This document shows, one piece after another, positions 1 to 33,164 of a stretch of DNA of 33,164 nucleotides (position 1 is the stretch's first letter; each line of letters starts with the position of its first letter). The notes below the pieces were generated by a model, which ran no database searches, had not been told where the DNA came from, and saw nothing but the letters and a program-made list of their open reading frames with translations. Made by a program: the position numbers and the translations under genes. Source of the stretch: Lentisphaeria bacterium (GTDB taxonomy: Bacteria > Verrucomicrobiota > Lentisphaeria > Victivallales > Victivallaceae); contig JAFSYV010000362.1 in assembly GCA_017443585.1 (NCBI GenBank), forward strand, positions 1 through 33,164. Reading direction: 5' to 3'.

Positions 1-1548
1 CCCCGTCCGGCAGTAGCTCCTGGCGTCGTTGAACTGCCACAGCGTCAAGCCGGTGATCTCCGGAGAGGCGGCGACCGCGTCGAAGACCGCTTCCAGATAC
101 CCCGCCTGAAACTCCTCGGACCATTGGGCCTTTGCTTCGTCGTGCTGGCCGTAGAGTCCGCAGCAGCCCATTTCGCTGACGATGATCGGCTTGGTTTTTC
201 CGTAAAGGTTCAGGAAGTGGTCCACGACCTTCCGCACTCTGGGGGCGACGGCGGCTTCGGGATCCGTCTCGCAGTCGGCGGTGATCCAGCCCGGATAGGT
301 GTTGAAGGAGACGATGTCCATGTCGGCGCAGGCCCGGTCGTCGAAGATGTGGTTGCAGGCGAAGGTGACCAGCCGCCCGGAATTTTCCGCCCGGATCGTT
401 TCCGCCAGCTTCCGGCAGAGGGCTGCGCCCTCGTCGGTTCCCGAAGCGTTTTCGTTGAGAAAAGCGAATATGATGACCGAAGGATGGTTGAAACTGTTGT
501 GCACCATGAGTCGGGTCTGCTCGACCTGAGTTGCGATGAACTCCGGATCGGACATCTGTTCCGCCGGATTGCCCCAGCCCAGACTTTCCTCCCAGACCAG
601 GATCCCGAGGCGGTCGCACAGGTCGAGAAAGAGTTGCGCCTGCGGATAGTGACTGCCCCGGATGAAGTTGGCCCCGAGGCTCTTCAGATGCAGCAGATCC
701 GCCAGCATCTCCTGTTCCGTGGTGGCCGCTCCGTTCAAGGCCCCCGCTTCGTGCCGGTTGAAGCCCTTGAGGTAGATTTCCTTTCCGTTGAGCAGGATTT
801 TGTTTCCTTCCGCCTTGATCTCCCGGAGCCCGAAGGTTTCCGTCAGGCGGTCGCCCGCGACGGATGCCCGCAGCGTGTGGAGACAGGGGCTTTCCGGCGA
901 CCAGAGCTGCAAATCCTGCCGGGTGAGCTCCAAAATCCCGCCGGAAACGGTGAAGGACTTTTCCTCCTCGCCATCGACGGCGAGTTTCGCCTCGAATTTT
1001 GCGGGCGTCTCATGCTTGAAAAGGAAAGCAAGTTCGATCCTGCCCGTCCGGAAATCCGTCGTTCTGATCCTGATCCGGTCCAGCGGATTTCCCGTGCGGC
1101 TCAGGCGCAGGGAAATGCCGTGATAGAATCCCCCGAAAGCGTAGAAATCGTACCCCGGCCGGAAGATCTTCATCTTTTCCGGATCGAACTCGTTGTCTAT
1201 GAGGGCGACGAGCCGGTGGGGCCCGGCGGGGAGCCTGCCCGTTTCCAGTTCGAAGGCCGAATAGGGAAGAGCACAGCCGCCGATGAGCCGCCCGTCGAGG
1301 TAAAAGCTGCTGCGCAGGCCCATGCCGTCGACCCGCAGAAAACCGTTTTCCCACGCCTCTTCCAGCACGAAGTTCCGGGCGTAGACCGCGCAGCCCCGGC
1401 GGCAGTAGTACTTGGGCAGAGTGTCGAAACAGCCGGGGACGCACATGGTTTCCGCGAGGGGGAGCTCCGGCGCATTTTCGATATCTTCCAGCGACTTTCC
1501 TGCGAAGAAAGAAAAATCCCAGAGTCCGTTCAGATCGAGAGTCGTCAT
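1..1548 (-). CDS. GH2 family beta-glycosidase (beta-glucuronidase/beta-galactosidase-like), 3' end cut by window
   Basis: The minus strand reads open from an ATG at 1548 to the window edge (516 codons, no stop), so the C-terminus is missing. The layout is that of glycoside hydrolase family 2: an N-terminal jelly-roll sugar-binding domain (about residues 1-165), an Ig-like domain (about 165-250) and a TIM barrel that starts at the conserved KGFNRHE (261-267). The presumed acid/base is E366 in FLNENASG and the presumed nucleophile is E459 in VSEMG. The barrel-end motif LWQFND (503-508) shows that the catalytic domain is essentially complete. No signal peptide is seen, so it probably acts in the cytoplasm on imported oligosaccharide or glycoside. 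An AGGAG lies 8 bases before the ATG, and the pseudopilin gene ends 12 bases upstream, so it is the third gene of the LacI operon. The exact sugar (glucuronide or galactoside) cannot be decided from sequence. Confidence 0.93.
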   Translation of the reverse strand, partial: MTTLDLNGLWDFSFFAGKSLEDIENAPELPLAETMCVPGCFDTLPKYYCRRGCAVYARNFVLEEAWENGFLRVDGMGLRSSFYLDGRLIGGCALPYSAFELETGRLPAGPHRLVALIDNEFDPEKMKIFRPGYDFYAFGGFYHGISLRLSRTGNPLDRIRIRTTDFRTGRIELAFLFKHETPAKFEAKLAVDGEEEKSFTVSGGILELTRQDLQLWSPESPCLHTLRASVAGDRLTETFGLREIKAEGNKILLNGKEIYLKGFNRHEAGALNGAATTEQEMLADLLHLKSLGANFIRGSHYPQAQLFLDLCDRLGILVWEESLGWGNPAEQMSDPEFIATQVEQTRLMVHNSFNHPSVIIFAFLNENASGTDEGAALCRKLAETIRAENSGRLVTFACNHIFDDRACADMDIVSFNTYPGWITADCETDPEAAVAPRVRKVVDHFLNLYGKTKPIIVSEMGCCGLYGQHDEAKAQWSEEFQAGYLEAVFDAVAASPEITGLTLWQFNDARSYCRTG

Positions 1549-1560
1549 GGCTTTTTCTCC

Positions 1561-2319
1561 TCAGAGGTACTTGAATGCGGTGCTCGTGTAGAAGACTTCC
1601 CGGATCATGAGGGCCCGCCAGACCTGCACGTTCTGCCGGGTGGTCCCGGTGCCCCCTTCCATGGCCCGTGGTATGTGATAGCCCCAGCGTCCGGCGTCCA
1701 CCGCTTCGGTGTGGCCGTCTGCGAAGGCGACGCCCGCCTTCTCCCGGTGGCGCATGTGCAGAAGGGTGTTCAGCGAATCCCCGGTGGGGGCCAGCATGGT
1801 GGTGCTTTTCCATTTCCCCGCGGCGTCGACGGAGCCGCAGTCTCCCAGCAGATAGAAGCTCGTGTGCTGTTTGATCTTTTCCAGCTTGACGCCGATCCCC
1901 TTGTTGTTGCCGGCTCCGGCCTCCTTGAAAACGCTTCCCAGCCGGTACACGGCGGGCGGCTTGGGGCAGACGCCGTAGACGGCCCCGCTTTGAGAGGGAC
2001 ATTCGGCGGTTTTCGGTGTCTTGGAAGTGAGATAGTTGTGGGCCGCGTAGAACTCGCGCCAGTTGAAGTCCCACGTTTTTCCGTTGGGTCCGGCGCCCAG
2101 ATAGAGGACGACGGCCCCGCCGTTGTCGTTGGCGTAAAAGAGCATGGCCTGGGCGCTCTGGCGGAGGTTGTTCAGGCACTGGCTCTGCTTTGCCGCCTCC
2201 CTCGCCTGCTGCAGGGCGGGCAGGAGCATGGCGGCCAGGATCGCGATGATGGCGATCACGACCAGCAGTTCGATGAGGGTGAAGGGGAAGTGCTTGCGGA
2301 TGACGGAATGGTCTGTCAT
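1561..2319 (-). CDS. Pseudopilin-like protein with prepilin N-terminal domain and H-X9-DG motif
   Basis: This 252-residue protein has a type IV prepilin/pseudopilin N-terminus: a short basic leader, then [20 protein letters not shown] (about 13-32), with the conserved Glu at +5 of the mature form. The residue before the Phe is Pro, not the usual Gly of the prepilin peptidase site. Near the C-terminus is [12 protein letters not shown], the H-X9-DG signature of the DUF1559-like pseudopilins that are expanded in Lentisphaerota and Planctomycetes. The predicted form is a single N-terminal membrane helix with a globular body outside the inner membrane. Its role is unknown; in these phyla such genes often sit beside glycoside hydrolases and sugar regulators, as here. 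It follows lacI by 14 bases, and its AGGAG lies next to the lacI stop. No pilus or type II secretion machinery genes are in the window. Confidence 0.9.
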
Positions 2320-2333
2320 GTTCTTTGTCTCCT

Positions 2334-3284
2334 TTATTTACCGGGTCCGTTCCAGACGATTTTGATCAGGTCGCCGCCGGGGAGCGTCTGACGGCAGTCG
2401 CCTTGGGGGGCTTTGCCGCCGAGCATCCATTCGGCCAGAATCTGAACCGCCCTTTCGGAATTCGAGGCGCTCGAGCGGAAGAGTGCGTAGGGGATGCCGG
2501 CGGGGATCAGGTATTCGAGCTGTTCCTCTTCGGCTATGAAAGGATGGGCGAAACGGAGCGGCGAACGCAGAAGATAGTCCGCCCCGAGGAAGACGATGAG
2601 ATTTTCCGGATCGGCGGTGACGGATTCCTCCGCGGGCAGGGGCGCGTAGTCGAAGCGGTAGTAGTCCGGCCGGTCGTACCAGGGGAAGAGCACGGGGCGG
2701 TTCTCCATTTCCTGATAGAGGTAGGCGCGCCGGGCTCCGACATGTTTCAGGCACTCGCCGATGAAGGCGCAGCGGCCGTCCGGACTGACGCTCACCGCCG
2801 GGATCCGGGGGCGGCCCATGATGACGTAGGGGACTCCGGAATCGACCAGGCACGAAACGAAGTTCAAGTTCGCGCCGGGGATGAGGTTGCTGATGACGCC
2901 GCCGATGAGGCCCTTGCTTCTGAGGGCGTCGAATTTTTCGATCTGCTCCTCCTCGCTGCGGTAGAAGACCAGCAACGACTCGATCTGATATTTTTCCAGC
3001 CCGAAGGTGAGGGCGGCGGCCCGCCGGGCGAAGTAGCCCGAACCCCGGACCCGGTTCGCTTCGGTCATGTTGAACATCAGCGCCGCCACGGGAACGTTCC
3101 TCTTGACCATGGAGCGGGCGAAGACGTTGGGCCGGTAGCCCATCTTCCGGGCCGTTTCGAGGATGAGACGCTTCTTTTCCGGAACGCAGGTGATCTTGCC
3201 CAGACGGCCGTTGACCACCGCCCAGACCAGCGTCGGCGTCACCCCGCAGGCACGGGCGATATCCTTGAGCGTCGTTCGCGACAT
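2334..3284 (-). CDS. LacI family transcriptional regulator
   Basis: This 316-residue protein begins with a LacI-type helix-turn-helix: [22 protein letters not shown] (about 5-26), then a hinge helix ending in [11 protein letters not shown]. The rest has the usual size for a periplasmic-binding-protein-like effector domain. Two details differ from the family norm: the recognition region carries an extended [12 protein letters not shown] stretch, and the hinge residue usually Leu (ARSL) is Met. It is the first gene of an operon with the pseudopilin and GH2 genes, so the effector is probably a sugar released or imported by that pathway. The start is supported by AGGGGAC before the ATG. A perfect 18-bp palindrome lies 11 bases upstream of the start, just after the -10 box, which suggests autorepression of the whole operon. 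Confidence 0.9.
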
Positions 3285-3295
3285 GGCGTCCCCTT

Positions 3296-3313
3296 TTATT
3301 CAACGTTGAATAA
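3296..3313. promoter_or_regulatory. Probable LacI-family operator, perfect 18-bp palindrome
   Basis: TTATTCAACGTTGAATAA is identical to its reverse complement over all 18 bases. The central CG within AACGTT is typical of LacI-family operators, where the hinge helices open the central CG step. It lies just downstream of the -10 box at about +4 to +21 of the predicted transcript and 11 bases before the lacI start. A repressor bound there would block initiation or clearance. No second full copy was found in the window. Confidence 0.75.
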
Positions 3314-3323
3314 CTTTGGCTCT

Positions 3324-3352
3324 AATATAGCATGCCGAAAATGAAAAAGCAA
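3324..3352 (-). promoter_or_regulatory. Sigma-70-type promoter of the lacI-pseudopilin-GH2 operon
   Basis: On the minus strand TTGCTT (3352-3347) and TATATT (3329-3324) are separated by 17 bases. The expected start of transcription, near 3317, abuts the palindromic operator. The AT-rich patch stands out against the GC-rich surroundings. Confidence 0.65.
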
Positions 3353-3390
3353 GAGGTTTTTCCGGAAAATTTGCGGCGGCGGCGACACGG

Positions 3391-3421
3391 AGCCCCGGCG
3401 GCGGGTCGCGCCGCCGGAGCC
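3391..3421 (-). terminator. Strong GC hairpin after the DUF4838 gene, possible terminator
   Basis: CCGGCGGCG and CGCCGCCGG form a perfect 9-bp stem around a 5-base loop, extendable by a few wobble and GC pairs. It begins about 15 bases after the stop codon of the minus-strand DUF4838 gene and lies before the lacI promoter. There is no clean U-run directly after it, so it may be a weak or factor-assisted terminator. The rest of 3314-3435 holds only the lacI promoter. Confidence 0.45.
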
Positions 3422-3435
3422 GGGCGAACCCGGGA

Positions 3436-6360
3436 TCACTTCGGGAGCTCTTCCAGCTTCACGTCGTCGAACCAGACCGTCCCCGTGGCCTTGAAAAGGC
3501 GGAGCCGCAGGTAGGGCGATTTGATGAGCTTCGCCGGGGTCTCGAAGTCGAAACTCTGACGCACCCAGTTGGGGGTGCTCCCGGTGAGGAAGTGGGTCGG
3601 ATACCAGCGGTTGCCCGCGTCGAAGAGATTCAGGACCACGCCGCCGCCTCTGGTGATGGGCTTCACCTCTTCGAGGCGGACGTAGGCCGAGAGCCGGTAT
3701 TTCGTGGAGGGCTTCAATTTCGGCAGGTACTGCGTGACCATCATTTCCTGCGCCTTCCCGCCGGGGGCGTTGGCCAGCTTCAGGGAGGGCGGAGCCGTGA
3801 AGAAGACCCCCTTGTCCAGAAGCCAGCTCTGGCCGGGTTTGAGCTTCTGGTCCGCATACCAGCCGCCGATGAAACGGCCCTTGGGCTGAATATTGAAGTT
3901 CCCGTTCTGGATGATGTCGGGGAGACTTTTCTGCGGCGCGAACCGGCAGAGACCGTAGTTTTCCAGATCGTGGAAGCCCTTGATGAAGGGACTCCAGGTG
4001 TAGAGCGTGGCGTGGCCCGTGCTCCTGGCGAGGATCCGGTTCCGCCCGAAATTCACCGGGAACCCGGCTTTGTTCCACGCGGGGAAGACGCTCTTGGGGA
4101 AGGAGATGACCGCCCGGTAGCCCTTGGGCGTCCGCGTGACCGACGTGACGGCGCCGGAGTTCCAGCTCCTGTCGCCGGTGGATTTGGAGCCGTGCATGGT
4201 CAGTTTCTGGTCGAAGAGGCAGTTCCTGACGTTGAGGATCCACTGATAGTAGACCTTCCGCTCCCCGGTGGGATCGATGAAGAGCTCCACGCCCGAATGC
4301 TGCCAGAGGTCGGTGGCGTCCCGTGGCCGGACCGAGGCCACCTGTTCGTCGAAGAGGGGCTCTTCGCAGTCGAAGGTGAAAGTGAAGTTCTTCTCATCCT
4401 GCGAAATGGAAACTTTCGTCATGACGGGGGGCTGGGTGAGCTTTTCCCCTTCGCGCCCGAAGACCCGCAGGTAGGCGGGGGAGTCGGGGGAACAGCTGAA
4501 TTTGCCCGCAGCGTCGGTCCGTTCGATGTATTCCGCCCTCGCCGCGAGGAGCGGCTCCAGCCACTCGCTGCGGAAGAGTTTTACTCTCGCGAGGGAGTCC
4601 CTGTCGCCCCGGACCAGTGCTTCCGCCCGGTCGAAGGCGGCTTTCACTTCTCCGATCCGCTTGACGTCGTAGATCTTATGCCATAGATCGTAGTCCGAAG
4701 GCGGCACCACGGCGGGCCCCAGATCGGTGTCCACCTGACGGCCGATGATCTCCTTGAGCCAGATCTTTTCGAAGAGGTCGAAGAGTTTCCCCATTTCGCC
4801 CGCGGCCTTGCCGAACATGAGCTTGTGGTGTTCGGCGATGAGGGCGTCGGCGTCGGCTTTGTTGTTCCACGCCAGTTTCCCGTAGACGTAGTACAACAGA
4901 TAGTTATTGATCCAGCGGTCGGTCTCGCTTTCGAAATAGGCCCCCGTGATGTAGGGGGTGACCTGCTTCAAGTACGGCGCCACGCAGCGGGGCGTGGGCG
5001 AAGGAACGCCGGAGAAAGCGGTGCCGCCCATCTTGCAGAGGTAGTTCCACAGCCACACCCTGAAGTTGAGTTTCTTCGTCCACGCGGCGATCTCGGCCAG
5101 ATCCTTGGCCTGTCCGGCGGGATTGTACTGTCCCCAGGGGCCCCGTTCCGCCACCATGACCAGCAGATTGGAGGGCAGGTCGATCTTGGGCACGTCCCGG
5201 TAGGGGCGGTAGGCCATCATGGTCACGAAGCCCGGCACTTTTTCCTGCTGGAGTCTCCGGGCGGTCTGCACGGTCACGCCCCACATGAATTCCGTGGCGT
5301 AGTTGGCGCCCGTGCCGTACTTCGGGGTGCAGAGTTTGCAGCAGCAGCGGTAGTAGGAGTCCTGCGGCATGATGTCGGCGAAGCCCTTCTGGAATCCCGA
5401 GGGATCCCAGTTCGGCTTGCCCGTGCGGTAGAGGACGCCGCGCTTGGTCGGGGGTTCCCCCAGCAGGAAACTTTTCACGTCCTGATAGATCTCTTCCTGA
5501 ATGCCGGAGGAGTAGCAGAGGGAGCCGGGATGGGGCAGGGAGGGGCTGTTGTGCCGTCGGCCGTTGGTCATCAGCGCGAAGTATTTCGGGTGGCTTTTGC
5601 CGAAGCGGAGCAGATAGCCCAGTCGGGAAAGACCGTGACAACAGGGCACGTACTGCGTTTCCATCCGGGTCCGGAGCTGGGCAAGGTTTTTCTCGGGCCA
5701 CGCCCGGTCCGAAGCAGGCTTGCCCGGCCACTTGCCTTCATAGAAGGAGGCCCGGCGGACGGTGAAGTCGGGATAGTCGAAGATCCGGGCCGCGGGCAGG
5801 ACGAGGCTGCTTTTCCGGGGCACGATGGTCCCCAGCTCGCCGGGAAAATAGAAGCGGACGCCCGCGAAACGCTCCAGAAAGTCGTAGACGCCGAAAAGGG
5901 TCCCCCGTTCGTAGAGCTGGCCCCAGATGCCCCCGGAAAGGTTCTTTTCCGGATCGGCCCTGGGGTCGTCGATCCCGGCGATGAAGGCGCCTTGCGGGGT
6001 GATTTTCACGGTGAAGGAATCCCGGTGGTGTCCCGCGGGGGTGATGCCGGCTTGGGCCGCCTGTTTGCCGAAGCCGAGGAAGATGTTGTATTTGCCCTTC
6101 CGAGGCGCGGTTTCGACCGTGATGCTCCCGTTGAGGACTTTGTTGAGGGTCGTCGCCAGCTCCTTCGCCGCGAAGCGGACCGTTTTGGGCGCGTCGGGGG
6201 CGATGACCACCGCCGCGGTGTTCCCCCGGATCTCCGCGGCCTTGCCGCCGATCTCGCACACCTTGGGGAGTCGTTTGGGCATATGGGGCGGATCGGGGAT
6301 GGCGGCGGACCCGGCCAGCAGGGCAAGACAACAGACGGCGCTCGAAAGCAGTTTCTTCAT
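3436..6360 (-). CDS. Secreted DUF4838-type protein with carbohydrate-binding modules
   Basis: This protein of about 974 residues starts with a signal peptide (MKKLLSSAVCCLALLAGSAA). The N-terminal part (about 30-180) resembles the non-catalytic alpha-glucuronidase-like domain: an FAAKELATTL region, then GTLFGVYDFLERFAGVRFYFPGE. A central alpha/beta region of the DUF4838 type follows (about 190-560). Next comes a CBM9/DOMON-like beta-sandwich (about 640-820, with VELFIDP and ISFPKS), and a C-terminal CBM4/9-like module (about 820-974, ending FDDVKLEEL). It probably binds or cleaves a complex polysaccharide outside the cytoplasm; the activity of DUF4838 proteins is not established to my knowledge. 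The ATG at 6360 is preferred because AAGGAG sits 8 bases before it; a GTG 9 bases further upstream would abut that site. The gene has its own promoter and appears monocistronic. Confidence 0.88.
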   Translation of the reverse strand: MKKLLSSAVCCLALLAGSAAIPDPPHMPKRLPKVCEIGGKAAEIRGNTAAVVIAPDAPKTVRFAAKELATTLNKVLNGSITVETAPRKGKYNIFLGFGKQAAQAGITPAGHHRDSFTVKITPQGAFIAGIDDPRADPEKNLSGGIWGQLYERGTLFGVYDFLERFAGVRFYFPGELGTIVPRKSSLVLPAARIFDYPDFTVRRASFYEGKWPGKPASDRAWPEKNLAQLRTRMETQYVPCCHGLSRLGYLLRFGKSHPKYFALMTNGRRHNSPSLPHPGSLCYSSGIQEEIYQDVKSFLLGEPPTKRGVLYRTGKPNWDPSGFQKGFADIMPQDSYYRCCCKLCTPKYGTGANYATEFMWGVTVQTARRLQQEKVPGFVTMMAYRPYRDVPKIDLPSNLLVMVAERGPWGQYNPAGQAKDLAEIAAWTKKLNFRVWLWNYLCKMGGTAFSGVPSPTPRCVAPYLKQVTPYITGAYFESETDRWINNYLLYYVYGKLAWNNKADADALIAEHHKLMFGKAAGEMGKLFDLFEKIWLKEIIGRQVDTDLGPAVVPPSDYDLWHKIYDVKRIGEVKAAFDRAEALVRGDRDSLARVKLFRSEWLEPLLAARAEYIERTDAAGKFSCSPDSPAYLRVFGREGEKLTQPPVMTKVSISQDEKNFTFTFDCEEPLFDEQVASVRPRDATDLWQHSGVELFIDPTGERKVYYQWILNVRNCLFDQKLTMHGSKSTGDRSWNSGAVTSVTRTPKGYRAVISFPKSVFPAWNKAGFPVNFGRNRILARSTGHATLYTWSPFIKGFHDLENYGLCRFAPQKSLPDIIQNGNFNIQPKGRFIGGWYADQKLKPGQSWLLDKGVFFTAPPSLKLANAPGGKAQEMMVTQYLPKLKPSTKYRLSAYVRLEEVKPITRGGGVVLNLFDAGNRWYPTHFLTGSTPNWVRQSFDFETPAKLIKSPYLRLRLFKATGTVWFDDVKLEELPK

Positions 6361-6409
6361 GGCGTTCACTCCTTATGGATCAGATTCGAAATTTTGGAAA
6401 GACCTCTTT

Positions 6410-6438
6410 AATTTAGCACGGGGATCCCCCTTTGTCAA
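6410..6438 (-). promoter_or_regulatory. Sigma-70-type promoter of the DUF4838 gene
   Basis: On the minus strand a consensus -35 TTGACA (6438-6433) and a -10 TAAATT (6415-6410) are spaced by 17 bases. The leader to the ATG at 6360 is about 43 bases. It diverges from the serA promoter about 75 bases away. Confidence 0.65.
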
Positions 6439-6442
6439 GTTC

Positions 6443-6507
6443 GGAAAGTTCCCGATTGCCGAAATAAACGGGCTTTCCCGTCCTTTGGCGCCCCGGAAAA
6501 CGGGAAA
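6443..6507. repeat. Cluster of CGGG/CCCG inverted repeats between divergent promoters
   Basis: GGAAAGTTCCCG (6443-6454), CGGGCTTTCCCG (6469-6480) and CGGGAAA (6501-6507) are arranged as alternating inverted copies of a GGAAAG/CCCG-like element. They lie wholly between the -35 boxes of the DUF4838 and serA promoters. This could be a regulator binding region or DNA able to form hairpins. The repeats are short and imperfect, so chance cannot be excluded. Confidence 0.3.
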
Positions 6508-6511
6508 TGAT

Positions 6512-6540
6512 TTGAAAAAAAGGCCCCGAGGCTGTATATT
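6512..6540 (+). promoter_or_regulatory. Sigma-70-type promoter of serA
   Basis: TTGAAA (6512-6517) and TATATT (6535-6540) are separated by 17 bases. The leader to the ATG at 6579 is about 32 bases and contains AAGGAGG at 6563-6569. Confidence 0.7.
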
Positions 6541-6578
6541 AAGGGGAAGTGTTTTTCAAACCAAGGAGGTATTTTACC

Positions 6579-8153
6579 ATGCGAAAAGTTCTGATCCCGA
6601 CGAAACTCGACAAATTTGCGGCCGACTGGCTCACCGAGCGCAGCTACGAGTGCATCCTCGATGCGTCTACGCCCATAGCGGACCTCTTCAAGGCCAATCC
6701 CGATGCCGAGGTCGTGATCGTCCGCAGCGAGAAGATCACCCCCGAGCTCATCGATCTGCTCCCCGAACTGAAGCTCATCGTCCGGGCCGGAGCCGGTTTC
6801 AACACCATCGACATCAAATACGCCCGCAAGCGCAACGTGGACGTGATGAACACCCCCGGCGCCAACTCCAACGCCGTGGCCGAAGAGGTCATCGCCCTCA
6901 TGCTGGCTTCCGCCCGGCACGTGGTCGCCGCGGACAAATCCACCCGCGCGGGGCTCTGGGAAAAGAGCAAGCTCATGGGCCACGAGATCACCGGCAAGAC
7001 CGTGGGCATCCTGGGGTTGGGCCACATCGGCCAGCTGCTGGTGAAGCGCCTTTCCGGTTTCGAAGTCAAGGTTCTGGGCTACGACCCCATGATCTCCCCG
7101 GCTCTGGCCGAGAAGCTGGGCGTGGAGCTCTGCAGCGTCGAGCGCATCTTCGCCGAATCCGACTTCGTGTCGCTCCACATCCCCGAAAACGACGAGACCC
7201 GCGGCATGATCAACCGCAAGCTCTTCGAGCTGATGAAGCCCGGCGCCACCTTGATCAACTGCGCCCGCGCCGGGATCATCAACGAAGAGGATCTCCGGGC
7301 GGTGAAGGCCGAACGCAAGATCTCCTATCTGAACGACGTCTATCCCAAGGACGAAACCGGTGAAAAGAGCATCGCCGACGTGGCCGACCTGATGATGCCC
7401 CACCTGGGCGCCAACACCTACGAGGCCAACTTCAACGCCGCCCGCAAGGCGGCGGAACAGATCGTCGATTACTTCGAGAAGGGCATCACCACCGCCGTGG
7501 TCAACAAGGCCCTGCCCGACGGCCTGGACGCCAAGTATCAGCACCTGGCCTTCGTGCTGGCCTCCCTGACCCGTGCCTGGCTGGGCGCAGAAAAGAATCC
7601 GAGCAAGGTGGAAACCAGCTTCTACGGCACGCTGGGCCAGTTCGCCAACTGGATGATCCCCCCCATCGCGGCGGCCATCGGCGGCGACTTCGCCATCGAC
7701 CGTTCGCCCAGGGATGCGGAACAGTTCCTTTCCGAGGCCGGCGTGGAGCTGGTCAACCGTCAGGTGGACAACCGGAAGAACTACGGCGAATCCATGAGCA
7801 TCGACCTCTTCGCCGGCAACGCCCCCATCTACAAGGGCGGCTGCCGCGGGACCATCATCGAGAACCGGCTGATGATCTCCCGGCTCAACGACTTCGACGG
7901 ACTTTACCTGAACCCCGTGGGTTACCACCTCTTCGTGGAATATGACGACGCCCCCGGCATCATCGGCTCCATCGCCGGGATCCTGGGCGAAAAGAACATC
8001 AACATCATCGACATCCGGGCCCCTCAGGATCCCCGGACGGGCCGTTCGCTGTGCGTCATCACCACCAATGTGGCGGTGCCCGAGGTGCTGGTCGACAAGA
8101 TCCGCGAAACGGTCAAGGCGGCGCGGGCCTTCGGTTTTTCCTATCTCGTGTGA
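6579..8153 (+). CDS. serA: D-3-phosphoglycerate dehydrogenase
   Basis: Oxidises 3-phosphoglycerate to 3-phosphohydroxypyruvate with NAD, the first step of serine synthesis. The 524 residues match the long form of the family. There is an N-terminal substrate domain with VRAGAGFNTID (68-78). The NAD-binding domain has GLGHIG (146-151), the catalytic-type R230 in NCARAG and H275 in MPHLGANT. An intervening ASB-type domain covers about 320-450. A C-terminal ACT domain (about 451-524, EYDDAPGIIGSIAGILG) probably senses serine. The segment that normally reads DVFxxEP is DVYPKDETG here, so the usual catalytic Glu position is Asp with Glu one residue later. The start was chosen for AAGGAGG nine bases before the ATG; a GTG 30 bases upstream lies inside the leader. 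It is first in a possible serA-hypothetical-purL unit. Confidence 0.95.
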   Translation: MRKVLIPTKLDKFAADWLTERSYECILDASTPIADLFKANPDAEVVIVRSEKITPELIDLLPELKLIVRAGAGFNTIDIKYARKRNVDVMNTPGANSNAVAEEVIALMLASARHVVAADKSTRAGLWEKSKLMGHEITGKTVGILGLGHIGQLLVKRLSGFEVKVLGYDPMISPALAEKLGVELCSVERIFAESDFVSLHIPENDETRGMINRKLFELMKPGATLINCARAGIINEEDLRAVKAERKISYLNDVYPKDETGEKSIADVADLMMPHLGANTYEANFNAARKAAEQIVDYFEKGITTAVVNKALPDGLDAKYQHLAFVLASLTRAWLGAEKNPSKVETSFYGTLGQFANWMIPPIAAAIGGDFAIDRSPRDAEQFLSEAGVELVNRQVDNRKNYGESMSIDLFAGNAPIYKGGCRGTIIENRLMISRLNDFDGLYLNPVGYHLFVEYDDAPGIIGSIAGILGEKNINIIDIRAPQDPRTGRSLCVITTNVAVPEVLVDKIRETVKAARAFGFSYLV

Positions 8154-8154
8154 C

Positions 8155-8171
8155 GGCCGGGAGTTCCGGCC
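8155..8171 (+). terminator. Hairpin with T-rich tail after serA (terminator or attenuator)
   Basis: GGCCGG and CCGGCC pair perfectly around a GAGTT loop, followed by TCTCTTTGT. It begins two bases after the serA stop. Because the next gene follows at once with no clear new promoter, it may only partly stop transcription and set the ratio of serA to the downstream genes. Confidence 0.5.
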
Positions 8172-8201
8172 TCTCTTTGTGAAAGCGGAAAGGAGTATCC
8201 C

Positions 8202-8759
8202 TTGAATCAGCGGAAAACAGCAGTCCGGCACTCTGTGAACCGGCGCGGTGCGCTGGCGCTGCTCCGGCTCAACCTGGCTCCCGTCATGGGCCGGAGGAAC
8301 GCCGCCTACGACGCGGCGGCCTCGGCCATCGCCGCCGGGCTCACCCCTGCCAACGCGCCCGAACTGCTCAAGATCGTCTCGGGCGCCGAGCGCGATTCGG
8401 CGGAGCTGTCGAGCATGCTGAGCAGTCCCGCCACCATCGACCGGGAACGGACCATGCTGGGACATATCCGCCGCGTCCGCTGTCTGCTGGAGCTCCTGGA
8501 GTGCTGGAGCCATGCCGGGGAGCAGCCGGGATCCGCCGAAAGCTCCGGGGCCGGGTGGGATCCCGCCATGGAGCCCGTGGTCCGGAAGATTTCCGATCTG
8601 CTTTCCTGCGCCGGTCCCGATATCACCCGGTACCGCTCTTACGCCACCAAGAGTTCCAGCGCCTCCCACGCCGAACATTACCGCAAGTCCTACGCGTTTT
8701 ATCTTGATATCTACAAAGGCCGCCTGTCGGCTCCAAAAACAGGGAAATGTGAACAATGA
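8202..8759 (+). CDS. Hypothetical protein between serA and purL
   Basis: I do not recognise this 185-residue protein. It has no signal peptide or membrane segment and looks mainly alpha-helical, with a basic N-terminus, an Ala-rich segment (about 35-60), a Leu/Arg-rich helix around HIRRVRCLLELLE, and a Tyr-rich C-terminal part (TRYRSYATKSSS, HYRKSYAFYLDIYKG). The start is a TTG with GGAAAGGAG about six bases before it; no ATG or GTG in frame nearby has as good a site. Its stop overlaps the purL ATG as ATGA, so the two are translationally coupled. That suggests a role connected with PurL or a shared need for dosage, but no function can be assigned. Codon use and base composition look like those of its neighbours. 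Confidence 0.75.
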   Translation: MNQRKTAVRHSVNRRGALALLRLNLAPVMGRRNAAYDAAASAIAAGLTPANAPELLKIVSGAERDSAELSSMLSSPATIDRERTMLGHIRRVRCLLELLECWSHAGEQPGSAESSGAGWDPAMEPVVRKISDLLSCAGPDITRYRSYATKSSSASHAEHYRKSYAFYLDIYKGRLSAPKTGKCEQ

Positions 8760-11710
8760 ACTACCGGATAGAGATCTCCCCTCTGCCCGCCGTGCGCGAC
8801 GCCCGCGGCGCAGGGGTCCGCCACTCCGTCGAAGCCCGGTTCGGCATCAAGCTGGACGATTTGCTCACCCGTGACGTCTACACCGTCTGCTCCCCCCGGA
8901 TCACCGAGGAGGAAGCGTGTGCCCTCGCCCGCTGCGTCAGCAATCCCGTTCTCCACGGGTTCCGGGTCAACGGCAAGCCTTCCGAAAACTTCAGCGCGCT
9001 CCCCGCGCCCGACGCCCTCATCGCCGTGGGCTTCAAGCCCGGCGTCACGGACAACGTGGGGCGGACCCTTGCCGCCGCCGCTTCCGACGTGCTGGGGCGC
9101 AAGGTGGAGCCCGACGAGTACTTTTTCAGCTCCACGGAGTACCTGCTCTACGGTGCCGTCAGCCGCGACGAGGCCGCCCGCATCGGGAAGAAACTCCTGG
9201 CCAACGAACTCATCCAGAGCGTCACCGTGCTCTGCGGCGCGGAGTGCGCCGAAGTGCCCCTGCATCTCCCCTTGGTCAAAGGCGGTTCCGAGATCCGGGT
9301 CAATGAGTACGACCTCGAGGTCAGCGATGCCGAACTCGAGGAGATCAGCCGCAAGGGGACTCTTGCCTTGTCGCTGGAAGAGATGAAGTCCATCCAGAAC
9401 TATTTCCGTTCGGAAAAGCGCCGTCCCACCGACGTGGAGCTGGAGGTCCTCGCCCAGACCTGGAGCGAACACTGCAAGCACAAGATCTTCAGCGCCGACA
9501 TCGACTATACCGAACGGATCCCCGGTCAGCCCGAGAAGCACGAGGAGATCCGCTCCTGCTACAAGAGCTACATCCAGAAGGCCACGAAGGAGATCGGCGA
9601 AAAGGTGGACTTTCTCGTTTCGGTCTTCAAGGACAACGCGGGCGTCATCGACTTCGACGACAAGTGCGACCTGGCCTACAAGGTGGAGACCCACAACAGT
9701 CCCTCCGCCCTCGACCCCTACGGCGGCGCCATGACCGGCATCGTGGGCGTCAACCGGGACCCCATGGGCACCGGACAGGGGGCCGAACTGCTCTTCAACG
9801 TCTGGGGCTACTGCCTGGGCTCCCCCTTCAGCGCCGATGAACTCATCCCCGAAGGGCTGCTCCATCCCCGCCGGCTCCGGGACGGCGTCCACAAGGGCGT
9901 CATCGACGGAGGCAACCAGAGCGGGATCCCCTACGTCAACGGCTGGGAGTTCTTCGACGACCGCTACATCGGCAAGCCCCTGGTCTTCTGCGGGACCGCG
10001 GGGAAGCTGCCCAAGATGATCAACGGCGTCCCCGGCGCCTCCAAGACCATCAAGCCCGGCGACCTGATCGTCATGGGCGGCGGCCGCATCGGCAAGGACG
10101 GGATCCACGGAGCCACCTTCTCGAGCGAAGAGCTCCACAAGGACAGTCCCGTGCAGGCGGTCCAGATCGGCGACCCCATCACTCAGAAGAAACTTTCGGA
10201 CTTCATCCTCGAAGCCCGCGAGCGGGGACTTTACCGCTTCATCACCGACAACGGCGCGGGCGGCCTTTCCTCCAGCGTGGGCGAAATGGCCGAAGAGTGC
10301 GGCGGCTGCCGTCTGGATCTGGCCAAAGCTCCCCTCAAGTACTCCGGGCTCCAGCCCTGGGAGATCCTCGTTTCCGAGGCTCAGGAGCGCATGAGTTTCG
10401 CCGTTCCGCCGGAAAAGATCGCCGAGTTCCAGCGCCTCGCCGCGGAACGGGACGTTGAAGTCACCGTGCTGGGCGAATTCACCGACAGCGGCTTTTTCCA
10501 CATCCTCTACGGCGACCGGACCGTGGCGAAGCTTTCCATCGAATTCATGCACAAGGGGCTCCCCAAGCTCAAGCTCAAGGCCGTGTGGGTCCCCCCCGAA
10601 CACGAAGACCCCGACCTCAAGGGCCGGGACGCGGGGCGGGATCTCGTCGCCCTCATGGGCGCGCTGAACATCTGTTCCGACGAATACAAGGCCCGGCAGT
10701 ACGACCACGAGGTCAAGGGCCTGAGCGTATTGAAGCCCTTCACCGGCAAGGAACGGGACGTGCAGTCCGACGCCACCGTCTCCATGATCGAACCCATGAG
10801 CAAGGCGGGCGTGGTGCTCTCTTCGGGCATCCTGCCCCGGCAGAGCGACGTGGACACCTATGACATGGCCGCCAGCTGCATCGACCTGGCCATCCGCCGG
10901 ATCATCGCCGTGGGCGGCCACCCCGGCAAGATCGCCGTGCTGGACAACTTCTGCTGGCCCGATCCGGTCAAGAGCGCCAAGACCCCCGACGGGGAGTACA
11001 AACTCGCCCAGCTGGTCCGGGCCAACAAGGCCATCTACGACTGCACCAGAGCTTTCCTGACGCCCTGCATTTCGGGCAAGGACTCCATGAAGAACGACAG
11101 CACCAGAGGCGGACGCAAGATCTCCATCCCGCCCACGCTGCTCATCAGCGCCATCGCCAAGATCGACGATGTGAGCAGGTGTGTTTCCCTCGACGCCAAG
11201 TGTCCCGGCGATCTGGTCTACTGCATCGGGGCCACCGCGCCGGAGCTGGGCGGCAGCGAATACGCCGCCATGCTGGGGGCCGTGGGGCGCCGGGCGCCGA
11301 AACTGGATCCCGAACAGGCGAAGAAGATCTACGCCAAAGTGGCCGAAGCCACGGGCGCTCACCTGATAAATTCGCTCACCACGCCCGCTTTGGGCGGACT
11401 GGGCGTCGCCTTCGCCAAGACCGCCATCGGCGGACGGCTGGGGCTGCGGATCGCCCTCGACAAGATCCCCGTCAAGGAGAAATGCTCCGAGCTCGAAGTG
11501 CTCTTTTCGGAGTCCAACAGCCGCTTCGTGGCTACCGTGGCCCCCGACAAGCGGGAAGCTTTCGAAAAGATCATGGCGGGCATCCCCTGCGCCTGCGTGG
11601 GCGCCGTCACCGCCGGGGCGGAGATCGAGTTCACGGGCCGGGAGATCGATACCCGTGTTCCCCTGGCCGAACTCATCCGCAGCTACAAGGCGACTCTTGA
11701 CCGGGTCTGA
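8756..11710 (+). CDS. purL: Phosphoribosylformylglycinamidine synthase, PurS-PurL type without glutaminase domain
   Basis: Converts FGAR, ATP and glutamine-derived ammonia to FGAM in purine synthesis. The 984-residue protein begins with a PurS-like/N-terminal region (about 1-190), then a linker with the family mark TWSEHCKHKIF (near 237). Two AIR-synthase-type halves follow. The first has YKVETHNSPSALDPYGGA and DPMGTGQGAE; later TDNGAGGLSSSVGEMAEECGG; the second half has VGGHPGK and ISGKDSMKND. The chain ends without the C-terminal glutamine amidotransferase found in the E. coli enzyme of about 1300 residues. A separate PurQ must therefore supply ammonia, and none is in the window. The ATG overlaps the stop of the preceding hypothetical gene. 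Confidence 0.92.
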   Translation: MNYRIEISPLPAVRDARGAGVRHSVEARFGIKLDDLLTRDVYTVCSPRITEEEACALARCVSNPVLHGFRVNGKPSENFSALPAPDALIAVGFKPGVTDNVGRTLAAAASDVLGRKVEPDEYFFSSTEYLLYGAVSRDEAARIGKKLLANELIQSVTVLCGAECAEVPLHLPLVKGGSEIRVNEYDLEVSDAELEEISRKGTLALSLEEMKSIQNYFRSEKRRPTDVELEVLAQTWSEHCKHKIFSADIDYTERIPGQPEKHEEIRSCYKSYIQKATKEIGEKVDFLVSVFKDNAGVIDFDDKCDLAYKVETHNSPSALDPYGGAMTGIVGVNRDPMGTGQGAELLFNVWGYCLGSPFSADELIPEGLLHPRRLRDGVHKGVIDGGNQSGIPYVNGWEFFDDRYIGKPLVFCGTAGKLPKMINGVPGASKTIKPGDLIVMGGGRIGKDGIHGATFSSEELHKDSPVQAVQIGDPITQKKLSDFILEARERGLYRFITDNGAGGLSSSVGEMAEECGGCRLDLAKAPLKYSGLQPWEILVSEAQERMSFAVPPEKIAEFQRLAAERDVEVTVLGEFTDSGFFHILYGDRTVAKLSIEFMHKGLPKLKLKAVWVPPEHEDPDLKGRDAGRDLVALMGALNICSDEYKARQYDHEVKGLSVLKPFTGKERDVQSDATVSMIEPMSKAGVVLSSGILPRQSDVDTYDMAASCIDLAIRRIIAVGGHPGKIAVLDNFCWPDPVKSAKTPDGEYKLAQLVRANKAIYDCTRAFLTPCISGKDSMKNDSTRGGRKISIPPTLLISAIAKIDDVSRCVSLDAKCPGDLVYCIGATAPELGGSEYAAMLGAVGRRAPKLDPEQAKKIYAKVAEATGAHLINSLTTPALGGLGVAFAKTAIGGRLGLRIALDKIPVKEKCSELEVLFSESNSRFVATVAPDKREAFEKIMAGIPCACVGAVTAGAEIEFTGREIDTRVPLAELIRSYKATLDRV

Positions 11711-11711
11711 A

Positions 11712-11735
11712 AAAAAGCGAAAAACTGCTTTTTCG
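11712..11735 (+). terminator. Possible rho-independent terminator after purL
   Basis: AAAAAGC (11712-11718) and GCTTTTT (11727-11733) can pair around an eight-base loop, with an alternative register CGAAAAA/TTTTTCG. It starts directly after the purL stop. The stem is AT-rich and the T-run is part of the stem, so strength is uncertain. Confidence 0.4.
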
Positions 11736-11767
11736 TTGAAAATAACCGGGCGCTTCTTCCGTATAAA
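11736..11767 (+). promoter_or_regulatory. Possible promoter of the sigma-factor operon
   Basis: TTGAAA (11736-11741) and TATAAA (11762-11767) are spaced by 20 bases, longer than the 17 seen at the other promoters in the window. The -10 is good, so either the promoter is weak or activator-dependent, or the real -35 is elsewhere. The resulting leader to the ATG at 11815 is about 40 bases. Confidence 0.4.
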
Positions 11768-11814
11768 GAGGAGAGACGGAAGAAGTGTCACAACCAACCA
11801 GAGAGGGAAAGACT

Positions 11815-12549
11815 ATGGAGAACGAAGAGGAGCGTAACCCAGAAGTCGAGGCCCTGATCGAGAGCAATCTGCGTCTTGTCCTCAAGATCGCCAACGATTT
11901 TCTCGGTCGCGGCCTGCCGTGGGAAGACCTGGTGTCGGAGGGCAACCGGGGGCTGGTCACCGCCGCCCGGCGCTACGACCCCAGCAAGGGCGCCAGGTTC
12001 AGCACCTACAGCGCCTGCTGGATCAAGCAGGCCATCCACCTGGCCATCGCCGAACAGGGGCAGACCGTCCGGGTGCCCATGGGGACCCAGATCAACGCCC
12101 GCAAGATCCGCAAGGCGGTCCGGGAGCTGACCGCCCGGCTCCGCCGGGAGCCCACCGACGAGGAGGTCGCCGTCGAGGCCATGGTCCCCCTGGTCACGGT
12201 GAAGCGGCTCCGGGGGACGCGGCAGGTGGATATGACGTCGCTCAACACCCCCGTGGACGCCGAAACGGCCGAGGGGATGGAGCGCATCGAAACGGTCCCC
12301 GACGAGACCTTCCCCGCCCCGGACGAGGAAATGATCCGGGTCGAGGATGTGGAACAGCTGCTGAAGCTGCTCGACACCCTTTCCGAACGGGAACGCAAGG
12401 TGATCTGCCTGCGTTTCGGCATCGGCGGGGAGCCCGTCCGGACCCTGGACCAGGTGGGCAGAGAACTGGGCTGCACCAACGAGCGGGTCCGCCAGATCCA
12501 GAACATCGCCTTGAAAAAGCTCCACAACCGGATGGTGAGAATGAAATGA
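11815..12549 (+). CDS. RNA polymerase sigma factor, sigma-70 family (short form)
   Basis: A 244-residue sigma factor that directs RNA polymerase to promoters. Region 2 (about 10-80) has NLRLVLKIANDF, the WEDLVSEGNRGLVTAARRYDPSKG core-binding segment and FSTYSACWIKQAI for -10 recognition. Region 3 (about 85-150) has VRVPMGTQINARKI. Region 4 (about 185-240) has LSERERKVICLRFG and the helix-turn-helix TLDQVGRELGCTNERVRQIQ. Region 1.1 and the large non-conserved insert of primary sigma factors are absent, so it is probably an alternative (RpoS/RpoH/group 2-like) factor. The ATG at 11815 has GAGGG about 7 bases before it; a GTG at 11785 in the same frame would leave only about 11 bases of leader after the predicted promoter. 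The stop overlaps the start of the dihydrouridine synthase gene. Confidence 0.9.
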   Translation: MENEEERNPEVEALIESNLRLVLKIANDFLGRGLPWEDLVSEGNRGLVTAARRYDPSKGARFSTYSACWIKQAIHLAIAEQGQTVRVPMGTQINARKIRKAVRELTARLRREPTDEEVAVEAMVPLVTVKRLRGTRQVDMTSLNTPVDAETAEGMERIETVPDETFPAPDEEMIRVEDVEQLLKLLDTLSERERKVICLRFGIGGEPVRTLDQVGRELGCTNERVRQIQNIALKKLHNRMVRMK

Positions 12550-13499
12550 TCTATGCGCCCGACGCCCTGATCCTCGCCCCGCTGTCGGGGTTTTCCGACG
12601 CTCCCTACCGCCGGAGCGCCCGGAGCTGCGGGTGTCGTTATGCCTTCACCGAAATGGTGGATGCCGCCAGTCTGGTCTTCGCCTTCGACCGCTCGAAGGA
12701 ACTGCTGTTCCGGGGGCCGGAGGAGACCTTTCTCGGGGTCCAGCTGCTGGGCGGCCGCTGCGACCGGCTCCGCGAGGCGGTGGAGCGCCTGAACGATTTC
12801 GATTTCGATGTCCTCGACTTCAATCTGGGGTGCCCCGTGCCCAAGGTGGCGAAAAAGTGCGCCGGAGCCGAACTGGGGCTCCACCCCGAAGAGGCGGCGC
12901 GCTGTTTCGAAACCGTGGCCCGGTACAGCCGCTTCCCCGTCAGCGCCAAGCTCAGGATCCTCGACGAGGAGGACCCGGAGCCTACGCTCCGCCTCTGCCG
13001 TCTGCTGGTGGAAAACGGGGCCCGTGCCCTCACGGTCCACGGGCGGGTGAAGCAGGCCTTCTATTCGGGGCCCGTGCATTTCGAGATCATCCGGGCGGTC
13101 CGCGAAGCGTTTCCCGAGATCGAAGTGGTCGCCAACGGCGGCGTCCGCTCCCGGAGTTCCTACGACGAGATCAGACGGCGCACCGGCTGTTCCCGGGTCA
13201 TGGTGGCCACGGGGGCCATGGGGAATCCCTGGATCTTCCGGGAACTGGCCGACCCCGCGGAAAGCGGGGGGCCTTCCGCGGGGGAATGGCGGCGCGTCAT
13301 CGAAGAACAGAGCGCGGGCATGATCGCCCTTTACGGCGAGGCGAACGCCTGCCGCCGCGCCCGGAAGATTTTTCACGACTACCTGAAGGGCCGGGGATTT
13401 CCCGGTCAACTGCGGGCGGTCGCTTCCCAGACATCCTCAGCCGCCGATCTGGCCGCCTGGCTGGATACGGCCGTCAACAGCGGAGTTTTTGCCCGATGA
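12546..13499 (+). CDS. tRNA-dihydrouridine synthase (Dus family)
   Basis: An FMN enzyme that reduces uridine to dihydrouridine in tRNA D-loops. The 317 residues fold as a TIM barrel plus a C-terminal helical domain. Visible marks are LAPLSGFSDAPYRR at the N-terminus, the FNLGCP motif with the catalytic-type C96, SAKLRI with the conserved Lys, LTVHGRVKQAFYSG, VVANGGVRS for phosphate/FMN binding, and VATGAMGNPWIF. These match the DusB/NifR3-like branch best; the subtype and target position are inferred only loosely. The ATG overlaps the sigma-factor stop (ATGA) and its own stop overlaps the next start in the same way, so translation is coupled through this part of the operon. Confidence 0.92.
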   Translation: MIYAPDALILAPLSGFSDAPYRRSARSCGCRYAFTEMVDAASLVFAFDRSKELLFRGPEETFLGVQLLGGRCDRLREAVERLNDFDFDVLDFNLGCPVPKVAKKCAGAELGLHPEEAARCFETVARYSRFPVSAKLRILDEEDPEPTLRLCRLLVENGARALTVHGRVKQAFYSGPVHFEIIRAVREAFPEIEVVANGGVRSRSSYDEIRRRTGCSRVMVATGAMGNPWIFRELADPAESGGPSAGEWRRVIEEQSAGMIALYGEANACRRARKIFHDYLKGRGFPGQLRAVASQTSSAADLAAWLDTAVNSGVFAR

Positions 13500-15244
13500 A
13501 CAAAAATGAGCGTGTGCGCAGACTGTCATGGGCCCTGCTGCTTCTGGCCCTGCCGCTTTTTTCCTATCCTCTGGCCTGGGAGCTGGTCCTGGGCCGGAGC
13601 GTTCCGGAACTGGACCTGCTCCACCCCGTGACGCCGGCGGTGATCGCCCTGGCGGCTCTGGGGGCCGCCGTCGCCGAACCCCGGCGGATCCTGAAAGCGT
13701 GGCGGAGCTCTCTGCTGCTGAGGACATTTTTCGTTTCCGGACTGCTCTGCGCTGCTGCCGCGGCCTTTCAGCAGCTCCTTTACGGCGGGAGCTGGGAAAA
13801 CTTCTTTTACGCCCTCTTCGCCATCACCCTGCCCTGGGCGGGGGTGGCCCTCGCGCCGGAACTCAAACGGATCCTCCCCTGGTGGTGCAGTGCCCTTTTC
13901 GTGCTTCTGCTGCTGACCACGGTCCGCACCCCCATGTGCATCGGCTTCGTCGGCAACTGGAACTGGAATTTTACTCTCCTGGCCCTCACCCTGGCCGGAC
14001 TGGTGGTGCTGGTCTTCCGCTCCCGCTGGCGGCTGGCGGCGGCGGGGGCGGCCGTCACCTTGGGGGTGGTGGCGGTCTTCATCTGCTTCCCCGAATTCGC
14101 TCCCCGCGGGACCCTGGCGGGGGTCATCGGCGCCGCCGTTTCCCTCGCGCTGATCTTGCTTTTCAAACGGCGGGAACGGTGGCGCTACGCCTTGCTGGCG
14201 GCGTTGGCTTCGGGCGCTCTTTTCATTTCCGCCGTCAACACCTCCCAGAGTTCCGCCCTGGGGAGCTCGCGGGTCCAGCTGTGGCGCGGCGGCCTCGAGT
14301 TCGCCCTCGCCCATACGGTGGTCGGGGTGGGGCCGGCGAGGTTCGAAAGCCGCATCCCCCCCTACCTGCCCCCGGAGTATTTCCTCTCGGACTTTCCCGC
14401 CGTCCGCCATCCCCATCCGCATAACGAACTCCTCTATCTGTGGGCCGGGTTCGGCCTGGCGGGGATCTTCTATTTTCTCATGTGCATCGCCGTTTCCGTC
14501 CGGCAGATCAGTTCCCGCGATCCCGTGGGGCTCTGGATCATGTGGAGTTTCCTCCTGCTCCTCATTCACGGCATGTTCGACGTCCATCTGGCCACGCCCC
14601 TCGCCGGGACCCTCTGTTTCCTGATGCTGGGGACCATCTGCGGCGGCGGATTTTCCGGTCCTCCCTGCCGCATCGTCCTTTCCCGGCGTTACGCCGCGGC
14701 GCTGGTCCTGCTGACCGGGGCCCTGATCCTAGCCGGACTGCACTACCGCGCGGGCGACGCGCTGCGGGAGGGCCGTCTGGCTCAGGGACGGAACGACAAG
14801 GCCGCCGCGCTGCAGTTCTTCCGCCGCTCCGTGGAGATCTGGCCCACCGCCCCTGCGCTGTACATGGCGGGGCAGGTGGAGTTTTTCGACTTCTGCCGCC
14901 CGGACAACGCCCTTTTCTGGTGGTCCCGGATCCACGATGAACTGCGGATGCCCTCCTTCCTCCATCTGAACCGGCTCATGGGCCACGCCTGCGATGTGAC
15001 GGGACGCTATCCCCTCGCGTTCCACTACTACGAAAAGGAGTCGCGGGACTTCCCCTTCAGCGCCATCAACGCCGGGCTGAAACTGGGCCTGCTCCAGAAG
15101 ATCAAGGCTCCTCCGGAGCAGATCCGCGAGGCCGCCGCCGTCTTCGACCGCTGCATGCAGATGCGCAATCTCACCCCCGCCGACTTCCCCAAGCTCCTCC
15201 GGGATCCCCGGTTGGACGACGGCTCTCTGGTGAACCCGAAATGA
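13496..15244 (+). CDS. O-antigen ligase/polymerase-like membrane protein with C-terminal TPR-like region
   Basis: This 582-residue protein has about eleven to twelve hydrophobic segments (about 10-480) and the hallmarks of the WaaL/Wzy family: GNWNWN (153-158), VQLWRGGLEFA with conserved Arg residues, GVGPARFES (277-285), and the periplasmic-loop motif HPHPHNELLYLWAGFGLAG with H309 and N310. The family joins or polymerises lipid-linked glycans at the periplasmic side of the inner membrane. After the last membrane segment comes a soluble helical tail of about 165 residues with TPR-like pairs (GRNDKAAALQFFRRSVEIWP, TGRYPLAFHYYEKESRDFP), probably for protein contacts. The start overlaps the Dus stop and the stop overlaps the next gene, both as ATGA. 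Which glycan is transferred is unknown. Confidence 0.85.
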   Translation: MNKNERVRRLSWALLLLALPLFSYPLAWELVLGRSVPELDLLHPVTPAVIALAALGAAVAEPRRILKAWRSSLLLRTFFVSGLLCAAAAAFQQLLYGGSWENFFYALFAITLPWAGVALAPELKRILPWWCSALFVLLLLTTVRTPMCIGFVGNWNWNFTLLALTLAGLVVLVFRSRWRLAAAGAAVTLGVVAVFICFPEFAPRGTLAGVIGAAVSLALILLFKRRERWRYALLAALASGALFISAVNTSQSSALGSSRVQLWRGGLEFALAHTVVGVGPARFESRIPPYLPPEYFLSDFPAVRHPHPHNELLYLWAGFGLAGIFYFLMCIAVSVRQISSRDPVGLWIMWSFLLLLIHGMFDVHLATPLAGTLCFLMLGTICGGGFSGPPCRIVLSRRYAAALVLLTGALILAGLHYRAGDALREGRLAQGRNDKAAALQFFRRSVEIWPTAPALYMAGQVEFFDFCRPDNALFWWSRIHDELRMPSFLHLNRLMGHACDVTGRYPLAFHYYEKESRDFPFSAINAGLKLGLLQKIKAPPEQIREAAAVFDRCMQMRNLTPADFPKLLRDPRLDDGSLVNPK

Positions 15245-17046
15245 CTCCCTTCGACGTCTGGTGCCGCGCACTCTTTTCCCCCTGGTGGGGGGCGCTGGCG
15301 GTTTCCGCTCTCGTCCTGACGGCCTTCTACGGCTGCGGGAGGCTTCTGCTGTCGAAGACTTTTCCGGAAGACCGGCTGGGGGCTTTCGCCCTCGGCTGTG
15401 CGCTCCTCATGACGATGCTCGGCGTGATGCCGCTTCGTCCGTGGGGCCTTCTCCTTCTGCCCGTTCCCTTTGCGTTGTGGGGGCTGTGGCTCCTGGGCCG
15501 GGAGGCCCTTTCCCTGCGCGGGGAGTATGCCGCGTTCCTTCTGCTCTTCCTCGCGGGAGCGGGATCGAGTTTCACGCTGCCCTGCTCCTGGGACGAGCAG
15601 ACCTACCAGCTGGCCGTGCCCCTGCGGATATTGCTGGAGTCCTCCTCCGGGCCTTTCCCGGACAATCCTTACTCCTATTACCCGGCGCTGACGGGAGGAT
15701 TCTTCACCCGCCTCATCCGCCTGGGGGGACTGCAGACGCCCCGGATCGTGGTGAGCCTCATCACCCCGGTGCTGGTCCTCTCGGTGTGGACGATGCTCCG
15801 GCGGTCCGCGGGTGTCCTCCCCGCCTGGCTGGGGGCGGCGGCCTTTCTCCTGTCTCCCCTGACCCTGGCCCTGAACCGGGGGACCTACGTGGAAAACTTC
15901 ATCGCCCTCTTCACCCTGGCCGGGATCGCCGCCGCCCTGCGGCTCCGGGGAAAGGGGCTCGTGGGCGCCCTCGTCTGCGGCATCCTCGCCGGGGCCGCCG
16001 TGGCGGTGAAACCCACGGGAGCCGTGGGGGCGCTGGCCGTCGCCTGCGTCTTCGCCTGGTCCTCGTGGGGCGAATGGAAGAAATGGCTCGTTTTCGCGTT
16101 TTCCAGCTTCCTTTTCTGCTTCTTCTGGTATCTGCGGACCTTTTTGCTCACGGGCAGTTTCTTCTACCCCTACGCCCTCTTCCCCGTTCCGGGGAGCGTG
16201 GAGCATTTCCATTATCTCCTGGGGAGCGCCCGGTACGGCCTCGAAGGGGCTCCGGGGCTGCTGCTGAACTGGCTCTTCGTCGGGTTTTACGGAAAACTCT
16301 TCGACGGCATCGTCACGGGAGCGCAGTTCCCCTTCCTTCTCGTGTGCGCGGCGGCCGCCTGGTACTTCGGGATGAAAGAAGCGCCGGAAAAGCGCCGGAA
16401 GCTCCTTTTCTGCGCGTTGGCGGTGCTTCTGCCCGGCGCGCTGTGGTCGCTGTGCTTCCCTCAGAGCAGGTTCGTCATGCCCCTCCTCGCCCCCGTCGCC
16501 GCGGCGGGGGGCATCGCCCTCTCCCGGCTGCCCGGCAAAAGGTTCTGGTACGCGGGGACGGCTCTGCTGCTGGTCGGCGCGGCGTTTTTCCAGTCCTTCC
16601 CCCACCTGAAGCACTACTACGTCTGCTGGCGTCTCGCGGGGAAGGTGCACGACTCTCCCGGCCGGGCCCTGGCCTTTCTCACCCGCGACCCCGGCTATTT
16701 TCAGGCCATGGAGCGCCTGGCGGCCCTGACGCCGGAACATGCGAAGGTCCTGCTGCTCCTCGAGCGCCGGGGGCTCTACTGTCCCCGCTCCTGCCGTCTG
16801 GCGGTCCCCCGTTTCGAACCGACGCTCACGCCCGTTCCGGAAAATGCGGAAAAGCTGTTTGAAAAACTCCGGGCGTTTGATTATATTGTGGTGGGAAGCA
16901 CGACGCAGGATGTGGATCTGCAAAGCGCCAACGAGGAGGAGTGCAAACAGCTCCTCCTGCAGCTGGAGGAACTTTCGAATCGGGGGCAGCTGCAGGCTCT
17001 GCCCGGCCCCGGCTACAGGATATTGAAAGTCATCAGGGAGAAGTAA
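15241..17046 (+). CDS. GT-C fold integral membrane glycosyltransferase (ArnT/PMT-like)
   Basis: The 601-residue protein has ten or more membrane segments through about residue 450 and a soluble C-terminal domain. The first extracytoplasmic loop has CSWDEQTYQLAVPLRI, a loop with an acidic DE pair in the position typical of GT-C enzymes that use polyprenyl-phosphate sugars (GT39/GT83 type). YSYYPALTGGFFTRLI follows, and later FWYLRTFLLTGSFFYP. Such enzymes move a sugar from undecaprenyl-phosphate to a lipid or protein on the periplasmic side. It overlaps the O-antigen-ligase-like gene by four bases, and both are probably part of one surface glycan or protein glycosylation route. The acceptor is not known. 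Confidence 0.8.
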   Translation: MTPFDVWCRALFSPWWGALAVSALVLTAFYGCGRLLLSKTFPEDRLGAFALGCALLMTMLGVMPLRPWGLLLLPVPFALWGLWLLGREALSLRGEYAAFLLLFLAGAGSSFTLPCSWDEQTYQLAVPLRILLESSSGPFPDNPYSYYPALTGGFFTRLIRLGGLQTPRIVVSLITPVLVLSVWTMLRRSAGVLPAWLGAAAFLLSPLTLALNRGTYVENFIALFTLAGIAAALRLRGKGLVGALVCGILAGAAVAVKPTGAVGALAVACVFAWSSWGEWKKWLVFAFSSFLFCFFWYLRTFLLTGSFFYPYALFPVPGSVEHFHYLLGSARYGLEGAPGLLLNWLFVGFYGKLFDGIVTGAQFPFLLVCAAAAWYFGMKEAPEKRRKLLFCALAVLLPGALWSLCFPQSRFVMPLLAPVAAAGGIALSRLPGKRFWYAGTALLLVGAAFFQSFPHLKHYYVCWRLAGKVHDSPGRALAFLTRDPGYFQAMERLAALTPEHAKVLLLLERRGLYCPRSCRLAVPRFEPTLTPVPENAEKLFEKLRAFDYIVVGSTTQDVDLQSANEEECKQLLLQLEELSNRGQLQALPGPGYRILKVIREK

Positions 17047-17049
17047 AAA

Positions 17050-18660
17050 ATGAAACGTCCGAGTTTGTTTCTGTTCGCGGGGCTTCTGCCCCTGTTCGCC
17101 GCCGGAGCGGAAATCCCGGCCCCCGTCACCGACGTCATGATCTTCCGGAACGGGGACGCGGTGGTCCGGCATCAGGCCGACCCCAGGGGGGAAGGCACCT
17201 TCACCGTCCGGGGCAATTTCGCCCCCGTCGAGGGGACGCTGTGGGCTTCGCCCAATGTGTACCAGATCCGCAAGGTCCTGAGCAAGATCGAGAAGAAAAA
17301 GCCCGTCTCCCTGAACGACATCACGGGGACCTACAAGGGGCAGTTCGTCACGCTTCACCTGACCGATGAATTGGGCAAGGCGAGCAGCAAGGTGAGCGGC
17401 ACCGTCCTGGACCTTTACACTCCGAAGCGGAAAGAGCTGGAAACGGCCAACGTCGCCTTCGTCTGGGACCAGATCGTCGCCATCAAATGCTCCGACGGCA
17501 AGGTCCTCGCCGTGAACCGGCACCGGATCACGGGGGTGGAGAGCGCTTCCTTGAAGATCGGCGAACGCACCGTCAAGGAGGAGCGGCAGGCGTGGGAGTT
17601 CACCATGGCGCCGAAAAAGGGCGGCAAGGCCGTCTTCGACTACATCAGCAGGAGTCTGAGCTGGGTCCCCGCCCTGAAGATGACCTTGCTCCCCGGAAAG
17701 AAGATGCTCCTGGATTTCGCCGCCGCCGTCTCCAATTCCGGGGATGATTTGGAAAATGTCCGCTGCATTTTGTGGGCTGGTTCCCCCAATCTGGTCAACG
17801 CGGGGCGCGTCAGCTTCATGAGCATTTCCAAACCGACCCCGGTCCAGCCCTTCCGGCCCATGTACCTGAGAAACGACGTCGCCATGAAGAGCGCGAGATA
17901 TGCCGAAGCCGCTTACGCATCGGACGGCGCCTATGTTCCTTCCGCTCCCGGACTGAGCGGCAACATGGCTCCCTTCGATCTCGGGCACTTGACCCTCAGG
18001 AAGGGGGAGGCCCTGACCCGGCAGCTGGGGAGCGCCTCCGGTTCGTACGAGAATCTGGTCCGCTGGCGCATCGGCGCCCGGCACACCGACTCCGGCACCC
18101 GGGTGTGGCGCAACAACACGGACTACAACAACAAGCTCTGGGAGTGCCTGAGTTTCGCCAACCCCTTCAAGTATCCAATGCCCGACTGCGCCGTGGAGGT
18201 GGCCGACGGCTCCCGTGTACTGGCTCAGGTCAAGGGCGAATGGGTCAATCCCGGCGAAAAGGCCGTGCTCGAAGTGGCCCGGTGTCAGGATGTTCGGGGC
18301 ACCATCGTGGAGCGGGAAGTGCCCAGCTCCATCAAGAACCGGGGGCAGGGGCTCTTCCAGCAGATCACGCCCGCCAACGGGAGACAGCCCGCGGGCGGCC
18401 AGATCAACGGCTTCTGGTTCCGGGTCACCGACGTGGCCGGGACCCTGAAGCTGAAAAATTACCGGAAGGCCCCGGTGAAGCTGGTCATCGAACTGGATTA
18501 CTTCGGGGAATTCGTTTCCGCTTCCGGCGAGCCGGAAGAGAAGCTCCTCAACCACGTGGGGACCCTCAACCCCAGGAACCAGCTGCGCTGGGAGCTGGAG
18601 ATGAAGCCGGGGGAAAGCCGGGAATTCACCTACCGTTACAATGTGATCATCAGCCGCTGA
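17050..18660 (+). CDS. Secreted DUF4139-like domain protein
   Basis: A 536-residue exported protein with a signal peptide (MKRPSLFLFAGLLPLFAAGA). The body is beta-rich and resembles the DUF4139/mucoidy-inhibitor-A-like family: an early VTDVMIFRNGDAVVRHQA strand region, YISRSLSWVPALKMTLLPGKK in the middle, corresponding to the family's SWTPSY segment, and a C-terminal NPRNQLRWELEMKPGESREFTYRYNV that matches the usual end. No catalytic site is evident. It lies three bases after the glycosyltransferase stop, with GGGAGAAG before the ATG, and is last in the sigma-factor operon, so a link with the cell surface or with glycosylation is plausible. The family match is by pattern only. Confidence 0.72.
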   Translation: MKRPSLFLFAGLLPLFAAGAEIPAPVTDVMIFRNGDAVVRHQADPRGEGTFTVRGNFAPVEGTLWASPNVYQIRKVLSKIEKKKPVSLNDITGTYKGQFVTLHLTDELGKASSKVSGTVLDLYTPKRKELETANVAFVWDQIVAIKCSDGKVLAVNRHRITGVESASLKIGERTVKEERQAWEFTMAPKKGGKAVFDYISRSLSWVPALKMTLLPGKKMLLDFAAAVSNSGDDLENVRCILWAGSPNLVNAGRVSFMSISKPTPVQPFRPMYLRNDVAMKSARYAEAAYASDGAYVPSAPGLSGNMAPFDLGHLTLRKGEALTRQLGSASGSYENLVRWRIGARHTDSGTRVWRNNTDYNNKLWECLSFANPFKYPMPDCAVEVADGSRVLAQVKGEWVNPGEKAVLEVARCQDVRGTIVEREVPSSIKNRGQGLFQQITPANGRQPAGGQINGFWFRVTDVAGTLKLKNYRKAPVKLVIELDYFGEFVSASGEPEEKLLNHVGTLNPRNQLRWELEMKPGESREFTYRYNVIISR

Positions 18661-18676
18661 AAGGGGGCTTCCGTGC

Positions 18677-18705
18677 TTGAAAAAGAGAGCTTCCCGGTGT
18701 ATATT
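18677..18705 (+). promoter_or_regulatory. Sigma-70-type promoter of the oxidoreductase-isomerase-cysS operon
   Basis: TTGAAA (18677-18682) and TATATT (18700-18705) are spaced by 17 bases, the same hexamers as at serA. The leader to the ATG at 18752 is about 40 bases and carries AAGGAG. Confidence 0.7.
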
Positions 18706-18751
18706 CTAACCATGCCGATCCAAAACCCAAAATAAGGAGCAAAGTAGAATC

Positions 18752-19813
18752 ATGGCAGAAAAGATCAAAGTCGGTATTCTGGGACTGGGGCGTGCCGGAA
18801 GAGGGATGCACATGTCCGAAATGGGCCGTTATCCGGAGAAATTCGAGATCGTCGCCGGATGCGACATCGATCCCGACCAGATCGAGACCGCCAAAAAGGT
18901 CACTCCCAACGCCCGCTACTACACCGACATGAAGCAGCTTTTCGCCGATCCCGAGGTGGAATTGGTCACCGTCGCCACCCGCTCACTCGACCACGTGAAC
19001 CATGCCCTCATGGCCTTCGAGGCGGGGAAGAAGGTCCTCTGCGAGAAGCCGGTGACCTCCTCCGTCGCCGAATTCGACCGTCTCTGGGCGGCGGAAAAGA
19101 GCCGTCCCGGCTCCATCTTCATCCGCCACAACCGCCGCTTCGAAGCCGCCTTCACCCAGATCCGGGACATCATCGCTTCCGGCAAGCTGGGCTGGGTCTA
19201 TGAGATCAAGCTGGCCCGCAACAGCTTCCAGTGGCGCGCCGACTGGCAGACCTTCAAGGAGTTCGGCGGCGGCCAGCTGCTGAACTGGGGCCCCCATATC
19301 ATCGACCACTCCCTGCGCTTCCTCGAATCCCCGGTGAAGTCCGTCTGGAGCAACCTGAAGCTGGTGGCCGCCCGCGCCGACGCCGAAGACCACATCAAGA
19401 TCGTCTTCGAAGGCGAGAACGGCCGTATCGTGGATATGGAAATTTCCGGCGGCGTCGCCCTCGACGACCCGGTGTACGTGATCCACGGCACCCGCGGCTC
19501 CCTCGTCAGCTATGACGAACAGCGGCTGAAGCTGAAATACATGAATCCCGCCGTGCCCATCCCCGATTTCAAGTCGGATCCGGGCAATCCCAAGGGCTAC
19601 GGCGCTCCCGCCAAGCCCGCCTGGGTAGAGGACGATCTTCAGGTGGCTCCCGCCAACGGCAACGACACCTACGTGATCTGGCGTGAACTCTACGCCGCGA
19701 TCCGCGAAGGCAAGCCCTTCCCCATCAAGTTCGAAGAGGCCCGCGAAGTGGTCCGGGTCACGGAGCTGGTGCGTCAGGGCGCCATCGACAACGTCCGGGA
19801 CCGGAAGTTCTGA
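18752..19813 (+). CDS. Gfo/Idh/MocA family NAD(P)-dependent oxidoreductase
   Basis: A 353-residue cytoplasmic oxidoreductase of the glucose-fructose oxidoreductase/inositol dehydrogenase family. The Rossmann part has GILGLGRAGRGMH (GxGxxG at 11-16) and an acidic strand end GCDIDP. The family motif is CEKPVT with catalytic K99. The C-terminal domain has GGGQLLNWGPHIIDHSL, whose His and Asp belong to the active site. These enzymes oxidise or reduce a hydroxyl of a sugar, inositol or amino-sugar derivative; the substrate cannot be read from sequence. The gene next to it encodes a sugar isomerase/epimerase, a pair that often acts in series on inositols or uncommon sugars. AAGGAG lies about 11 bases before the ATG. 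It is first in a four-gene operon. Confidence 0.92.
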   Translation: MAEKIKVGILGLGRAGRGMHMSEMGRYPEKFEIVAGCDIDPDQIETAKKVTPNARYYTDMKQLFADPEVELVTVATRSLDHVNHALMAFEAGKKVLCEKPVTSSVAEFDRLWAAEKSRPGSIFIRHNRRFEAAFTQIRDIIASGKLGWVYEIKLARNSFQWRADWQTFKEFGGGQLLNWGPHIIDHSLRFLESPVKSVWSNLKLVAARADAEDHIKIVFEGENGRIVDMEISGGVALDDPVYVIHGTRGSLVSYDEQRLKLKYMNPAVPIPDFKSDPGNPKGYGAPAKPAWVEDDLQVAPANGNDTYVIWRELYAAIREGKPFPIKFEEAREVVRVTELVRQGAIDNVRDRKF

Positions 19814-19851
19814 AGAACGCTCATTCATTTCAAATCAAGGAAGACATCATC

Positions 19852-20646
19852 ATGCAAGCTCCCGACACCCAACTGGCCGTGACTCTCTACAATCTGCGCG
19901 ACTTCTGCAAGACCGAAAGCGACCTGGACCGCACCCTGGACAAGGTCTGCGCCATCGGTTATCAGGCGGTGCAGGTTTCCGGTGTGGCCCTCGATCCCAA
20001 GGTCATCAAGAAACAGCTGGACAAGCACAACCTCTTCTGCTGCGCCACCCACGAAGGACTGGGCGTCCTCACCGGCGATCTGGCCCCCCTCATCGACAAG
20101 ATGCAGTGCCTCGAATGCGACTTCACCGCTCTCGGCTGCCCGCCCCAGACCTACATCAACAGCTACGCCATGACCTGCGAGCTCATCGACATCATGAGGA
20201 AGGCCGGGGGCGAACTGATGAAGCACGGGATCAGGCTCGGCTATCACAACCACGCCAACGAATTCCGGAAGCACCCCGAGACCGGGAAGACCATGCTGCA
20301 GACTTTCTACGAGCGCACCGCCCCCGGCGACGGGCTCCCCGCGGTCTTCGCCGAGATCGACGTGCACTGGGTCACCCGCGGCGGCGGCAGTCCCGTCCGC
20401 TGGATCTGGAACGTGAACGGCCGCATGCCCGTGGTCCACTTCAAGGATCTGGCCTTCTTCGAGGGCGAACCCCGGATCTGCGAAGTGGGCGAAGGCAACC
20501 TCGACTGGCCCGCCATCATCGACGCCTGCCGCGAAACCAACGTCCGCTGGTACTCCGTGGAGCAGGACACCGAGTGGCCCAACCGGGACATCTTCGAATC
20601 CATCAAAATTTCCTACAACAATCTCCGCGCCATGGGCGTGCGCTGA
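19852..20646 (+). CDS. Sugar phosphate isomerase/epimerase (xylose isomerase-like TIM barrel)
   Basis: A 264-residue AP-endonuclease-2/xylose isomerase-like TIM barrel. Conserved segments with likely metal ligands are GYHNHANEF, VFAEIDVHWVTRGG, PVVHFKDLAFF and WYSVEQDTEW near the end, the typical Glu/Asp/His/Glu set. Members isomerise or epimerise sugars and inositols or act as 2-keto-inositol dehydratases; the substrate is unknown. The ATG has AAGGAAG about nine bases upstream and comes 38 bases after the Gfo/Idh/MocA gene, so they are probably cotranscribed and work on the same compound. Confidence 0.88.
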   Translation: MQAPDTQLAVTLYNLRDFCKTESDLDRTLDKVCAIGYQAVQVSGVALDPKVIKKQLDKHNLFCCATHEGLGVLTGDLAPLIDKMQCLECDFTALGCPPQTYINSYAMTCELIDIMRKAGGELMKHGIRLGYHNHANEFRKHPETGKTMLQTFYERTAPGDGLPAVFAEIDVHWVTRGGGSPVRWIWNVNGRMPVVHFKDLAFFEGEPRICEVGEGNLDWPAIIDACRETNVRWYSVEQDTEWPNRDIFESIKISYNNLRAMGVR

Positions 20647-20676
20647 CGGCGCCCCGAGCCCGGAAAGGTCCCGCCC

Positions 20677-21351
20677 ATGATCGACTACGGCGAGGAAAAA
20701 CAGACCTTCGGCGCGCCGAAGATAGATGTGGGGCCCGTCGCCCAGCTGCTGACGGCCCTCTATCTCGGCGGGGCCGTCGCGGCCTTTTTCGCGCCGCAGA
20801 CGGTCTGTGACGCCCTCGCCCAGGTCAACGCCGAACTGCCCCGCAGGTTCTGGACGCTCCTGACGGGAACGTGGGTCTTCCCCGAATCCTTCGAGGAGTT
20901 CTCAAGAGTCCCCGCGGGCTTCTGGGTGGTGGTCACCTTTCTCCTGGTCTTCTTCGTGGTGCGTCCCGTGGAGCTGGTGTGGAAGGACAAAAAGGGATTT
21001 CTCCTCTTTCTGCTGGTCTTCATGACGGGGCCGTCCCTCATCCTCTGGGCCCTCGACCCCGCGGGGCGGGAGGCGGCGGCCAGCTGGCCCTTCTGGTTCA
21101 GCGCCGCTTCCGGTCTGGCGGCGGTGTTTTTCAGCCGCCGCCGTCTGGCGGTCGCGGGCAAAGCCGTGCCGCAGAGTTTTCTTTACGCCGCCGTGCCCGT
21201 CGTTGCCGCTTTTTCGAGCTTTTTCAACGGCAGTTTCGTGCGCGGCGGACTTTACCTGCTCAGTGCGCTCCTGGGGGCGCTCTGGGGCTTTGCGGTGCTT
21301 TGCCGTGAGCGGTCCCGCACGAAAAACGCCGATCCAACACAGGAACATTGA
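20677..21351 (+). CDS. Rhomboid-like membrane protein, probably lacking the catalytic histidine
   Basis: A 224-residue membrane protein with about six hydrophobic segments and a hydrophilic C-terminal tail. Its layout resembles rhomboid proteases. RRFWTLLTGTWVFP stands where rhomboids have the start of the first loop. RPVELVWKDKKGFLLFLLVF matches the conserved Glu and following helix (E99). FSAASGLAAVFF matches the GASGAIFG serine motif, with S145 kept. In the last helix SFVRGGLYLLSALLGALWG matches the HLGG segment, but Val188 stands in place of the catalytic His. The loop His/Asn residues are also not evident. It may therefore be an inactive rhomboid-fold protein. It sits 30 bases after the isomerase gene and three bases before cysS. 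The assignment is by pattern and needs structural confirmation. Confidence 0.7.
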   Translation: MIDYGEEKQTFGAPKIDVGPVAQLLTALYLGGAVAAFFAPQTVCDALAQVNAELPRRFWTLLTGTWVFPESFEEFSRVPAGFWVVVTFLLVFFVVRPVELVWKDKKGFLLFLLVFMTGPSLILWALDPAGREAAASWPFWFSAASGLAAVFFSRRRLAVAGKAVPQSFLYAAVPVVAAFSSFFNGSFVRGGLYLLSALLGALWGFAVLCRERSRTKNADPTQEH

Positions 21352-21354
21352 TCA

Positions 21355-22767
21355 ATGGAACTCAAATTCTACAATACGCTGACCCGCACCCTCGAGGTCT
21401 TCAAGCCTATAAAGGAGGGGCAGGCGGGACTTTACACCTGCGGGCCCACGGTCTACAACTACGCCCACATCGGGAATTTCCGGGCCTACGTCTTCGAGGA
21501 TCTGCTCCACCGGGTCCTCGAGTACGCCGGGTACAAGGTGACGCAGGTGATGAACCTGACCGACGTGGACGACAAGACGATCCGCAACTCGCGGGCCGCC
21601 GGGATCCCCCTGCGGGAGTTCACCGCCAAGTACAAGCAGGCCTTCTTCGAGGACATCAAAACCTTGAACATCACCCCCGCCGCCGTCTACCCGGCGGCCA
21701 CGGATCACATCAACGAGATGATCGCCTTGATCCAGGTGCTCATGGACAAGGGAATCGCCTACCAGTCCAACGACAAGAGCGTCTATTTTTCCATCGCCAA
21801 GTTCCCCTCCTACGGCAAACTGGCCCACATCGACCGGGAAAACCAGCGGGCCGGGGTCCGCATCGACGCCGACGAGTACGCCAAGGACTCCGTGGCCGAT
21901 TTCGCGCTGTGGAAGGCCCGTGACGAGGCCGACGGCGACGTCTGGTGGCCCAGCCCCTGGGGCGAAGGCCGTCCCGGCTGGCACATCGAATGCAGCGCCA
22001 TGTCCATGAAGTACCTGGGCGAAGCCTTCGATCTGCACACGGGGGGCGTGGACAACATGTTCCCCCACCATGAGGACGAGATCGCCCAGAGCGAGAGCGT
22101 CACCGGGAAAAAGTGGGTCAACTGCTGGCTTCACTGCGAACATCTGATGGTGAACAACACCAAGATGTCCAAATCCCTGGGCAACTTCTACACCCTGCGG
22201 GATCTGCTCGAAAAGGGCTATACGGGCCGCGAAGTGCGCTGGGTCCTCATCGGGACCCACTACCGGAAGAAGCTGAACTTCTCCCTCGGGGCGCTGGATC
22301 AGGCCCGGGAGACTTTGGGCCGGTTCGGCGCCTTCTTCGCCCGGATGAAGGGGATCACGCAGGCCGGGGACGGCAGCGAGGTCAAGGAGCTTTTGGACCG
22401 GACGGGCGAACAGTTCCGCGCGGCCATCGCCGACGACCTCAACTCCGCCGGTGCGGCGGCGGCGCTCTTCACGCTGGTCCGCGACGGCAACCGTCTGGCC
22501 GACGAGGGGGCCCTGAGCGCCGCCGGGGCGAAGGCCATTCTGGAGCAGTGCCGGGATTTCGACCGGATCTTCGGGTGTCTCGCGGTGGATGAAGCCCCCG
22601 CCGCCGAAGCGATCCCCGCCGAAGTTGTCGCATTGGCCGAGGAGCGCGCTCAGGCCCGCAAGAACAGGAACTGGGTCGAAAGCGACCGCCTCCGCGATGC
22701 CATCAAGGCGGCGGGATACGCCGTCGAAGATGCGCCGGGAGGCGTCTGGAAACTCAAGAAACTTTGA
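21355..22767 (+). CDS. cysS: Cysteinyl-tRNA synthetase
   Basis: Charges tRNA-Cys with cysteine. The 470 residues are the normal length for the class I enzyme. The HIGH-type motif is AHIGNFRAY (H38-IGN) and the KMSKS motif is TKMSKSLGN (K270-S274). Zinc ligands are visible as C29 in YTCGPTVYNY, C213 in GWHIECSAMS and His/Glu of HHEDEIAQ. FDLHTGGVDNMFPHHEDE and the C-terminal helical DALR-like domain with RKNRNWVESDRLRD are typical. It is last in the four-gene operon; its stop lies four bases from the stop of the convergent VWA gene, and no terminator hairpin is evident there. The ATG follows AGGAA by about 11 bases. Confidence 0.97.
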   Translation: MELKFYNTLTRTLEVFKPIKEGQAGLYTCGPTVYNYAHIGNFRAYVFEDLLHRVLEYAGYKVTQVMNLTDVDDKTIRNSRAAGIPLREFTAKYKQAFFEDIKTLNITPAAVYPAATDHINEMIALIQVLMDKGIAYQSNDKSVYFSIAKFPSYGKLAHIDRENQRAGVRIDADEYAKDSVADFALWKARDEADGDVWWPSPWGEGRPGWHIECSAMSMKYLGEAFDLHTGGVDNMFPHHEDEIAQSESVTGKKWVNCWLHCEHLMVNNTKMSKSLGNFYTLRDLLEKGYTGREVRWVLIGTHYRKKLNFSLGALDQARETLGRFGAFFARMKGITQAGDGSEVKELLDRTGEQFRAAIADDLNSAGAAAALFTLVRDGNRLADEGALSAAGAKAILEQCRDFDRIFGCLAVDEAPAAEAIPAEVVALAEERAQARKNRNWVESDRLRDAIKAAGYAVEDAPGGVWKLKKL

Positions 22768-22771
22768 AAAA

Positions 22772-25489
22772 CTATTTCCGTTTGGCCCGCTTCAGGGCCG
22801 CGGAAAAGTCCTCATCCTCCGGTTCCGCCGCGGATTCTTGCGGCGGGACCGTTTCTTTTTCTTCCGGGACTTCGGGTTTCCGCCGGGGCCTGGGGCGCGC
22901 GGAGAGACGTCCGAAGCGGGGAAGGGTGAAACGGAACTCGAGTTTCGGAAGTTCCCAGCCGAACCGGCGCAGGGCCGCCTGAAGCAGGATCAGCACGATC
23001 GCCGTGCCGAGGAGAAAGTTGACGCAGGAACGCTTTTCCTGCTGCCGGGGCATGTACTCCCAGATGTCGGGGAAGGCGCTTCTCACCCGCCCCCCCGTCA
23101 GGCGGACCAGGGGAACGATGTCCCGCTCCCCGTCGTCGGTGAACTCGGGGCTGATGCTCCGCACGGCGGGGGGCAGGGCGATGGGGGCGCTCCCGCACCC
23201 TTCCACGGCCCCCGTGACGATGCCCCCCGGAGGAATGGCCGCCCTGGCGCTGAGCCGATCGGGCCCCGTCCAGCGGAACACGGCGGTCCGGGACTCCACT
23301 TTGCCCTCCGGCGTCAGGATCAGCAGCGTCAACCGGGGCGGCGTGTCGAAGGGATCGCTCCCGCGTTCCGGATCGAGAGCCGTTTCCGCCAGAAATTCCC
23401 CTTCGCGCATGTCCGACGTGATGAGGAAGTCGGCTCCGTTCCGCCCATGGGGCATGGAAACGTACCGGGCGAGAAAGGCCAGCAGCCGGGGCAGCCGGGG
23501 ATCGGAAGCGAACTTGCCCGTGAAGGCTCCGTCCGCCTCGATGTTGAGCGCGGCGCTCCGGCCCAGCCCGGCGAAGCCGATGATCGCGAGGGGAGCGTCG
23601 TCCTCGTCGTCGGTGCTCAGGAGGACCGTGCTCTTTTCCCTGGGGAAGGAGAGGTTGAAGCCGCCGCACTCCATCGTCCCGGTGAACCCTTCTCCGCTTG
23701 CGGCCGCGGCCGCCGCCGGCGTGAAGCGGCCGCGGGTTTTCCCCTTCTTGAAGGAGTTGCGCACCATGACGAAGGTGTCTTCGGCGTAGATCCGGGGCCG
23801 GTCATCCGCCCGGTCGGAAAAGTAACAGCGCCCCCCGCCCAGCCGGGCGATCTCCCGCAGGAGTTCGGCGTCGGAATCGGTCTCCGACCCCAGCCCCACC
23901 ACGCTGACGGTGATGCCCGCCTTGGAGCTTTTGGCCAGCAGTTCCCGGTAGTCGCCGGGCTGTTCCGCGTCGGCTGCGTCCGCGAAAAGGAGCAGATGGC
24001 GCACGGTCGCCTGCGATCTCAGCAGTTTTTCGATGCCGTCGTGGAGCGCCTTGTCCACGAAGATGCCGCCCCCCATGGATTCGATGGCGAGAATTTTCCC
24101 CGGCGCGTCGGCGAGCTCCTTTTTCGGGGCGAGGGGGACCACGTCGTGGACGGAACTGTCCACCGCCGTGAGGCCGAATTCGTCCTCCGGCGAAAGCAGC
24201 TCGAAACTCGCCATCGCGGCCAGATTGGCCATGGACATCTTGGTCACGCCGTCGATGGAAACGGCCATGCTCCCGGAGCGGTCCAGCGCCACCATGACCG
24301 CCGAGCGGTTCCGGCGGATCTCATGCTGTTTTTCCATGGAGGCGGGCAGCACGTCCCCCAGGGGCGAACGGAACCAGCCGCCCACGGCGAAACTGGCCAT
24401 GCCCCCCGTCATCAGCACCCCCAGCCGCCCCTTGCGGACCAGCTCCGCCGCCAGGCGGTTGACCGCGCTCGGTACGGCGGAACAGGGCACGTTTTCCAGA
24501 ATGAGGGCCTGACAGGCGCTCAGGGCTTCGGGAGTGAGGCGCTCCGGGGTGAGCACATCCGGTTCGAATCCGGAGTTCTTCAGCAGTTTCGCCAGATTGC
24601 CGGAAACGGAATTGGTGACGAGGAGCAGCCGCTCCTTCCCGGTGATCCGGACGAAGTGCCGGGCCGTGTTGTTTTCGGGGATCGTGTCACCTTGGGGCGG
24701 CAGCAGTTCCATATCGTAGGCGGCGGTGCCGCTGCGTTCCTCCCGATCCCGCCAGAAACAGCGGTTTTCCCCCTCGCGGAGCGACAAAATCCGCTCCTGC
24801 CAGGGGCCCTTGTTCCGGCGGATCCGGCAGCGGACCTTGGCGGCAAAGGGGGCCCGGATCCGGCAGGAGATGGTGTAGTGTTCTCCCGGAGCGGCGGAAG
24901 CCGGGCCTGAGACGTTCGTGATGGCGAAATCGGCGGTGTTTTCCCGCTTCAGGGGCAGAAAGTCCACGGCGATGTTCCGCATGGCCGCGGCGGTGAAAAG
25001 ATCGTCGGGGGCCGGGCCGTTCCACCGGCCGTCGGAAATGAGGAGGATCCGTCCGGGCCGGTCCCGCGGGATCTGCCCCAGCCCCTGCGTCAGGGCCTCC
25101 GCAAGGTCGGTGGCGTCCCGGTTCCGGGGCGGGGAAGCGAAGCCGTCGAAGGCTCCTTCGGAAGGCGCCCGTTCCAGTACGCTTTCCCCGGCGAAGGCGA
25201 GGACCCCGAAGCGGGCGTCCGCGGGACGTTTGGCGTTGATTTCCCGGATCGTCCGGATCATCCGTTCGCCGCTGCCCGGCGGCATGGAAAGGCTCCGGTC
25301 GCAGAGGATCATCAGCGTCCCCCGTTTTTCCGGGAACCGGATCCCCATCCCGGCCAGCGCCAGAGTCAGGATCAGGAAGATGAGGCCCTGCAGCACGTTG
25401 GCCGTCCGGGATCCGAAGGGCCGGAAGGCCAGATACGCCCCCAGCACCAGGAGCAGCAGGAGCCACAGGGGCTGTTCGAAATAGATCAT
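22772..25489 (-). CDS. Membrane protein with two VWA domains and a GATase1-like domain
   Basis: This protein of about 905 residues starts with two membrane helices (about 5-50). A first von Willebrand A domain follows (MIDAS DRSLS at 64-68, LLISDGRW near 150), then a beta-sandwich-like region. Next is a class I glutamine-amidotransferase-like fold (about 285-385, KERLLLVTNSVSGNLAKLL and MTGGMASFAVGG) with no catalytic Cys-His-Glu evident, and then a second VWA domain (DRSGS at 403-407). A last membrane helix lies near the C-terminus (VNFLLGTAIVLILLQ), followed by a Pro/Glu-rich tail. Families of this kind occur with BatA-like and DUF58 proteins, as here. The ATG at 25489 overlaps the stop of the BatA-like gene and has AGGAGG five bases before it. 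The role is unknown but probably in an envelope complex. Confidence 0.87.
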   Translation of the reverse strand: MIYFEQPLWLLLLLVLGAYLAFRPFGSRTANVLQGLIFLILTLALAGMGIRFPEKRGTLMILCDRSLSMPPGSGERMIRTIREINAKRPADARFGVLAFAGESVLERAPSEGAFDGFASPPRNRDATDLAEALTQGLGQIPRDRPGRILLISDGRWNGPAPDDLFTAAAMRNIAVDFLPLKRENTADFAITNVSGPASAAPGEHYTISCRIRAPFAAKVRCRIRRNKGPWQERILSLREGENRCFWRDREERSGTAAYDMELLPPQGDTIPENNTARHFVRITGKERLLLVTNSVSGNLAKLLKNSGFEPDVLTPERLTPEALSACQALILENVPCSAVPSAVNRLAAELVRKGRLGVLMTGGMASFAVGGWFRSPLGDVLPASMEKQHEIRRNRSAVMVALDRSGSMAVSIDGVTKMSMANLAAMASFELLSPEDEFGLTAVDSSVHDVVPLAPKKELADAPGKILAIESMGGGIFVDKALHDGIEKLLRSQATVRHLLLFADAADAEQPGDYRELLAKSSKAGITVSVVGLGSETDSDAELLREIARLGGGRCYFSDRADDRPRIYAEDTFVMVRNSFKKGKTRGRFTPAAAAAASGEGFTGTMECGGFNLSFPREKSTVLLSTDDEDDAPLAIIGFAGLGRSAALNIEADGAFTGKFASDPRLPRLLAFLARYVSMPHGRNGADFLITSDMREGEFLAETALDPERGSDPFDTPPRLTLLILTPEGKVESRTAVFRWTGPDRLSARAAIPPGGIVTGAVEGCGSAPIALPPAVRSISPEFTDDGERDIVPLVRLTGGRVRSAFPDIWEYMPRQQEKRSCVNFLLGTAIVLILLQAALRRFGWELPKLEFRFTLPRFGRLSARPRPRRKPEVPEEKETVPPQESAAEPEDEDFSAALKRAKRK

Positions 25490-27177
25490 GACTTCCTCCT
25501 TGCGGCAAGGAACTGTTCCAGCATGAGGAGCGCCAGCGCGCCCGCGATGAAGAACATGGTCCACAGTTTGCGGCTCAGGTTCTGTTCCAGTTCCGTCAGC
25601 TTGCAGCGCCGCAGGGAGGTCCGGCAGGACGTCAGGTCCGAAAGGACCGTCACCGCCGGGTTGACCGCCGCAAGTCCGCTTCCCGAAGGGGCGGAAAAGC
25701 GGTAGAGGCCGGGCCGGTTCACTTTCAGGGCGATCCTGCCTCCCGCCCCCGTCAGTTCCAGATCCCCTTCCGGGCCCTTGCAGGCGACCTTTTCCTCACT
25801 CTTCCCGGTGCGGAATACGAGAGTGTCGCCCGCGTGGTACATCCGGTGTTCCGGCCCCGGCCGCAGGGCCCGGAACCGGGCGGCCAGATTGCAGAAAAGC
25901 CCCGGCCAGAAGGGCAGCGAAGTCACGTTCGAGTGGGGGAATGAGAGGTTGAAATGGATCCGGCAGGAGCACGGGCCGGTCTTTTCCTCCGAGATGACGG
26001 GCGCCTGGGAGGAAAAGAGGATCCCCCGGCCCGGCAGGGCGATCTCGCCGAATCGGCTCCAGGCAAGTCCGCTCGTCGAAAGGCCCCGTGCGAGGGGCGA
26101 GTGGTTTTCCAGCGCGGGCGCGAGCTCCTCCCCCGCAACCGTCTTCCCCTGATGAAAGATGACCTTGCTTTTCCCTTTTCCCTTCCGGGGATCCCCGGTG
26201 AAGAGCACTTCGGGAAGGGCCGAGCCCGCAGCCGGGCGGAAATCGGGATCGTTCCGGAGCACCAGCTCCAGAGCCCGTTCCGCCGGGACGGGGAGATTTT
26301 CGAGCGCATAGGTGACGGGGGCCGTGTCTTCGGGCAGGAGCCGCGCGGTGTCGTCGAAACCCAGCAGGTCCCCCGGCGTCTTCAAGGCGACGGTGACGGG
26401 CCCGCGGGCATCGGGACAGCCGAAGCGGAACAGTTTGCGTTCGCCGCCTCCGATGGTGAAGGTCCGACGCAGAAAGTTCCCCGCCCGCAGCTCGGACTTG
26501 AGGGCTCCGGAGGAAAAATTCTGCACTTCGATCAGGGCCCGGCCGTCGGCGTACCGGGCGTTGACGATGGCCAGATTGGGGCCGGGGATCCCTGCGCTCA
26601 GGCAGGTGACGCCGGGGAGCTCCCCGGCGAGGGGACGGTCGGTCACCACGATGACTTCGCTTCCCGGACAGCGCATCTTTGCCAGGGCGATGGCCTGCTC
26701 GGCCCGGAATTCGGGCTCATCCCCGCGCCAGAGCTTCTTCAGATCGGGATCGGGCCCCTGCACGTTCAGCGCTTCCGTCGCCGTTCCGCTCCGGAACCAC
26801 ATGATCTTTCTGCCGGGGAAGGTCTTCAAGTACCGGGCGAGCATTTCTTTCGCCCGCAGCCGCACGGCGGGAGTCATGGCGTAACTGTCGTTCAGGATCA
26901 CCGCCGCGGGGGGAAAACGGTCCTTACCGACGGTGAAGAACGCGGCCCCGGCGCAGGCCAGGAGCACGAGCGCCGCCGCCAGCAGAAAGAAGCCCAACGG
27001 CGGACACTTCAAAAGGAACCGGGGCGAACCGCTCGCCTCGCCGGAGGAACTCCCCCACAGGAAGAGGGCGGAAGTGAAGAAGGGCTTCGCCTTCCGGCGG
27101 AAAAGGTAGATGAGCAGCAGCACCGGCACGGCGGGCAGGAAAAGGAAAAAGAGCGGTGTGAGCCATCCCCAGATCAT
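25486..27177 (-). CDS. BatA-like membrane protein with N-terminal double-helix domain
   Basis: A protein of about 563 residues. The N-terminus (MIWGWLTPLFFLFLPAVPVLLLIYLF, then a basic loop RRKAKPFFTSALFLW and a second helix at about 57-77) is the BatA/aerotolerance-regulator N-terminal module. The body is a degenerate VWA-like domain (AVILNDSYAMTPAVRLRAKEML, VIVVTDRP) and a long beta-rich extracytoplasmic region. A final membrane helix precedes ARRKS at the C-terminus. In place of a full MIDAS it has NDSYAM, so the VWA metal site has lost its first Asp. The ATG overlaps the stop of the DUF58 gene by four bases and has GGGAGGG about nine bases before it. It probably forms a membrane complex with the VWA protein encoded after it. 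Confidence 0.85.
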   Translation of the reverse strand: MIWGWLTPLFFLFLPAVPVLLLIYLFRRKAKPFFTSALFLWGSSSGEASGSPRFLLKCPPLGFFLLAAALVLLACAGAAFFTVGKDRFPPAAVILNDSYAMTPAVRLRAKEMLARYLKTFPGRKIMWFRSGTATEALNVQGPDPDLKKLWRGDEPEFRAEQAIALAKMRCPGSEVIVVTDRPLAGELPGVTCLSAGIPGPNLAIVNARYADGRALIEVQNFSSGALKSELRAGNFLRRTFTIGGGERKLFRFGCPDARGPVTVALKTPGDLLGFDDTARLLPEDTAPVTYALENLPVPAERALELVLRNDPDFRPAAGSALPEVLFTGDPRKGKGKSKVIFHQGKTVAGEELAPALENHSPLARGLSTSGLAWSRFGEIALPGRGILFSSQAPVISEEKTGPCSCRIHFNLSFPHSNVTSLPFWPGLFCNLAARFRALRPGPEHRMYHAGDTLVFRTGKSEEKVACKGPEGDLELTGAGGRIALKVNRPGLYRFSAPSGSGLAAVNPAVTVLSDLTSCRTSLRRCKLTELEQNLSRKLWTMFFIAGALALLMLEQFLAARRKS

Positions 27178-28043
27178 TGCAGAAGCCCTCCCCGGCAGAA
27201 AGGCGTCATGTCCCAGCTCCCTGTCAGCTGCGCGGCATCGAACGTGAAGAAGAGGGCCTGATACGAGGAACAGCTTTCCTCCCATTTCCTCCTGAAGTTT
27301 TCCAGATTGTTCCGATAGCGGCGCAGCAGCTCTTCACCGGCTTCGATGCCTTTTTCCTCCTCCGTTTCCGGATCGGTCAAAGTCACCAGCCCGGAGAGGG
27401 CGGGATCCAGTTCCTCGTGACCCAGGAGCTGGATCACCGCCGCCGCGCCGGGGGCGAGGAGCCGGAGCACCTTTTCGGGGAGCTCCTCGAAGAGCAGGTC
27501 GCTGATGAGGATGCGCATCCCCTGCCGGAAAAATCCCGGCGCCGCGAGATTCAGGGTCTCCGGGGGATTGCTCCGGGAGCCCGTGTCGGGCAGTTCCCAC
27601 GTGGGGGGATCGGCGGCGGGCTCGATTTTCCGCACTTCGTCGTGGAGCGCCCAGACGTGGAGCGAGAAGCCGGAAGCCGCCGCACTGCGGGCGAAGACCG
27701 CTCCCAGCCCCGCCGCCGCTTCCATCTTGTGGTAGAAGGACATGGAGTCCGAACAGTCCAGGATCAGATCGCAGCGGGGATCGGTCTCCCGCGCGAACTG
27801 CCGCACCATCAGCTGGTCGTTCCGGGCGAAGAGACGCCAGTCCACGCGGCGCAGTTCGTCCCCTTCGCGGTAGGCCCGGTAGTCGGCGAACTCCGTGGCG
27901 CCGCCGGCCTGGCGGCCCGTCCGGCGGCCGTCGAAACTGCCGGGGCAGACGGGAGGCGTCAGCTTCAATCCGGAGCATTTCGTCAGCGCGGCATTTATGG
28001 CTTGGGTCAACTCTTTTCTCATGATGGAAACATAAGATAGCAC
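27174..28043 (-). CDS. DUF58 domain protein
   Basis: A protein of about 289 residues with the DUF58 core: GRQAGGATEFADYRAYREGDELRRVDWRLFARNDQLMVRQFARE, then a VWA-like segment LILDCSDSMSF with an intact DxSxS. DUF58 proteins usually work with a MoxR-type AAA ATPase and Bat proteins; the two Bat/VWA genes follow directly, but no MoxR gene is present in the window. Start choice is uncertain: the GTG at 28043 has GAG seven bases before it, whereas the ATG at 28022 has no clear ribosome site but begins exactly where the family's N-terminus is expected. The gene starts 15 bases after the GT2 stop and ends overlapping the BatA-like start. Confidence 0.88.
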   Translation of the reverse strand: MLSYVSIMRKELTQAINAALTKCSGLKLTPPVCPGSFDGRRTGRQAGGATEFADYRAYREGDELRRVDWRLFARNDQLMVRQFARETDPRCDLILDCSDSMSFYHKMEAAAGLGAVFARSAAASGFSLHVWALHDEVRKIEPAADPPTWELPDTGSRSNPPETLNLAAPGFFRQGMRILISDLLFEELPEKVLRLLAPGAAAVIQLLGHEELDPALSGLVTLTDPETEEEKGIEAGEELLRRYRNNLENFRRKWEESCSSYQALFFTFDAAQLTGSWDMTPFCRGGLLQ

Positions 28044-28058
28044 CTGAACGCTCTTTTT

Positions 28059-29120
28059 TCAAGCGTCGCAGAAGTGGAGAAAACGCAGCGTCTTGAGACC
28101 GTCGAACCAGACGTGGAAGGCCCGGAGCCGTCTTCCCGGCGGCGTGTTCCGGCGGACCCCCGGCCAGACTGCGAAGAAGCGCTCCTTTTGCAGGAAGGCG
28201 TCTTCCGGCAGGGCCGGGGCGTCGCAGTCGAGGGCATCTTCCGAAAGGGCGGCCAAGAGGAGCCGGAGCCGGGCGAAGGCGGCGTCGGAAATTTCCGGCA
28301 GAAACTTCCCCTCCATCAGCTCCCGGACCGCCCGGCCCGTGCCGAAGGGCGTCCGGCAAGAGAGCCGCGGCGAGGGGTAGACCAGCACTTTGGGGAGCCG
28401 GGCCACGCCCGCCGTCTTTGCCAGCTCCTGAAGAAAATAAAAATCTTCGCCGGCCCGCCGCACCTTCATGCCGCCGCACCGGATATAGGCTTCACCCCTC
28501 ACGGCGAAGGCCGATCCCACCGAATGGAAGGCGTAGGGGGAGCCGCACTCTTCCAGACGGTCCACGTACCGGTCGAGGTAGGCTTCGTAGCGCCGGATGG
28601 CCGCTTCCTGTTCCGGCGTCTCCCCGGTCCTGTGGCGGTAGCCGATGGTGACGCCGCCCGCCTTGTTTCCGGCGAGGAATTCGGCCGTTTCCGCGAAATA
28701 GTCCGGTTCCACCGTGGTGTCCGCGTCGAGGGAAAAGAGGAGCGCGTCGGGGACCGCTTCGCAAGGGAGGTTTTGCAGGAAGGAATCCATGCCCAGTTTG
28801 CGGGCCGCGCCCACGCCCCCTTCCAGATCGGGGGCGTAGAGAAAGAGGAGGTTTTCGAAGCCGAATTCCCCCGATTCGAGCCGCTTCAGCAGTTTCGATG
28901 ACTCCGCCGGGTCTTCCCCGCGGGGGAAATTGACCACGAGCAGCACAGAGGTGGAAAAGGGGGCCCTTCCGGCCGCGATCTTCAGGGAAGAAAGCGTTTC
29001 GCCGATGCAGGCGTTCTCGTTGTAGCAGGGGATCACCGCGCAGACGCGGCAGCCGGAAGGAATCCGCAGCGCGGGCGCGGGGTGGCGTCGTCGGTACTTC
29101 TCTATGTCACGGACGGTCAA
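28059..29120 (-). CDS. Glycosyltransferase family 2 protein
   Basis: A 353-residue GT-A-type glycosyltransferase: CAVIPCYNENACIGETLSSL at about 27-46, the DxD-type FSLDADTTVEPDY, and GGMKVRRAGEDFYFLQEL, where ED is the likely catalytic base segment. There are no membrane helices, so it acts in the cytoplasm, possibly at the membrane surface. The N-terminus is a TTG whose reading frame overlaps the end of gpsA by 14 bases. No good ribosome site is seen, so translation probably depends on the upstream gene. No in-frame ATG is available before the GT2 core, which supports the TTG. The sugar and acceptor are unknown. Confidence 0.85.
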   Translation of the reverse strand: MTVRDIEKYRRRHPAPALRIPSGCRVCAVIPCYNENACIGETLSSLKIAAGRAPFSTSVLLVVNFPRGEDPAESSKLLKRLESGEFGFENLLFLYAPDLEGGVGAARKLGMDSFLQNLPCEAVPDALLFSLDADTTVEPDYFAETAEFLAGNKAGGVTIGYRHRTGETPEQEAAIRRYEAYLDRYVDRLEECGSPYAFHSVGSAFAVRGEAYIRCGGMKVRRAGEDFYFLQELAKTAGVARLPKVLVYPSPRLSCRTPFGTGRAVRELMEGKFLPEISDAAFARLRLLLAALSEDALDCDAPALPEDAFLQKERFFAVWPGVRRNTPPGRRLRAFHVWFDGLKTLRFLHFCDA

Positions 29121-30147
29121 GGATGAACTTTTCCCAGGGGATTTCCAGCTTGGCGCCGTGGTGGATGACCGCGTCGAGGGTCAGGAGCAGCGGATAATCC
29201 GCCAGATCGGCCTTGCCCTGGGCGGCCAGCTTGCGCAGGCTGTCGGACATGGCCTTGGCGATGGCCACGGACTCCAGCGTGACCCCCGCGAGGACCTCTT
29301 TCGCCTGGGCGTAGGATTTCCCCCGGCCCAGCAGGATCCCCAGCTTGCGGGTGCGGCCGCCGAAGACGGTGACGTAGAGGTCTCCCGCCGCCAGCATGAT
29401 CGCGTCGGGGTCTCCCCCCATCAGCTTCAGCAGACGGCCCGTTTCGCGGACGCTTTCGCCGAAGAGCGCCGCCTGGGGATTGTACTTTTCCTGTCCGCCC
29501 AGGCCCACGATCATCTCGTTGGCGCCGATGGCCGTGGAGACGGCGGCGGCGAAGACGTTTTTCATGGCCACGGCGGTTTCCACGCCCCGGATGTCCGTGG
29601 AACAGCTGATATGGTAGTAATCGGTCGCGAGACAGTTGCGGAGCGTACGGAGTGTTTCGAACTCCTTCCCGCAGAAGGTGACGCAGGTGTGGCGACGGTC
29701 CGCCAGCTCATAGCTGGTGCAGGGCCCGCCCACGGCGTTGAAGGAGATGCTGCGCGTTTTGTCCCGGCGCGTCAGGTATTCGGGGAACGTTTCGGGGATC
29801 CCTTCTTCCGTTTCCCGCAGCCCCTTGGTGATGGAAAGGACCACCGCCTTTTCCGGCAGCCGGGGCAGGATGTAATCCGCGAACCACTCCACGCCGAAAC
29901 TGCTGACGCCGCCGATGAAGAAGTCGGTTCCCTCCATGGCGGCGGGAAGATCTTCGATCTGGAAATAGCGGATCCCCGGAGGCAGCGTCCGCTTCATGTT
30001 GGCGTGGCAGTCGTCTTTCTTCAGCCTTTCGACGATCTCCCGGTCGAGGGGAGTCCCCACGATGCGCACTTCGTGCCCGTTGTCCCGGAGCGGAAAACTC
30101 ATGGCCGACCCCATCATGCCGGCGCCGATGATCGTGAATACACTCAT
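29107..30147 (-). CDS. gpsA: NAD(P)H-dependent glycerol-3-phosphate dehydrogenase
   Basis: Reduces dihydroxyacetone phosphate to sn-glycerol 3-phosphate for phospholipid synthesis. The 346 residues contain the dinucleotide motif IIGAGMMGSAMS (GxGxxG at 8-13), SITKGL with K108, GGPCTSYELA in place of the usual GPSxAxE segment, and VAMKNVFAAAVSTAIGANE with the catalytic-type K196. The C-terminal helical domain has GDLYVTVFGGRTRKLGILLGRG, which matches the family's GDL..T..s..sRN..fG segment. AGGTG lies five bases before the ATG. It follows the AMMECR1 gene by three bases and its end overlaps the GT2 start, so it is embedded in the Rnf-led operon. Confidence 0.93.
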   Translation of the reverse strand: MSVFTIIGAGMMGSAMSFPLRDNGHEVRIVGTPLDREIVERLKKDDCHANMKRTLPPGIRYFQIEDLPAAMEGTDFFIGGVSSFGVEWFADYILPRLPEKAVVLSITKGLRETEEGIPETFPEYLTRRDKTRSISFNAVGGPCTSYELADRRHTCVTFCGKEFETLRTLRNCLATDYYHISCSTDIRGVETAVAMKNVFAAAVSTAIGANEMIVGLGGQEKYNPQAALFGESVRETGRLLKLMGGDPDAIMLAAGDLYVTVFGGRTRKLGILLGRGKSYAQAKEVLAGVTLESVAIAKAMSDSLRKLAAQGKADLADYPLLLTLDAVIHHGAKLEIPWEKFILDRP

Positions 30148-30150
30148 GGT

Positions 30151-30699
30151 TCACCTGAAAATTTCGGTTTTGAAGACGAAAAACGCCGCATCCTTGCTCT
30201 TCCAGGCATTGCTCTGGAATCCGGCTTTGCGGGCGAGGAAATCCAACGTGGTTTCCCGGTCCCAGCCCTGTTCCGTCGCCACCTGGGGCAGGAAGAGGGC
30301 CCGGCGGCCGAAAAGGGAGAGAATGATCCCGTGTTCGCCGGGGACGAAGTGTTCCGGGCCGGGAATGGGCTCCGGCGGGCCCATGATCGAAAGTTCCAGC
30401 TCCGTCCGGGGAAATTCATCCGCGGAAAGCGGCTGGAATCTGGGGTCGCCGAAGGCCGCGTTCAGGGCGTTCCGGCGGAGATTCGCCCCCAGCGTCTCGA
30501 AGGGCTCCACACTGCCGATGCACCCCCGGAGCCCGCCGTCGAGCTGCAAGGTGACGAAACAGCTCCCCGGAGCGTCGAGGGCGGGGATGTTTTCGGGCAG
30601 AGCCGGCGGGGCCGTGCCCGCCAGTTCCGCGCCGATGACCGCCCGTGCGAAGATGCACAGGGCCCGGCCTTCGGCGGGGGATATGGGAAACTCCGGCAC
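30151..30699 (-). CDS. AMMECR1 domain protein (AmmeMemoRadiSam system protein A)
   Basis: A 182-residue single-domain protein with the AMMECR1 hallmark GLRGCIGSVEPFETL (around 56-70), preceded by CFVTLQLDGG and followed by DPRFQPLSADEFPRTELELSIM, GILSLFGRRALFLPQVA-like strands and TTLDFLARKAGF near the end. Bacterial members are often found with a Memo-like protein and a radical SAM protein (AmmeMemoRadiSam); neither is in the window. The biochemical role is not established. It starts with GTG, and GGAGG lies ten bases before it, inside the end of rnfE, whose stop is two bases upstream. It is coupled to gpsA downstream by a three-base gap. Confidence 0.93.
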   Translation of the reverse strand: MPEFPISPAEGRALCIFARAVIGAELAGTAPPALPENIPALDAPGSCFVTLQLDGGLRGCIGSVEPFETLGANLRRNALNAAFGDPRFQPLSADEFPRTELELSIMGPPEPIPGPEHFVPGEHGIILSLFGRRALFLPQVATEQGWDRETTLDFLARKAGFQSNAWKSKDAAFFVFKTEIFR

Positions 30700-30701
30700 C
30701 T

Positions 30702-31379
30702 TTACTTATCCTCCAAGTTGCAGATGCTGCAGTTGTGGCAGTCCAGCCCGGCGGGGGGAACGTAAAGTTTCCCGGCCTTGATGGCCGCCCGGCGGGCGAA
30801 GTAGTTCTTCGCCGCGAGAATGATCCCCACGATGATGAAGGCTCCGGGAGCCGCCGACATCAGCAGGAAATCGGTGGTCCACGCGGTGATGATCTTCACT
30901 TCGAAGATGGAGCCCGAACCCAGGAATTCCCGGAGCGCGCCCAGCATGGTCAACGCCAGGGTGAACCCCAGCCCCATGCCGATGCCGTCGAAAACGGAGC
31001 GCACGGGGCCGTGCTTCGAGGCGAAGGCTTCGGCCCGGCCCAGCACGATGCAGTTGACCACGATCAGGGGGATGAAGATGCCCAGGGCGTTGTAGATGGC
31101 CGCGGGCGCGTAGGCTTTCATCAGCATGTCGATGACCGTCACGAAGGTGGCGATGACCACGATGTAGACGGGGATCCGGATCTTTTTGGGCACGATGCCC
31201 GCGATGCACGAGATCACCAGATTGCTGCCGCAGAGCACGCACATGGTGGCGATGCCCATGGCGAAGCCGTTGGCGGCGGAACTGGTGGTGGCCAGCGTGG
31301 GGCAGGTCCCCAGCAGCAGCACCAGAACGGGGTTTTCCTTCCACAGCCCCCGGATCAGATCCTTGATGGCGTCCTTCAT
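30702..31379 (-). CDS. rnfE: Rnf electron transport complex subunit E
   Basis: A 225-residue integral membrane subunit with six helices. ENPVLVLLLGTCPTLATTSSAANG carries C26 and IVVNCIVLGRAEAFAS carries C110, the positions that ligate the membrane [2Fe-2S] cluster shared with RnfA. The Rnf complex couples ferredoxin:NAD transfer to Na+ or H+ movement across the cytoplasmic membrane. The C-terminal tail ends DCHNCSICNLEDK, giving an extra CxxCxxC. NqrD is the close relative, but the neighbouring RnfD- and RnfG-type genes favour Rnf. The ATG overlaps the rnfG stop (TAATG). The next gene is AMMECR1, not rnfA, so rnfA must lie elsewhere, perhaps upstream as in the rsxABCDGE order. Confidence 0.93.
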   Translation of the reverse strand: MKDAIKDLIRGLWKENPVLVLLLGTCPTLATTSSAANGFAMGIATMCVLCGSNLVISCIAGIVPKKIRIPVYIVVIATFVTVIDMLMKAYAPAAIYNALGIFIPLIVVNCIVLGRAEAFASKHGPVRSVFDGIGMGLGFTLALTMLGALREFLGSGSIFEVKIITAWTTDFLLMSAAPGAFIIVGIILAAKNYFARRAAIKAGKLYVPPAGLDCHNCSICNLEDK

Positions 31380-32044
31380 TATTTGCCTCCCTTCAGAAAT
31401 TCAGCTTTGTGCGCGGCGAGGGTTTTGCCCGCCTCGGAGACCGCGTTCAGCACGGCTCGCGAGGTGATGGTGGCGCCGGTGACGAAGTCGAAATCGCCGC
31501 CGTCCCGTTTGACCTTCCAGGAAGCCGCCGCCGGAACGGTCTTGCCTTTGAACTGGTCCAGCCTCGGATTGGGGGGCAGTCCCGCCGGGGCGGGCTCGAA
31601 GAAGTTGAAGATGGTCTTGCGGAATTTGCGCTCGCAGACCTTGCTCCCCAGACCGGGGGTCTCCTTGTGCGAAGTCACCAGCACGGCCGTGATCGTTCCC
31701 TCCGGGGTGAATCCCGCCATGATCTCCACGGGGCCGCCGTAGCCGTCGGGCGAAGCGGTCTTCACGGCGAAACCCGTGACTTTGCCCTTCTGCCGGAAAG
31801 GCATGATCTCGGCCTTCCAGCCCGCGGGCGTCCCGAACTTTTTCGCCTCCTTGTCGGGCGCGTTGTCGAAGTCGGGCAGCGCGAGCTGCTTCAGCGACAG
31901 CTGCATGGTCTTTTTCTTCATTTCGGCGATGGGCTTGGCGGTCAGCTGCGAGACCAGCGCCAGCACCAGCGCGGAGATCAGGGCCGTGATGCCGAGAAAG
32001 ACCCCCAGCACCACCACGTTTTCGTTTTCACGGAGATTTTTCAT
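31379..32044 (-). CDS. rnfG: Rnf electron transport complex subunit G (FMN-binding)
   Basis: A 221-residue protein with one N-terminal membrane helix (about 10-33) and an FMN-binding domain outside the membrane. HKETPGLGSKV (127-137) and FVTGATITSRAV contain the family marks; T192 of TGAT is the expected site of covalent FMN attached by a phosphoester bond (by family knowledge, via the ApbE flavin transferase, not seen here). It passes electrons between RnfD and the other redox centres. AAGGAGG lies nine bases before the ATG, and the rnfD stop is one base upstream; its own stop overlaps the rnfE start. Confidence 0.94.
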   Translation of the reverse strand: MKNLRENENVVVLGVFLGITALISALVLALVSQLTAKPIAEMKKKTMQLSLKQLALPDFDNAPDKEAKKFGTPAGWKAEIMPFRQKGKVTGFAVKTASPDGYGGPVEIMAGFTPEGTITAVLVTSHKETPGLGSKVCERKFRKTIFNFFEPAPAGLPPNPRLDQFKGKTVPAAASWKVKRDGGDFDFVTGATITSRAVLNAVSEAGKTLAAHKAEFLKGGK

Positions 32045-32045
32045 T

Positions 32046-33164
32046 TCACTTCGCCTCCTTGCGCGCCACGCAGCCGAAGGGCTTTCTGGTGCACCAGCGG
32101 TCGATGAGGGGCACCAGCGCGTTCATGAAGAGGATGGAAAAACTGACTCCTTCGGGGTAATTCCCCCAGATCCGGATGACCGAGGTGATGATCCCGCAGC
32201 CGCAGGCGAAGACCACGCAGCCCCAGTTGGTGATGGGAGAGGTCACCATGTCGGTGGCCATGAAGATCGCGCCGAGGAGCAGTCCGCCCGTGAGGAGATG
32301 GAAGAGGGGCGGCGGCGTCACGCCGGGGAAGAAGCAGTTGATCACCCCCGTGACGATGCAGACCGTTCCCGCGAAGCAGACGGGGACCCGCCAGTTGATG
32401 AGCTTGAAGATCAGCAGCAGCACGAAGCCCAGCAGCAATGCCGGGACGCAGGTCTCGCCGATGCATCCGGGCCGGACGCCGAGGAAGTAGGCTTTGAGCT
32501 GCGCCGGCGTGTTGACGCTGTCGAAATTGCGCATGGCCCGGGCGGCGGCCTGACGGCTCTTTTTCGCGTCCAGGACTTTGGGCGTGGCGGACATGATGCT
32601 CAGGGGAGTGGCGCAGGTGACGCCGTCGAGCTTGCCTTCCTTCACCTTCGGCATGGCCGAAGCGCCGAAGAAGACTTCGGCCTGAGGATAGCTCTTGTCC
32701 ATGCCGCGGGGCGGGGTCCACATGGTCATGGCGGCGGGGAGCGCGATGAGGAGCCCCACACGGGCCACGATGGCGGGGTTGAAGGGGTTGCAGCCCAGAC
32801 CGCCGAAGACCTGCTTGGCCAGCCAGATGGCGAGAAAAGCGCCGATGACGGGCACGTAAAGAGGAATGGCGGGAGGCAGGTTCAGGGCGAGGATGATGCC
32901 GGTGACGGCGGCGCTCAGGTCGCCTATGGCGGGCATGACGGGCCGTTTGGCCAGCGCGCACCAGAGCGCTTCCGCCGCCACGCAGGCGACGGTGGTGATC
33001 AGGATGACCACGGCGGCGCGGGTCCCGAAAAGCCAGATCCCGGCGGCGACGGCGGGGAGCAGGGCGATGATGACCTTGAGCATGATCCCCCGGACATTTT
33101 CACCGGCGGAAAGGTGGGGCGAACTGCTCAGGACCAGTTTTTCTCCGGAAGGAAGCCGGAGCTC
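32046..33164 (-). CDS. rnfD: Rnf electron transport complex subunit D, 5' end cut by window
   Basis: The minus-strand reading frame is open to the right edge (372 codons plus stop). The first visible residues, LVLSSSPHLSAGENVRGIM (about 10-28), are the conserved RnfD N-terminus, so the ATG at 33083 is internal and only a few residues are missing. The protein has about nine to ten membrane helices, with FGGLGCNPFNPAIVARV and the C-terminal NYPEGVSFSILFMNALVPLIDRW typical of RnfD. The flavinylation motif reads DGVTCATPL, with Cys where SGAT/TGAT proteins have Gly; the expected FMN-bearing Thr is the last T of TCAT (about 186 of the visible chain). It leads a chain of tightly spaced genes that extends to the VWA gene. 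rnfB, rnfC and rnfA are not in the window. Confidence 0.93.
   Translation of the reverse strand, partial: ELRLPSGEKLVLSSSPHLSAGENVRGIMLKVIIALLPAVAAGIWLFGTRAAVVILITTVACVAAEALWCALAKRPVMPAIGDLSAAVTGIILALNLPPAIPLYVPVIGAFLAIWLAKQVFGGLGCNPFNPAIVARVGLLIALPAAMTMWTPPRGMDKSYPQAEVFFGASAMPKVKEGKLDGVTCATPLSIMSATPKVLDAKKSRQAAARAMRNFDSVNTPAQLKAYFLGVRPGCIGETCVPALLLGFVLLLIFKLINWRVPVCFAGTVCIVTGVINCFFPGVTPPPLFHLLTGGLLLGAIFMATDMVTSPITNWGCVVFACGCGIITSVIRIWGNYPEGVSFSILFMNALVPLIDRWCTRKPFGCVARKEAK

Follow-up and report, generated by a model that had tools for sequence, protein, structure and literature searches.

What a protein built like a rhomboid protease does once the catalytic histidine (His) is gone is the question raised by a short gene of a Lentisphaeria bacterium, lying between a sugar isomerase-like gene and cysS. 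The window analysed here, a stretch of 33,164 nucleotides, belongs to a 4.1 Mb draft genome of 371 contigs (92% complete, 7.5% contamination). Analysis of its open reading frames (ORFs) identified the frame at 20677-21351 on the forward strand as a real gene for a protein of 224 residues. An initial annotation had proposed a pseudo-rhomboid at this place. Orthologues flanked by the same genes were found in five further genomes of a single gut Lentisphaeria clade, and the occurrence of open frames in six genomes rules out a sequencing or assembly artefact.

The gene is tightly embedded. It is preceded, after a gap of 30 bases, by a gene for a xylose-isomerase-like TIM barrel protein (19852-20646, +; PF01261, E 4.2e-08), which also adjoins it in the orthologous loci, and it is followed by cysS (21355-22767, +; PF01406, E 2e-110), which begins 3 bases past its stop codon. 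The distance to cysS is 3-37 bases in all six genomes. The order isomerase, pseudo-rhomboid, cysS is kept in the five genomes with a complete upstream isomerase on the contig; the contig of genome G023 begins within the isomerase, and that of G013 stops within cysS. Two loci, those of G011 and G014, were examined over a wider range, and in both a Gfo/Idh/MocA oxidoreductase gene (18752-19813, +; PF01408) keeps its place; the wider block is also alike there, with a DUF4139-like gene, the oxidoreductase and a large opposite-strand gene past cysS.

Probable kinship with rhomboids

Family models give no hint of what this protein is. None of the six orthologues matched the rhomboid family PF01694 by hmmscan, and Pfam returned weak unrelated matches only. 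No rhomboid appeared in NCBIfam, where TIGR02206 was hit at E 0.011 by one of the six members next to three weaker matches, or in a profile search of the PDB, in which the single match, at E 1, was a soluble enzyme.

The predicted structure is more informative. A template-free AlphaFold2 model of the window protein (mean pLDDT 67, pTM 0.65, residues 47-79 below 50) contains six transmembrane (TM) helices; short helices lie in the L1 loop, and a pair of strands separates TM4 from TM5. On the forward strand, TM1 (residues 20-38) is encoded at 20734-20790, TM2 (80-101) at 20914-20979 with R96-P97-x-E99 at its end, TM3 (105-126) at 20989-21054, TM4 (137-151) at 21085-21129, TM5 (166-183) at 21172-21225 and TM6 (187-217) at 21235-21327. 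The profile alignment described below and the orthologue columns also bear on TM2, the profile alignment on TM4, and structural and profile alignments on TM6. Net loop charges counted from the modelled helices are -2 for the N-terminal tail, -2 for L1, +2 for L2, -1 for L3, +4 for L4, +1 for L5 and +1 for the C-terminal tail. The values for L2 and L4 fit a rhomboid with both termini inside, and the tail charge of -2 adds nothing to the N-in assignment.

A plain Foldseek search of the PDB with this model gave 38 matches at E ≤ 10, none with E ≤ 0.001 and none a rhomboid; the rhomboid matches arose solely from realigning the 227 Foldseek candidates with VIA-align 2. After realignment, the top 31 rows all belonged to the rhomboid superfamily: 30 GlpG entries and chain W of 7y4w (Z 11.6-13.4, rmsd 3.5-4.9 Å, 152-186 residues aligned), followed by a row at Z 5.3. 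The best had Z 13.4, with 168 residues aligned at 3.9 Å. Chain W of 7y4w, a human endoplasmic reticulum-associated degradation (ERAD) complex, aligned over 186 residues (Z 11.9, rmsd 4.9 Å); we take it to be Derlin-1, the entry title naming only the complex. These values are to be read with the caution attached to the tool that helical bundles may reach a Z of about 13 without kinship. A second model, from the G013 orthologue, was poorer (mean pLDDT 57, pTM 0.52). Its first 12 rows were again GlpG (Z 8.3-9.3, the best with 157 residues aligned at 4.2 Å), then came a designed rhomboid-like fold at 7.8 and unrelated folds from 6.1 downwards, a smaller margin than that of the first model.

Sequence profiles were also compared directly. 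The 60 genomes contain 75 matches to PF01694 (75 distinct ORFs); with five set aside (L146, L148-L151), 70 canonical rhomboids remained for the profile. Alignment of the six orthologues with this profile by hhalign gave P values of 6.5e-4 in local and 5.6e-5 in global mode, at probabilities of only 27% and 38%. None of 300 column shuffles (blocks of 1, 4 and 8) reached the real score in either mode, their lowest P values being 0.0069 (local) and 0.0047 (global). Two unrelated membrane families, of 9 and 4 sequences from this genus, gave P 0.4 and 0.17 against the query and P 0.064 and 0.57 against the rhomboid profile, and reversal of the query or of the rhomboids gave P 0.24 and 0.17.

The profile alignment pairs recognisable elements. 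FWTxLTG (residues 56-63; 20842-20865), present in all six orthologues and modelled as a helix at pLDDT below 50, faces the W-x-L-T of L1; ASG faces ASG in TM4; and E99 falls on the glutamate column at the end of TM2. E99 is invariant in the six orthologues, which bears out the conserved glutamate of the initial annotation. In L1 the Trp is kept and the Arg is replaced by Thr in all six, giving WT instead of the WR motif found in about 80% of rhomboid superfamily members (PMC12615303, available excerpt). In TM6, where the superfamily motif is AHxxGxxxG (PMC3237569, available excerpt), five orthologues have G200-x-x-x-G204 and one has AxxxG. This GxxxG holds for the profile register alone; structural alignment places Ser/Cys196 at the first Gly.

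Could the protein be an unrelated six-helix membrane protein, for instance a small-molecule transporter or an acyltransferase-like protein, that resembles rhomboids by convergence? The missing family match, the weak TIGR02206 hit and the small margin of the second model (lowest GlpG row 8.3, first unrelated row 6.1) would agree with this. TIGR02206 is, however, absent from five of the six orthologues, the margin of the first model is large (11.6 against 5.3) and extends across nearly the whole GlpG core, and shuffled, reversed or unrelated membrane profiles fall short of the real score. The wide Z gap of the first model and the profile test speak against a chance resemblance, and we regard convergence as rather improbable. 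The rhomboid plan claimed at the outset is supported by the modelled fold, although the orthologue model is weaker, and comparison with GlpG brought up no different fold.

Loss of the catalytic residues

The initial annotation had noted a missing catalytic His, and the absence goes further than was claimed. The only His of the window protein is residue 224, its last; two orthologues have none, and there is no conserved His column. Within the aligned core of TM6 (residues 187-207), His is absent from all six sequences. The serine S145 (21109-21111) in the degenerate GxSG motif AASG of TM4, also pointed out initially, is indeed there in the window protein, but it is not conserved: column 145 reads S, A, S, S, A, A, Ser in three orthologues and Ala in three. 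The TM2 segment 78-100 contains no Asn in any orthologue and a single unconserved His (H90) in one. If E99 is equated with Glu166 of GlpG, as we assume, counting back places GlpG His150 and Asn154 at W83 and T87, whereas the profile places them at V84 and F88, an uncertainty of one residue. As judged from these columns, the pseudo-rhomboid has no oxyanion-hole His or Asn.

Which residue of TM6 stands at the place of the catalytic His depends on the register. The structural alignments end at residues 209-211 of the model and 270-272 of Escherichia coli GlpG, which puts His254 opposite Tyr193 (21253-21255) if the helix end is ungapped; this residue is Tyr in all six orthologues, and the orthologue model gives the equivalent Tyr194. 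In the profile register the catalytic His lies opposite Ala197, also invariant, and G200 and G204 fall on two conserved glycines. The VRGG motif (residues 188-191; 21238-21249), initially proposed to stand where active rhomboids have HxGG, is present in the sequence directly before Tyr193, but it is variable (column 188: V, S, K, E, G, T; column 190: G, M, T, G, M, A). It was rejected as the His register, given this lack of conservation and the structural and profile alignments that point to Tyr193 and Ala197. On the aligned sequences, a Ser-His dyad is excluded whichever TM6 register holds; the protein is predicted to be inactive because the His is absent, not because of any register.

Proteolysis through a different nucleophile or base would be compatible with the invariance of Ser71, Ser181, Tyr193 and Thr87. 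The helices nevertheless hold no conserved His, Lys, Asp or Glu save E99 at the end of TM2, and the TM4 Ser varies, so that this explanation appears very improbable. With a rhomboid fold modelled and no orthologue keeping Ser and His in register, the designation as pseudo-rhomboid stands, and the window protein is very probably a rhomboid-fold pseudoprotease.

Distribution, selection and other losses of activity

A protein search found the pseudo-rhomboid in six of 60 genomes (its own and 59 relatives), and the identical six, own genome included, came back when 137 genomes of the order were searched with a profile. The five relatives are metagenome-assembled genomes of Lentisphaeria/Lentisphaerae, four of them from the gut of sheep, yak or roe deer. 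Beyond this clade, a scan of genome contigs with the single protein gave no relatives, and a scan with the alignment gave only the five genomes of the clade. A search of the phylum (387 genomes) yielded the five clade matches and ten others at E 0.0025-0.095, each over 28-84 positions, which we read as chance. Outside the clade, 26 genomes of the genus have a cysS match, and for all but G019, which yielded no locus, the three longest frames upstream of cysS were inspected by eye. No counterpart was seen in these 25 (L053-L077; less than 1500 bases upstream in L054, L072 and L075). A cysS match was missing in two of the 34 genus genomes. The cysS genes of carriers are 84-90% identical to that of the window, those of other genus genomes 66-74%, and the pseudo-rhomboid gene marks that subclade.

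Orthologues share only 41-51% identity with the window protein. This fast change beside a cysS at 84-90% would be expected of a former rhomboid protease in decay and on its way out. The frame is open in all six genomes, however, and dN is lower than dS in all 15 orthologue pairs, with dS saturated in many. The least saturated pair (G013/G027) has dN 0.11 and dS 0.59; the remaining 14 have dS of at least 1.08 (three infinite by formula) and dN of 0.22-0.58. In addition, 63 positions are invariant among the six orthologues and the tight spacing to cysS is kept. Decay was rejected on the dN/dS evidence and is in our view extremely improbable. The gene is under purifying selection; the protein is constrained, yet evolving faster than its neighbours. 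Of the invariant positions, 22 lie within the first 31 residues (20677-20769, +), which comprise the N-terminal tail and the start of TM1 and read MIDYGE(D/E)KQ...GPV.

Ordinary rhomboids of these genomes have mostly remained active enzymes in appearance: 70 of the 75 matches keep the equivalents of His150, Asn154, Ser201 and His254 (GlpG numbers, assigned to columns by motif). Three lack catalytic residues, and a partial match (L150) is unscorable. The rhomboid of G018 (L146, G018:C33:13475-14906) keeps GSSG and has His254 replaced by Asn, His150 by Gln and Asn154 by Ser. Those of G052 (L148, G052:C35:3222-4647) and G057 (L149, G057:C22:22846-24271), from one genus, have Ser replaced by Tyr, His254 by Ile, His150 by Asn and Asn154 by Ala. 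The latter two are 87.5% identical with a dN/dS of 0.18, and the inactive version is therefore also kept by selection. Rhomboid inactivation thus seems to recur in this order. These three proteins resemble the pseudo-rhomboid in the loss of Ser and/or His, but differ from it in matching PF01694 and in keeping a C-terminal SR-x-GINSL tail that the window protein lacks.

This tail, approximately LDKLSRxGINSLSxxEL, occurs on many ordinary rhomboids (aligned columns show it in about 55 of the 75, a motif pattern in 46; e.g. L001:1351-2154). Since it persists even where catalysis has been lost, the tail may have a non-proteolytic function. Two further variants were seen among the ordinary rhomboids. 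One is a short protein with a 225-residue open frame and a weak PF01694 score (L151, G059:C118:67814-71254, -), in which Ser and His are kept and Asp stands for Asn154. The others are longer PF01694 proteins of 355-438 residues in several genomes (L016, L019, L021, L024, L113, L115, L124, L126, L132, L133, L141, L143 and L144), which are mostly found beside a shorter one and possibly form a second class.

Possible functions

Catalysis is not required for a rhomboid fold to thin the membrane and to bind TM segments, as Derlins show (PMC12615303, available excerpt), and in Bacillus subtilis the catalytically dead YqgP S288A still hands MgtE to FtsH (PMC7231995, available excerpt). An M41 (FtsH-type) peptidase is present in all six genomes and an ordinary rhomboid (PF01694) in five, and client binding and handover would therefore be favoured. 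Our preferred reading, which we hold with moderate confidence, is that of a dedicated rhomboid pseudoprotease of bacteria, which would bind membrane clients without cutting them and recruit a partner through its N-terminal tail, acting as an adaptor or holdase. The protein would sit in the inner membrane with both termini inside and retain the rhomboid cleft and the Trp-bearing L1 loop, and the membrane-spanning parts of one client or a small number of clients would be held uncut. The conserved MIDYGE(D/E)KQ tail is the likely recruiting part; as its partner, FtsH or a similar processive protease would be the most plausible, or else another quality-control factor, and adaptor or holdase action would follow as in catalytically dead YqgP and Derlins. 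Taken separately, the adaptor role is a possible but far from assured prediction by analogy, and FtsH as the putative partner is doubtful.

How far do known systems support this reading? The window protein resembles GlpG and other rhomboid proteases in its predicted fold of six TM helices and an L1 loop, in the W-x-L-T of that loop, in the Glu at the end of TM2 and in the small residues of TM4 and TM6. It departs from them in lacking the catalytic His, the oxyanion His/Asn and a Pfam match, in its variable Ser and in WT for WR. With the Derlins (Der1, Dfm1, Derlin-1) it has in common a rhomboid fold without dyad, which any pseudo-rhomboid would share and which is thus not diagnostic of specific kinship. 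Derlins have a p97-binding tail and ERAD partners; the window protein is bacterial, without endoplasmic reticulum machinery or p97 context. Dfm1 needs the Arg of WR, and the replacement of this residue in the alignment counts against a Dfm1-like use of L1. YqgP, too, is a bacterial rhomboid-superfamily protein, able to serve as an FtsH adaptor without catalysis (PMC7231995, available excerpt), but it has protease activity and a metal-binding N-domain in the cytosol, and the window protein is neither active by prediction nor equipped with such a domain. Another B. subtilis protein, YdcA, has all rhomboid hallmarks and no detectable activity (same excerpt).

iRhoms, to which the initial annotation tentatively likened the protein as a possible binder of membrane substrates, are likewise rhomboid-like pseudoproteases, but have an iRhom homology domain and a TM7 (PMC12615303, available excerpt); 224 residues with six helices leave no room for such extras, and Derlins or YqgP-type adaptors offer a comparison as good. 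The iRhoms nonetheless suggest a different function, in which the pseudo-rhomboid would restrain or shield, competing with or binding the active rhomboid of the genome or its substrates, as a regulator and not an adaptor. An ordinary rhomboid is indeed encoded in the same genome, with GASG and, in TM6, AHLGG, and the narrow distribution fits a lineage-specific regulator. Against this, G023 (76% complete) has the pseudo-rhomboid and no PF01694 match, although one could be in the missing part, and the protein holds no iRhom-specific domain; regulation of this kind we consider unlikely. For the preferred adaptor or holdase, the neighbouring genes are a point against, as sugar metabolism and cysS indicate no client protein.

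Rhomboid pseudoproteases are a known kind of protein, their functions known mainly from eukaryotes; what would be new is a dedicated dyad-less bacterial family beyond the reach of Pfam and NCBIfam. Among the matches listed in our literature search, none described such a rhomboid by title or start of abstract; Kinch and Grishin (2013) may list inactive prokaryotic members, and no priority is claimed. YqgP suggested that adaptor work preceded catalytic loss, a line that Began et al. drew from a still-active protein (PMC7231995, available excerpt). A natural bacterial family with its dyad erased, under selection in genomes that have FtsH and, mostly, an active rhomboid, would permit a direct test of that evolutionary line. 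We may speculate, with low confidence, that it is a bacterial counterpart of the Derlins: permanently non-catalytic, this rhomboid-fold protein would have the sole role of receiving clients for, or acting as adaptor to, a machine that degrades membrane proteins. It has so far been seen in a single clade of an order with other, separate catalytic losses. Since the family models tried here miss it, such proteins may be undercounted.

Elsewhere in the window, a protein of 870 residues that resembles O-antigen ligases (Wzy_C) is encoded at 12632-15244 (+). Beside cysS lie the genes of two large proteins at 22772-25564 (-) and 25486-27285 (-), of which one is vWA-like by eye and the other has a BatA N-terminal match under its cut-off; a counterpart of the first (22772-25564) sits after cysS in G011 and G014.
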